64,000 nucleotides of DNA, from NCBI GenBank assembly GCA_964019135.1, contig OZ025248.1:68764119-68828118 (forward strand), in the 5' to 3' direction. Under the pieces are notes generated by a model. The model searched no databases. It was not told the DNA's origin and saw only the letters and a program-made list of their open reading frames with translations. This document shows, piece by piece, positions 1 through 64,000 of this stretch. The stretch comes from Arenicola marina (Eukaryota > Annelida > Polychaeta > Arenicolidae). The position numbers and the translations under genes are program-made. The stretch's first letter is position 1. Every line of letters begins with the position of its first letter.

Positions 1-594
1 TTATGCTAGGTGTTCGAGCTCGATCCAAGACGTGGTCATGCATCTCCACAATAAAAAAATAAGTGTCTTCTGGATGTGGAAATCGCGACATAATGATGAC
101 ACTAAGATTGAATGAAGCCTTGCATTATACCATGCAATCTTTGTGTCTTCGTTATATCGCGATTTCCACACACAGATGACACCCATTTTATTTTCTTGTA
201 GATATGCGCGAAAACGTCTTGGGATCAAGCGCGAGCGCCCAGTAAAATTGTACGAGGTAAACTGGTAAAACCGGAGAATTTGCCGCTTCCGCCCTGTAGC
301 GGCATCTGTTGACAAAGTTGCCGCTTGTCACTTCGAATGGCTGCGCGCATGTTACGAATGAAATGCGGAATATCGCCGGTATTGTGGACATCAACAGTTC
401 TTTAAAGAAACAAACTATATGTAAATTGATAGTTTAAGGTATGTAGAATTCAAATATAATAAGGATTGGACGTGGTATTTACCCACAAAGTGACACTAGT
501 CCCATTACAGTGGAGGGGTTTCAAATCGCTGAGGATTTGCAGGCTGCACTTCAGGACCCTGGCCGAGCGGTAGCGAGGCCTGGGTTTTTCAGGG
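1..594. other. Upstream non-coding sequence
   Basis: I see no exon, RNA gene or recognisable repeat in this segment. Short open frames on the minus strand have no protein-like composition and no convincing splice sites. Confidence 0.4.
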
Positions 595-927
595 CTAAAC
601 TTACGTTTGTGCTGTGATGTTATCCTTTTTTAAGACACAAACAATATTTCTCCATGCTGACACTCCATTGGCAGCAGACGCTTTGTCGCAAATAGACTAA
701 ATCACAGACAATGAAAGGCTCTATAGTTGCCATGGCATTTTCGTGGCTGGTATAAATATAGAGCATGTATTGTTCAAAGCACGTTCGGCGCCATGGCAAC
801 CATCATTTTATGACGCGTGTTTTAGTATTTTGGCGACAGAGCATTTTCTCCCAATGGCATGTCAACATGGAGAAATATTCTTTGTGTCATAAAAGAGGAT
901 AACATCGCAGTACAAACGTAAGTTTAG
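595..927. mobile_element. Foldback (MITE-like) element with long inverted ends
   Basis: The left end (ctaaacttacgtttgt, from 595) returns as its reverse complement at 912-927. Imperfect complementarity continues inward for about 100 bp on each side: the left arm covers about 595-700 and the right arm about 820-927. The core of about 120 bp has no coding capacity. This structure fits a non-autonomous DNA transposon or foldback element. I could not fix a target-site duplication or a superfamily. Confidence 0.6.
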
Positions 928-1263
928 TATTATTAAAATGGTCTAGTGTTGCTTTCTCATGTCAGTGATTTTGAGTGATCCAGGTAAATTTGCGGAAAAT
1001 ATGGGCTGAAACGTGTGTCTTCGGCATTTATGACTATGACTTTATCTATGTTGGCACAAGTGCCCCCAGGCTAGCCCTGTAACATGCGGCAGTAGGTTTG
1101 TTTTGATTGGAATTTGGTGGACTGATGAATTAGCAAGTAGCGCGTGGGGTCTTCAATCTTTGTGTGTCATAAAAGAGGATAACATTGCAGTACAAACGTA
1201 AGTTTAGTATCATTAAAATGGTCTAGTGTTGCTTTCTCATGTCAGTGATTTTGAGAGTGATCC
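881..1263. repeat. Direct duplication of about 105 bp
   Basis: The segment 881-985 (end of the foldback element plus its right flank) recurs at about 1158-1263 with only a few differences. Because the copy includes flanking sequence outside the inverted end, this is a local segmental duplication and not a second insertion. Confidence 0.7.
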
Positions 1264-1705
1264 CACTCTGTGCACCCCTGTCCGAGGCCATGCCTCAGAC
1301 CTAGCATGGCATCATCCTGCTTGACCTCGTGGCCGGGCCCACCCTTTCCACTATGTATAACCAGCCGCTGGGCTATCTAGCTGCCCTTCCCTACTACACC
1401 TGACCCCTGCCAACCAAGCTACGCCACCTATACTCGTAACCCTGGCAGGGCTACCCCTCCCTACTATGCAGACCCCTGCCAACCCTGCGGCCCCTCCCTA
1501 CTGTGCAAGCCTGCTCTGGATACAGCTTGGTTGTTAGCTCTCTACATTTGGGGCAAAAAAATTGAGGTGAAAAAGCCTGCAGGCGAAAAGTCTAGTTATC
1601 AAATTACATTGCTGCAACTAATACTCACTCAAATACACCTCTTAGTCTTAGTCCACTGACAGCATTTACTGGCTAGGCCGCCAGCTCTTATTATATGAAG
1701 CTGTG
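1264..1705. other. Non-coding spacer with a partial C-rich duplication
   Basis: The part at about 1380-1510 carries two similar C-rich stretches containing gacccctgccaacc. The rest looks like ordinary non-coding sequence. Confidence 0.35.
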
Positions 1706-1862
1706 TAACATCACAGATCACTCTCCCAGCAGATATAACTTATTTGCTATGGAGTGGAACTATGTCACCAGCAAAGAAGCAGAACCAGCTAATCAACAAT
1801 CTTGGGTATTTCCCTTAATAAGGAATAAGCCACATCTGCCAGGAGAGTGATCTGTGATGTAA
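1706..1862. repeat. Inverted repeat (hairpin) with arms of about 30 bp
   Basis: The arm at about 1706-1735 (gtaacatcacagatcactct and on) is reverse complementary to about 1833-1862, with a loop of about 97 bp. It lies about 330 bp upstream of the first recognised exon of the transferase gene. It may be the core of a small foldback element. Confidence 0.65.
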
Positions 1863-2187
1863 CTCTGAGGCAACATGCAGAACAGCTTTGAACTATGCTT
1901 TGACCACTTTGGCTGAGCATAGCAGAGCACATTGGATAATAGCAGGATGCCATACCTACTGGGCTATGCATGGTGACATCTTTTGGGTTTGGAACTGGCT
2001 GTAATATAGAAAGTAAATCCGTGGTAACACAGGCACTGCCGTTCTGTGGATGGGGGGATGGGGACAGGTAAGGAATAATCACATACCATATTAAAATGAT
2101 TAAAAACTATCCAAATAATATGTTGTAGCATAGTTTATTTCATTGTATATCTTGAGAAATTTATATTCTTTTTTTGGGGTATTTCAG

Positions 2188-2244
2188 GAATTATGACTGC
2201 GACTTGATGATTGCATCACAGACTGCCTCTCCCTGCCATCTGGA
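2188..2244 (+). other. 5' UTR part of the first recognised transferase exon
   Basis: A good acceptor (gggtatttcag, ending 2187) precedes this exon, so at least one non-coding exon must lie further upstream. It contains one short out-of-frame upstream reading frame (an ATG at about 2193 followed by three codons and a stop), which could dampen translation. Confidence 0.5.
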
Positions 2245-2467
2245 ATGAAATTTACTCGGATAAGATCCTTACGTGTTGAAAGGAAAAAAATTGGAAAGGC
2301 ATCACTATGCACACTGCTCACTGTCGCATTTACAGTTTTATATATTTGCGTTTTTGCCAAATATGCACTTTTTCAAGTGGAATTTCTTGACAGTAACCAT
2401 CTGGCGGATGAACCACACTCTAGTACAGTATTAGGTGGAATATGTGCCAAATACCCATCAACTCTCA
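2245..2467 (+). CDS. Transferase exon: cytosolic tail, membrane anchor, stem
   Basis: It encodes residues 1-74 plus one base. A basic stretch (RVERKKIGK) precedes the hydrophobic anchor, as expected of a type II Golgi protein. The donor is ctca|gtaagt. The start ATG has purine at -3 and opens the only frame that joins in phase to the next exon. Confidence 0.85.
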
Positions 2468-5400
2468 GTAAGTTCATTGATTGCTGTTGGTGAAATTGAT
2501 GACTTTTTGGTTTGGTTTATATAGGACATCTTTAACCTGGCCAGGAGGCCTTTGTAATTGATATCCCAAAAGACGTATCATATCACCCGTACAAGCACTA
2601 AACTTTTTTTGTTATTATTAATAACTTTAATGTTTTATTAATTCAGGCTTCAAGACAAAAAGATTATTTAGCAACACCATGATATACTAGACCGGTAATA
2701 TGCCGCCAGTGGTTGCACTGTCCTCACCTGCCGTTACGTTGCAGTAGGGGTGTCCGCCGTGGCTATTGGCCTGGATCCTCCCACTATAGCGGAGGTGGAG
2801 CGGGCCAACCCCACTGTGGAGGCTGGCGGTACGTGGCGCCCCAGTCACTGCCAGGCTCGCCAGAAGCTGGCCATCATCATTCCGTATCGGGACCGCTGGG
2901 GTCACCTCCGGTCACTGCTCATGAACCTCCACCCATATCTCCAGCGGCAGCAGATACACTATGGCATCTACGTGGTAGAACAGGTAACACGTTGTAACGG
3001 CATCCCGGTAGCCCGTCACAGGATCCATGACCTTCCCGAGCTGTTTAACTCAGCTGAACGCTTCCATTGAGCTGTTCGCGCCATCGAGCCGATCGCCTCA
3101 TTGAGCTGATCGCCTCATTGAGCTGATCGCCTCATCGAGCTGATCGCTTCATGCAGCTGATCGCCTCATTTAGTTGATCGCCTCATTGAGCTGATCGCCT
3201 CATTGAGCTGATCGCTCCATTGAGCTGATCGCCTCACGGAGCTGATCGCCTCATTGAGCTGATCGCCTCATTGAGCTGATCGCCTCATTGAGCTGATCGC
3301 CTCATTGAGCTGATCGCCTCATTGAGCTGATCGCCTCATTGAGCTGATCGCCTCATTGAGCTGATCGCCTCATTGAGCTGATCGCCTCATTGAGCTGATC
3401 GCCTCATTTAGCTGATCGCCTCATTGAGCTGATCGCCTCATTGAGATGATCGCCTCATGCAGCTGATCGCCTCATTGAGCTGATCGCCTCATTGAGCTGA
3501 TCGCCTCATTGAGCTGATCGCCTCATTGAGCTGATCGCCTCATTTAGCTGATCGCCTCATTGAGCTGATCGCCTCATTGAGATGATCGCCTCATGCAGCT
3601 GATCGCCTCATTGAGCTGATCGCCTCATTGAGCTGATCGCCTAATTGAGCTGATCGCCTCATTGAGCTGATCGCCTCATTGAGCTGATCGCTTCATGCAG
3701 CTGATCGCTTCATTGAGATGATCGCCTCATTGAACTGATCGCCTCGCGGAGCTGATCGCCTCATTGAGCTGATCGCCTCATTGAGCTGATCACCTCATTA
3801 AGCTGATCGCCTCTTTGAGCTGATCATCTCTTTGAGCTGATTACCTCATTAAGCTGATCGCCTCATTGAGCTGATCGCCTCATTGAGCTGATCGCCTCAT
3901 TAAGCTGATCGCCTCATTGAGCTGATCGCCTCTTTGAGCTGATCGCCTCATTGAGCTGTTCACCTCTTTGAGCTGATCGCCTCATTGAGCTGATCACCTC
4001 TTTGAGCTGATCGCCTCATTGAGCTGATCACCTCTTTGAGCTGATCGCCTCATTGAGCTGATCGCCTCATTGAGCTGATCACCTCTTTGAGCTGATCGCC
4101 TCATTGAGCTGATCGCCTCATTGAGATGATCGCCTCATTGAGCTGATTGCCTCATTGAGCTGATCGCCTCATTGAGCTGATCGCCTCATTGAGCTGATCG
4201 CCTCATTGAGCTGATCGCTTCATTGAGCTGTTCATGTAATACATTATTATTCACGAAATGAACATTACTGGCTTTATGAAAGTCGATTTCAGCTGGAAAT
4301 CTGGGTCTTTTTAACACAGGCTTTCGACGAGTTGTTCAACAAAGGTCGTATCATGAACATCGCCTTCAAGGAGGCTCTGCGGGATGGTGGCTGGGACTGC
4401 TTCATCTTCCACGACATCGACATGGTTCCTCAGCACGACCACAACCTCTACCAGTGTGACTCACAGCCCAGGCACCTCTCTCCTGCCCTGGATGAGATGA
4501 GATACACGTGAGTAACATACACAGAGGGCAACCTCTACCAGTGTGACTCACAGCCCAGGCACCTCCCCCCCCCCTCCCCCGCCCTGGATGAAATGAGATA
4601 CACGTGAGTAACACACACAGAGGACAACCTCTACCAGTGTGACTCACAGCCCTGACACCTCCCCCCCCACTCCCCCGCCCTGGATGAAATGAGATACACG
4701 TGAGTAACATACACAGAGGAATACCTCTACCAGTGTGACTCACAGCCCTGACACCTCCCCCCCCCCCCCCCCCGCCCTGGATGATATGAGATATGTTATG
4801 ACTTATGGCTTAATATGGCTATTGTTTCAGGTTGATGTACAGTACGTTGGTGGGCGGTGTGCTGGCGCTGTCCAGGGACCAGGTACAGCGCGTCAACGGA
4901 TACTCCAACCTGTACTGGGGGTGGGGGTCTGAAGACGACGACATGTCAATGAGGTGAGATGGAGCACCATGTGTGTCTTGTCTCAGGACGATCTCCCGCA
5001 GTGTGTGTATGGGGGGTGATTTCAATTGCAGAATGCGCCTCTGGCGTGTGTAGTGTCAAACTCCCGTGTGTGTCCTGCTTTCAGAATCCGGTCTGCGGGC
5101 TTCAGCATTACGAGACCTCCGAGCGCAATTGGTCGCTACAAGATGATCAGACACACCAAAAGGATTGGCGAGTTCACCAGGGACAGGTAACAGCTCTTAA
5201 AACACCGCTTTTAAACAGTTGGAGCTCTGTCATTATGGTTTATTTCTTCGTTGTAAATTATGGGAGATTACTTTACGTATCTGTACTGTAGTAATTCCTG
5301 GAACGTGCTTTCTACGTATCCGTACTGTAGTAATTCCTGGAACGTGCTTTCTACGTATCTGTAGTAATTCCTGGAAAGTATTTTCTACGTTTCTACAGTT

Positions 5401-5706
5401 TTTACCAGATACTGGTGTTACGTTTCTGTTATCATTACAGGAAAGAGGTTCAGTTTGCGGGATTCTCAAAACTCTGTCAACTGCTTTGTCTTGTCCGCCT
5501 CCAGAATCACGCTGTTTGCGGACTGGACGCGGTGGCCCCGGGACGGGATCAACTCCCTGGATGAGCTGGGTTACACCGTGCTGGCCATGACCAAGCAGCC
5601 CCTCTACACTAACATCACTGTGGACATCGGAGCCCGACCCGCCGTGTCCCCCAAGTCACTCCACCAGGAACTCAACGCCTGGGCCTTCTTCCTGCTCAAC
5701 GTGTGA
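2245..5706 (+). CDS. Beta-1,4-galactosyltransferase-family enzyme, probably a beta-1,4-GalNAc transferase (six exons, 358 aa)
   Basis: Coding exons are 2245-2467, 2745-2983, 4320-4507, 4831-4953, 5085-5186 and 5505-5706. All introns are GT-AG and the phases agree (1, 0, 2, 2, 2), giving 1077 nt and a 358-residue protein, a usual length for the family. It is a type II Golgi membrane protein: short cytosolic tail, membrane anchor at about residues 19-37, stem, catalytic domain. Family hallmarks are WRPSHC with AIIIPYRDR, QRQQIHYGIYVVEQ, the DXD-type metal site DID (186-188), WGWGSEDDD (246-254), metal-ligand motif MIRH (278-281) and PLYTNITVDIG near the C terminus. Residue 223, which aligns with Tyr289 of B4GALT1, is Leu; this exchange is known to open the site to UDP-GalNAc, and invertebrate beta4-GalNAc transferases carry Ile or Leu there. 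It is therefore most likely a LacdiNAc synthase acting on GlcNAc-ended glycans. No coding defect was seen. Confidence 0.9.
2745..2983 (+). CDS. Transferase exon: start of catalytic domain
   Basis: The acceptor is ttgcag (ending 2744); an in-phase alternative three bases downstream would alter only the junction residues. It encodes PPTIAEVERANPTVEAGG, the conserved Cys of WRPSHC and the nucleotide-sugar strand AIIIPYRDR. It ends in phase 0 at VVEQ with donor cag|gtaaca. Confidence 0.92.
2984..4319 (+). other. Transferase intron 2, mostly minisatellite
   Basis: Of the 1336 bases, about 1170 are a 17-bp tandem array. The remainder is unique flank on each side of that array. Confidence 0.8.
3064..4232. 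repeat. 17-bp minisatellite (about 69 copies)
   Basis: The unit is tgatcgcctcattgagc, with variants such as tttagc, tgcagc and cacctc. It fills intron 2 of the transferase gene. The unit has no match to the flanking exon ends. Confidence 0.95.
4320..4507 (+). CDS. Transferase exon: DXD metal-binding segment
   Basis: It encodes AFDELFNKGRIMNIAFKEAL, then CFIFHDIDMVP with the DID metal site, then DHNLYQC and QPRHL. The acceptor is taacacag; the donor ac|gtgagt leaves phase 2. Its last 66 bases and its donor are repeated three times in the following intron. Confidence 0.92.
4442..4800 (+). repeat. Tandem copies of the exon 3 end with its 5' splice site
   Basis: Four units of 87-96 bp start at about 4442 (the real exon end), 4529, 4625 and 4721. 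Each has the coding-like stretch from cctctaccagtgtgactcac to the Asp-Glu-Met-Arg-Tyr codons. Units 2 and 3 keep an exact gtgagtaac donor (GT at 4604 and 4700). Unit 4 has lost it. C runs of variable length explain the size differences. Use of a later donor would retain 96 or 192 nt and meet a stop codon immediately after the normal junction. Confidence 0.9.
4831..4953 (+). CDS. Transferase exon: GGV and WGWGSEDDD motifs
   Basis: The acceptor is attgtttcag. It encodes TLMYSTLVGGVLALS, where Leu223 replaces the donor-selecting Tyr of B4GALT1, followed by RVNGYSNLYWGWGSEDDD, the acceptor and base-binding loop of the family. The donor gag|gtgaga leaves phase 2. Confidence 0.93.
5085..5186 (+). 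CDS. Transferase exon: MIRH metal-ligand segment
   Basis: It encodes IRSAGFSITRPPSAIGRYKM and IRHTKRIGEFTRD. Met278 and His281 align with the Mn2+ ligands Met344 and His347 of B4GALT1. The acceptor is tgctttcag and the donor is cag|gtaaca. Confidence 0.92.
5272..5390. repeat. About 38-bp tandem repeat, three copies, in intron 5
   Basis: The unit contains gtagtaattcctggaacgtg and tttctacgtatc. It is short and shows no overlap with exon sequence. Confidence 0.75.
5505..5706 (+). CDS. Transferase terminal exon
   Basis: The acceptor is gcctccag. It encodes ITLFADWTRWPRDGINSLDE, then the conserved PLYTNITVDIG and a tail ending FFLLNV before TGA. The exon completes the split Arg292 codon and supplies 66 residues and the stop. 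Confidence 0.92.
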
Positions 5707-5708
5707 TA

Positions 5709-6155
5709 ACGTGACAGCGCGACCACGTGACAGCGCGACGATGTGACAGCGGGACCACGTGACAGCGGGACCACGTGACAGCGCGACGACGTGACAGCGG
5801 GTCTACGTGACAGCGGGTCCACGAGAAGCGGGACAACGTGACCGCGGAACCACGTGACCGCGAGACCACGTGACCGCGACTGCGTGACAGCCTGAGTGTA
5901 CGTTGCAACTCGACGACGTGAAAGCCTGAGTGCACGGGACGGCCTGAGTTCACGTACACTCACGTGTACTCACAGTACTCAGAGTGGTGTGTACGCACTG
6001 TACACATAGTGATGTGTACTCACAGTGTACTCATAGTGGTGTGTACTCACATTGTACTCAGTGATGTGTACTCACTGTACTCAGAGTGGTGTGTACTCAC
6101 TGTGTACTCACAGTGTATTCAGAGTGGTGTGTACTCACAGTGTGTACTCACATGT
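5709..6155. repeat. Two minisatellites in the transferase 3' UTR
   Basis: The part at 5709-5955 is a roughly 16-bp repeat of the form gtgacagcgggaccac, starting three bases after the stop codon and rich in CACGTG palindromes. The part at about 5950-6155 is a separate repeat of the form gtgtactcacagtgtactca. Both would be transcribed in the 3' UTR. Confidence 0.85.
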
Positions 6156-6634
6156 ATTTCAAACATATGGTCTTATGTTTCTTTATTTTTGCTATTGCGG
6201 TTGTTTGTATCTGTAATGTGTGTCGGTTTAGCGGCCATTTACGCGAAGGCGGCAGACCGCGGAATGTGTTCATCGCAGGGTCTGGCGTGGCTTGCCGGCT
6301 TGTATCTCCTGTGTACACCAGCAATACACCCGTCTCACCAGATACATCAAGAAGCAAATACTCAGATACTTTACTTTAGTATACATCACCTGATCTCTAT
6401 TCTCGCCCTCACAATGCTATAGTGACTGAGTCGTTCCCGAGAAGTGAGTTAAGGCTATTTTGAGGAAGGAAACGCAATTTTTCAGTCGATATATATTTAA
6501 AAAGGACTTCTATCTGTAAAGTGGAGTTATATCTGTAACGTGTATCTTTTTGTGTTTATTACATTTGCGCTCCTCAGCTCAAACTTAGTGGCATTGCCCA
6601 TTCTGTGTATGACTCATTTGTATCTTGTCCGGAA

Positions 6635-6640
6635 AATAAA
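6635..6640 (+). terminator. Polyadenylation signal of the transferase gene
   Basis: AATAAA lies about 930 bases after the stop codon, followed by a T-rich stretch (gtctttcgtttcttc). It is the first good signal downstream on this strand. Confidence 0.6.
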
Positions 6641-6736
6641 GTCTTTCGTTTCTTCATGTGGATAATTCATCCCTTGTGCTAAAAGTGGCGATTCGAAATG
6701 CTGTGTAGCTGCTTCTTGTGCAATCTTGGTTTCATT

Positions 6737-6925
6737 TGTAGGGGGCGTGGTTCGCGACCCGCTGTGGCCATGTCTGTGTCGTCGCAGGATAAAGATCCTA
6801 TGTCCTTGTTCGCAAAGAGTAGGGGGTTACCCACGGGGACATGGCTCCACTCTCCTTTCCTTCTCCCATTGACGCGATATGACCAGAATTGGTTAAAGCG
6901 TCCAGAATATACAACCAAAATCAAT
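6737..6925 (+). mobile_element. 5'-truncated copy of a tRNA-derived SINE
   Basis: It is closely similar to the reverse complement of 57287-57450. Shared blocks include the B-box-like ggttcgcg, ctgtggccatgtctgtg, gtagggggttaccc and ctcccattgacgcgatatga. The tRNA-like front half present at 57.5 kb is missing here. The 3' end is at aatatacaacc. Confidence 0.75.
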
Positions 6926-6944
6926 TGTAGGGGGCCTCGTGTGT

Positions 6945-7890
6945 TTAGTGGGTAACGCACTAGACCGCTGATCAATGGTCCTGGGGGCCTCCCTGGTGTA
7001 GTGGATAGCGCACTAGACTGCAGATAAATAGTTCCTAGAGGCCTCCCTGGTGTAGTGGTTAGCGCACTAGACCACAGATCAATAGGTCCTGGGGGCCTCC
7101 CTGGTGTAGTGGTTAGCGCATTAGACCGCAAATCAATAGGTCCTGGGGGCCTCCCTGGTGTAGTGGTTAGCGCACTAGACCGCAGATCAATAGGTCCTGG
7201 GGGCCTCCCTGGTGTAGTGGTTAGCGCATTAGACCGCAAATCAATAGGTCCTGGGGGCCTCCCTGGTGTAGTGGGGGGGGGGCCTCCCTGGTGTAGTGGT
7301 TAGCGCACTAGACCGCAGATCAATAGGTCCTGGGTTCGAATCCGGGCTCGGGCACCTAATCTGGGGCATGTTTCATTCCTTCATCCTTCATCGTCTCGGC
7401 AGGTTCCTTGGCCCAATTTAGCCTGTATGTGCACAAAAGTGGCCTAAAACACCAACATTCCATTCCCTGGTGTAGTGGTTAGCGCACTAGACCACAGATC
7501 AATAGGTCTTGGGAACCTCCCTGGTGTAGTGGTTAGCGCATTAGACCGCAAATCAATAGGTCCTGGGGGCCTTCCTGGTGTAGTGGTTAGCGCACTAGAC
7601 CGCAGATCAATCGGTCCTGGGGGCCTCCCTGGTGTAGTGGTTAGCACACTAGACCGCAGATCAATAGGTCCTGGGGGCCTCCCTGGTGTAGTGGTTAGCG
7701 TACTAGACCGCAGATCAATAGGTCGTGGGGGCCTCCCTGGTGTAGTGGTTAGCGTACTAGACCGCAGATCAATAGGTCCTGGGGGCCTCTCTGGTGTAGT
7801 GGTTAGCGCACTAGACCGCAGATCAATAGGTCTTGGGGGCCTCCCTGGTGTACTGGTTAGCGCACTAGACCGCAAATTAATCGGTCCTGG
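6945..7890 (+). repeat. 54-bp array built from half of a tRNA-like sequence (about 15 copies)
   Basis: The unit contains the pol III A-box-like tggtgtagtggttagcgc, then ctagaccgcagatcaatag and gtcctgggggcc. The B box is absent from all units except the one that runs into the full SINE at 7283. Because 54 is a multiple of three, the array gives long meaningless open frames on both strands. Confidence 0.9.
7283..7466 (+). mobile_element. tRNA-derived SINE embedded in the array
   Basis: A complete tRNA-like head has the A box tggtgtagtgg, then ctagaccgcagatcaatagg and the B box ggttcgaatcc (7333-7343). A non-tRNA body follows (tttcattccttcatccttca to aaaacaccaacattcc). The head resembles tRNA-Glu at its 5' end (tccctggtg), but its two ends would not pair as an acceptor stem, so it is not a functional tRNA gene. 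Confidence 0.75.
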
Positions 7891-8290
7891 TCTTGGGGCA
7901 GTGTGGGACTGGAATGGCTGTCATAGGGGCGATGGTTGGAATAAAGCCTGTCGGTAAGCCGGCGTTGTGCTGTATTCCTTCCTTCCCAAGTGTTTGCTCA
8001 CAGTGTGGCACGAGACTTCAGCAACCACCCCCGCCCCACCTCACCCCACCCCTCAATCCCTCCTCACAGAATCCGTTTCGTTGAGTTACAGCCTGTCACA
8101 GTCATAATGCAATCATCCAAGATTTCTGCGTAACTTGCCAACTAGTCTAAAACCTGGTCAGTAACTGGTGGGAACAGTATGTTATGTAAGGAGAAGGGTT
8201 GGAGAGGGGATCCTTTTAGAACGCGAAAGCAGAACAACTATGATTAGAATACAAGGTGATGGTTGTATTGTGGGTTTCCCGGCTGAACTG
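7891..8290. other. Spacer, nothing recognised
   Basis: Unique sequence with no coding, RNA or repeat signal that I can support. Confidence 0.4.
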
Positions 8291-8810
8291 TAAAGGTGGT
8301 GTTAAAAGAGATGGTAAGGAAGTGTGAAGGTAGTGGTGAGGAAAGTTCTAACAAACTGTGAAGGTGGTGGTAAGGAACTATGAAGATGGTGGTAATTATA
8401 ACCATATGTATGTGGTGGTAAGGAAGGTTTTAACAAGCTGTACATGTGGTGGTAAGGGAGGTGGTGGTAAGGAACTATAAAGTTGGTGGTAAGGAAGGCG
8501 ATAATTAACTGTGGGTGGGGGACTGTAAATGTGGTGTTCAGGAACTGTAAAGGTGGTGGTAAGGAAGGCTTTAACAAGCTGTACATGAGGTACAGGTGGT
8601 GGCAAGGAACTGGAAAGGTGGTGGTAAGGAAGGCTGTAACAAGCTGTACATGTGGTACAGGTGGTGGTAAGGAAGGCGGTAAAGAACTGTGGGTCAGGGA
8701 CTGTGAATGTGGTGGTAAGGAATGTGATAAGGAACTATACAGGTGGTAGTAAGGAAGGTGGTGGTAAGTAGGGTTCTAACAATATGCACGTGGTGGTAAG
8801 GAAGGGGATG
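8291..8810. repeat. Irregular G-rich minisatellite
   Basis: Units of about 25-40 bp are built on aaggtggtggtaaggaactg and gctgtacatg. Divergence between units is high, suggesting an older array than its neighbours. Confidence 0.8.
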
Positions 8811-9204
8811 AAGACTGTTGAAGTGTCAGTCTGTTTACCGCCACCCCAGGCCCATGGAAGAGTTTTTCGTTGTGTTAGTAAAACGCGAAATTTCGTGTTG
8901 TTCAATTATTTATTTTCTTGACGTTGAACGGGGAGTTTGCGTGACCGGACGATATAACTTGACGCACGGCTGACATTTCGTGTTTGGCCAGTGGACGTCG
9001 CAAGACAGAAACATACGGCAAGCTATACCTTGCAAGCATGCTACCTGGTCTCTCTTTGCTGCTTGGTTTGCATAATGTCTAATGCAACTATTATATGGCT
9101 GGAATACGAAATGTCGCTTAATTTGTTAACGGCACTGTTTTGTAGTTTTTCGTTCATATGAGCATTTAAATTCTTGATGCATATCAATTCAAGTAGATAT
9201 ATCG
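8811..9204. other. Spacer, nothing recognised
   Basis: A+T-rich unique sequence without a protein-like frame. Confidence 0.4.
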
Positions 9205-10290
9205 TGTTTTCAGACATTAGTGTATTCAGCAGATACAAACTATAGTGTATTCATCAGATACAGACTAGTGTATTCAGCAGTTAGACATTAGTGTATTCAG
9301 CAGTTAGACATTAGTGTATTCAGCAGTTAGCCATTAGTGTATTCAGCAGATAGACATTAGTGTAATCAGCAGATAGACATTAGTAAATTCAGCAGTTTAA
9401 ACATTAGTTTATTCAGCAGTTAGACTTTAGTGTATTCAGCAGTTATACATTAGTGTATTCAGCAGATAGACATTAGTGTATTCAGCAGAGGGCCATTAGT
9501 GTATTCAGTAGATAGACATTAGTGCATTCAGCAGATAGAAATTAGTGTATTCAGCAGATAGAGGTTAGTGTATTCAGCAGATAAACATTAGTGTATTCAG
9601 CAGATAGACGTTATTGTATTCAGCAGACAAACATTAGTGTATTCAGCAGATAGACGTTATTGTATTCAGCAGATAGAAATTAGTGTATTCAGCAGATAGA
9701 GGTTAGTGTATTCAGCAGATAAACATTAGTGTATTCAGCAGATATACGTTATTGTATTCAGCAGCTAGACATTAGTGTATTCACCAGATATACGTTATAT
9801 TATTCAGCAGATAGACATTAGTGTATTTAGCAGTTATACATTAGTGTATTCAGCAGTTAGACTTTAGTGTATTTAGCAGTTATACATTAGTGTATTCAGC
9901 AGATAAACATTAGTGTATTCAGCAGAGGGCCATTAGTGTATTCAGCAGTTAGCCATTAGTGTAATCAGCAGATAGACATTAGTAAATTCACCAGTTAGAC
10001 ATTAGTGTATTCAGCAGTTAGACTTTAGTGTATTCACCAGATAGACGTTAGTGTATTCACCAGATAGACATTAGTGTACTCAGCAGATAGACATTAGTGT
10101 ATTCACCAGATAGACATTAGTGTATTCAGCAGATAGACATTAGTGTATTCACCAGATAGACATTAGTGTATTCACCAGATAGACGTTACTGTATTCAGCA
10201 GTTAGACTTTAGTTTATTCACCAGATAGACATTAGTGTACTCAGCAGATAGACATTAGTGTACTCACCAGATAGACATTAGTGTATTCGA
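9205..10290. repeat. 23-bp minisatellite (about 47 copies)
   Basis: The unit is agacattagtgtattcagca plus gat. Variants (cagtt, accag, gtactc) are intermixed along the array. Confidence 0.93.
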
Positions 10291-10689
10291 TAGTTAAAGA
10301 GGCGGGTTTTCGGTAGTTAGACAGAGGTATCAATCAGTTGGACAGAACGATTGGTCTGAAGTATTTGGTGGACGCTGTGCTTGAGTCCGTTAAGTGATCC
10401 ATGAGACTGCCAGAACCGGACCGGCGGTGTATGACACTCATACCTGTTATCATTGCTTGCTTCCATTGTCTCCACACCCTTCCACAGTGAATACCTCTGT
10501 ATATCGGTCATAACATATTGGCAATTGTGCAATGTTTATTGTCTTCTCCATCACATGGTACCTACACCTTTGGCAAGGACCAGATCTGTTGAGGACTTAC
10601 CCCGGCACGTGGCTCGGCGGGCGGACTGCAGAGCGGGGCGATGACCTGGCCAGGGACTGTAGTGATGAATAGGGTATAGAGGGGGGTGT
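10291..10689. other. Spacer, nothing recognised
   Basis: Unique sequence. Short frames on both strands lack family features. Confidence 0.4.
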
Positions 10690-10985
10690 CTACAGGGGGA
10701 AGGGAGGGGGTGCGGTCCGGTAGACTTAGCATGTGTGGGGGCGTGGGAGGGGGGGGGGTGCGGAGTCCGGCAGACTAAGCATGTGGGAGGTGTCAGGGAG
10801 GGCGGAGGGGGGGCGGTCCGGCAGACTTAGCTTGTGTAGAGGTGTGGGGGGAGGGGTGGGGGTGCGGTCCGGCAGACTTAGCTTGTGTAGAGGTGTGGGG
10901 GGAGGGGGGGGGGTGCGGTCCGGCAGACTTAGCTTGTGTAGAGGTGTGGGAGGAGGGTGGGGGGTGCGGTCCGGCAGACTTAGCA
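10690..10985. repeat. G-rich tandem repeat of about 60 bp (five copies)
   Basis: The unit contains gtgcggtccggcagacttag followed by a G-rich stretch. Length differences between copies come from G runs. Confidence 0.85.
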
Positions 10986-11581
10986 TGCTCGTCTCGGCAG
11001 CAGCGGTTGTTGACCCCTCCCCGGGCGAACCAGGCGCATGTCTCCCAAGAGGTGGCGCTCTGGTAGGGGGGTCAGGTCGCCGGGTCGAGGATAATGATCC
11101 TCAGTGCAATCAGCAGATACAAGCACTTTAAGTGGCTCTCCTCCCACCTCCCCAATCTCTGCCTTACTGGCTCTCTTTCTCTCATTCTGTCTCTATCAGA
11201 TCGCCCTTTTTTCTCTTTTTGTGGTCATATGTCTGGCCCCCTCGGTATTTCTATGGATCTTTTTTCCCGTTCTTTCCTCGGCAGCCATACTCCATTGACT
11301 TACCCCCAACTACAGTTTATTTGACCCTACCCCCCCCCCCCGCTGTCCCTGTAAGACGCTCGCCCCGTGTCATTAGCCCCAGACGATTCCGAACAAATGC
11401 AGGGGTCATTAAAGTGGGTTGTCCGCGGCCGGACTGCTGGGGGTGATTGCTCCCCGGGGTAATTACAGAAATGACAGGGTCAAAAGGGGGTAGAGGGTAT
11501 TAACGGTGCGGGGTCAACCCTCCCCAGCCTCTCATTGATGGATGCTTCAACAACAACAAATGTCGCTCATCAATGTTCAAG
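10986..11581. other. Spacer, nothing recognised
   Basis: Includes pyrimidine-rich stretches around 11170-11340. No exon could be supported. Confidence 0.35.
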
Positions 11582-14500
11582 GGGGTACACTGTACACACA
11601 CCATGTGGGGTGAAGGGGTACACTGTACACACACCATGTGGGGTGAGGGGGTACACTGTACACATACCATATGGGGTGAGAGGGTACACTATACACATAC
11701 CATGTGGGGTGAAGGAGTACATTGTATACACACCATGTGGGGTGAGAGGGTACACTGTGCACATACCATATGGGGTGAGAGGGTACACTGTACACACACC
11801 GTGTGGGGTGAGGGGGTACTCTGTACACACACCATGTGGGGTGAGGGGGTACCCTGTACACACACCATGTGGGGTGAGGGGGTACCCTGTACACACACCA
11901 TGTGGGGTGAGGGGGTACACTATACACATACCATGTGGGGTGAGGGGGTACCCTGTACACACACCATGTGGGGTAAGGGGGTACACTGTACACACACCAT
12001 GTGGGGTGAAAAGGTACACTGTACACACACCATGTGGGGGGAGAGGGTACACTGTACACACACCATGTAGGGTGAGAGTGTACATTGTACACACACCATG
12101 TGGGGTGAGGGGGTACACTGTACACACACCATGTGGGGTGAGGGGGTACCCTGTACACACACCATGTGGGGTGAGGGGGTACACTATACACATACCATGT
12201 GGGGTGAGGGGGTACCCTGTACACACACCATGTGGGGTGAGGGGATACACTGTATACACACCATGTGGGGTGAGGAGGTACACTGTACACACACCATGTG
12301 GGGTGAGGAGGTACACTGTACACACACCATGTGGGGTGAGAGGGTACACTGTACACACACCATGTGGGGTGAGAGGGTACTCTGTACACACACCATGTGG
12401 CGTGAGGGGGTACACTGTACACACACCATGTGGGGTGAGGGGGTACATTGTACACACACCATGTGGGGTGAGGGGGTACACTGTACACGCACCATGTAGG
12501 GTGAGGGGGTACAGTGTACACACGCCATGTGGGGTGAGAGGGTACACTGTACACACACCATGTGGGGTGAAGGAGTACATTGTATACACACCATGTGGGG
12601 TGAGGGGGTACCCTGTACACACACCATGTGGGGGGAGAGGGTACACTGTACACACACCATGTGGGGTGAGGGGGTACACTGTACACACCATGTGGGGTGA
12701 GGGGGTACACTGTACACACACCATGTGGGGTGAGGGGGTACACTGTACACACACCATGTGGGGTGAGGGGGTACCCTGTACACACACCATGTGGGGTGAG
12801 GGGGTACCCTGTACACACACCATGTGGGGTGAGGGGGTACACTATACACTTACCATGTGGGGTGAGGGGGTACACTGTACACACACCATGTGGGGTGAAG
12901 GGGTACACTGTACACACACCATGTGGGGTGAGGGGGTACACTGTACACACACCATGTGGGGTGAGGGGGTACAGTGTACACACGCCATGTGGGGTGAGAG
13001 GGTACACTGTACACACACCATGTGGGGTGAGGGGGTACACTGTATACACACCATGTGGGGTGAGGGGGTACATTGTACAGACACCATGTGGGGTGAGGGG
13101 GTACACTGTACACACACCATGTGGGATGAGGGGGTACACTGTACACATACCATGTGGGGGGAGAGGGTACACTGTACACACACCATGTGGGGTGAAGGGG
13201 TACACTGTACACACACCATGTGGGGTGAGGGGGTACACTGTACACACACCATGTGGGGTGAAGGGGTACACTGTACACACACCATGTGGGGTGAGGGGGT
13301 ACACTGTACACACACCATGTGGGGGGAGAGGGTACACTGTACACACACCATGTGGGGTGAGGGGGTACACTGTACACACACCATGTGGGGTGAGGGGGTA
13401 CACTGTACACACACCATGTGGGGTGAGCGGGTACACTATACACATACCATGTGGGGTGAAGGAGTACATTGTATACACACCATGTGGGGTGAGAGGGTAC
13501 ACTGTGCACATACCATATGGGGTGAGAGGGTACACTGTACACACACCATGTGGGGTGAGGGTGTACATTGTACACACATCATGTGAGGTGAGAGGGTACA
13601 CTGTACACACACCATGTGGGGTGAGAGGGTACTCTGTACACACACCATGTGGGGTGAGGGGGTACACTGTACACACACCATGTGGGGTGAGAGGGTACTC
13701 TGTACACACACCATGTGGGGTGAATAGGTACACTGTACACACACCATGTAGGGTGAGAGGGTACTCTGTACACACACCATGTGGGGTGAATAGGTACACT
13801 GTACACACACCATGTAGGGTGAGAGGGTACACTGTACACAAACCATGTGGGATGAGGGGGGTACACTGTACACACACCATGTGGGGTGAGAGGGTACTCT
13901 GTACACACACCATGTGGGGTGAGGGTGTACATTGTACACACATCATGTGAGGTGAGAGTGTACATTGTACACACACCATGTGGGGTGAGGGGGTACACTG
14001 TACACGCACCATGTAGGGTGAGAGGGTACTCTGTACACACACCATGTGGGGTGAGGGGGGTACACTGTACACACACCATGTGGGGTGAGAGGGTACTCTG
14101 TACACACACCATGTGGGGTGAGGGTGTACATTGTACACACATCATGTGAGGTGAGAGTGTACAGTGTACACACGCCATGTGGGGTGACGGGGTACACTGT
14201 ACACGCGCTATGTGGGGTGAGAGGGTACAGTGTACACAGGCCATGTGGGGTGAGAGGGTACACTGTACACACACCATGTGGGGTGAGGGGATACACTGTA
14301 CACACACCATGTGGGGTGAGAGGGTACTCTGTACACACACCATGTTGGGTGAGGGGGTACACTGTACACACATCATGTGGGGTGAGAGGGTACACTGTAT
14401 ACACACCATGTGGGGTGAGGGGGTACTCTGTACACACACCATGTGGGGTGAGGGGGTACACTGTACACACACTATGTGAGGTGAGAGTGTAGATTGTACA

Positions 14501-14768
14501 CACATCATGTGAGGTGAGAGTGTACATTGTACACACACCATGTGGCGTGAGGGGTACACTGTACACGCACCATGTAGGGTGAGAGGGTACACTGTACACA
14601 AACCATTTGGGATGAGGGGGGTACACTGTACACACACCATGTGGGGTGAGAGGGTACTCTGTACACACGCCATGTGGGTTGAGGGTGTACATTGTACACA
14701 CATCATGTGAGGTGAGAGTGTACATTGTACACACACCTTGTGGGGATGAGGGGGTACACTGTACACGT
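11582..14768. repeat. 33-bp minisatellite (about 96 copies)
   Basis: The unit is gtacactgtacacacaccat with gtggggtgaggggg. It contains the short palindrome GTACA-C-TGTAC. The unit length is a multiple of three, so all frames can stay open for hundreds of codons; these frames are not genes. Runs of variant units recur (near 11.65-11.78 kb and 13.43-13.53 kb), showing block duplication within the array. Confidence 0.97.
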
Positions 14769-16439
14769 TGCGACCAAATCCCCTATTTTCGTATGTGCAT
14801 ACGTTTTATATGTAAGTTTGTATGATTGTAGCCATTTTTTCTCGATACTGGCGACGTCTCGTGTCTGCATCCATCGAGATTTTACTACTTGTTGACGGGT
14901 CAAGGTCAAAGGTCAATGTCATTATCCAGAAGAAAAACGTTCGGTTGTCTGCAATTTCTTGAATATTTGTCTCAGCGACTCGAGACTTGCATCAATATGT
15001 TCTACTAACACCTGTATGTAACGGAGTGTTATTTAATTTACTAAATACAACAAACATAAATTATATATATACTTAATATTAAACTTTCTACATAATTTTT
15101 AATCAGGGGCCCTACTCCCGGTTTTCTGGCTGTCGATCGTGTATTGGCAAAGCGCGCCGGATCGATCTCAACTTTGACAGACTAACTTTTCTATAAATGT
15201 CCAGAATTTAATCGACTATATACGCGTCTTATATTTGGCCAGATCTACCGCCGTGCCGGTCTAGATAGGCATGGTAAAAACGTCGTAAAAAAAGAAAAAA
15301 AAATCTGCAGCATGTCGCTTCCGGTTCCGGTTCCTATGCCAGTGAAAGGTGCCCCCGCCAACATGGTGCGTCTCCCTGTCCTAACTTGGGGTACCATTCC
15401 AACTTGGCATGACCCTTTCGGGTGCCTACCCTCCCGTAACTTAAGGTTCCATACCCAACTTGGGGTGTGCCCCCTCCCCTAACTCAGGATGTCTCCCCTC
15501 CTCTAACTTTAACGCCCCAACTTGGTTTGTGGACCACCCATCGCGCACGTGCCGGCCTACGACCCCCCTGCCAGGTCGCTCTACAGAGGTAGGGGCTGAT
15601 CTAGGAATTGGAAAAGGGTGAAGGTCAATGATAACGTTCGATTGGGAACGGGGGGGGGGTTAAACCGCCCACCCCTTGGGGGTGGTCCTTGGTGACATGT
15701 ATTAATGAAATTTCAGATTTGATGGAGATGAAATAATCCATTATTGGTCGTGGTGGAAGAAACAATTTTGCCTTCCTAACCCCTACCAAAACTCGTCGAC
15801 AATCAATTGAATTGCGAATATCGGACCATGTATTGCAAAGTATTGCGTAGAAACTTTAATATTAATGATATGTTATCTATGTTTGTTCTATTTTGTAGAT
15901 TAAATCACTCTCTATCACTCACACTAGAAATATGGGTATTTAGGTCACAATCCGTAGTGCGTGTCTCAACTGCCTCGCCTCCCTGTCATTTCCTTTATGT
16001 AAACATACGTTGCTTCTTGCTGGGGTTAAGAGGGCTTAAGTCACCTAAGCTACCCCCTTGAAATATATGTCCCACTCGCTAGATTTTAGTATATTTTGAA
16101 AATGCCACTCCTAGACACCTTACTATTGCAATTTATTTTAGGTATATCCCTAGGCTGCCCGAACTATTGTTAAAGGTCGCTATCTATGATAATAAGGAAT
16201 GAAAAACAACCTCATTTTACGTACAAGGTTACGCTCAGATCACCCAAAAAAGCTTCCGATGAGCAGTTCCATGTACGTTATACCCAAAACAAGAAAGAAA
16301 TGGCGATTGCACGTCTAAATTTCGTTTCCATGGCAACGGAAAATGAGACCAATGCTAGATCTGTGACAGTCAGACAAGGGAGGCGCACGACCTCTGGTAC
16401 ATCCTGAGACAAGGGGACATACGGGCCACCCCCCCCCCT
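14769..16439. other. Spacer of about 1.7 kb, nothing recognised
   Basis: Mixed A+T-rich and C-rich unique sequence. A frame of 73 codons at 16186-16407 has no recognised domain and no splice context. I see no RNA gene. Confidence 0.4.
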
Positions 16440-16760
16440 CCGGGTGACACTCCACCCCCGGTCACACCAACCTCGGTCACCCCACCCCCGGTCACACCCC
16501 ACTCACGGTCACACCCCTCCATCAATCACAACCCACCCCCGGTCACACCCCACCCCGGGTCACACCCCACCCCCGGTCCCAGCCCACCCCCGGTCACACC
16601 CCAACCCCGATCACATCCCACTCCCGCTCACTCCCAAATCACCGTCATACCCCACCCCCGATCACACCCCACCCCCGGTCATACCCCACCATCGGTCACA
16701 CCAACCCCGGTCACACCCCACTCCCGGCCACACCCCACCCCCGATCACTCCCCGCCCCCC
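16440..16760. repeat. C-rich 17-bp repeat
   Basis: The unit is close to cccacccccggtcacac, with several imperfect copies. Confidence 0.8.
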
Positions 16761-17738
16761 TCTCTCACCCTCCCCGATCCGCCCACTCACACCTCACCTG
16801 CCCGCAGATCCCCCAAATGGCCTGATTAGGCCCTCGATGTCCTTGCGCATAGTTCCGGTCGCTGTGGTGACCCTGGCACGGGATCCGATGGCTGGTTTTG
16901 CAGGGACGCCGATCGCTCGCCTCACAACACTTGGCGACTCTAATCCACTTGATGGGCAGGGCGGGCAGGGGACACGTTCCCATTAGTAACGACAGACGGC
17001 ACGGGCTCTCTCAGGGACACAAAGCCCGCACGCTTCCTGTCCCCTCGCTGCACGAATGTCCTCCTGTTCCTACGGCTTTTTATCTGTTTTGTCTGTCTCT
17101 GTTTTGTGGTCGGGGCCAGCACGTGGTAGGGACACTTGTTACTGCGTCACCGCCAGATAAAACTGGGTACTCTCCAGGCACCACAAAGCACAAATTACGT
17201 CTAGTGGACTTCCCTTGTTTATGACTTCTATAAGCTGCGATGCTGCTTCCAATGAGCTTCAGATTATAGTTATTATTATCAAATTATGTGACCATGCAAT
17301 GGTATTTCTCTTCCACATCCGCTGCCCCTTTTAGACCCCCCCACCCCCCCTCCGCACTCCCTTCCAGCTACCTCCCCCCAACTATCTCTGCTTCGCCTGG
17401 CGAACTTTCGCAACGATGTTTGTGTTATTTCATAACCCGCGATGGGCCCTGCTGCATGGACCGGGACCTACTGACGACGTGCCCGTGAGGTAGCAGGCGA
17501 CAGGCATCCTTCCTTCTACACCGGTATAACCTCATTTCATAACACTGTCGAAAAAATCAACCCGAGTAACGTATAATTGGCTGTATAATATAGCGGTTAT
17601 TTTATAGCTTGTGATTTCTTGGTGTATTAACAACGGCGAAGAAAACAGTGGCACTTTTGGGAAGGTGCCTAACAGCCATATTATTTGGTGCTGGTCTTAA
17701 GGCAATGAAGTGTGACACGGTCTCTTGTTTGAAGTGTC
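16761..17738. other. Spacer between the convergent genes' 3' sides
   Basis: Unique sequence without supported exons. C runs occur near 17335. The region lies beyond the likely poly(A) site of the C1q gene. Confidence 0.35.
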
Positions 17739-17744
17739 TTTATT
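17739..17744 (-). terminator. Polyadenylation signal of the C1q-domain gene
   Basis: AATAAA on the minus strand, about 395 bases after the stop codon at 18137. It is the first canonical signal on that strand after the coding region. Confidence 0.5.
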
Positions 17745-18016
17745 CTTTAACATTGGGCAGTCAAGTACATTCGGGGCTATGATGTCGCCTGACTTCCTGG
17801 TGTCCATGGGAATCTTTCCAAATTGTCCAAATGCTTGAAAGAAAGCAGCGACAAATTATTTGGTGATAGATGGTTGGGTGGCTGCTGTTTGCAATATTCT
17901 GTCAAAGGAATATATATATATTATATGATTCGAACTGGCCAAAAGTTGCATTCGCTATGAATTTGGAAGGCAAAATACTTTACCTCACCTATCAAAGATC
18001 TGAGGACCACCCCTCT

Positions 18017-18080
18017 GGGTGACCCCGCATGACCCCGCGTGACTCCGCGTTATCTCGCGTGACCCCGCGTGACCCCGCAT
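18017..18080. repeat. Short 10-11-bp repeat downstream of the C1q gene stop
   Basis: Repeats of gaccccgcgt and gaccccgcat lie in the presumed 3' UTR of the minus-strand gene. Confidence 0.6.
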
Positions 18081-18136
18081 GGCCCCCAACAAGAGCAGGA
18101 CATTCGCCCCCGCCCCCGCCCCTCCACTGGAGAGCG

Positions 18137-19356
18137 TTAATCGGCGGACACGATGAAACCGAGGAAGGTCGTCTGTCTCCCGGAATCACTGTAGCTGGTT
18201 TGATTTGCCTGCAGCGTGATCCGGAGCGACGTCCCGGCGTCCAGGTGGAGCAGAATGCCCCTGGAGAGGGTGTCCTGGTACCGGTTGTAGGGAGTCTCCC
18301 GGTAGATGTTGGTCGGGAACTGGTCCAGCGGGTCGATGACCAGGGCCAGGTTGAGGCCGTAGGCCGTACCCTCGTAGCCGTACATCGCTGACGTCATCCG
18401 GATGAAGTACACGCCGGAAGTGACGATGGTGACGCGGTCCGTGGCCGTGTTGTACACGTTGTTCAGGTTGGTGAGGACGATCTGGAAGTCGAGGGGGTCG
18501 AGCGGGATGGTGCTGCCAGCCGTCTGGATCACGTTGCTCTGGACGCACCAGGCGTCCTGGGTCGGCACCTTGGAGTCGTACTGGAAGCCGGAGAATGCCG
18601 TCATGGTGCCGTCGCTGTTGGCGGCCAGGCCGTCCTGTAGGACCACCTGCACGGTCTCGCCCTGTAGAAGCGGGACCAGGATGGCGGTGCTGATGATGTC
18701 CTTGCCGTTGTGGGTGCTGCTGGCTCGCCACAGCTCCCCCTGGTTTCCCGTCGCCGAGGCGATGAACTGGACCCGGACACTGCGGTTAGCGCTCAGCCCG
18801 ATGTTGGTGGTCAGGTAGTACGTGCCGGCCACGGGCGCCGTGAAGCGGCTGTTCGAGGCAGTGTACGCACTCCCTACGTTCACCAGCACGTCGTCGAAAG
18901 GGATTGCCGCAAAGGCGGTGGAGAAATCTCCTTCGTAGGCGGCGCTGAAGGCGACCACCGTGTTCATGTACTCCTCAAGGGCAAAGCCGGCCAGCGACAC
19001 CTGGCGGAAGTTGTCGGAGTAGACTCCGCTGTTGACGGCGTTGCTGGTGTCCATGACGCTACCGACGTCCAGCGGCGTGATGAAATCCCTGGAGAGTGTG
19101 TCGATGGTGTGGACGGTGCTGCTGCGGATGAGGCTGGTGAGGGCGTTGGTGGCCGAGGTCTTTATGTTGACCTGGGTCCCTGCCAGCGCCCCGCCGCTCA
19201 TGTGGAAGAAGTAGGTCCCGGTGACCGGGGCCACGTAGGAGTCGTTAGAAGCCACCCAGCTGCCGCCCCCATTGTACACGATCGAGTCGTAGGGCAGTCC
19301 CGCCACCGGGGCGCTCCAGCTGGTCGTCCTGGCAACGCAGAAGGCGGAAGTGCGCG
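18137..19356 (-). CDS. C1q gene exon 4: three C1q domains
   Basis: It encodes residues 253-658 and ends with TAA at 18139-18137. The acceptor is cgcctttgcag. Each domain has the C1q-type opening (AFCVARTTS, VVAFSAAYEG, AWCVQSN), the central APVTGTYFFHMSGG or APVAGTYYLTTNIG strand, and the closing AGFAL, FSGFQY or FLGFIVSAD. The third domain is the most divergent. One exon holding three domains suggests duplication before or without intron gain. Confidence 0.88.
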
Positions 19357-22300
19357 CTGCAAAGGCGAAAGAAACCGACACGTTTGTAAAGTGACAGCGA
19401 AAAAAAATGTTCTGTGACAACCATGTTATACACAACCTCGTCACGTGACAACTGCGTATTGTGACAACCGCGTCATGTGACAACCTCGTCATGTGACAAC
19501 CTCGTCATGTGACAACTGCGTCATGTGACAACCTCGTCAGGTAACAACTACGTCATGTGACAACCTCGTCACGTGACAACCGCGTCATGTGACAACCGCG
19601 TCATGTGACAAGCTCGTCATGTGACAACCGCGTCAGGTGACAACTGCGTCATGTGACAACCTCGTCATGTAACAACTGCGTCATGTGACAACCTCGTCAG
19701 GTAACAACTACGTCATGTGACAACCTCGTCACGTGACAACCGCGTCATGTGACAACCGCGTCATGTGACAACCTCGTCATGTGACAACCTCGTCAGGTGA
19801 CAACTGCGTCATGTGACAACCTCGTCATGTGACAACCGCGTCATTTGACAACTGCGTCATGTGACAACCGCGTCATGTGACAGCCGCATCATGTTACAAC
19901 CTCGTCATGTGGCAACTGCATCATGTGACAACCTCCTCAGGTGACAACCTCGTCATGTGACAACCTCGTCACGTGACAAACGCGTCATGTGACAACCGCG
20001 TCATGTGACAACCTCGTCATGTGGCAACTGCATCATGTGACAACCTCCTCAGGTGACAACCTCGTCATGTGACAACCTCGTCACGTGACAAACGCGTCAT
20101 GTGACAACCGCGTCATGTGACAACCTCGTCATGTGACAACCGCGTCAGGTGACAACCGCGTCAGGTGACAACTGCGTCATGTGACAACCTCGTCATGTGA
20201 CAACCGCGTCATTTGACAACTGCGTCATGTGCCAACCGCGTCATGTGACAGCCGCGTCATGTTACAACCTCGTCATGTGGCAACTGCATCATGTTACAAC
20301 CTCGTCAGGTGACAACTGCGTCATGTGACAACCTCGTCAGGTGACAACTGCGTCATGTGACAACCTCGTCATGTGACCACCGCGTCATGTGACAAATTCG
20401 TCAGGTGACAACTGCGTCATGTGACAACCTCGTCAGGTGACAACTGCGTCATGTGACAACCTCGTCAGGTGACAACTGCGTCATGTGACAACCTCGTCAT
20501 GTGACAACCGCGTCATGTGACAACCGCGCCATGTGACAGCTGCGTCATGTTACAACCTGTCGCGTGACGGTCACGCGGCAAGCCCGTGACAAACGCGACG
20601 CATGTGACAATTACGATAACAATATGGTCAGCTGAGCGAGGGGTCAGGTGACAACTGCGTCATATGATAAAGGCGTCATGTGTCAACCGCGTCATGCGTC
20701 AACCGCTTATTATGACAACCGCGCCATGTGACAAATTTGCAGCAAAAGTTAGTAGAGTAATCGACTACCTGACAGTGGCGCTGTCGTGGGCTCTGGCGTT
20801 GGCGTTGTTGTTGGTGGTGGCGGTGGCGCTGTGGTGGGCTCTGGCGGTGGCGCTGTCGTGGGTGGTGGCGGTGGCGCTGTCGTGGGTAGTGGCGGCGGCG
20901 CTGTCGTGGGTAGTGGCGGTGGCGCTGTGGTGGGCTCTGGCGGTGGCGTTGTAGTTCGTGGTGGTGGCGGTGGCGCTGTGGTGGGCTCTGGCGGTGGCGT
21001 TGTGGTTGGTGGTGGTGGCGGTGGCGCTGTGGTGGGCTCTGGCGGTGGCGTTGTGGTTGGTGGTGGTGGCGGTGGCGCTGTCGTGGGCTCTGGCGGTGAC
21101 GTTGTGGTTGGTGGTGGTGGCGGTGGCGCTGTGGTGGGCTCTGGCGGTGGCGTTGTGGTTGGTGGTGGTGGCGGTGGCGCTGTGGTGGGCTCTGGCGGTG
21201 GCGTTGTGGTTGGTGGTGGTGGCGGTGGCGCTGTGGTGGGCGGTGGCGCAGGCGTGGATGTCGTGCTAACTGCATCCCGCCAGTAATTATGATCAATTAT
21301 GGACGTAGCAGAGGTAATAACAATATGGAAGGGACAATGGTGATAACAATATGGAAGGAACAATGGTGATAACAATATAGAAGGAAGACTGGTGTTAACA
21401 ATATGGAAGGAAGACGGGTGATAACAATATGGAAGGAACAATGGTGATAACAATATGGAAGGAACAATGGTGATAACAATATGGAAGGAACAATGGTGAT
21501 AACAATATGGAAGGAAGACTGGTGATAACAATATGGAAGGAACAATGGTGATAACAATATGGAAGGGACAATAGTGATAATAATATGGAAGGAAGACTGG
21601 TGATAACAATATGGAAGGAAGACTGGTGATAACAATATGGAAGGAACAATGGTGATAACAATACGGAAGGGACAATGGTGATAACAATATGGAAGGAACA
21701 ATGGTAATAACAATATGGAAGGAACAATGGTGATAACAATATGGAAGGAACAATGGTGATAACAATATGGAAGGAACAATTGTGATAACAATATGTGAGG
21801 AACAATGGTGATAACAATATGGAAGGAACAATGGTGATAACAATATGGAAGGAACAATGGTGATAACAATATGGAAGGAACAATGGTGATAACAATATGG
21901 AAGGAACAATGGTGATAACAATATGTGAGGGACAATGGTGATAACAATAGGGAAGGAACAATGGTGATAACAATATGGAAGGGACAATGGTGATAACAAT
22001 ATGGAAGGAACAATGGTGATAACAATATGGAAGGAACAATGGTGATAACAATATGGAAGGAACAATGGTGATAACAATATGGAAGGAACAATGGTAATAA
22101 CAATATGGAAGGAACAATGGTGATAACAATATGTGAGGGACAATGGTGATAACAATATGGAAGGAACAATGGTGATAACAATATGGAAGGAACAATGGTG
22201 ATAACAATATGGAAGGAACAATGGTAATAACAATATGGAAGGAACAATGGTGATAACAATATGGAAGGGACAATGGTGATAACAATATGGAAGGAACAAT

Positions 22301-25300
22301 GGTAATAACAATATGGAAGGAACAATGGTGATAACAATATGGAAGGAACAATGGTGATAACAATATGGAAGGAACAATGGTGATAACAATATGGAAGGAA
22401 CAATGGTAATAACAATATGGAAGGAACAATGGTGATAACAATATGTGAGGGACAATGGTGATAACAATATGGAAGGAACAATGGTGATAACAATATGGAA
22501 GGAACAATGGTGATAACAATATGGAAGGAACAATGGTAATAACAATATGGAAGGAACAATGGTGATAACAATATGGAAGGAACAATGGTGATAACAATAT
22601 GGAAGGAACAATGGTAATAACAATATGGAAGGGACAATGGTGATAACAATATGGAAGGAACAATGGTGATAATGATATATGAGGAACAATGGTGATAATG
22701 ATATATGAGGAACAATGGTGATAACAATATGGAAGGAACAATGGTAATAACAATATGGAAGAAACAATGGTGATAACAATATGTGAGGGACAATGGTGAT
22801 AACAATATGGAAGGGACAATGGTGATAACAATATGGAAGGGACAATGGTGATAATGATATATGAGGAACAATGGTGATAACAATATGGAAGGGACAATGG
22901 TGATAACAATATGGAAGGGACAATGGTGATAGCAATATGTGAGGAACAATGGTGATAACAATATGGAAGGAACAATGGTGATAACAATATGGAAGGAACA
23001 ATTGTGATAACAATATGGAAGGAACAATTGTGATAACAATATGGAAGGAACAATTGTGATAACAATATGGGAGGAACAATGGTGATAACAATATCATAGG
23101 AACAATGGTGATAACAATATGGAAGGAACAATGGTGATAACAATATCATAGGAACAATGATGATAACAATATGGAAGGAACAATGGTGATAACAATATGT
23201 GAGGGACAATGGTGATAACAATATCATAGGAACAATGGTGATAACAATATGGAAGGAACAATGGTGATAACAATATGGAAGGAACAATTGTGATAATGAT
23301 ATGGGAGGAACAACGGTGATAACAATATCATAGGAACAATGGTGATAACAATATGGAAGGAACAATGGTGATAACAATATCATAGGAACAATGATGATAA
23401 TAATAAGAGATGAACAAGTCAAATTTATCAATGCAGATATTTCCGCTCTGACAATCACGTGAGTTGACACGCACGGGTTGATACAGGTACTGACTACTGG
23501 TGTTACCTAACCACCGGTATGACAGCTTGTCTTGTAATTCCTTCTTTGTAATGCGCATTAAACTGCCGGCTAGCATTTTAGATTGATCAATTTGGTTTAA
23601 ATGTACCCAGATACGCTTTATCCGCATGACTCTGTGAGATTTAAGAATATCTTGGCCTACACATGCGCAGTCCATCCATCCGCAATAGGCCTACTAACGT
23701 CTACGGTGTTTCTTTTAACTTTACGTGGTTTATCGTCCAACACGAATTTTGCAATATCGTCATTTACCATTTGAACGAAACGTATATTCTTCTGGGACGA
23801 ATACAATGGCCATGACGCACGATAGAAGTGGCAAGGCTAACCTTACGGGCTCTGATCTTCCCTTGTACCAGGGCAATATCATGGCCACACAGCAATGCAA
23901 ACACACCGGCATATATTTCGTCTTATATACAGATATATGGTAGCACGTTGGTCTTCTCCAAGTAGGCCTTCAAATTCGAGGGGTTTAATTACCTAGTGCC
24001 AGCAAAAGGGACACGGACTTCAGTATACAGCTTTGTCTAGTGTTTGTCATGGCTTGTTGATTGTGTATGATTCTAATTTACCATAGAAGTGACAGGCCTG
24101 TAACATTCTATTCATCAGTGTGTGGACCGGTTTTGTGTAAGGAGCTGACCAGAGACCATATATCAAGAAACTCATTACATCGAAACCAGCTTTTATCATT
24201 TTGGAAAGCAACTCATTTGCGCTGCAGTTCACCCAAAGAGTTACTTCTGCTACGCTACCAGCTCACCCAATGAGTTACTTCTGAACAGTTAGCTGATCTG
24301 ATTATCTGAACAACTAAAGGGTTAACTCTGATTCCATGAACACCTAAAGGGTTAACTCTATGATTACCTATACAACTAAAGGGTTAACTCTATGATTACC
24401 TATACAACTAAAGGGTTAACTCTATGATTACCTATACAACTAAAGGGTTAACTCTGATTATACGAACACCTAAAGGGTTAATTCTATGATTACCTGAACG
24501 CCTAAAGGGTTAAGTCTATGATTACCTGAACAACTAAAGGGTTAACACAGATTCCATGAACACCTTAAGGGTTAAGCCTATGACTACCTGAACACCTACA
24601 GGGGTAACCCTTCATGATTAAGTGAACACCTAAAGGGTTGAATCTATGATTACCTGAACACCAAAAGGGTTGACACCATGAATACCTGAACAACTAAAGG
24701 GTTAACACCATGATTACCGGAACACCTACAGGTTCACTCTACGATTACCTGAACACCTAAACGGTTAACTCTATGATTCCTTAACCAACTAAAGGGTTAA
24801 CACCATAATTACCTGAACACCTAAAGGGTTACCACCATAATTACCTGAACATCTAAAGGGTTAACATCATAATTACATGAACACCTAAAGGGTTAACACC
24901 ATAATTACATGAACACCTAAAGGGTTAACACCATAATTAACTGAACACCTAAAGGGTTAACACCATAATTACCTGAACATCTAATGGGTTAACATCATAA
25001 TTACCTGAACACTAAAGAGTTAACACCATAATTACCTGAACATCTAAAGGGTTAACACCATAATTACATGAACATCTAAAGGGTTAACATCATAATTACA
25101 TGAAGACCTAAAGGGTTAACACCATAATTACATGAACACCTAAAGGGTTAACACCATAATTACCTGAACACCTAAAGGGTGCACATCATAATTACCTGAA
25201 CACCTAAAGGGTTAACACCATAATTACCTGAACACCTAAAGGGTTAACACCATAATTACCTGAACATCTAATGGGTTCACATCATAATTACCTGAACACC

Positions 25301-28300
25301 TAAAAGGTTAACACCATAATTACCTGAACACCTAAAGGGTTAACACCATAATTACCTGAACATCTAATGGGTTCACATCATAATTACCTGAACACCTAAA
25401 AGGTTAACACCATAATTACCTGAACACCTAAAGGGTTAACACCATAATTACCTGAACATCTAATGGGTTCACATCATAATTACCTGAACACCTAAAGGGT
25501 TAACACCATAATTACCTGAACACCTAAAGGGTTAACACCATAATTACCTGAACACCTAAAGGGTTAACACCATAATTACCTGAACACCTAAAGGGTTAAC
25601 ACCATAATTACCTGAACACCCCACTTCGTCGGGCGGTCGACAGGTTTGTGTACTGGGATCGAAGTCGAGGCCAGGATCGCAGGTTTCTAGCCGCTTGTTA
25701 CAATCCAGACATTGCCAGTAGAGGGAACAGTTTCCCGGGACGGCAAAGCTGCCGTCCACGCAGGTTTGGTCCGGGTTGGTGGGACACGAGAACTCATTCT
25801 GTGCCTGGCACAAACCTAAGGAAAGAGCGGTAACAGAATACAGCAAGGATCCGATAATAAACGACATCACAAAAACATCTTAGAATACAGCAAGGATACG
25901 AAATTAAAAGACATCACAAGAACATCTCAGAATACAGCAAGGATACGAAATTAAAAGACATCACAATAAAATATCAGAATACAGCAAGGATCCGAGAATA
26001 AAAGACATTACAATAAAAAATCAGATTAAAGTAAGGATCCGAGAATAAACGAACATCTCAGAATGCAGCAACGATCCAAGAATAAAAGACATCACAATAA
26101 AATATCAGAATACAACAATGAACAGAGAATAAAGACCTCACAATAAAATATCAGAATACAACAATGAACAGAGAATAAAGACCTCACAATAAAATATCAG
26201 AATACAACAATGAACAGAGAATAAAGACCTCACAATAAAATATCAGAATACAACAATGAACAGAGAATAAAGACCTCACAATAAAATATCAGAATACAGC
26301 AACGATCCGAATAATGACATGCTGCCTCAACGTGATCTTCTACGCTTAACGTACTCAACGTGCTGTTCTACGCTTAACGTACTCAACGTGATCTTCTACG
26401 CTTAACGTACTCAACGTGATCTTCTACGCTTAACGTACTCAACGTGATCTTCTACGCTTAACGTACTCAACGTGATCTTCTACGCTTAACGTACTCAACG
26501 TGATCTTCTACGCGTAACGTACTCAACGTGATCTTCTACGCTTAACGTACTCAACGTGATCTTCTACGCTTAACGTACTCAACGTGATCTTCTACGCTTA
26601 ACGTACTCAACGTGATCTTCTACGCTTAACGTACTCAACGTGATCTTCTACGCTTAACGTACTCAACGTGATCTTCTACGCTTAACGTACTCAACGTGAT
26701 CTTCTACGCTTAACGTACTCAACGTGATCTTCTACGCTTAACGTACTCAACGTGATCTTCTACGCTTAACGTACTCAACCTGATCTTCTACGCTTAACGT
26801 ACTCAACGTGATCTTCTACGCTTAACGTACTCAACGTGATCTTCTACGCTTAACGTACTCAACGTGATCTTCTACGCGTAACGTACTCAACGTGATCTTC
26901 TACGCTTAACGTACTCAACGTGATCTTCTACGCTTAACGTACTCAACGTGATCTTCTACGCTTAACGTACTCAACGTGATCTTCTACGCTTAACGTACTC
27001 AACGTGATCTTCTACGCTTAACGTACTCAACGTGATCTTCTACGCTTAACGTACTCAACGTGATCTTCTACGCTTAACGTACTCAACGTGATCTTCTACG
27101 CGTAACGTACTCAACGTGATCTTCTACGCTTAACGTACTCAACGTGATCTTCTACGCTTAACGTACTCAACGTGATCTTCTACGCTTAACGTACTCACCG
27201 TGATCTTCTACGCTTAACGTACTCAACCTGATCTTCTACGCTTAACGTACTCAACGTGATCTTCTACGCGTAACGTACTCAACGTGATCTTCTACGCTTA
27301 ACGTACTCAACGTGATCTTCTACGCGTAACGTACTCAACGTGATCTTCTACGCTTAACGTACTCAACGTGATCTTCTACGCTTAACGTACTCAACGTGAT
27401 CTTCTACGCTTAACGTACTCAACGTGATCTTCTACGCTTAACGTACTCACCGTGATCTTCTACGCTTAACGTACTCAACCTGATCTTCTACGCTTAACGT
27501 ACTCAACGTGATCTTCTACGCGTAACGTACTCAACGTGATCTTCTACGCTTAACGTACTCACCGTGATCTTCTACGCTTAACGTACTCAACGTGATCTTC
27601 TACGCTTAACGTACTCAACCTGATCTTCTACGCTTAACGTACTCAACGTGATCTTCTACGCTTAACGTACTCAACCTGATCTTCTACGCTTAACGTACTC
27701 AACGTGATCTTCTACGCTTAACGTACTCAACGTGATCTTCTACGCTTAACGTACTCAACCTGATCTTCTACGCTTAACGTACTCAACGTGATCTTCTACG
27801 CTTAACGTACTCAACCTGATCTTCTACGCTTAACGTACTCAACGTGATCTTCTACGCTTAACGTACTCAACGTGATCTTCTACGCTTAACGTACTCAACG
27901 TGTTCTTCTACGCTTAACGTACTCAACGTGATCTTCTACGCTTAACGTACTCAACGTGATCTTCTACGCTTAACGTACTCAACGTGATCTTCTACGCTTA
28001 ACGTACTCAACGTGATCTTCTACGCGTAACGTACTCAACGTGATCTTCTACGCTTAACGTACTCAACGTGATCTTCTACGCGTAACGTACTCAACGTGAT
28101 CTTCTACGCTTAACGTACTCAACGTGATCTTCTACGCGTAACGTACTCAACGTGATCTTCTACGCTTAACGTACTCAACGTGATCTTCTACGCTTAACGT
28201 ACTCAACGTGATCTTCTACGCTTAACGTACTCAACGTGATCTTCTACGCTTAACGTACTCAACGTGATCTTCTACGCGTAACGTACTCAACGTGATCTTC

Positions 28301-30922
28301 TACGCTTAACGTACTCAACGTGATCTTCTACGCGTAACGTACTCAACGTGATCTTCTACGCTTAACGTACTCAACGTGATCTTCTACGCGTAACGTACTC
28401 AACGTGATCTTCTACGCTTAACGTACTCAACCTGATCTTCTACGCTTAACGTACTCAACGTGATCTTCTACGCCTAACGTACTCAACGTGATCTTCTACG
28501 CTTAACGTACTCACCGTGATCTTCTACGCTTAACGTACTCAACGTGCTGTTCTACGCGTAACGTACTCAACGTGATCGTCTACGCCTAACGTACTCAACC
28601 TGATCTTCTACGCTTAACGTACTCAACGTGATCTTCTACGCCTAACGTACTCAACGTGATCTTCTACGCTTGCTTAACGTACTCACCGTGATCTTCTACG
28701 CTTAACGTACTCAACGTGATCTTCTACGCGTAACGTACTCAACGTGATCTTCTACGCTTAACGTACTCACCGTGATCTTCTACGCCTAACGTACTCAACG
28801 TGATCTTCTACGCTTAACGTACTCACCGTGATCTTCTACGCTTAACGTACTCAACGTGCTGTTCTACGCGTAACGTACTCAACGTGATCTTCTACGCTTA
28901 ACGTACTCAACGTGATCTTCTACGCTTAACGTACTCAACGTGATCTTCTACGCTTAACGTACTCAACGCGCTATTCTACGCTTATCGTACTGAACGTGCT
29001 GTTTCACGCTTAACGTACTCACCGTGATCTTCTACGCTTAACGTGCTCAACGTGTTCTTCTACGCTTAACGTACTCAACGTGATCTTCTACGCCTAACGT
29101 ACTCAACGTGATCTTCTACGCTTAACGTGCTCAACGTGTTGTTATACGCTTAACGTACTCAACGTGCTGTTCTACGCGTAACGCACTCAACGTGATCTTC
29201 TACGCTTAACGTACTCAACGTGATCTTCTACGCTTAACGTACTCAACGTGATCCTCTACGCTTAACGTACTCAACGTGCTGTTCTACGCGTAACGTACTC
29301 AACGTGATCTTCTACGCTTAACGTACTCAACGTGCTGTTCTACGCGTAACGCACTCAACGTGATCTTCTACGCTTAACGTACTCAACGTGATCTTCTACG
29401 CTTAACGTACTCAACGTGATCTTCTACGCTTAACGTACTCAACGTGCTGTTCTACGCTTAACGTACTCAACGTGCTGTTCTACGCGTAATGTACTCAACG
29501 TGATCTTCTACGCTTAACGTACTCAACGTGCTGTTCTACGCGTAAAGCACTCACCGTGATCTTCTACGCTTAACGTACTCAACGTGATCTTCTACGCTTA
29601 ACGTACTCAACGTGATCTTCTACGCTTAACGTACTCAACGTGCTGTTCTACGCGTAACGTACTCAACGTGATCTTCTACGCCTAACGTACTCAACGTGAT
29701 CTTGTATGCTTAACGTACTCAACGTGATCTTATACGCGTAACGTACTCAACGTGATCTTCTACGCCTAACGTACTCAACCTGATCTTCTACGCTTAACGT
29801 ACTCAACGTGATCTTCTACGCCTAACGTACTCAACGTGATCTTCTACGCTTAACGTACTCACCGTGATCTTCTACGCTTAACGTACTCAACGTGCTGTTC
29901 TACGCGTAACGTACTCAACGTGATCTTCTACGCTTAACGTACTCAACGTGATCTTCTACGCTTAACGTACTCAACGTGATCTTCTACGCATAACGTACTC
30001 AACGCGCTCTTCTACGCTTATCGTACTGAACGTGCTGTTTCACGCTTAACGTACTCACCGTGATCTTCTACGCTTAACGTGCTCAACGTGTTCTTCTACG
30101 CTTAACGTACTCAACGTGATCTTCTACGCCTAACGTACTCAACGTGATCTTCTACGCTTAACGTGCTCAACGTGTTGTTATACGCTTAACGTGCTCAACG
30201 TGTTCTTCTACGCTTAACGTACTCAACGTGATCTTCTACGCTTAACGTACTCAACGTGATCTTCTACGCTTAACGTACTCAACGTGCTGTTCTACGCGTA
30301 ACGTACTCAACGTGATCTTCTACGCTTAACGTACTCAACGTGATCTTCTACGCCTAACGTACTCAACGTGATCTTCTACGCTTAACGTACTCAACGTGAT
30401 CTTCTACGCGTAACGTACTCAACGTGATCTTCTACGCTTAACGTACTCAACGTGATCTTCTACGCTTAACGTACTCAACGTGATCTTCTACGCGTAACGT
30501 ACTCAACGTGATCTTCTACGCTTAACGTACTCAACGTGATCTTCTACGCTTAACGTACTCAACGTGCTGTTCTACGCTTAACGTACTCAACGTGATCTTC
30601 TACGCTTAACGTACTCAACGTGATCTTCTACGCTTAACGTACTCAACGTGATCTTCTACGCGCAACGTACTCAACGTGATCTTCTACGCTTAACGTACTC
30701 AACGTGATCTTCTACGCTTAACGTACTCAACGTGATCTTCTACGCTTAACGTACTCAACGTGATCTTCTACGCGTAACGTACTCAACGTGATCTTCTACG
30801 CTTAACGTACTCAACGTGATCTTCTACGCTTAACGTACTCAACGTGCTGTTCTACGCTTAACGTACTCACCGAGAGCCAGTACGGTGAGTAGACCCCCGA
30901 GAATAACGCGTGCTGATGACAT
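18137..30922 (-). CDS. Secreted chitin-binding, mucin-stalk, triple-C1q protein (four exons, 658 aa)
   Basis: Coding exons in transcript order are 30922-30871, 25815-25612, 21269-20769 and 19356-18137. Every intron is GT-AG and in phase 1, giving 1977 nt. The protein has a signal peptide (MSSARVILGGLLTVLALGLC and on), one type-2 chitin-binding domain (residues about 28-84), a Pro/Thr-rich stalk (86-252) and three C1q domains (about 256-379, 386-512, 521-656). It should be secreted, bind chitin or a similar glycan through the N-terminal domain, and use its C1q heads, probably trimerised, for ligand recognition. The mucin-like stalk would be O-glycosylated. C1q-domain proteins are common innate immune lectins in marine invertebrates, and chitin-binding domains joined to immune domains occur in amphioxus and tunicate VCBPs; an immune role at a mucus or gut surface is inferred, not shown. 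No collagen region is present. Introns 1 and 2 each begin with an amplified copy of their own donor. Confidence 0.82.
19440..20650. repeat. 16-bp minisatellite in C1q gene intron 3 (about 70 copies)
   Basis: The unit is tgacaacctcgtcatg with an alternating tgacaaccgcgtcatg form. It occupies most of the intron between exons 3 and 4. Blocks such as the one at about 19900-19990 recur at about 20020-20110, showing higher-order duplication. The unit does not include the exon 3 donor. Confidence 0.95.
20769..21269 (-). CDS. C1q gene exon 3: Pro/Thr-rich stalk, a coding minisatellite
   Basis: It encodes residues 86-252. The core is a 17-residue (51-bp) unit, PPPEPTTAPPPPPPTTT, repeated about six times and followed by shorter PTTAPPP units. 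The acceptor is gggatgcag and the donor is gtcag|gtagtc. Both boundaries are phase 1, so skipping the exon would keep the frame. Almost uninterrupted Pro and Thr, with rare Glu, Leu, Arg and Ser, fits an O-glycosylated spacer. The unit keeps the frame, unlike most arrays nearby that contain stops in some frame. Copy number is likely to vary between alleles. Confidence 0.78.
21300..23405. repeat. 26-bp minisatellite in C1q gene intron 2 (about 81 copies)
   Basis: The unit is gataacaatatggaaggaac followed by aatggt. Open frames spanning it on the minus strand, rich in Tyr, Cys and His, are artefacts of the repeat. Confidence 0.96.
23406..24296. other. Unique part of C1q gene intron 2
   Basis: About 0.9 kb of non-repetitive sequence between two arrays. 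No phase-compatible exon was found, and the exons on each side join in phase without one. Confidence 0.45.
24297..25612 (-). repeat. 32-bp minisatellite carrying the exon 2 donor (about 40 copies)
   Basis: On the minus strand each unit contains gtgttcaggtaattatgg, the same sequence as the exon 2 to intron 2 junction (ttcag|gtaatt at 25612/25611). The first unit therefore spans the real exon end, and the others lie in tandem inside the intron. Most units retain the donor exactly. Older, more divergent units (ttccatgaac, tacctatac forms) sit at the distal end near 24.3-24.7 kb. Confidence 0.93.
25612..25815 (-). CDS. C1q gene exon 2: type-2 chitin-binding domain
   Basis: It encodes residues 18-86, both boundaries being phase 1. 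The acceptor is ctctttccttag. The domain reads SCPTNPDQTCVDGSFAVPGN to PPDEVGCS, with the six conserved cysteines of peritrophin-A/CBM14 domains (residues 36, 47, 53, 63, 76, 84) plus an extra pair (28, 56). The CDPGLDFDPSTQTC block is typical. The residues before it (QAQNEF) would be the mature N terminus after signal cleavage. Confidence 0.87.
25835..26312. repeat. Minisatellite upstream of the exon 2 acceptor
   Basis: Units of about 42-48 bp carry agaatacagcaaggatccga followed by an A-rich part ending acatcac. The four units at about 26107-26290 are nearly identical 48-bp copies (aatacaacaatgaacagaga form). On the minus strand this is the last 500 bases of intron 1, so the array covers likely branch-point territory. 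Confidence 0.9.
26316..30870 (-). repeat. 28-bp minisatellite seeded at the exon 1 donor (about 162 copies)
   Basis: The plus-strand unit is cttctacgcttaacgtactc followed by aacgtgat. On the minus strand the real exon 1 donor and what follows (gtgagtacgttaagcgtag, from 30870) matches the unit almost perfectly. Most units have gttgagtacg in its place, but about eleven read ggtgagtacg, identical to the true donor. A block near 28981 recurs 1036 bp later at 30017 (37 units), so long segments have been duplicated. Confidence 0.96.
30871..30922 (-). CDS. C1q gene exon 1: signal peptide
   Basis: ATG at 30922-30920 opens 17 codons plus one base: MSSARVILGGLLTVLAL, then a split Gly. The donor is ctcg|gtgagt. 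Joined to exon 2 it gives a standard signal peptide with likely cleavage near CQA|QN. The exon is tiny and sits at the edge of the 28-bp array. It was recognised from phase, the hydrophobic core and the strong donor. An in-frame ATG inside a repeat near 25868 was considered as an alternative start and judged less likely. Confidence 0.72.
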
Positions 30923-31162
30923 CTCGCGTGGGTATCGACACGCTGGAGTGAGAGGCACGGCAGGAACAGGGCCTCCCCCTGCTGGTCCTTCAAGAGCACG
31001 GGGATCCACCGCTCAAGGCTCTGGTCATGGCATACCGTATGTTCTCCCGAATGAGCCACCCACTCTCACTGAATCTGCCGACTGCTTGCTGACTTCTTAA
31101 TCCATGCCGCCACCTAGTGACACACCTCGTCATCACATTCACTACCATCATAATCATAATAG
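30923..31162 (-). promoter_or_regulatory. Presumed 5' flank of the C1q gene with a CTCF-like site
   Basis: No TATA box is evident. At 31106-31120 the minus strand reads tcactaggtggcggc, which fits 14 of 15 positions of the CTCF core consensus CCASYAGRKGGCRSY. An insulator or promoter role is inference. Confidence 0.35.
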
Positions 31163-31167
31163 AATAG

Positions 31168-31203
<36 letters not shown>
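31163..31203. repeat. Trinucleotide microsatellite (ATC)n
   Basis: About twelve perfect ATC repeats. Confidence 0.95.
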
Positions 31204-31296
31204 TACCCCTTCATCACCACTGTCATCACTCTTTAAGTTATGGCATTGAGCATTAACGGAATAGTATGCTATTTATTGCAAGGGGGGGGGGGGCGA

Positions 31297-31462
31297 GGGA
31301 TTCTTCGTGAACTGGGAATGGGGAAAATTATTCTTCGTGCACTGGGAATGGGGAAAATTATTATTCGTGCACTGGGAATGGGGAAAATTATTCTTCGTGC
31401 ACTGGGAATGGGGAAAATTATTCTTCGTGCACTGACAATGGGCAAGATATTTCTTCGTGCAC
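31297..31462. repeat. 30-bp tandem repeat (five copies)
   Basis: The unit is gaatggggaaaattattctt followed by cgtgcactgg. Confidence 0.92.
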
Positions 31463-32223
31463 GTAACGTAACGTAAATCATTATTAACCATTGTACATAT
31501 GCCCACCATATTTCACCCGGATGGCATTGTCGGCTAATAGCGCGCAAGTGCTAATGTTTTACCCGTTGAGTAACTAACTGTGAATAAGGAATCGCCAATT
31601 TGTATCATGCCATCCGCCCTTTCTTTCTACGCGGGGGGTTTTTCTTCCATTCACCGTGACCTGGTAATAAATAAATTTACTTTTCGGGATCTGAGAACAC
31701 GACCCCCTTGGCTCCCCCCCCCCCTGCAAATAATGATAAGCTGACATATTACGAATCATTGATGAACACGACATGCATTGGGGTATATACGGTAGGCAGT
31801 AGCTGCATATAACAGAGACAATGATAGCCATAGCGATGATAACTGGTCCTCAGACCTGGCCGAGGGACTTCAATGTACGTGACCCCGCCTTCAAGACAAA
31901 CAGGTTAAGTGCGTCAATACACAAGTTCATGGTTACCACCATAGATTGTATATTATTAATCTGTGTTGGCATTAATTTTATCGCCACCTCATGCAGTTTC
32001 TTCCTAACGCACATCAACTCGTACAAAAGATATTTCTTCTGGTACAATCCTGCATAGACCCCCCACCATCTCCGACGTGATGCGCCAATCTCTCCCCCAA
32101 TGAAGTACAGTATGTCTGTAGTATTGGGGTGTGCTCTGATCACTTGTAATCTAGCAAGCTCACTAGTAATCCCTGGGGGGGGGGGGCGGTGGGGGTGGGG
32201 GGGGGGGGGTGCGTGGATGCCCC
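31463..32223. other. Spacer ending in a G-rich tract at the gap
   Basis: No exon is supported. The tract from about 32174 to 32210 is nearly pure G and leads straight into the assembly gap. Confidence 0.4.
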
Positions 32224-32423
32224 NNNNNNNNNNNNNNNNNNNNNNNNNNNNNNNNNNNNNNNNNNNNNNNNNNNNNNNNNNNNNNNNNNNNNNNNNNNNN
32301 NNNNNNNNNNNNNNNNNNNNNNNNNNNNNNNNNNNNNNNNNNNNNNNNNNNNNNNNNNNNNNNNNNNNNNNNNNNNNNNNNNNNNNNNNNNNNNNNNNNN
32401 NNNNNNNNNNNNNNNNNNNNNNN
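32224..32423. other. Assembly gap (200 N)
   Basis: The run of N bases has the round length of a placeholder, so the true size is unknown. It is bounded by a G-rich tract on the left and lies just before the G-rich 27-bp array. Confidence 0.98.
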
Positions 32424-32455
32424 TGTCGATTTTTGACATTCACATTGTCTCATTC

Positions 32456-35400
32456 ACATGGTGGTCAGCGGGGGTGGGGTGTGGATGGTGGTCAGCGGGG
32501 GTGGGGTGGGGATGGTGGTCAGCGGGGGTGGGGTGTGGATGGTGGTCAGCGGGGGTGGGGTGTGGATGGTGGTCAGCGGGGGTGGGGTGGGGATGGTGGT
32601 CACGGGGGTGGGGTGGGGATGGTGGTCAGCGGGGGTGGGGTGTGGATGGTGGTCAGCGGGGGTGGGGTGTGGATGTTGGTCAGCGGGAGTGGGGTGTGGA
32701 TGGTGGTCAGCGGGGGTGGGGTGGGGATGGTGGTCAGCGGAGGTGGGGTGTAGATGGTGGTCAGCGGGGGTGGGGTGTGGATGGTGGTCAGCGGGGGTGG
32801 GGTGGGGATGGTGGTCAGCGGGGGTGGGGTGGGGATGGTGGTCAGCGGGGGTGGGGTGTGGATGGTGGTCAGCGGGGGTGGGGTGTGGATGGTGGTCAGC
32901 AGGGGTGGGGTGGGGATGGTGGTCAGCGGGGGTGGGGTGTAGATGGTGGTCAGCGGGGTGGTGTGGGGATGGTGGTCAGCGGGGGTGGGGTGTGGATGGT
33001 GGTCAGCGGGGGTGGGGTGGGGATGGTGGTCAGCGGGGGTGGGGTGTGGATGGTGGTCAGCGGGGGTGGGGTGGGGATGGTGGTCAGCGGGGGTGGGGTG
33101 GGGATGGTGGTCAGCGGGGGTGGGGTGTGGATGGTGGTCAGCGGGGGTGGGGTGGGGATAGTGGTCAGCGGGGGTGGGGTGGGGATGGTGGTCAGCCGGG
33201 GTGGGGTGTGGATGGTGGTCAGCCGTCGTGAGGTGTGGATGGTGGTCAGCGGGGGTGGGTGTGGATGGTGGTCAGCGGGGGTGGGGTGTGGATGGTGGTC
33301 AGCGGGGATGGGGTGTGGATGGTGATCAGCGGTCGTAGGGTGTGGATGGTGGTCAGCGGTCGTGAGGTGTGGATGGTGGTCAGCGGGGGTGGGGTGTGGT
33401 GGTGGTCAGCGGGGGTGGGGTGTGGATGGTGGTCAGCGGGGGTGGGGTGTGGATGGTGGTCAGCGGGGGTGGGGTGTGGATGGTGGTCAGCGGGGGTGGG
33501 GTGGGGATGGTGGTCAGCGGGGGTGGGGTGTGGATGTTGGTCAGCGGGAGTGGGGTGTGGATGGTGGTCAGCGGGGGTGGGGTTGGGATGGTGGTCAGCG
33601 GGGGTGGGGTGTGGATGGTGGTCGGTGGGGGTGGGGTGGGGATGGTGGTCAGCGGTCGTGGGGTGTGGATGGTGGTCAGCGGGGGTGGGGTAGGGATGGT
33701 GGTCAGCGGAGGTGGGGTGTAGATGGTGGTCAGCGGGGGTGGGGTGTGGATGGTGGTCAGCGGGGGTGGGGTGTGGATGGTGGTCAGCGGGGGTGGGGTG
33801 TGGATGGTGGTCAGCGGGGGTGGGGTGGGGATGGTAGTCAGCGGGTGGTGGTCAGCGGGGGTGGGGTGGGGATGGTGGTCAGCGGAGGTGGGGTGTAGAT
33901 GGTGGTCAGCGGGGGTGGGGTGTGGATGGTGGTCAGCGGGGGTGGGGTGGGGATGGTGGTCAGCGGGGGTGGGGTGGGGATGGTGGTCAGCGGGGGTGGG
34001 GTGTGGATGGTGGTCAGCGGGGGTGGGGTGTGGATGGTGGTCAGCGGGGGTGGGATGTGGATGGTGGTCAGCGGGGGTGGGGATGGTGGTCAGCGGTCGT
34101 GGGGTGTGGATGGTGGTCAGCGGGGGTGGGGTAGGGATGGTGGTCAGCGGAGGTGGGGTGTAGATGGTGGTCAGCGGGGGTGGGGTGTGGATGGTGGTCA
34201 GCGGGGGTGGGGTGTGGATGGTGGTCAGCGGGGGTGGGGTGTGGATGGTGGTCAGCGGGGGTGGGGTGTGGATGGTGGTCAGCGGGGGTGGGTGGGGATG
34301 GTGGTCAGCGGGGGTGGGGTGTGGATGGTGGTCAGCGGGGGTGGGGATGGTGGTCAGCGGGGGTGGGGTGGGGATGGTGGTCAGCGGGGGTGGGGTGTGG
34401 ATGGTGGTCAGTGGGGGTGGGGTGTGGATGGTGGTCAGCGGGGGTGGGGTGTGGATGGCGGTCAGCGGGGGTAGGGTGTGGATAGTGGTCAGCGGTCGTG
34501 GGGTGTGGATGGTGGTCAGCGGGGGTGGGGTGGGGATGGTGGTCAGCGGGGGTGGGGTGGGGATGGTGGTCAGCGGGGGTGGGGTGTGGATGGTGGTCAG
34601 CGGGGGTGGGGTGTGGATGTTGGTCAGCGGGAATGGGGTGTGGATGGTGGTCAGCGGGGGTGGGGTGTGGATGGTGGTCAGTGGGGGTGGGGTGTGGATG
34701 TTGGTCAGCGGGAGTGGGGTGTGGATGGTGGTCAGCGGGGGTGGGGTGGGGATGGTGGTCAGCGGGGGTGGGGTGTGGATGGTGGTCAGCGGGGGTGGGG
34801 TGTGGATGGTGGTCAGTGGGGGTGGGGTGTGGATGTTGGTCAGCGGGAGTGGGGTGTGGATGGTGGTCAGTGGGGGTGGGGTGTGGATGTTGGTCAGCGG
34901 GGGTGGGGTGTGGATGGTGGTCAGCGGGGGTGGGGTGTGGATGTTGGTCAGCGGGGGTGGGGTGTGGATGGTGGTCAGCGGGGGTGGGGTGTGGATGGTG
35001 GTCAGCGGGGGTGGGTTGTGGATGGTGGTCAGCGGGGGTGGGTTGTGGATGGTGGTCAGCGGGGGTGGGGTGTGGATGTTGGTCAGCGGGGGTTGGGTGT
35101 GGATGGTGGTCAGCGGGGGTGGGGTGTGGATGTTGGTCAGCGGGGGTGGGGTGTGGATGGTGGTCAGCGGGGGTGGGGTGTGGATGGTGGTCAGCGGGGG
35201 TGGGGTGTGGATGGTGGTCAGCGGGGGTGGGGTGTGGATGGTGGTCAGCGGGGGTGGGGTGTGGATAGTGGTCAGCGGGTGTGGGGTGTGGATAGTGGTC
35301 AGGGGTGGTGGGGTGGGGATGGTGGTCAGCGGGGGTGGGGTGGGGATGGTGGTCAGCGGGGGTGGGGTGTGGATAGTGGTCAGCGGTCGTGGGGTGTGGA

Positions 35401-35530
35401 TGGTGGTCAGCGGGGGTGGGGTGTGGATGGTGGTCAGCGGGAGTGGGGTGTGGATGGTCAGCGGGGGTGGGGTGTCAATGGTCAGCAGGGGTGGGGTGTG
35501 CATAGTCAGCGGGGGTGGGGTGTGGATGGC
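32456..35530. repeat. G-rich 27-bp minisatellite (about 114 copies)
   Basis: The unit is gtggtcagcgggggtggggt followed by gtggatg. Each unit has several G runs and could form G-quadruplexes on the plus strand. The unit length is a multiple of three, so long Gly/Val/Trp frames (plus) and Pro/Thr/His frames (minus) appear; they are artefacts. Confidence 0.97.
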
Positions 35531-36163
35531 ATTAACGACAATTTTGATCAAGCGTTTTACTTAAAGTAAAGTAAGTTTTCGCTAGGAAGTGATTACTGGG
35601 TGATATTAGCATCAGTTCGTCTCCATTCCCTGGCATCTGTTCGCTATCCCCACTCACCCACTCTCACTCCACCCCCCTCTCTGTCGCTCCCTCCTCTCCG
35701 CCCCCCCCCGGCCCCTCCCCCCCACCCCTCCTCGCGCTCGCCTTCTCCCCCCAACAGGCATGATGAGAGCCGTAAATCCGACTCAGCCACCTAACCAATG
35801 TGCCACTGCGTATGTCACCCAGGGGAGCTGCCATATTGTAGGCGGTCACTCGTGTGGGGGGGAAGGCGGCACTATATCACATCTAGCGCCTTAAGGGTGG
35901 GAGCCGGACGCTGGGTGTGATTGAAGGCCCGACGGGGAGCTGTTCTCATGAAGTGCGAGGCGGGCGCGTTAAGTCCCACGCCTCGCCGGGCGGCACTGCG
36001 ACAGAACGGGTGACACACTTTAACTTGTCAGCTGTACGGTCCAGTTTTTTCAGCCTCAGTAACGGCCGGCGTTTCCCCCCACCCCGTCCCCCCTCCCCCA
36101 CTACAACCCTTACCCCCTCCCCCCTACCCCCTTGTCAACCTCACCATGCGCCCGGGCGACTCG
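35531..36163. other. Unique C-rich and CpG-containing sequence
   Basis: Contains C-rich runs (35650-35760 and 36070-36135) and a CpG-containing stretch at about 35880-36010. No coding exon recognised. Confidence 0.4.
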
Positions 36164-36171
36164 GTATAAAT
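36164..36171 (+). promoter_or_regulatory. Possible TATA box
   Basis: TATAAATA in the context cggtataaataagg, downstream of a CpG-containing stretch. A short frame, MNYAFLSQ, begins at about 36255 and runs into a donor-like cag|gtgggc. No further exon of such a gene was found, so this may be chance. Confidence 0.2.
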
Positions 36172-36364
36172 AAGGTATAGGATTAGAGTTTACAGCCCTT
36201 GGGGAACCCAGTCGCCGCGTATGTGAAGGGCTGGGCTCGGGAAACTGTCCGACCATGAATTACGCCTTTCTTTCACAGGTGGGCGCAGTCTAAATCCCGG
36301 AGACAAGCCCGTTAAACCCGTTATAGTCCGCGGCACACCGTCACTCACTGCATTAAGGGCGATT

Positions 36365-36543
36365 GAGGTTTAGTACCTAGTTTCCGGTCCATGCAGGTGT
36401 CAGGTTTCCGGTCTATATAGGTGTCCGGTTTCCAGTCCATGCAAGTGTCCGGTTTCCGGTCTATATAGGTGTCCGGTTTCCAGGTCATGCAAGTGTCCGG
36501 TTTCCGGTCTATATAGGTGTCCGGTGTCCGGTCTATATCGGTG

Positions 36544-36577
<34 letters not shown>

Positions 36578-36590
36578 CTGTTTAAATGTA
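36365..36590. repeat. Ccggtttccggtctatatagg-type repeats
   Basis: Units of about 35-55 bp mix gtccggtttccggtctatat with gtccatgcaagtgt. The end at 36545-36580 has several tandem ttccggt heptamers. Confidence 0.8.
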
Positions 36591-36660
36591 TTTCTGGCCT
36601 ATCTAGGAGTCCGGTAACCGGACGCCTAGATATACTGGAAATATATTTACATAACGCACA
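36565..36660. repeat. Near-perfect palindrome centred at 36616
   Basis: The arms meet directly at 36600-36632: tatctaggagtccggt against aaccggacgcctagata, with one mismatch. Weaker complementarity extends the arms to more than 30 bp (tttaaatgtatttc against gaaatatatttac). It could extrude as a cruciform or be a minimal foldback insertion. Confidence 0.7.
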
Positions 36661-37034
36661 CTTACGTTATTAAAACACGGCCAAGGTCTGTTTTCCGGTG
36701 CCTACGTTTAGATAATAAACACTGAAGACAAAGGCGTGACGTCACACAATTGTTTAAACAAAGCAATTGGAATTGTTTCCTTACATAGTGATCATTAAAT
36801 ATTCCTGCGCTGTAAGCATTGTTACCTTGTGAGTAATCATTTACTTAATTAATCATTGTTAAATGTGCAGCTAAACTATATGAAGAAACCTATTTACGTT
36901 GAGATATTTAACTTTAAGGCTTTTGGAGTTTTCTATTGTCAAAATGTTGTGCTTTGTTGTAAATTAAATGTTTCTATTTTCGTACCATGGGCCTGGTGCC
37001 TACAGTTGGAAATAAACATTATTATTAGTAATCA
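36661..37034. other. A+T-rich spacer, nothing recognised
   Basis: No coding or RNA signal found. Confidence 0.4.
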
Positions 37035-37445
37035 TTAAAGATTCCTATAGAGGGCAGTAAGCAGTTACTTTATAGAGCGAACATTAGAGATTCCTATAGA
37101 GGGCAGTAAGCAGTTACTTTATAGAGCGAACATTAGTGATTCCTATAGAGGGCAGTAAGCAGTTACTTTATAGAGCGAACATTAGAGATTCCTATAGAGG
37201 GCAGTAAGCAGTTACTTTATAGAGCGAACATTAGAGATTCCTATAGAGGGCAGTAAGCAGTTACTTTATAGAGCGAACATTAGAGATTCCTATAGAGGGC
37301 AGTGAGCAGTTACTTTATAGAGCGAACATTAGAGATTCCTATAGAGGGCAGTAAGCAGTTACTTTATAGAGCGAACATTAGAGATTCCTATAGAGGGCAG
37401 TAAGCAGTTACTTTATAGAGCGAACATTAGAGATTCCTATACAGG
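37035..37445. repeat. 49-bp minisatellite, eight to nine copies, with a CTCF-like motif in each
   Basis: The unit is agattcctatagagggcagt plus aagcagttactttatagagc and gaacatt. Copies are nearly identical. The part cctatagagggcagt fits 13 of 15 positions of the CTCF core consensus. Confidence 0.93.
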
Positions 37446-38275
37446 GCAGTATGTACGGTTCCCTTTAATAATGATCAGTAAAGATTCTTACAATGGGCAG
37501 TGAGCATTGTTATCTGATAACGCGAACATTAAAGATTCTTATACAGGTCAGTAAGCATTGTTACTTTTACAGGGAACATTGGATATTCGTACACAGGTCA
37601 GTAAACACGGTTTATACTTACAATGGGCAGTGGGCATTGTTATCTGATAAAGTGACCATTAAAGATTCTTATACAGGTCAGTAAGCATTGTTACTTTATA
37701 CAGGGAACATTAGATATTCGTACACAGGTAAGTAAACATGCTTTATTCTTACAATGGTCAGTGGGCATTGTTATCTCATAAAGTGACCATTAAAGATTCT
37801 TATACAGGTCAGTAAGCATTGTTACTTTATACAGGGAACATTAGATATTCGTACACAGGTAAGTAAACATGCTTTATTCTTACAATGGTCAGTGGGCATT
37901 GTTATCTCATAAAGTGACCATTAAAGATTCTTATACAGGTCAGTAAGCATTGTTACTTTATACAGGGAACATTGGATATTCGTACACAGGTCAGTAAACA
38001 CGGTTTATTCTTACAATGGTCAGTGGGCATTGTTATCTCATAAAGTGAACATTAAAGATTCCTATACAGGTCAGTAAGCATTGTTACTTTATACAGGGAA
38101 CATTAGATATTCGTACACAGGTCACTGTGTAAACACGGTTTATTCTTACAATGGTCAGTGGGCATTGTTATCTCATAAAGTGAACATTAAAGATTCCTAT
38201 ACAGGTCAGTAAGCATTGTTACTTTATACAGGGAACATTAGATATTCGTACACAGGTCACTGTGTAAACACGGTT
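37446..38275. repeat. About 128-bp tandem repeat (about six copies)
   Basis: Units combine cattaaagattcttatacag, gtcagtaagcattgttactt, acattagatattcgtacaca and ttcttacaatggtcagtggg. Internal similarity between sub-blocks, and to the preceding 49-bp array, suggests both grew from one ancestral unit. Confidence 0.88.
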
Positions 38276-38674
38276 GTTATCTTTCATAATGATCATCAGA
38301 GATCGAGCAGCACAGACTAATGTGCGAGGCAGCGGAGGTCAGCGAGCACTCAAATCAAAGGCTGTGGTACAATGCAATCTCTGCTCCAACGTGCAAGAAA
38401 CGCTGAAGTGACCACTCAACACGGCGTTCCTAGCCATCTCAAGGTCACTTGTCACTTGGGGGCGTGGGAGGGGCGTTCGTTGCCGTTTATCAGGAGGGTA
38501 CATTGGGTTGGCTTGGAGGTCGCTCCTACAGGTCAGCCGAACTGTTCTCAGCATGCACTGGTCACACCCGCCGCTCGTTAAGTCCACGATGCCCCGTACA
38601 ATGACAGGTCAGCCTACGTCACACCACTGGCTCTGGTACAGCTTGTCGGCACTCTATCGCAGGTCGCAGGTACT
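38276..38674. other. Unique spacer before the LINE
   Basis: Tested for exons because the end caggtcgcag|gtactt resembles a donor. The frame has no recognisable domain. Confidence 0.35.
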
Positions 38675-38950
38675 TTATAATATAATAATAATCTTTATTG
38701 CCATGAAGAGTACACAAATCAAGATAATACAGAACTGGTTGGCAAGGAGCAGAAGCCGAGGCTTATTCGCTCAAAAAAAAAAATATAATAAATAAAAATA
38801 AATAAAAAAATAACTCAAAACAACAACAAAAAACAGGAACATGGAACGGTAGTACAGCAATCTAGATAATATCGATTTGGCCCAATCGTTGCACTATAAT
38901 GGTTCTTTCTTTCTATTAACTCAGTAACATATATGATTATATTGTGATGG

Positions 38951-40648
38951 CTAGTTACACATCAAATTAACATTAGTTAAATTACTCGTATCAATTATAT
39001 TTAACAAACTATTCTTAGTATTTCTCTTAAAAAGGTGAAGCGATGATTGAAAGTTTACCTTACCAAACCATTTATTAAAAATATATATCCCATTATATCT
39101 CATAGATATTTTCGTCAATTGACACTTGTGCTTAGGAACATGTAATAGCTGCGACCTTCTAGTGTTATACTTATGTATGTCAGCATTTCTTATAAACAAA
39201 TCTTTTATTATAAGAGGTTGCAATCCATTGTATTGCTTAAACATAAATAATAAAACGCTATACTCGTATAATGATGTGAGCGGGAGAATCTTATTCGTTA
39301 CAAATAACGGCGCTGAGTGGGCCCATTTATTAACTCCAGACAATATGCGAACTGCTTTTTTTTGGATCACGATAAGAAGGGTTAAAAAGCTAGTACACGA
39401 AGCTCCCCATACTTCAATACAATATGATAGATATGGAGACACAAAACAATTATATAAAATCCGTAGGGTGTCATTGGTTAACATTTTCCTTGCACAAGTG
39501 ATTATTCCAAGCGCCCTTGCCATTTTACTTTTAATATAATCTATATGTTGTTTCCACAGAAGGTCACAGTCTAATTGTACTCCCAAAAATTTCGTGATAG
39601 TTGTTTGTACAACAGTTTCGCCAGAAATGATGACACTGCTGTGAATACTAATTTTCTTTCGCTTGGGTTTGAAAACCATGAATTTAGTTTTATCGAGATT
39701 GAGAGCAAGCTTATTAATTTGTAACCAATACTGTATGTGTTTTAATTCCCCATTCAGCGTTTCAATCGTTTTATTGATATCTTTGCCCGATATAAAGAAA
39801 TTAGAATCATCTGCAAATAAGATTCCAAACAATTGCTTACTTACATTCATTAAGTCATTAATGTATAAAAGAAATAAAAGTGGACCTAAAACAGAACCTT
39901 GCGGGACTCCACATACTATTCGAGATCTGTTCGAAGATGTATTATTGTAAAATACAAACTGTTCTCTCGCATTGGGGTAACTTTTTAGCCACGTTAAAGC
40001 AAGCCCTCTTACACCGTATCTGTCTAATTATTTAAACAGTATATCGTGGTCAACCGTATCGAAGGCTCTCGAGAAATCAAGAAATATACCAACAGTAGTT
40101 TGTCCCATTTCCCTAGCAGTTGTTAGTTTATCTTGCAGAAGTAAAAGGGCTAAGGTAGTAGAGTGATTTGATCTAAAACCAAATCGGTTTTTGTGCAGTA
40201 AGTCATATTTGTTAATAAAGTTGATTAGACGTTTCTGCATCAGCTGTTCGAACACTTTAGAAAATGTTGGAAGAATTGAAATTGGTCTGTAGTTAGTAAA
40301 TAATTTACTATCCCCCCCTTTCAGGATAGGTGTTACTTTTGCACGTTTAAGTTCTTCGGGTAATATCCCTTCACTAAATGAGAGATTAATTACATGAGTT
40401 AGGGGTTGGGTGAGGGGATCTATAATCGTTTTGATTACTTTGGCTGTTAGCGAGTCCCATCCTGGTGAGCTGTTCTTTAGGGATGCAAGGGCGTTGCGGA
40501 CTTCACTACTAGTAACTGGATCAAGGAAAAGCGACTTATTATTGGTATCTTTCATAAAGTTACGTGAGTGGTGAATCTCCATTTCCTGGGATTGTTTTTG
40601 ATATAGATTTACCAACATTAACAAAGTAGTTATTAAACTCATTAGCAA
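38951..40648 (-). pseudogene. LINE reverse transcriptase domain
   Basis: Motifs in order: RAKVTPILKGG, YRPISILPTFSKVFEQLM, NRFGFRSNHST, FLDFSRAFDTVDH, CGVPQGSVLGPL and FADDSN with the catalytic Asp pair, then the thumb WLQINKLALNLDKTK and a C-terminal extension to NLMCN. One in-frame TAA at 40028-40030 interrupts it just after DHDILFK. The frame is otherwise continuous on both sides. The copy is therefore non-functional by at least one stop and one frameshift. Confidence 0.88.
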
Positions 40649-41715
40649 TTTGGCTTCTATCTGTAGTCAGTCCTCCTCTTATCGAAAATGTCGTTTGGAA
40701 CTTCTGACCTTGTTTTTTGTTTACTACCTCTTTAATTGTTTTCCACATCTTAAACAAGTTATTTTTATTTGCTTTTATGGCGGACTGATAATACGTTTTT
40801 TCTGCCGCTCTAACAGTGGATAAAAGCTTATTTTTATATTTTTTATAATCATGCTCAGATTCTTTAGTTTTTTGTCTCATAAATCTACAATACAATCGAT
40901 TTTTCTTAGATATGCAGTTCTTTAATCCTGTACTGAGCCATGGTTTTCTGTTTTGGTATTTAGATCTGGAGATAGTGAGAGGAAAACATTTCTCATGTAT
41001 AAGAGAAACTGAACGGTGTAGTTTAGTATAGGCTTCCTGGGTGCTTGGTGTCTCTAAAATAGTATCCCAGTTTTCGTTTGTTATACAGTGAACAAATTTC
41101 TCAATATTGGGCTTACTCACATTCCTTTTCACGATGTTAACTCTGTCAACATTAATCTGAACATACTGTGATATATAGAACACAGGAAAATGATCTGTAA
41201 TATCTGTGTACATAATGCCTTTCAGGGAAGAGTTAATATCGCACTCGTTAGTGAAGATATTATCAATCAGCGTAGCTGTGGTACTTGTTACCCTGGTCGG
41301 TTTGCTTATCGCGGGTAGAAACGCATGGCTAAACATTGAGTCAATAAATTCAGCTGTGGGTCTATGAGAGTCCATATTTAGCAGATTAATGTTAAAATCT
41401 CCTGCGAGATAACAAACCACCTTTTCAGAGTTAATCTTATGCAATAACTCGTCTAACTGCTCATTAAATACAACAATGTTGGTATCCGGTGGTCGGTAAA
41501 CTACACCAACTAAAATTGATTTCTGATTAGCATAAGCTCCCTTGTCTAGTTGCACAAATAAAGCTTCCATATGTTCATTAAATACATCCAAGTCCGGTCG
41601 CTGGCTGAAGTTAACTCCGGACTTAATAAACATTGAAACCCCTCCACCAGTTCTGTCTTGTCGGTAACTATTGACGGGAAGATAACCGTCCAAACCATGG
41701 CAATCAACGTTGCCT
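40566..41715 (-). pseudogene. LINE endonuclease domain
   Basis: Motifs in order: GGGVSMFIKSG, VGVVYRPP, LAGDFNIN, ATLIDNIFTN and TDITDHFPVFY, the usual order of the endonuclease/exonuclease/phosphatase fold. Upstream of 41715 the sequence CIIVLDK, a TAG and FNEG resembles a decayed IIVLTETW block, so that residue pattern is already broken. The frame closes at 40560 because of a one-base shift at about 40565, where the reverse transcriptase frame takes over. Confidence 0.85.
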
Positions 41716-41829
41716 TCGTTAAACTACTTATCAAGTACTATTATACAACTTCTGGTCCGGCAGGTGAATTCGTTATGCTTCATGTACACAAAGGCTAACC
41801 GATCTCGCATAGTAAGTACCCCGGCGGGC

Positions 41830-42240
41830 ACTATTATTTAAATCTGGTCGTGGGGGTGGGGGGGTGGGGGATCCGCCGCTGCATGCCCCTGAATGCCTGA
41901 TAGAGAAGACAGTTGTGATGATAAATATACTCGGATATTTGCGACCGAGGGGCGGGGGGTGGAGGGAGAAACTTCATGTCGCCGGTTTGCCGGTTTGCCG
42001 GAAAAAAGAAAGAATACCCCCCACCCCCCCAAACCCAGCCATGTATTAAGTAGCCCACTCCACGGCATGGTACCTTTCTACACAGTCTCCCCCCCCCCAA
42101 GGGGCAGTCACGGATTACGCCATCTGGGGGCAATTTATGGTAGTGACGTAGGCATTTCCTTGTAGGAGGGGGGGGGGGGGGGGGGGGGGGGGGGTGGGGG
42201 GGGGGGGGCAGGATGCTTCCTCTGAATCGCGAATCCCCAA
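41830..42240. other. Low-complexity spacer with a long G tract
   Basis: C-rich and G-rich runs alternate. The stretch at about 42167-42209 is G except for one or two T, a strong candidate for G-quadruplex formation and for sequencing error. Confidence 0.7.
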
Positions 42241-42607
42241 GTATTAGAGAAAGCAATATCCAATCTCCAAGCTTAAGACATTTTAAGCTGGGCGCGAAAA
42301 AAACGCCTTAATGGTGATATCGCGAATATCGCGTAATTCGCCGACTGCTATAACGGATCGCGGTAATATGTGGGCCGTTTCTAAATGTATTTTTGATTTG
42401 GCATGGAAATATATCTGTCACTTTGAATCAAGCTATATCCTTTGGGCTTAACTGACGCAGTCAAGAATTATTGCAGGGTCTGAAATTGCGGCTGAACGAT
42501 GAAAACTACTACTTTACGAATGACAATATTTCGGCAGTGTTGGCATTGCTGCAGTCGGCTTTTCCTGGCAGCTTCGATTTAATAATTATCATGACGGATA
42601 TTCCATT
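42241..42607. other. Spacer, nothing recognised
   Basis: Unique sequence between the G tract and the L1-like fragment. Confidence 0.4.
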
Positions 42608-43150
42608 GTTTTTTTTGTTTTTTTTGTTTTTTTTTGTTTTTTATTATTAAGCATCATTTATCGTAAAAGCAATACATCAATCACATTGAGCAGAGATTAC
42701 GACACACAAAACACTGCAATGACTAAGTAGCGTTATATAGAATTTGATATAAATTGTAACATATGTCACATATGCTGCTAAACTTTGTTAATCTGTAGAT
42801 TTGGATCTTAAAAGAGAGCTCTGACCTTAAAAACTGTCTAATAAAACTCCATTGTCTTTCATCTTCGTTAAACTCTTTATGTACTAGCCACATTTTGAAT
42901 ATCAGGTAACCAATTATGGATATTACCAAATTGTCGTTTTTCTGACCGCAACCCAAAAGTACTATTTCCACGGTGATAGTTTTTTCATACACCATGATAC
43001 CACATGCCATATTTTCTTTACCGCGTTGCACATCAACAACATATGGGGTATCGTGTGCTCTTCTTCACAATAAATGCATTGCGCATTGGAACGTAACTTC
43101 CATTGTTTCATGTTAGCGTTGCAAGGTAGTATATTATGTAGCACCTTATA
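42608..43150 (-). mobile_element. C-terminal fragment of an L1-like LINE with poly(A) tail
   Basis: The minus strand encodes HNILPCNANMKQWKLRSNAQ then CIYCEEEHTIPHMLLMC, the CxxC-HxxxxC zinc-finger-like element at the C terminus of L1-type reverse transcriptases, followed by IVLLGCGQKNDNLVISIIG and a typical tail. The two halves are in different frames, so there is at least one frameshift near 42970. An A-rich tail (a run of A blocks separated by C) follows at 42650-42608. It is strongly 5'-truncated. Confidence 0.75.
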
Positions 43151-43820
43151 GTTAAATTAACGATATTCCATTGTTGAATTATATGTTGACACTGCAGAGC
43201 AGAAACTTTTCACAGATATATGAAATTAAAACATGCTGAAACACGAGATTGAATCACGTTGAAAATGAATCGCGTAATTGGTCGAAGGCCTAACATTGCT
43301 TCCAGAAACTCAGCTATGTGCTTAATTCAGTGAGGCTTACTAATCTGGTTAATCTGGTCAAGCATAAAACGCAAAAAGGACATTTGATTTAAATCTTTAA
43401 ACGAAAACACCCTGTATAGCTATATAGCTAACTGTATAAGTTATATGAGTAAGCCTGTATAATAGGTAATGAGAGGTACAAGCATGAGTGTCTCTTTCAT
43501 TACTTTGCGATTTTTGTGTACTTTTGTGTTTGTACGTGCACATTTTTAACCCCCCCCCCCCCACATACACACTCTTTCAAAGTTTTGCATGAGCGTCTGA
43601 CATCAATGGGATGAACATCGGGAGCTTCCACCTCCCGGCGTAGATGCTATCATACTATCATGTTATAACTATCATGTTATAACATGACTATCATGTCATC
43701 ACTACAGGTACAGAGGAGTTGCCTGTACGGGCACGTGATGATAAACTATCTCTGAACCTTCACACGGCTCCACACACTGGGCACGTCTTTGGTCATCTAG
43801 CGAAGGCAGATTGTATTCCT
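43151..43820. other. A+T-rich spacer, nothing recognised
   Basis: Small local repeats of tatcatgttataac lie near 43650-43690. No coding signal. Confidence 0.4.
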
Positions 43821-44855
43821 AATGCGTATCACTGGTCAGCTATGGTCTGACTGTAACAAACACCACCTCATGGGTATCACTGGTCAGCTATGGTCTGACT
43901 GTAACAAGTTAAACACCACCTCATGGGTATCACTGGTCAGCTATGGTCTGACTGTAACAAGTTAAACACCACCTCATGGGTATCACTGGTCAGCTATGGT
44001 CTGACTGTAACAAGTTAAACACCACCTCATGGGTATCACTGGTCAGCTATGGTCTGACTGTAACAAGTTAAACACCACCTCATGGGTATCACTGGTCAGC
44101 CATGGTCTGACTGTAACAAGTTAAACACCACCTCATGAGTATCACTGGTCAGCTAAGGCCTGACTGTAACAAGTTAAACACCACCTCATGGGTATCACTG
44201 GTCAGCTATGGTCTGACTGTAACAAACACCACCTCATGGGTATCACTGGTCAGCTATGGTCTGACTGTAACAAGTTAAACACCACCTCATGGGTATCACT
44301 GGTCAGCTATGGTCTGACTGTAACAAGTTAAACACCACCTCATGGGTATCACTGGTCAGCTATGGTCTGACTGTCACAAGTTAAACACCACTTCATGGGT
44401 ATCACTGGTCAGCTATGGCCTGACTGTAACAAACACCACTTCATGGGTATCACTGGTCAGCTATGGCCGGACTGTAACAAACACCGCCTCATGGGTATCA
44501 CTGGTCAGCTATGGCCGGACTGTAACAAACACCGCCTCGTGGGTATCACTGGTCAGCTATGGCCGGACTGTAACAAACACCGCCTCATGGGTACCACTGG
44601 TCAGATATGGCCTGACTGTAACAAACACCACCTCATGGGTATCACTGGTCAGCTATGGTCTGACTGTAGCAAGCTAAACACCACCTCATGGTTATCACTG
44701 GTCAGCTATGGTCTGACTGTAACAAACACCACCTCATGGGTATCATTGGTCAGCTATGGCCTGACTAACAAGTTAAACACCACCTAATGGGCATCACTGG
44801 TCAGCTGTGGCCTGACTGTAACAAGTTAAACACCACCTCATGTGGGTATGATTGG
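43821..44855. repeat. 53/47-bp minisatellite (about 20 copies)
   Basis: The unit is aacaccacctcatgggtatc, actggtcagctatggtctga, ctgtaacaagtta. A shorter 47-bp form lacks the agttaa stretch. The short form clusters at 44400-44640, showing local spread of the deletion variant. Confidence 0.94.
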
Positions 44856-46744
44856 AAGATTAATGTTATTGTTACCTGACGATATTGACATATAAAGATC
44901 ATATTAAGATATCATTATTATTTACGTATAAATGAGACGTCAGTAATAAAAGCGGTAAATGGTGGGAATCCCTTATCCCGCGAGCTCCTGTCGCCGCCTG
45001 CTTCGCTAGACGTCGGGGGCCAGGTAACATATGTATGTCGTAAATATTTACTGGTCAGATAATACCCCTCCCCCCTCTCCCCTCCCCTCCCCTCCCCTCC
45101 CCTCCCAGCGCCGCAGCCAATATTACAAACGGGCGGCTGCAGTTACCCGTACACAGATCACAATGCCGGGGAGGGTGGGGGATGGGGTGAGGGTAGTTTG
45201 GTTGAGAGAGACGGGGTCGGAGGTGAGGGTCGGGAGGGGGGGAGGGGGGTGCGGGTGAGGGGGTGCGGGTGAGGGGGGGGGGGACTGAGAGGGCTGGCTG
45301 ATGCCAAGGCGACCTATTGTGGTTTTACGACCACCACCATCAGCGGTATCGCCAGTCACCGTATCTGCTGCGATGGCCATAACTCACGCAGCGCTGAACA
45401 ATTCGGACTTTAAATATGAAAATGGCAATCGCAGATGGTTGCGGTGACCTTGTTTGGGTGGGCGTGGGCTTGGGAGGGGGGGGGGGGGAGGGTGGCGTGC
45501 GCCTGGGAGCAGGTGCATGGAGCCGGTTATATATGGCGGCGCTATAACTATAACCAAGTCGAGGTTTAAGGTCAAACACAAACGCTCAACTTAAAAGCTT
45601 TCTTCCATCACGATCTATAAACCATTCCGCGGCTGGGAAAAGTTGTGTACGCGCCGCGCACGATGGAACCCTGTGCTATCAGTATCAATGGTAGACCCGG
45701 GAAGGCAGGGTGAACAAGCTCACAATGTGTCCATGTCCGTGTGCAAGTTTTATCGTTAATAAACATCGTCTATGGGCTATATATGGAGTTTATGCATAAA
45801 CATCGATTTCGGCTTATACACGATGGATCTGCAATAGATCCTTTGTAATTGTGTTCATGACACATGTTCATGAACATATGTATTTATCTGAACATATATA
45901 GCCTATACTTGTATTTCGTTGACTTTATTTATCTTTATCTGTGAGAATACTTTCATTGGAATTGATATATAACCGCATATTTAAATCTAAATATTGATAA
46001 TTTATGGCAAATAAAATGCCATTTTCAATTCCTCAATCAGGGATCTTATTATTACTATGATTAATATCGGTCGCAAATGATATATACCCATATAGCCTAT
46101 ATACACAAGACTTCGACCTGCATAAATATACATCTCTATTTTATCTTCACGATGATTATTACTTTATTTAATTCATATTCATAGATATAATTAATGCGAC
46201 AAAGTTTAATAGTCTTAAACGTATCCATATGATACGGGTATGATATTTATTTCAGTCAGTATACTGGGAGAGGAAGGGATGTGGGGGGTAGGGTCGGGGT
46301 GGGACTGTGATTGGGGGGTGGGCGTGTGTGGGTGGGTGGGGGGTGTGTATGTGTATGTGGTTGGTGGGGGTAAAGGCAGGATTCCCTCCGCAATTGTTTT
46401 CGGGAGAACACGCAGAATCAGCCAAGAGGCGTAGATTGGTGGAATGTGTCCACAGAGATAGTGCACCTGCATTGACTGCTAAAGCACTCCGTCATTAGGG
46501 CGGATGTAAACACCTACATCAATTGAAAGGGGGGGGGGGGTGGGTTAAACCTGAACGAATAACGAATAGAACGAATAGTGAACGTGCCACACGGAGAAGT
46601 GTGCTAAAACGTTGAGGGGGAAATTGCTAACCCTCCCCGGCGTAATTGTGCGCTATTGAGGTCCGTATCCGTCTTGCGGCGTGGCTTACATTGCGGAGTA
46701 CGGCGGGTGTGAAGGGGTGGGGGGGGGGGTCGGCCCGGACACCT
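44856..46744. other. Spacer of about 1.9 kb, nothing recognised
   Basis: Contains C- and G-rich runs at 45060-45110, 45220-45290 and 46260-46370, and an A+T-rich block at 45730-46240. No exon could be supported. Confidence 0.4.
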
Positions 46745-47560
46745 GTCAGCGTCCCCTCACCCACGGCCCCTGACCCACGACCCCTGACCCATGGCCCTGA
46801 TCTGCAACCCTGACCCACGGTCTATGACCCACGACCCATGACCCACGGCCCCTGATTCACGCTCTGACCCACGGCCCCTGACCCACGGCCCCTGACCCAT
46901 GGCCCTGATCTGCAACCCTGACCCACGGTCCATGACCCACGACCCATGACCCACGGCCCCTAATTCACGCCCTGACCCACGGCCCCTGACCCACGGCGCC
47001 TGACCCACGGGCCCTTACTCAGGCTCTGACCCACAGCCCCTCGCCCACGGCCTCTGACCCACGGCCCCTGACCCGCGGCCCATGACCCACGGCCCATAAC
47101 CCGCGGCCCCTAACCCACAGCCCTTGGCCCACCGTCCCTGACCCACGACCCATGACCCACAGCCCCTGACCCACGGGCCCTGACCCACGGGCCCTGACCC
47201 ACGGGCCCTGACCCACGGGCCCTGACTCACCGGACCTGACCCACGGGTCCTGACCCACGGGCCCTGTCCCAAGGGGCCCTGACCCAGGCTCTGACCCACG
47301 GCCTCTGGCCCACGGCCCTGGCCCACGGCCCCTGGCCCACAGCCCCTGACCCACAGCCCATGACCCTCGGCCCATGACCCACGGCCCCTGACCCGCGGCC
47401 CATGACCCACAGCCCATGACTCACGGCCCTGACCCATGACCCACGGCCCCTGACCCGCGGCCCATGACACATGGCCCCTAACCCAGGGTCCCTGACCCAT
47501 GACCCATGACCTATGACCCACGACCCACGACCCATGACCTACGACCCATTATCAAGGCCC
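46745..47560. repeat. 14-15-bp minisatellite (acccacggcccctg)
   Basis: More than 50 imperfect copies. A longer block at about 46760-46850 recurs at about 46890-46980. The flank at 47500-47550 grades into acccatgacc variants. Confidence 0.9.
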
Positions 47561-47565
47561 ATGGT

Positions 47566-47857
47566 GTTCCAGATCACCTGTCAGTACCGTCCCGATGACG
47601 TCTTCCCACGCCAGGTGCCCCGATCACTCCAGGAGGAACCAGCCTTCCCCGGGCATGACCCGCCCACAGACGTGACCACTGCACCCAGCCAGTTGCTACG
47701 GACGCCACATCCAGCAGGACGCCCTCGCTATCCTCATGGAGGTCCTGGTTTCCATGTCTGCTCCATACGGGAGTCTCTCCGTTGTGGAACAGCCTTCCGG
47801 TGCGCTCCTAGCAAGGCGTTCGTGTGCCTCTCAGATACAAATCACCTTCCGCTTCAC
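47566..47857 (+). other. Unique island with weak coding signal
   Basis: Between two arrays, a frame after a possible acceptor (gcacccag, ending 47689) reads QQDALAILMEVLVSMSAPYG, then SLSVVEQPSGALLARRS and stops at about 47857. The pattern is protein-like but no family is recognised and no partner exon was found. Confidence 0.2.
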
Positions 47858-47894
47858 CTAATTGCCACCAGGTGGCGACATAGCGGAAGGTGAT
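47841..47894. repeat. Perfect 13-bp hairpin around a palindromic CTCF-like site
   Basis: The arms atcaccttccgct (47841-47853) and agcggaaggtgat (47882-47894) are exact reverse complements. The loop holds gccaccaggtggcgac (47865-47880), which fits 14 of 15 positions of the CTCF core consensus. Confidence 0.8.
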
Positions 47895-48045
47895 GGGAAT
47901 TAATTATGGAGAAGAGATCATATTGCAGGTTTTGCGACGGAGCAGGAGGCGCACCTCGAGCACCTTGCGTTTTGTCGCCCACGCGCCACTCGACACTTCC
48001 CGGCAGATTGTTTGTACATGAGAGAAACACAACGGGTCATTGAAA

Positions 48046-48795
48046 CCAGCTCACAGTGGCACCAGCTCACAGTGGCACCAGCACCAACTCACAGTGGCAC
48101 AGCTCACAGTGGCACCAGCTCACAGTGGCACCCGCTCACATTGGCACCAGCTCACAGTGGCACCAGCTCACAGTGGCACCAGCACCAACTCATAGTGGCA
48201 CCCGCTCACAGTGGCACCAGCTCACAGTGGCACCAGCTCACAGTGGCACCGGCTCACAGTGGCACCAGCTCACAGTGGCACCAGCACCAGCTCACAGTGG
48301 CACCAGCTCACAGTGGCACCCGCACCAGCTCACAGTGGCACCAGCTCACAGTGGCACCAGCACCAACTCACAGTGGCACAGCTCACAGTGGCACCAGCTC
48401 ACAGTGGCACCAGCTTACAGTGGCACCAGCTCACAGTGGCACCAGCTCACAGTGGCACAGCTCACAGTGGCACCAGCTCACAGTGGCACCAGCTCACAGT
48501 GGTACCAGCTCACAGTGGCACCAGCTCACAGTGGCACCAGCTCACAGTGGCACCAGCTCACAGTGGCACCGGCTCACAGTGGTACCAGCTCACAGTGGCA
48601 CCAGCTCACAGTGGCACCAGCTCACAGTGGCACCAGCACCAGCTCACAGTGGCACCAGCTCACAGTGGCACCAGCTCACAGTGGCACCAGCTCACAGTGA
48701 CACCAGCACCAGCTCACCGTGGCACCAGCTCACAGTGGCACCAGCTCACAGTGGCACCGGCTCACAGTGGTACCAGCTCACAGTGGCACACAGTC
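48046..48795. repeat. 16-bp minisatellite (about 46 copies)
   Basis: The unit is ccagctcacagtggca, interrupted by short cagcac insertions. Three frames stay open across it; they are artefacts. Confidence 0.96.
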
Positions 48796-48872
48796 AATGA
48801 ATTAGGCACTAAGCTCATGCGTTCCAACAAAGTCTATGAGATATGTTTTCTGTACACTACTGGCACCAGACA

Positions 48873-49436
48873 AGGTTGTGTATACCCCGTCCTGTGTATC
48901 ACTGTACGCAAACGGTGGCCCGTAACTGCATGCAGATACGGTCAACCAAAGATGGCGGAAGGTAGTGTCAGTTGAATATTTTATTTGTCATTTGTTTGAA
49001 ACCGACCATGCATCGGCGTGACAAATGTTCTACATCGTCCAACAAAGTTATGAGGCTGCTATTGTGAAAACAAGATAACCACCATTGCTCTAATTACACC
49101 GTAGTAACGTCATGTAAAAATCTATGATTTTCCCCCTAGGCCTAAATGATATTGCAGGCCGACCGTAACTCGGGAAGCTGACAAGATTAAGACACGGTCA
49201 ACGCTGCAAAAACGCTCATATGTTCTAACAATGCAACGCCTAGTACTAACAATTGAAGTAGAACAATCTTGAAGGAAAGTTACATCGAAAGGACATCACA
49301 GCTGATTACGCAGTGACATATTTCTCATGGTTTTACCGCCAATTGACAGTTCACCTGACATGCCTTCCGCCATCTTTAGTTGACCGTATCGGCAGGGACG
49401 GCCCGCCGTTTGTGTACAGTGTTGTACTATACACCT
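48873..49436. mobile_element. Non-autonomous DNA element with inverted ends of about 100 bp
   Basis: The left arm (about 48873-48975) and right arm (about 49335-49436) are imperfect reverse complements. The best block is gatacggtcaac(c/t)aaag with atggcggaagg, preceded by cactgtac(g/a)caaacgg. The core is about 360 bp and non-coding. The right end abuts the next element. Confidence 0.7.
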
Positions 49437-51520
49437 GGGACCCGTTTCATAAAACTGTATTAAGGATTAAATATTTAATACGGAGTAGATATTTAATACG
49501 GATTGCCTAATACGAATTAACGTGTGTCTGTATTAAGCGTTTCATAAAAGAAAATGCGAGTAGTATTAGTTAATCCTGATTACACTCTCGCTAATACGAA
49601 TTAACGGCCTCATGATTTGACTGCATTTACGCGCCATGTTGACGATTTCATGACGTGACGAATTTTTGCACGAAATCACGCATACGCAAGTCATACACTG
49701 ACGCAAAGTAGCGACAATCAGCTGCGTGTAAATACGGCCGAACAATGTGTCAAGTACATATATCTATGCCTTCTACGCGTTCAATAATTCGTTACATCAA
49801 AGGCGGTCAGATTATAAATAGAAAGCAAATTAGTTGTTCCGGTAGAAAGCCAGTAGATCTAGAACTTTCTACGAGCAGACGGTGAACAGACTGCTTCCCA
49901 AAGTTTCAGACTAAGATCGTGCGAAAACTGCCGCTTCGATTTTGCTGATCTTTCATCATTTTATAGTGATTGCAACAAAGAATCAGCCTGCTGAATATAA
50001 CAAAATTTGATAGAGCGGTTGAACTTTTGCCAATAATTAGATATTGTCACGAAGAACAGAAAGGCTAAATATTATAATAATCGAACGAGGAGTTACTTTT
50101 TACTTCCTAGTACAACAACCCTTGCTTACTTTGGTTCAGTCGTATATGTCCATGTCCAACTTTGTCTTCTGTAAGTTTGCATGAACTAAGCTGGGCGATT
50201 TTATTTAACAAATCTTAACTCAAGTGAATTTATGTTCACAAAATGCGGTCCGAAAGTGTGGGTATCCTTTACAAGAAGTCAGCTGTTATTTATGGGGCGC
50301 CAAATGTTACCCCACTTGATTTCGTCGACGAAATAGCAGTTCCGTCGACGAAATAGCAATTCCCTCGACGAAATGCAAGTTTCGTCGACGAAATGGTAAT
50401 TACGTTGACGAAATACAAATTACGTCGACGAGGTAGCAATTACGTCGACGAAATGCAAGTTTCGTCGACGAAATACAACTTTCGTCGACGAAATCGCAAT
50501 ACGTAGACGAAATACAACTCACGTCGACGAAATGCAAGTTTCATCGACGAAATACAACTTTTGACGAAATACAAATTTTGTCCGGCGATAGCTACAACAC
50601 GGAACATCCTGACAAAGCGCGGAAACCGGATCTTCCGCCTACAAACACCGAATGACACGGAGCATGGTGAGTGTATCTATAGGACCTACGCCGGAAATAT
50701 TTTGCTTAACGTTCTATATCTTAATTCTGTCCATGTTGAAGTATCGCCAGCATGTGTATGTATCTTTCAATTCATTGATAATGCCGACAGTGCAACATCG
50801 TAAAGCGGAACTAAAAGCGCCGAGCACAACATACAAACATGCATGAATTCACTGTTTTCACTAGTCTATCAAACATTTGGCCAAGGCCGAATTTGTGTGT
50901 ATAGTACAACTTTAAACACAGGCACAGTTTTGATGGTATATATCCTTATGACAAAACATTTACTGGTGAATTGTATCAACTGATTCTCTTAAACATAGAT
51001 GGAAAAATATCATCAAGTAAGGAAGAAATTTGAACCCGGACCGCGCGTCAAAGTAAGACACGACCACAGCGTCAGCACGAGCTTTTATTGTTTGACATGC
51101 TGGGTGACTTTTAACTAACTGTAGGCCTCTATTACATGCTTTATCCAGTGCCTTTATTTAAAACTGAGGACGGGCGGTGGGGGGCATATGTGACTCAGCA
51201 CACTGTCTCCTTTGTTATCGTCAGTGTTGCGCTTTATTTGCCTAAACTGCACATATAATGACACGAACTAACTAATATCCCAGTTGAAGTAGTAACCCAG
51301 CAACGAAATCAGGCGGTCATATTGGCTAGACATGGCCCGTTGCCAGGCGACCAAACCTTAATACACCCCCGGGGGGGATTAGTTAATATGGATTAAGTCG
51401 GAAAATGTAAGTAGAATTAACTTTTATGAAACGCATAAAAATCCTATCTGTATTAATTAATTCTGATCAGGCCATATCTGTATTACGTAATCCCTAATAC
51501 AGTTTTATGAAACTGGCCCC
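49437..51520. mobile_element. About 2.1-kb DNA transposon-like element with nested inverted ends
   Basis: The left end gtttcataaaactgtatta (from 49444) is matched by the reverse complement of 51490-51514. A second gcgtttcataaaag lies about 100 bp inside each end, and taatacggattaa-like motifs fill both arms, so the arms are about 150 bp each. No transposase-like frame was found inside, so it is non-autonomous or decayed. cctggg occurs at both outer borders but I cannot decide whether it is a target duplication. Superfamily unassigned. Confidence 0.7.
50318..50580. repeat. About 20-22-bp palindromic minisatellite inside the DNA element
   Basis: Each of about a dozen units holds tttcgtcgacgaaat, a palindrome centred on GTCGAC, separated by short spacers such as gcaag, acaac and agcaatt. 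Confidence 0.9.
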
Positions 51521-52165
51521 TGGGGACTGGTCGCCATGGACAACGTCACCAATGCCATAGAAACGTACATATCTGAGTCGTTTATAAATATGACGTCATT
51601 ATTGCACGCGGACGACAAATGTCAAGGCGATCATACTGCAGGGGAATTACAGAAACAACTGACAGAAGCACCCGCCGTGCTCCACCAGTCTCGATTTCAA
51701 TGTAATCAAAGTCAAATACAATGATATTTGCAAATGATGGAGTGTTGCGATAACTATAATGTCTTTTGGGCACTCACAATTTAGAAATTTCGAATATCTA
51801 GTGTACTATTCGGGTTTGAATTGGTCCTTTGCACACAAAAAACTCGCGTCAGCGTAGGTAGGTCGATCCATCTCTAGAATGGAGTAACATCGGCAATGTG
51901 GGGCGGCCTCAAACCAACGGCGGTACTTCGATTTGTCGAGGAGATGTTTACCAATTTTATTAACACGGGAACGAAATGTGGGGTTTGACATTGAATAAAA
52001 TCATCGAGCGGAATCACATGGTGTTTTTGAGGTATGTGCTCGGGGTGCCCTGGGACACTATCGTAACGCTGCAGTCTATAGGGAAGGCGGTCGCCTGCTG
52101 ATAAACACCACGGGCGCCATTATAATGCCTGTATTGGTATTGAAACTGGTGAAACTGCTGGAAAT
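51521..52165. other. Spacer, nothing firm
   Basis: A 62-codon frame at 51536-51724 starts with a good initiation context (gtcgccatgg) but has no recognised domain or donor. Confidence 0.3.
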
Positions 52166-52167
52166 AC

Positions 52168-53260
52168 CAGGGCCGGGAACCAGTTTAGAATGATACCATC
52201 GGCTGGCCTGCAGTCGCAAATTGTTTGAACCGGTTTAGAGTGGTACCATCACCTGGCCTGCAGTCGCAAATTGTTTGAACCGGTTTAGAGTGGTACCATC
52301 ACCTGGCCTGCAGTCGCAAATTGTTTGAACCGGTTTAGAGTGGTACCATCACCTGGCCTGCAGTCGCAACTTGTTTGAACCGGTTTAGAGTGGTACCATC
52401 AGCTGGCTTGCAGTCGCAACTTGTTTGAACCGGTTTAGAGTGGTACCATCACCTGGCCTGCAGTCGCAACTTGTTTGAACCGGTTTAGAGTGGTACCATC
52501 ACCTGGCCTGCAGTCGCAACTTGTTTGAACCGGTTTAGAGTGGTACCACCACCTGTCCTGCAGTCGCAAATTGTTTGAACCGGTTTAGAGTGGTACCATC
52601 ACCTGGCCTGCAGTCGCAAATTGTTTGAACCGGTTTAGAGTGGTACCATCAGCTGGCCTGCAGTCGCAATTTGTTTGAACCGGTTTAGAGTGGTACCATC
52701 ACCTGTCCTGCAGTCGCAAATTGTTTGAACCGGTTTAGAGTGGTACCATCACCTGGCCTGCAGTCGCAACTTGTTTGAACCGGTTTAGAGTGGTACCATC
52801 AGCTGGCTTGCAGTCGCAACTTGTTTGAACCGGTTTAGAGTGGTACCATCACCTGGCCTGCAGTCGCAACTTGTTTGAACCGGTTTAGAGTGGTACCATC
52901 ACCTGGCCTGCAGTCGCAACTTGTTTGAACCGGTTTAGAGTGGTACCACCACCTGTCCTGCAGTCGCAAATTGTTTGAACCGGTTTAGAGTGGTACCATC
53001 ACCTGGCCTGCAGTCGCAAATTGTTTGAACCGGTTTAGAGTGGTACCATCAGCTGGCCTGCAGTCGCAATTTGTTTGAACCGGTTTAGAGTGGTACCATC
53101 ACCTGTCCTGCAGTCGCAAATTGTTTGAACCGGTTTAGAGTGGTACCATCACCTGGCCTGCAGTCGCAAATTGTTTGAACCGGTTTAGAGTGGTACCATC
53201 AGCTGGCTTGCAGTCGTAACTTGTTTGAACCGGTTTAGAGTGGTACAATCAGCTGGTCAA
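52168..53260. repeat. 50-bp minisatellite (about 22 copies) with a 400-bp higher-order period
   Basis: The unit is accggtttagagtggtacca, tcacctggcctgcagtcgca, aattgtttga. The eight-unit block 52401-52800 is repeated at 52801-53200 with the same order of variant units and very few differences. Confidence 0.95.
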
Positions 53261-53738
53261 ACCTAGTTTTCAGTTGATTACCTTATATGTGTTAAGGATG
53301 TCACTATCCTATGTGTTCTGTGTGAGTTAATGCTAACACTGTGCTTGATGCAATAAAGAGAAGACAACAATATACATTGGAATATACGGTTCTGTTTTTA
53401 TTTCTGCTTCATGACACAGTTAGAAGTGAAATCGTGTGCGACAGACGAGACGGCGCTGACTGCCGAGTCGCGCGGCCCCATCTGGTCCAATTTGGACCTG
53501 AATGCACTTCATACTGGCGCTCCAAACCCATGATGTAGTGACGGCTCCACACTGGCAACCACAGAGGTCATTGTCAGCCCAGGAGCTATCTGACCCCAGA
53601 TAGTGGGTAAGAGACCAGAGCGGGCTTGTCCCTATTCAGATAATGGATATCACGCCCCCCCCCAGCCCCCCCCCCCGCCGCCATCCTCTCCCCGTAACCC
53701 CCTCACCCCCCAATCCTGTGTCCCAATGGAGCTCTCAC
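53261..53738. other. Spacer, nothing firm
   Basis: A frame of 65 codons at 53341-53538 begins with a hydrophobic run but shows no family resemblance. Confidence 0.3.
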
Positions 53739-53829
53739 CGATATGAGACTCCTGGTCCCCATTGATGGTCACAGTGCCCTTGACACGATCTGGGGCCGTC
53801 CCGGGGCCCGGGTCGCCGGGGAGGGGGTG
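53739..53829 (-). CDS. Possible isolated exon (91 nt)
   Basis: On the minus strand an acceptor-like gcgcctgccag is followed by 30 codons reading HPLPGDPGPGTAPDRVKGTV and TINGDQESHI, then a good donor g|gtgaga. The composition is protein-like. I do not recognise a family and no partner exon was found in the window. Confidence 0.25.
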
Positions 53830-54149
53830 CTGGCAGGCGCGGGGAGGGGGGGGTGGGGGGGGGGTGGGGGGTAGGCGATGCCAGACCAGTGATTGCTAGT
53901 CATGCTCAAGTGTCCTTACCAACCAGCTGCCTTCCAATCAGAAATTGTCCATGGCTAATGAGGTGCACGAGGAGCCGACTGCCACCTGGACCAGCCTGGG
54001 TGGCACCCTCCCGCCCCCCACCCCCCGACCAGCCCAAGCCGCGCCTGGGTGGAACCCTCCCCCCTCCCCCCGACCATCCCAAGCTGTCCGTCTCCCTCCG
54101 ACCAACCCAAGCTGCGCCTGGGTGTCACCCGCCCCACCCCCTGGTCCCC
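53830..54149. other. G- and C-rich spacer
   Basis: Contains a G-rich stretch at 53840-53870 and C-rich stretches with a loose repeat of cgaccagcccaagc type. No exon supported. Confidence 0.4.
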
Positions 54150-54745
54150 GCCCATTCTTTCACCCTAACGCCCCACGTTCTCCTGCCTCACCATGCACTC
54201 TCCCGGCCCATTCCCTTTCTAACTGACACCCTGTACCTCCCATTGTCACACCCCATTCATCCCTCTCCCACACCTCGCCTCCGACTTATTCCCTTCTCCC
54301 CCTCCGACACCATCCCCCATTCCCCACCCCCCTGCCCTATCCCACACTGCCGCCCCCCATTACCCAACCCCCTGCCCTATCCCACACCGCCCCCCTCCCA
54401 TTACCCAACCCCCTGCCCTATCCCACACCGCCCCCCATTCCCCAACCCCCTGCCCTATCCCACACCGCCCCCCATTCCCCAACCCCCTGCCCTATCCCAC
54501 ACCGCCCCCCCATTCCCCACCCCCCTGCCCTATCCCACACCGCCCCCCCATTCCCCAACCCCCTGCCCTATCCCACACCGCCCCCCCATTCCCCAACCCC
54601 CTGCCCTATCCCACACCGCCACCCATTCCCCACCCCCCTGCCCTATCCCACACCGCCCCCCCATTCCCCAACCCCCTGCCCTGTCCCACACCGCCCCCAT
54701 GCCACCCACGCCCCTGCCCTACCCCACACCGCCCCACCCTCTATT
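54150..54745. repeat. C-rich repeat of about 38 bp
   Basis: The clear units at about 54320-54745 contain cattccccaaccccctgccc followed by tatcccacaccgcc. The plus-strand frame rich in Pro is an artefact. Confidence 0.85.
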
Positions 54746-54884
54746 CACCATTCATCCAATGATGTTGTCCAGGTAAACACGGGGGAGTGATGTGCGCTGT
54801 ACACAGCACGGAGTGTTTCGCGGACTGCCACCTACGTGATAGCGGGTCACGTGATACCCACATTGTAGGTCTTGAGGTCCGGCG

Positions 54885-57243
54885 GCTGAGAGGACCACGC
54901 AATGGTACCAGTTACTATGGCGTGGGTCTGCTGGAGGACCACGCAATGGTACCAGTTACTATGTCGCGGGTCTGCTAGAGGACGACGCAATGTGACCAGT
55001 TACTATGGCGCGGGTCTGCTGGAGGACCACGCAATGGTACCAGTTACTATGTCGCGGGTCTGCTAGAGGACCACGCAATGGTACCAGTTACTATGGCGTG
55101 GGTCTGCTAGAGGACCACGCAATGGTACCAGTTACTATGGCGCGGGTCTGCTAGAGGATCACGCAATGGTACCAGTTACTATGGCGTGGGTCTGCTAGAG
55201 GACCACGCAATGGTACCAGTTACTATGGCGCGGGTCTGCTAGAGGACCACGCAATGGTACCAGTTACTATGGCGCGGGTCTGCTAGAGGAACAGGAAATG
55301 GTACCAGTTACTATGGCGCGGGTCTGCTAGAGAACCAGGCAATGATACCAGTTACTATGGCGCGGGTCTGCTAGAGGACCACGCAATGGTACCAGTTACT
55401 ATGGCGCGGGTCTGCTGGAGGACCACGCAATGGTACCAGTTACTATGTCGCGGGTCTGCTAGAGGACCACGCAATGGTACCAGTTACTATGGCGTGGGTC
55501 TGCTAGAGGACCACGCAATGGTACCAGTTACTATGGCGCGGGTCTGCTAGAGGACCACGCAATGGTACCAGTTACTATGGCGTGGGTCTGCTAGAGGACC
55601 ACGCAATGGTACCAGTTACTATGGCGCGGGTCTGCTAGAGGACCACGCAATGGTACCAGTTACTATGGCGCGGGTCTGCTAGAGGAACAGGAAATGGTAC
55701 CAGTTACTATGGCGCGGGTCTGCTAGAGAACCAGGCAATGATACCAGTTACTATGGCGCGGGTCTGCTAGAGGACCACGCAATGGTACCAGTTACTATGG
55801 CGCGGGTCTGCTGGAGGACCACGCAATGGTACCAGTTACTATGGCGCGGGTCTGTTAGAGGACCACGCAATGGTACCAGTTACTATGGCGCGGGTCTGCT
55901 AGAGGAACAGGAAATGGTACCAGTTACTATGGCGCGGGTCTGCTAGAGAACCAGGCAATGATACCAGTTACTATGGCGCGGGTCTGCTGGAGGACCACGC
56001 AATGGTACCAGTTACTATGGCGTGGGTCTGCTAGAGGACCACGCAATGGTACCAGTTACTATGGCGTGGGTCTGCTAGAGGAACAGGCAATGGTACCAGT
56101 TACTATGGTGCGGGTCTGCTAGAGGACCACGCAATGGTACCAGTTACTATGGCGCGGGTCTGCTAGAGGACCACGCAATGGTACCCGTTACTATGGTGCG
56201 GGTCTGCTAGAGGACCACGCAATGGTACCAGTTACTATGGCGTGGGTCTGCTAGAGGACCACGCAATGGTACCAGTTACTATGGCGCGGGTCTGCTAGAG
56301 GACCACGCAATGGCACCAGTTACTATGGCGCGGGTCTGCTAGAGGACCACGCAATGGTACCCGTTACTATGGCGTGGGTCTGCTAGAGGAACAGGCAATG
56401 GTACCAGTTACTATGGCGTGGGTCTGCAAGAGGACCACGCAATGGTACCCGTTACTATGGCGTGGGTCTGCTAGAGGAACAGGCAATGGTACCCGTTACT
56501 ATGGCGTGGGTCTGCTAGAGGAATAGGCAATGGTACCAGTTACTATGGCGTGGGTCTGCTAGAGGACCACGCAATGGTACCAGTTACTATGGCGTGGGTC
56601 TGCTAGAGGACCACGCAATGGTACCCGTTACTATGGCGTGGGTCTGCTAGAGGAACAGGCAATGGTACCCGTTACTATGGCGTGGGTCTGCTAGAGGAAC
56701 AGGCAATGGTACCAGTTACTATGGCGTGGGTCTGCTAGAGGACCACGCAATGGTACCCGTTACTATGGCGTGGGTCTGCTAGAGGAACAGGCAATGGTAC
56801 CCGTTACTATGGCGTGGGTCTGCTAGAGGTATAGGCAATGGTACCAGTTACTATGGCGTGGGTCTGCTAGAGGACCACGCAATGGTACCCGTTACTATGG
56901 CGTGGGTCTGCTAGAGGAACAGGCAATGGTACCCGTTACTATGGCGTGGGTCTGCTAGAGGAACAGGCAATGGTACCCGTTACTATGGCGTGGGTCTGCT
57001 AGAGGAACAGGCAATGGTACCAGTTACTATGGCGTGGGTCTGCTAGAGGAACAGGCAATGGTACCCGTTACTATGGTGCGGGTCTGCTAGAGGACCACGC
57101 AATGGTACCAGTTACTATGGCGTGGGTCTGCTAGAGGACCACGCAATGGTACCAGTTACTATGGCGCGGGTCTGCTAGAGGACCACGCAATGGCACCAGT
57201 TACTATGGCGCGGGTCTGCTAGAGGGCCACGCAATGGTACCAG
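54885..57243. repeat. 45-bp minisatellite (about 52 copies)
   Basis: The unit is ggaccacgcaatggtaccag, ttactatggcgcgggtctgc, tagag. Variants (aacaggaaatg, ccaggcaatgat, cccgtt) occur in recurring orders, so multi-unit blocks were duplicated. One such block near 55.28-55.36 kb recurs near 55.68 and 55.91 kb. Confidence 0.96.
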
Positions 57244-57271
57244 ATTGGTATTTACTTTTTGTCGAATGCGC

Positions 57272-57530
57272 TGGTTGGTTGGTTGGTTGTAAATTCAGGA
57301 CGCTTCAACAAAATTTCATTCGATCATATCGCGTCAATGGGAGAAGGAAGGGAGAGTGGAGCCATGTCCCCGGGGGTAACCCCCTACTCTTTGTGAAGAA
57401 GGATATGTGATCTTTATCCTGCGACCACACAGACATGGCCACAGAGGGGCGCGAACCACCGATCCACGTGCCGTTAGGCTCTCAATTGGCCAGAGATCAC
57501 TCAATAATCCACTGAGCTGGAGTGCATTCG
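57272..57530 (-). mobile_element. tRNA-derived SINE, full-length
   Basis: On the minus strand a tRNA-like head starts near 57530 (ccagctcagtggattattga as A-box region, ggtggttcgcgcccc as B-box region). A body follows with ctgtggccatgtctgtg, gtagggggttaccc and ctcccattgacgcgatatga. The 3' end is a short (aacc)n tail at 57272-57290. It is the same family as the truncated copy at 6737-6925. Confidence 0.8.
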
Positions 57531-57975
57531 CTAAATTATTAAGCCCGATATGCGATATTTCTGTCTCATAACGAACCTTTATTACAATTACTTGAAAAAA
57601 TTAAAACGAGGCATTAGTTTTATTCATGAATTACGTGGTCCACTTTCTAATGTCAAGTCCCAAACAAGTCGACTATTATATCAATTGCGGGAGTAATACG
57701 CACAACATAAATCGTTCATTTATTAATTGCACCATAATGATTGTCAAAAGACTGGTATTTCACATTCACAGCGCTGACAGAGACACACGAAGGCGAATCT
57801 TCGTAAACAGAAGAAAACTACCAGCCTCAGCAATGGCTATCAGGCGATCAGCGTCACAAGAATACAAACAACACACGTGCCCATTTTCATTATTTGCTGA
57901 TTCAGCAGCTCTGTAATGTGTTGGAGTTAATTATATCAAATGGCGGCCAAAAAAGCGAGGAAAATACGGCTCTTG
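57531..57975. other. A+T-rich spacer, nothing recognised
   Basis: The 96-codon frame at 57626-57916 lacks any family resemblance. Confidence 0.4.
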
Positions 57976-60900
57976 TCTAGTGGGGCGGTGGACCACTGGG
58001 GGGGGGGGGCGGACTAGTTGGGCGGTGGGCGGAATAGTGAGGCGGTGGGCGGATCAGTGGGGTGTTGGGCGGACCAGTGGGGTGTTGGGCGGACCACTGG
58101 GTGGACCACTGGAGTGGTCGGCGGACCACTGGGGTGGTGGGCGGACCACTGGGGTGATGGGCGGACCACCGGGGTGTTGGGTAGACCACTGGGGTGGTGG
58201 GCGGACCACTGGGGTGATGGGCGGACCACTGGGGTGTTGGGCAGACCACTGGGGTGGTGGGCGGATCACTGAGGTGATGGACGGACCACTGGGGTGATGG
58301 GCGGACTACTGGGGTGGTCGGCGGACCACTGGGGTGATAGGCGGACCTCTGGGGGTGATGGGCGGACCACTGGGGTGATGGGCGGACCACTGGGCGGACC
58401 ACTGGGGTGATAGGCGGACCTCTGGGGTGATGGGCGGACCACGGGGGTGATGGGCGGACCTCTGGGGCGATGGGCGGACCACTGGGGTGGTGGGCGAACC
58501 ACTGGGGTGGTGGGCGGACCACTGGGGGACGATGGGCGGATCACTGGGGTGATGGGCGGACCACTGGGGTGATAGGCGGACCACTGGGGTGATGGGCGGA
58601 CCACTGGGGTGATAGGCGGACCACTGGGGTGATGGGCGGACCTCTGGGGTGATGGGCGGACCACTGGGGTGATGGGCGGACCACTGGGGTGATGGGCGGA
58701 CCACTGGGGTGATGGGCAGACCACTTGGGTGATGGGCAGACCACTGGGGTGATGGGCAGACCACTTGGGTGATGGGCGGACCACTGGGGTGATGGGCGGA
58801 TCAGTGGGCGGACCACTGAGGGACTACTGGGGTGGTGGGCAGACCACTAGGCGGACCACTGGGCGGACCACTGGGGTGGTGGGCGGATCACTGGGGTGAT
58901 GGGCGGACCACTGGGGTGATAGGCGGACCATTGGGGCGGTGGGCGGATCACTGGGGTGGTCGGCGGACCACTGGGGTGATGGGCGGACCACTGGGCGGAC
59001 CACTGGGGTGATGGGCAGACCACTGGGATGATGGGCAGGCCACTAGGGTGTTGGGCAGACCACTGGGCGGACCACTGGACGGACCACTGAGGTGGTGGGC
59101 GGGCCACTGGGGTGGTGGGCGGCCAATGGGGTGGTGGGCGGATCACTGGGGTGATAGGCGGATCACTGGGGTGGTGGGCGGATCACTGGGGTGATAGCGG
59201 ATCACTGGGGTGAAGGGCGGACCTCTGAGGCGATGGGTGGACCACTGGGGTGGTGGGCGGATCACTGGGGTGATGGGCGGACCTCTGGGGCGATGGGCGG
59301 ACGACTGGGGTGATGGGCGGACCTCTTGGGCGATGGGCAGACCATTGGGGCGATGGGCGGACCACTGGGGTGATGGGCGGGCCACTGGGGTGATGGGCGG
59401 ACCACTGGGGTGGTGGCCGGACCACTGGGGTGATAGGCGGATCACCGGGGTGGTGGGCGGACCTCTGGGGTGATGGGCGGACCACTGGGGTGGTGGGCGG
59501 ACCACAGGGGTGATGGGAGAACCACTGGGGTGATGGGCGGACCACTGGGGTGATAGGCGGACCACTGGGATGATGGGCGGATCACTGGGCGGACCACTGG
59601 GGACTACTGGGGTGATGGGCGGACCACTGGGGTGATGGGCGGACCACTGGGATGATGGGCGGATCACTGGGCGGACCACTGGAGACTACTGGGGTGGTGG
59701 GCGGACCACTGGGGTGATAGGCGGATCACCGGGGTGTTGGGCAGACCACTGGGGTGATGGGCGGACCACAGGGGTGATGGGAGGACCACTGAGATGATGG
59801 GCGGACCACTGGGGTGATGGGCGGACCACTGGGGTGATGGGCGGATCACTGGGCGGACCACTGGGGGACTACTGGGGTGGTGGGCAGACCACTGGGGTGA
59901 AAGGCGGATCACCGGGGTGGTGGGCAGACCTCTGGGGTGATGGGCGCACCACTGGGGTGATGGGCGGACCTCTGGGGTGATGGGCGGACCACTGGGGTGG
60001 TGGGCGGACTACTGGGGTGATGGGCGGACCACTGGGGTGGTGGGCGGACCACTGGGGTGATGGGAGGACCACTGGGGTGATGGGCGGACCACTGGGTTGA
60101 TGGGCGGACCACTGGGGTGATGGGCGGACCACTGGGGTGATGGGCGGACCTCTGGGGCGATGGGCGGACCACTGGGGTGGTGGGCGGATCACTGGGGTGA
60201 TGGGCGGACCTCTGGGGCGATAAGCGGACGACTGGGGTGATGGGCGGACCTCTTGGGCGATGGGCAGACCATTGGGGCGATGGGCGGACCACTGGGGTGA
60301 TGGGCGGGCCACTGGGGTGATGGGCGGACCACTGGGGTGGTGGACGGACCTCTGGGGTGGTGGGCGGACCACAGGGGTGATAGGCGGATCACCGGGGTGG
60401 TGGGCGGACCTCTGGGGTGATGGGCGGACCACTGGGGTGATGGGCGGACCACAGGGGTGATGGGAGGACCACTGGGGTGATGGGCGGACCACTGGGGTGA
60501 TGGGCGGACCACTGGGGTGGTGGGCGGACCTCTGGGGTGATGGGCGGACCACTGGGGTGATGGGCGGACCACTGGGGTGATGGGCGGACCACTGGGGTGG
60601 TGGGCGGACCTCTGGGGTGATGGGAGGACCACTGGGGCGATGGGCGGACCACTGGGGTGATGGGCGGACCACTGGGGTGATGGGCGGACCACTGGGGTGA
60701 TGGGAGGACCACTGGGGTGATGGGCGGACCACTGGGGTGATGGGCGGACCACTGGGGTGATGGGCGGACCACTGGGGTGATGGGAGGACCGCTGGGGTGA
60801 TGGGCGGACCACTGGGGCGATGGGCGGACCACTGGGGTGATGGGCGGACCACTGGGGCGATGGGCGGACCACTGGGGTGATGGGAGGACCACTGGGGTGA

Positions 60901-61330
60901 TGGGCGGATCACTGGGCGGACCACTGCGGTGGTGGGCAGACCACTGGGGTGAAAGGCGGATCACCGGGGTGGTGGGCGGACCTCTGGTGTGATGGGCGCA
61001 CCACTGGGGTGATGGGCGGACCTCTGGGGTGATGGGCGGACCACTGGGGTGGTGGGTGGACCACTGGGGTGATGGGCGGACCACTCGGGTGATGGGCGGA
61101 CTACTGGGGTGATGGGCGGATCACTGGGCGGACCACTGGACGGACCACTGGGGTGATGCGCGGACCACTGGGGTGTTGGGCGGACCATTGGGGTGGTGGT
61201 CGGACCACTCTGGTGATGGGCGGACCACTGGGGTGGTGGGCAGACCACTGGGGTGGTGGGTGGACCACTGGGGTAATGGACGGACCACTTGGGTATGGGC
61301 GAGATACTGGGGTGGTGGGCTGGCTAATGT
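57976..61330. repeat. 20-bp minisatellite (about 165 copies)
   Basis: The unit is gggcggaccactggggtgat. Variant order around 59250-59520 recurs about 927 bp later around 60180-60470, so a block of some 46 units was duplicated. Long Pro-rich minus-strand frames are artefacts. Confidence 0.97.
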
Positions 61331-62144
61331 AACTACCATAACCAAAATGCTTAAACTCAAAGTGAATAGGGAGTCTGGCTGTTATGGCACAAAAAACATT
61401 TTCCCATTAGCCAAACGTGGAAAACATGTCAGTTAAACCTTAAGCCTCAAAAATTCAGCGCAGTTCTGGAACAGTGGAAGTGACGCCTCCATAGTTCCGT
61501 CTGGTGCGGTTGTCATGCCAACGAACCGACGACTTCGGAGAGTGACGTAGAATGACGGAGAGGCAAAGTGGAGACGGCGGACCAGATCGGTGACAGAATC
61601 CGATGCCGGGAGGATGGCGAGGGGTGTGGGGCGACGGACCAGGGTAGGGGAGGGGTTGTCTGGTGCATAATGACTGGCAACGGAAGCGGGTAGGGTGTGG
61701 GGGGAGTAGTGACTGGAAAGGGAAGAGGGTACGGGATGGGTGTGGGGGTACAGCGACTAGCAGCGGAAGGGAAGGGGGTACGGGAGGGGCGGGGTACGAG
61801 AGGGAGGGAGGGTCACAATAGATTTCCGGTAACCTGTTGTTGGGCACGGCCCGGAAATAACCTGGACGTAAAGAGAGCCTTTGTAGATGATATCGCTGGG
61901 TCATTACCCCATCCATTTCCACCCCTCCCCAGCCCTCCTTGCCTCTCCCCCCCCCTCCCCCCCTCTCCACCCTCCCCACCCCTCCCCGCCCCTACCCACC
62001 CCTCCCCTTTCTTGTCCTCCCGTCCGCACCCCTCTCCACCCCTCCCCACCCTCCCCTTTCTTGTCGCCCCGTCCTCACCCCCTCCCGTCCCTCCTCGGCA
62101 CCGCGTGCGCCCCCCCCCACCCTCACAGCTGACCATCACCATGA
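61331..62144. other. Spacer with G-rich and C-rich runs
   Basis: The part at 61600-61810 is G-rich and the part at 61900-62120 is C-rich with a loose cccctccccacc repeat. No exon recognised. Confidence 0.4.
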
Positions 62145-62462
62145 ATGCCATGTTCTGAAGAGGTTCCATGCACGGCCGCTTCCCTGCCCCGTTATAAATG
62201 CATATACAAGGTTTTCAATTCTGTTTCAAGCGAAAGCAAGTTGGTCGCCGCCCGAAGCAAAAATCTTGCTTCCATTTTCGAATGGTTTAGCCATAAAAGT
62301 AAAGGCCCGGTGCCTATTTATATTCCCGCCCTTAGTGGCACCACCACCTGTGATCTATGTCGGCAGTGTACTGCCCTTTTGAAAAAGTCGCGACCGGAAA
62401 CAGGTCTGCCGGGGTACGAGCCATATTACTCAGACAGCTACCTAAAAACGACCTATTTCTGA
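62145..62462 (+). CDS. Possible terminal exon of an unknown gene
   Basis: The frame ends KSKGPVPIYIPALSGTTTCD, LCRQCTALLKKSRPETGLPG, YEPYYSDSYLKTTYF and a TGA. It has protein-like composition, including a CDLCRQC pair of cysteines, in contrast to the repeats around. A possible acceptor (tctgtttcaag) lies near 62234, and an AATAAA follows at 62699. The family is not recognised and no upstream exon was found; the first part of the frame may be non-coding. Confidence 0.3.
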   Translation: MPCSEEVPCTAASLPRYKCIYKVFNSVSSESKLVAARSKNLASIFEWFSHKSKGPVPIYIPALSGTTTCDLCRQCTALLKKSRPETGLPGYEPYYSDSYLKTTYF

Positions 62463-63365
62463 CAGCCGGCGAAAACTAAGCAATGGAACCGGCTTTGTTC
62501 CCTGGTGGCTTAAACCAATTTTTTTTCCCCCGTTTAATCCCTGAAAAGATATAATTCTGCAATAACGAATAATACCTGTAATTGGGTTGGCGGGTGTGTG
62601 TGTGTGTGTGGGGGGGGGGGGGGGTGGATGTGTAACCAGTTTTGCGACCTTACGATGTACGATGTACCTAGGTTACCTAGGCTAAGCTAAGGGTCCTTAA
62701 TAAAATTCATGACAACCCATTAGGCTTAATTCAAAGTCACAAATTGCATGAAATGTGATTATATACTAATTCTACACATACACTGGTGACTGGGACCTGT
62801 CACGTGACCTAATCCCCTTGGAGATCGTTCAGACGTAGATACACTCTCTGCCTTCATCGCACGCCGCTAGGGGGCCAGGCTTCAAGCGAGTTCTTTTGAC
62901 CCCGGCGACCTTCAGTACACTCTCGCGCACCGCAATATTTGTCCCATTCATACCGAGGGTTCTCTTATTATGCATGACAGTGGAATAACATCGCGCGCTA
63001 TTTGCTTAAAGAACAGAGGCTCTGAGCTTGATAAAACTGACATTATGTAGACTCACTGATTAACTGTTCCACAGAAATAATTCCGTTCATTTTGAGCTCT
63101 TGTTTAATCAGTTACTAGTGCATCTTTGTAGTGTTCGATATGACATTTGCCAAGGAAACATCTAAAGCGACACATTACAAACTTTGACCGCACTAGCTGG
63201 TGATGTATCGCTCGCGCTGGACACGCTGGGCCACAGTAACATGCGGGTGAAACGCGCAGATATGTTCTTGAATAATTATGTGGTTTCCACAGCAGTCATC
63301 GGATTAGTCACCATAGCAGTCATCGTAATCGTCATCACAGCATTCATCATTGCAGTCATGGAAGG
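62463..63365. other. Spacer, nothing recognised
   Basis: Includes a (GT)n plus poly-G tract at about 62595-62625. A frame at 63184-63408 with a hydrophobic run arises from a degenerate gcagtcatc repeat and is not called as a gene. Confidence 0.4.
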
Positions 63366-64000
63366 CGTGGTCACAAGTGACAGTCTGGCAGGGCGCTGTC
63401 AGAAGTGACAGTCTGGCAGGGCGCTGTCACGACTGACAGTCTGGCAGGGCGCTGTTACGAGTGACTGTCTGGCAGGGCGCTGTCACGAGTAACAGTCTGG
63501 CAGGGTGCTGCCACGACTGACAGTCTTGCAGGGCGCTGTCATGAGTGACTGTCTGGCAGGGCGCTGTCACGGGTGACTGTCTGGCAGGGCGCTGTCACGA
63601 GTGACAGTCTGGCAGGGCGCTGTCACGAGTGACTGTCTGGCAGGGCGCTGTCTCGAGTGACAGTCTGACAGGGCGCTGTCACGAGTGACTGTCTGGCAGG
63701 GCACTGTCTCGAGTGACAGTCTGACAGGGCGCTGTCACGGGTGACTGTCTGGCAGGCCGCTGTCTCGAGTGACTTTGTCACTGTCTCGAGTGACAGTCTG
63801 GCAGGGCGCTGTCACGAGTGATTGTCTGGCAGGGCGCTGTCACGGGTGACTGTCTGGCAGGGCGCTGTCACGAGTGACTCTCTGGCAGGGCGCTGTCACG
63901 AGTGACAGTCTGGCAGGGCGCTGTCACGAGTGACAGTCTGGCAGGACGCTGTCACGGGTGATTGTCTGGCAGGGCGCTGTCACGACTGACAGTCTGCCAG
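63366..64000. repeat. 29-bp minisatellite running off the window (about 22 copies)
   Basis: The unit is gggcgctgtcacgagtgaca followed by gtctggcag. Many units hold the dyad TGTCAC-GA-GTGACA. The array continues past position 64000. Confidence 0.95.

Follow-up and report, generated by a model that had tools for sequence, protein, structure and literature searches.

The name 'mirages' was given to tandem repeats that cross exon-intron boundaries in the Adh3 gene of amphioxus, and two reports also place them in globin, TnC, and PGBD5, with units of 10-72 bp in Adh3 and approximately 150-160 bp in globin (PMC3087553, PMC3902484). According to these reports, regular splicing is undisturbed by the repeats; somatic instability has been reported, and a link to intron gain has been proposed. 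Repeats are also present in intron 1 of earthworm metallothionein genes (PMC12783039), and intron gain by tandem duplication is treated in PMC4974935, the model also being discussed in PMC3087553.

The arrays in the present study, which were found in the window (the whole stretch of 64,000 nucleotides analyzed) and in a sample of other genes of the same assembly, work like amphioxus mirages; the phylum, the scale, and a measured excess of array starts in the donor zone are additions. Similar to the amphioxus repeats, they span exon-intron boundaries, may lie at either end of an intron, and keep splice signals (AG/GT in amphioxus) in many copies. They differ from these descriptions in reaching up to 162 copies, in the genes concerned (kinesin, myosin, SNF-transporter, C1q, and transferase genes), and in the measured donor-zone excess; the host is an annelid and not a cephalochordate, the original taxon, which is no part of the mechanism. 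With the earthworm metallothionein repeats they share an annelid host, a minisatellite size, and a location in a first intron, whereas the passages of PMC12783039 consulted do not describe those repeats as spanning splice sites. Tandem duplication that is able to carry splice signals is common to these arrays and to intron gain by duplication, in which, unlike in the worm, a new intron arises; the worm arrays fill existing introns (PMC4974935). No record of annelid mirages, of arrays on this scale, or of a measured donor bias was found in the open-access literature, a scope outside which most subscription papers lie, nor did this literature yield anything on competition between donors.

The assignment of the host rests on contig C762, which is the mitochondrial genome (COX1 by Pfam, part of 16S by Rfam, and the other genes by visual inspection of the translation). 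In this contig, cox3 is followed by nad6/cob, atp6 sits between cob and nad5, nad5 comes before nad4L/nad4, and nad3 is located between nad1 and nad2; the protein genes share a single strand. Since these four order changes are those given for annelids in PMC2639372, the host is an annelid, and an amphioxus framing does not apply to this genome. A search for the GFP family was negative in this assembly, but equally so in the control genomes, and by itself it carries no weight. Three small contigs (C390:12-653, C536:12679-13687, and C504:46195-47024) carry kinesin motor stretches interrupted by in-frame TAG and TAA, and by no TGA, a pattern resembling the ciliate nuclear code; the contigs may derive from an associated ciliate.

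The C1q gene of the window is on the minus strand and encodes a complete protein of 658 aa (658 codons) in four exons with phase-1 GT-AG joins. Its junctions were placed using splice scores, Pfam matches, and an intact reading frame across GT-AG sites, with a slash marking the junction in the following list.

30871..30922, minus strand: coding part of C1q exon 1 with the start codon; donor CTCG/GTGAGTACG at 30871/30870
26326..30869, minus strand: 28 bp x 162 array (TRF 162.1 copies, 94% matches), most of C1q intron 1
25834..26302, minus strand: 46/47-bp arrays, 3' part of C1q intron 1, leaving 18 intron bases before exon 2
25612..25815, minus strand: C1q exon 2, CBM_14 chitin-binding domain (Pfam); donor GGTGTTCAG/GTAATT
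24301..25620, minus strand: 32 bp x 41 junction-spanning array (TRF 41.4 copies, 87% matches), opening C1q intron 2
21313..23405, minus strand: 26 bp x 80 array, 3' part of C1q intron 2
20769..21269, minus strand: C1q exon 3; a 51-bp repeat at 20775-21255 encodes a Pro/Thr-rich linker
19432..20557, minus strand: 16 bp x 70 array in C1q intron 3
18137..19356, minus strand: C1q exon 4 to the stop codon, three C1q stretches (Pfam)

Exon 1 encodes a signal peptide (by eye), the acceptor of exon 3 has a poor splice score (-3.9), and exon 2, used as a DNA query against the assembly (867 Mb, 762 contigs), has a single match site. An assembly gap of 200 N lies at 32224-32423, approximately 1.3 kb upstream of exon 1.

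According to the original prediction, introns 1 and 2 of this gene are built from copies of their own 5' splice sites, with a repeat spanning the junction in each. Both arrays exist, and their units appear by eye to be unrelated in sequence, as had been claimed; the remainder of the prediction stands for the array that opens intron 2 and needs correction for intron 1. The 32-bp unit combines 9 bases from the end of exon 2 (exon end 25612, array end 25620) with 23 intron bases, GT is kept in 30 of the 31 recognized copies, and the copies decay with distance from the exon. The 28-bp array abuts the donor of exon 1 instead of spanning it: it starts at intron base +2 (30869; exon end 30871), a CG match is the only clear trace of exon sequence in it (by eye, 5 of the 7 bases at the exon end agree), and the similarity between its neighboring copies peaks far from the exon. 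Since GT is kept in just 11 of its 159 recognized copies and lost in the other 148, intron 1 is not made of working copies of its own donor. In both introns, the 3' part is filled by other arrays (25834-26302 and 21313-23405, respectively). A uniform outward growth from the exon is unsupported, the copy gradients being different between the two introns.

A 201-bp piece of the 28-bp array was searched against the genome, in a search that passes over very common words, and all 33 listed matches were within C1q intron 1; a mobile minisatellite is unsupported for this array. Together with the finding that array units differ from gene to gene, the confinement of these listed matches to their own intron makes the unit look local. 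In a paralogue 300 kb away, the homologous CBM_14 exon has a 39 bp x 5 array that spans its donor and is present in both copies of a duplicated block. The unit of this array looks unrelated; the array may have arisen independently, or it may descend from an old one common to both genes that has since diverged.

A galactosyltransferase-like gene had been named as a third junction case, and this was borne out by an array that clearly spans the donor after position 4507.

4320..4507, plus strand: exon of the galactosyltransferase-like gene, Glyco_transf_7N; donor CAC/GTGAGT after 4507, acceptor counted by hand
4478..4793, plus strand: 96 bp x 3.3 junction-spanning array (TRF) of the same gene

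The 96-bp unit comprises the exon end, the donor, and the intron start. Glyco_transf_7N was matched by Pfam in two exons of this gene, and a third piece had no family match. Elsewhere in the window, arrays whose periods range from 49 to 131 bp occupy 37033-38259, some units carrying a strong donor-like ACAGGTAAGT on the plus strand; with no gene assigned nearby, they are possibly another donor-derived array. A 54 bp x 18 array at 6930-7890 (unit TGGTGTAGTGGTTAGCGC...) has a unit that by eye resembles the 5' half of a tRNA and may be a tRNA-derived piece repeated in tandem. A LINE-like element is located at 38951-41723 on the minus strand, with two open pieces that encode reverse transcriptase and endonuclease domains.

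The original prediction went further and proposed a mechanism that preferentially duplicates the exon end and donor, to be checked by counting array starts at splice sites. This check was performed on a small sample and not on the whole genome: 121 exons in 52 locus groups, from families chosen by Pfam name, namely, 71 kinesin, 30 myosin, and 20 SNF transporter exons. The kinesin exons comprised 56 of 133 matches (those in fetched stretches) and 15 hand-picked hits of a local profile, from which hits that were array copies were excluded; 30 of 77 myosin and 20 of 98 SNF matches were taken, and EGF, DEAD, ABC, and most C1q matches were left out. Splice scores and Pfam matches, and not transcripts, served to place the junctions; donors were callable for 112 of the 121 exons (9 failed) and acceptors for 118 (3 failed). 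Rates are array starts per kb of sequence not already inside an array, with near defined as up to 60 bp from the junction and far as 60-600 bp. This measure was set after the arrays of all three families had been listed, the SNF exons having been picked before their arrays were seen. Resampling was by the 52 locus groups, among which a single gene was split in a few cases. Arrays in three stretches (L009, L011, and L020), with a splice site visible by eye and no called exon, were uncounted.

Two further kinds of repetition were observed in the families searched. At C4:367768-383957, the same segments of the myosin head (positions ~110-154 and ~590-640) are matched several times, in what look like alternative-exon clusters of a muscle myosin gene. 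EGF_CA exons that are evenly spaced and have similar scores occur at C5:26394930-26402909 (~1.6 kb) and C8:16149436-16155239 (~1.9 kb), so that whole blocks of exon and intron appear to have been duplicated in tandem as well.

In the Pfam-matched kinesin stretches, TRF returned units composed of the exon end, the donor, and the intron start, and in one kinesin gene, the true exon is followed downstream by 28 further copies of the exon end (LNLVDLAGSERQGKTG and its variants), as detected with a local profile. Arrays across junctions, taking in at least 3 exon bases, were present at 15 of 112 donors (two of them, L054 and L062, weak) and 8 of 118 acceptors. These counts include the spanning arrays that reach more than 60 bases into the exon (donors L007 and L010; acceptors L007 and L060), which are outside the rate bins.

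At the 112 donors, arrays started at 2.14/kb in the near zone (25 starts in 11,674 bp) versus 0.53/kb in the far zone (23 in 43,257 bp), a ratio of 4.1 (95% interval 2.2-7.8, bootstrap over the 52 locus groups; p 2.5e-6). The corresponding rates at the 118 acceptors were 0.98/kb (13 starts in 13,261 bp) and 0.95/kb (44 in 46,338 bp), and the near/far ratio of 1.0 (0.4-2.0, bootstrap) gives no acceptor peak in array starts. The donor enrichment was significant at all four TRF settings (p 0.0005 or less at the three stricter ones) and in each family (near and far starts: kinesin 12 and 11, p 0.002; myosin 7 and 9, p 0.02; SNF 6 and 3, p 0.004), and it persisted in a strict subset of well-placed, strong sites (66 donors and 83 acceptors; p 0.002). 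The ratio between the donor and acceptor near zones was 2.2 (1.2-5.0, same bootstrap) with p 0.02 overall, 0.06-0.12 at the three stricter TRF settings, 0.51 for kinesins alone, and 0.16 in the strict subset. A donor-zone preference for array starts is accordingly supported, and the contrast between donors and acceptors is modest.

In 40-bp bins from -140 to +140 around the donor, the rates were 0, 0.24, 2.15, 2.04, 2.23, 0.88, and 0.58 starts/kb, which indicates a hot zone approximately 120 bp wide that is centred on the junction and confined to -60 to +60. The 25 arrays of this zone divide into 13 with an exonic start (more than two bases into the exon in 12 cases) and 12 with an intronic start. 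The predicted enrichment of array starts at 5' splice sites was recovered in this sampled form against the intron interior and, modestly, against 3' splice sites. The mechanism that had been proposed finds partial support in the approximately 4-fold enrichment within 60 bp of donors and not of acceptors; its restriction to the exon end and donor sits poorly with the 12 starts in the intron, the 8 acceptor-spanning arrays, the size of the donor/acceptor contrast, and a strand skew not significantly greater than that of control DNA.

This skew was assessed in 141 non-redundant arrays with units of at least 14 bp. Donor-like sites in the units were in the sense orientation in 24 cases and antisense in 7 at a score of at least 4 (p 0.003), and in 10 and 1 cases, respectively, at a score of at least 5 (p 0.012); acceptor-like sites in the same arrays had no strand bias (sense/antisense 17/12, 9/7, and 3/3). 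The non-array, non-coding DNA of the same 66 loci (137 kb) contained 115 sense versus 80 antisense donor-like sites, and the skew of the arrays did not significantly exceed it (Fisher p 0.06, 0.07, and 0.17 at scores 3, 4, and 5). Since the control DNA is also skewed, which may partly reflect real donors of uncalled exons, the strand test backs the donor reading weakly.

The content of the copies was surveyed in 15 arrays, namely, 12 from the sample, which take in 10 to 129 bases of the exon, and the three of the window, including that of C1q intron 1, which merely abuts its junction whereas those of C1q intron 2 and the transferase gene span theirs. In 14 of these arrays, GT was kept in 164 of 169 recognized copies, 128 of which were within one bit of the true donor, so that the copies carry the splice signal as in mirages; C1q intron 1 (11/159) was the sole exception. 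No sign of frame selection on unit length was detected, multiples of three occurring in 5 of the 15 units. This retention of GT and the unbiased unit lengths fit copies that are removed as intron.

Taken together, we lean towards regarding the arrays as locally seeded mirage minisatellites that were born around the 5' splice site and expanded into the intron. The mostly dead donor copies of C1q intron 1 and the different gradients in introns 1 and 2 speak against local seeding from the donor. Another account, which we consider unlikely while granting it appreciable weight, is that duplications arise everywhere, with no preference for donors, and those at junctions persist since splicing removes the additional copies. 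Tandem repeats do make up a third or more of genic DNA (32.5% of 18 stretches, L005-L022, and 53.7% of the window), the acceptor-zone rate equals the background, and acceptor-spanning arrays exist; the density of starts is also flat over the donor junction from -60 to +60, and the strand skew of the units is not clearly above that of non-array DNA. However, random seeding at 0.0404 exon-overlapping starts per junction predicts 4.5 such starts at the donors, where 12 were found (Poisson P 0.0025), versus 4.8 expected and 6 found at the acceptors (P 0.34), and it predicts no drop past +60 bp, where a 4-fold drop was found (p 2.5e-6). If births were instead equal at both intron ends and acceptor arrays were purged because a repeated branch point, tract, or AG diverts splicing, the higher number of starts in the donor than in the acceptor zone (25 vs 13) would be accounted for. 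This difference in survival is improbable, as it leaves unexplained why the donor zone exceeds the intron interior, the most tolerant place, and eight acceptor-spanning arrays are present.

A selective advantage of many donor copies, which would secure U1 binding or shield long introns from premature cleavage, agrees with GT being mostly kept in 14 of the 15 surveyed arrays; however, young arrays would retain GT regardless, 12 of the 25 donor-zone arrays begin within the intron, and the longest array lost GT in most of its recognized copies (148/159), which renders such selection very improbable. That the arrays are an artefact of assembly is scarcely credible: arrays are difficult to assemble and the window does contain the 200-N gap, but their copies differ among themselves, and different arrays lie at the donors of many genes on several chromosomes.

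In the mechanism that we favor, local seeding around the 5' splice site, a short segment within approximately 60 bp on either side of the site would be duplicated in tandem, and the duplicate would expand into the intron via slippage or unequal exchange. The exon-proximal copy would presumably remain the working donor, and later copies, even those with an intact donor, would be spliced out as intron. The enrichment in the donor zone would reflect a higher birth rate and not survival, two quantities that are inseparable within one genome, and its cause may be, for example, a transcription- or U1-linked exposure of a strand. We propose only tentatively, and with rather less assurance, that in this worm the 5' splice site of transcribed genes is a germ-line hotspot for the birth of tandem duplications, that much of its intronic minisatellite DNA descends from donor regions, and that the spliceosome ignores tens of intact copies in preference for the exon-proximal one.

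If a whole-genome count confirms the preference for donors, the birth of minisatellites would be linked to one particular position within the transcription unit, and R-loops, polymerase pausing, and U1 binding would become testable causes. The arrays also provide natural rows of up to approximately 30 near-identical donors for studying the choice of 5' splice sites, and a gene with dozens of copies of one splice signal calls for an explanation both of the starting point of the repeats and of the cell's choice of the correct signal. Arrays at donors would, furthermore, be raw material for intron growth and gain.
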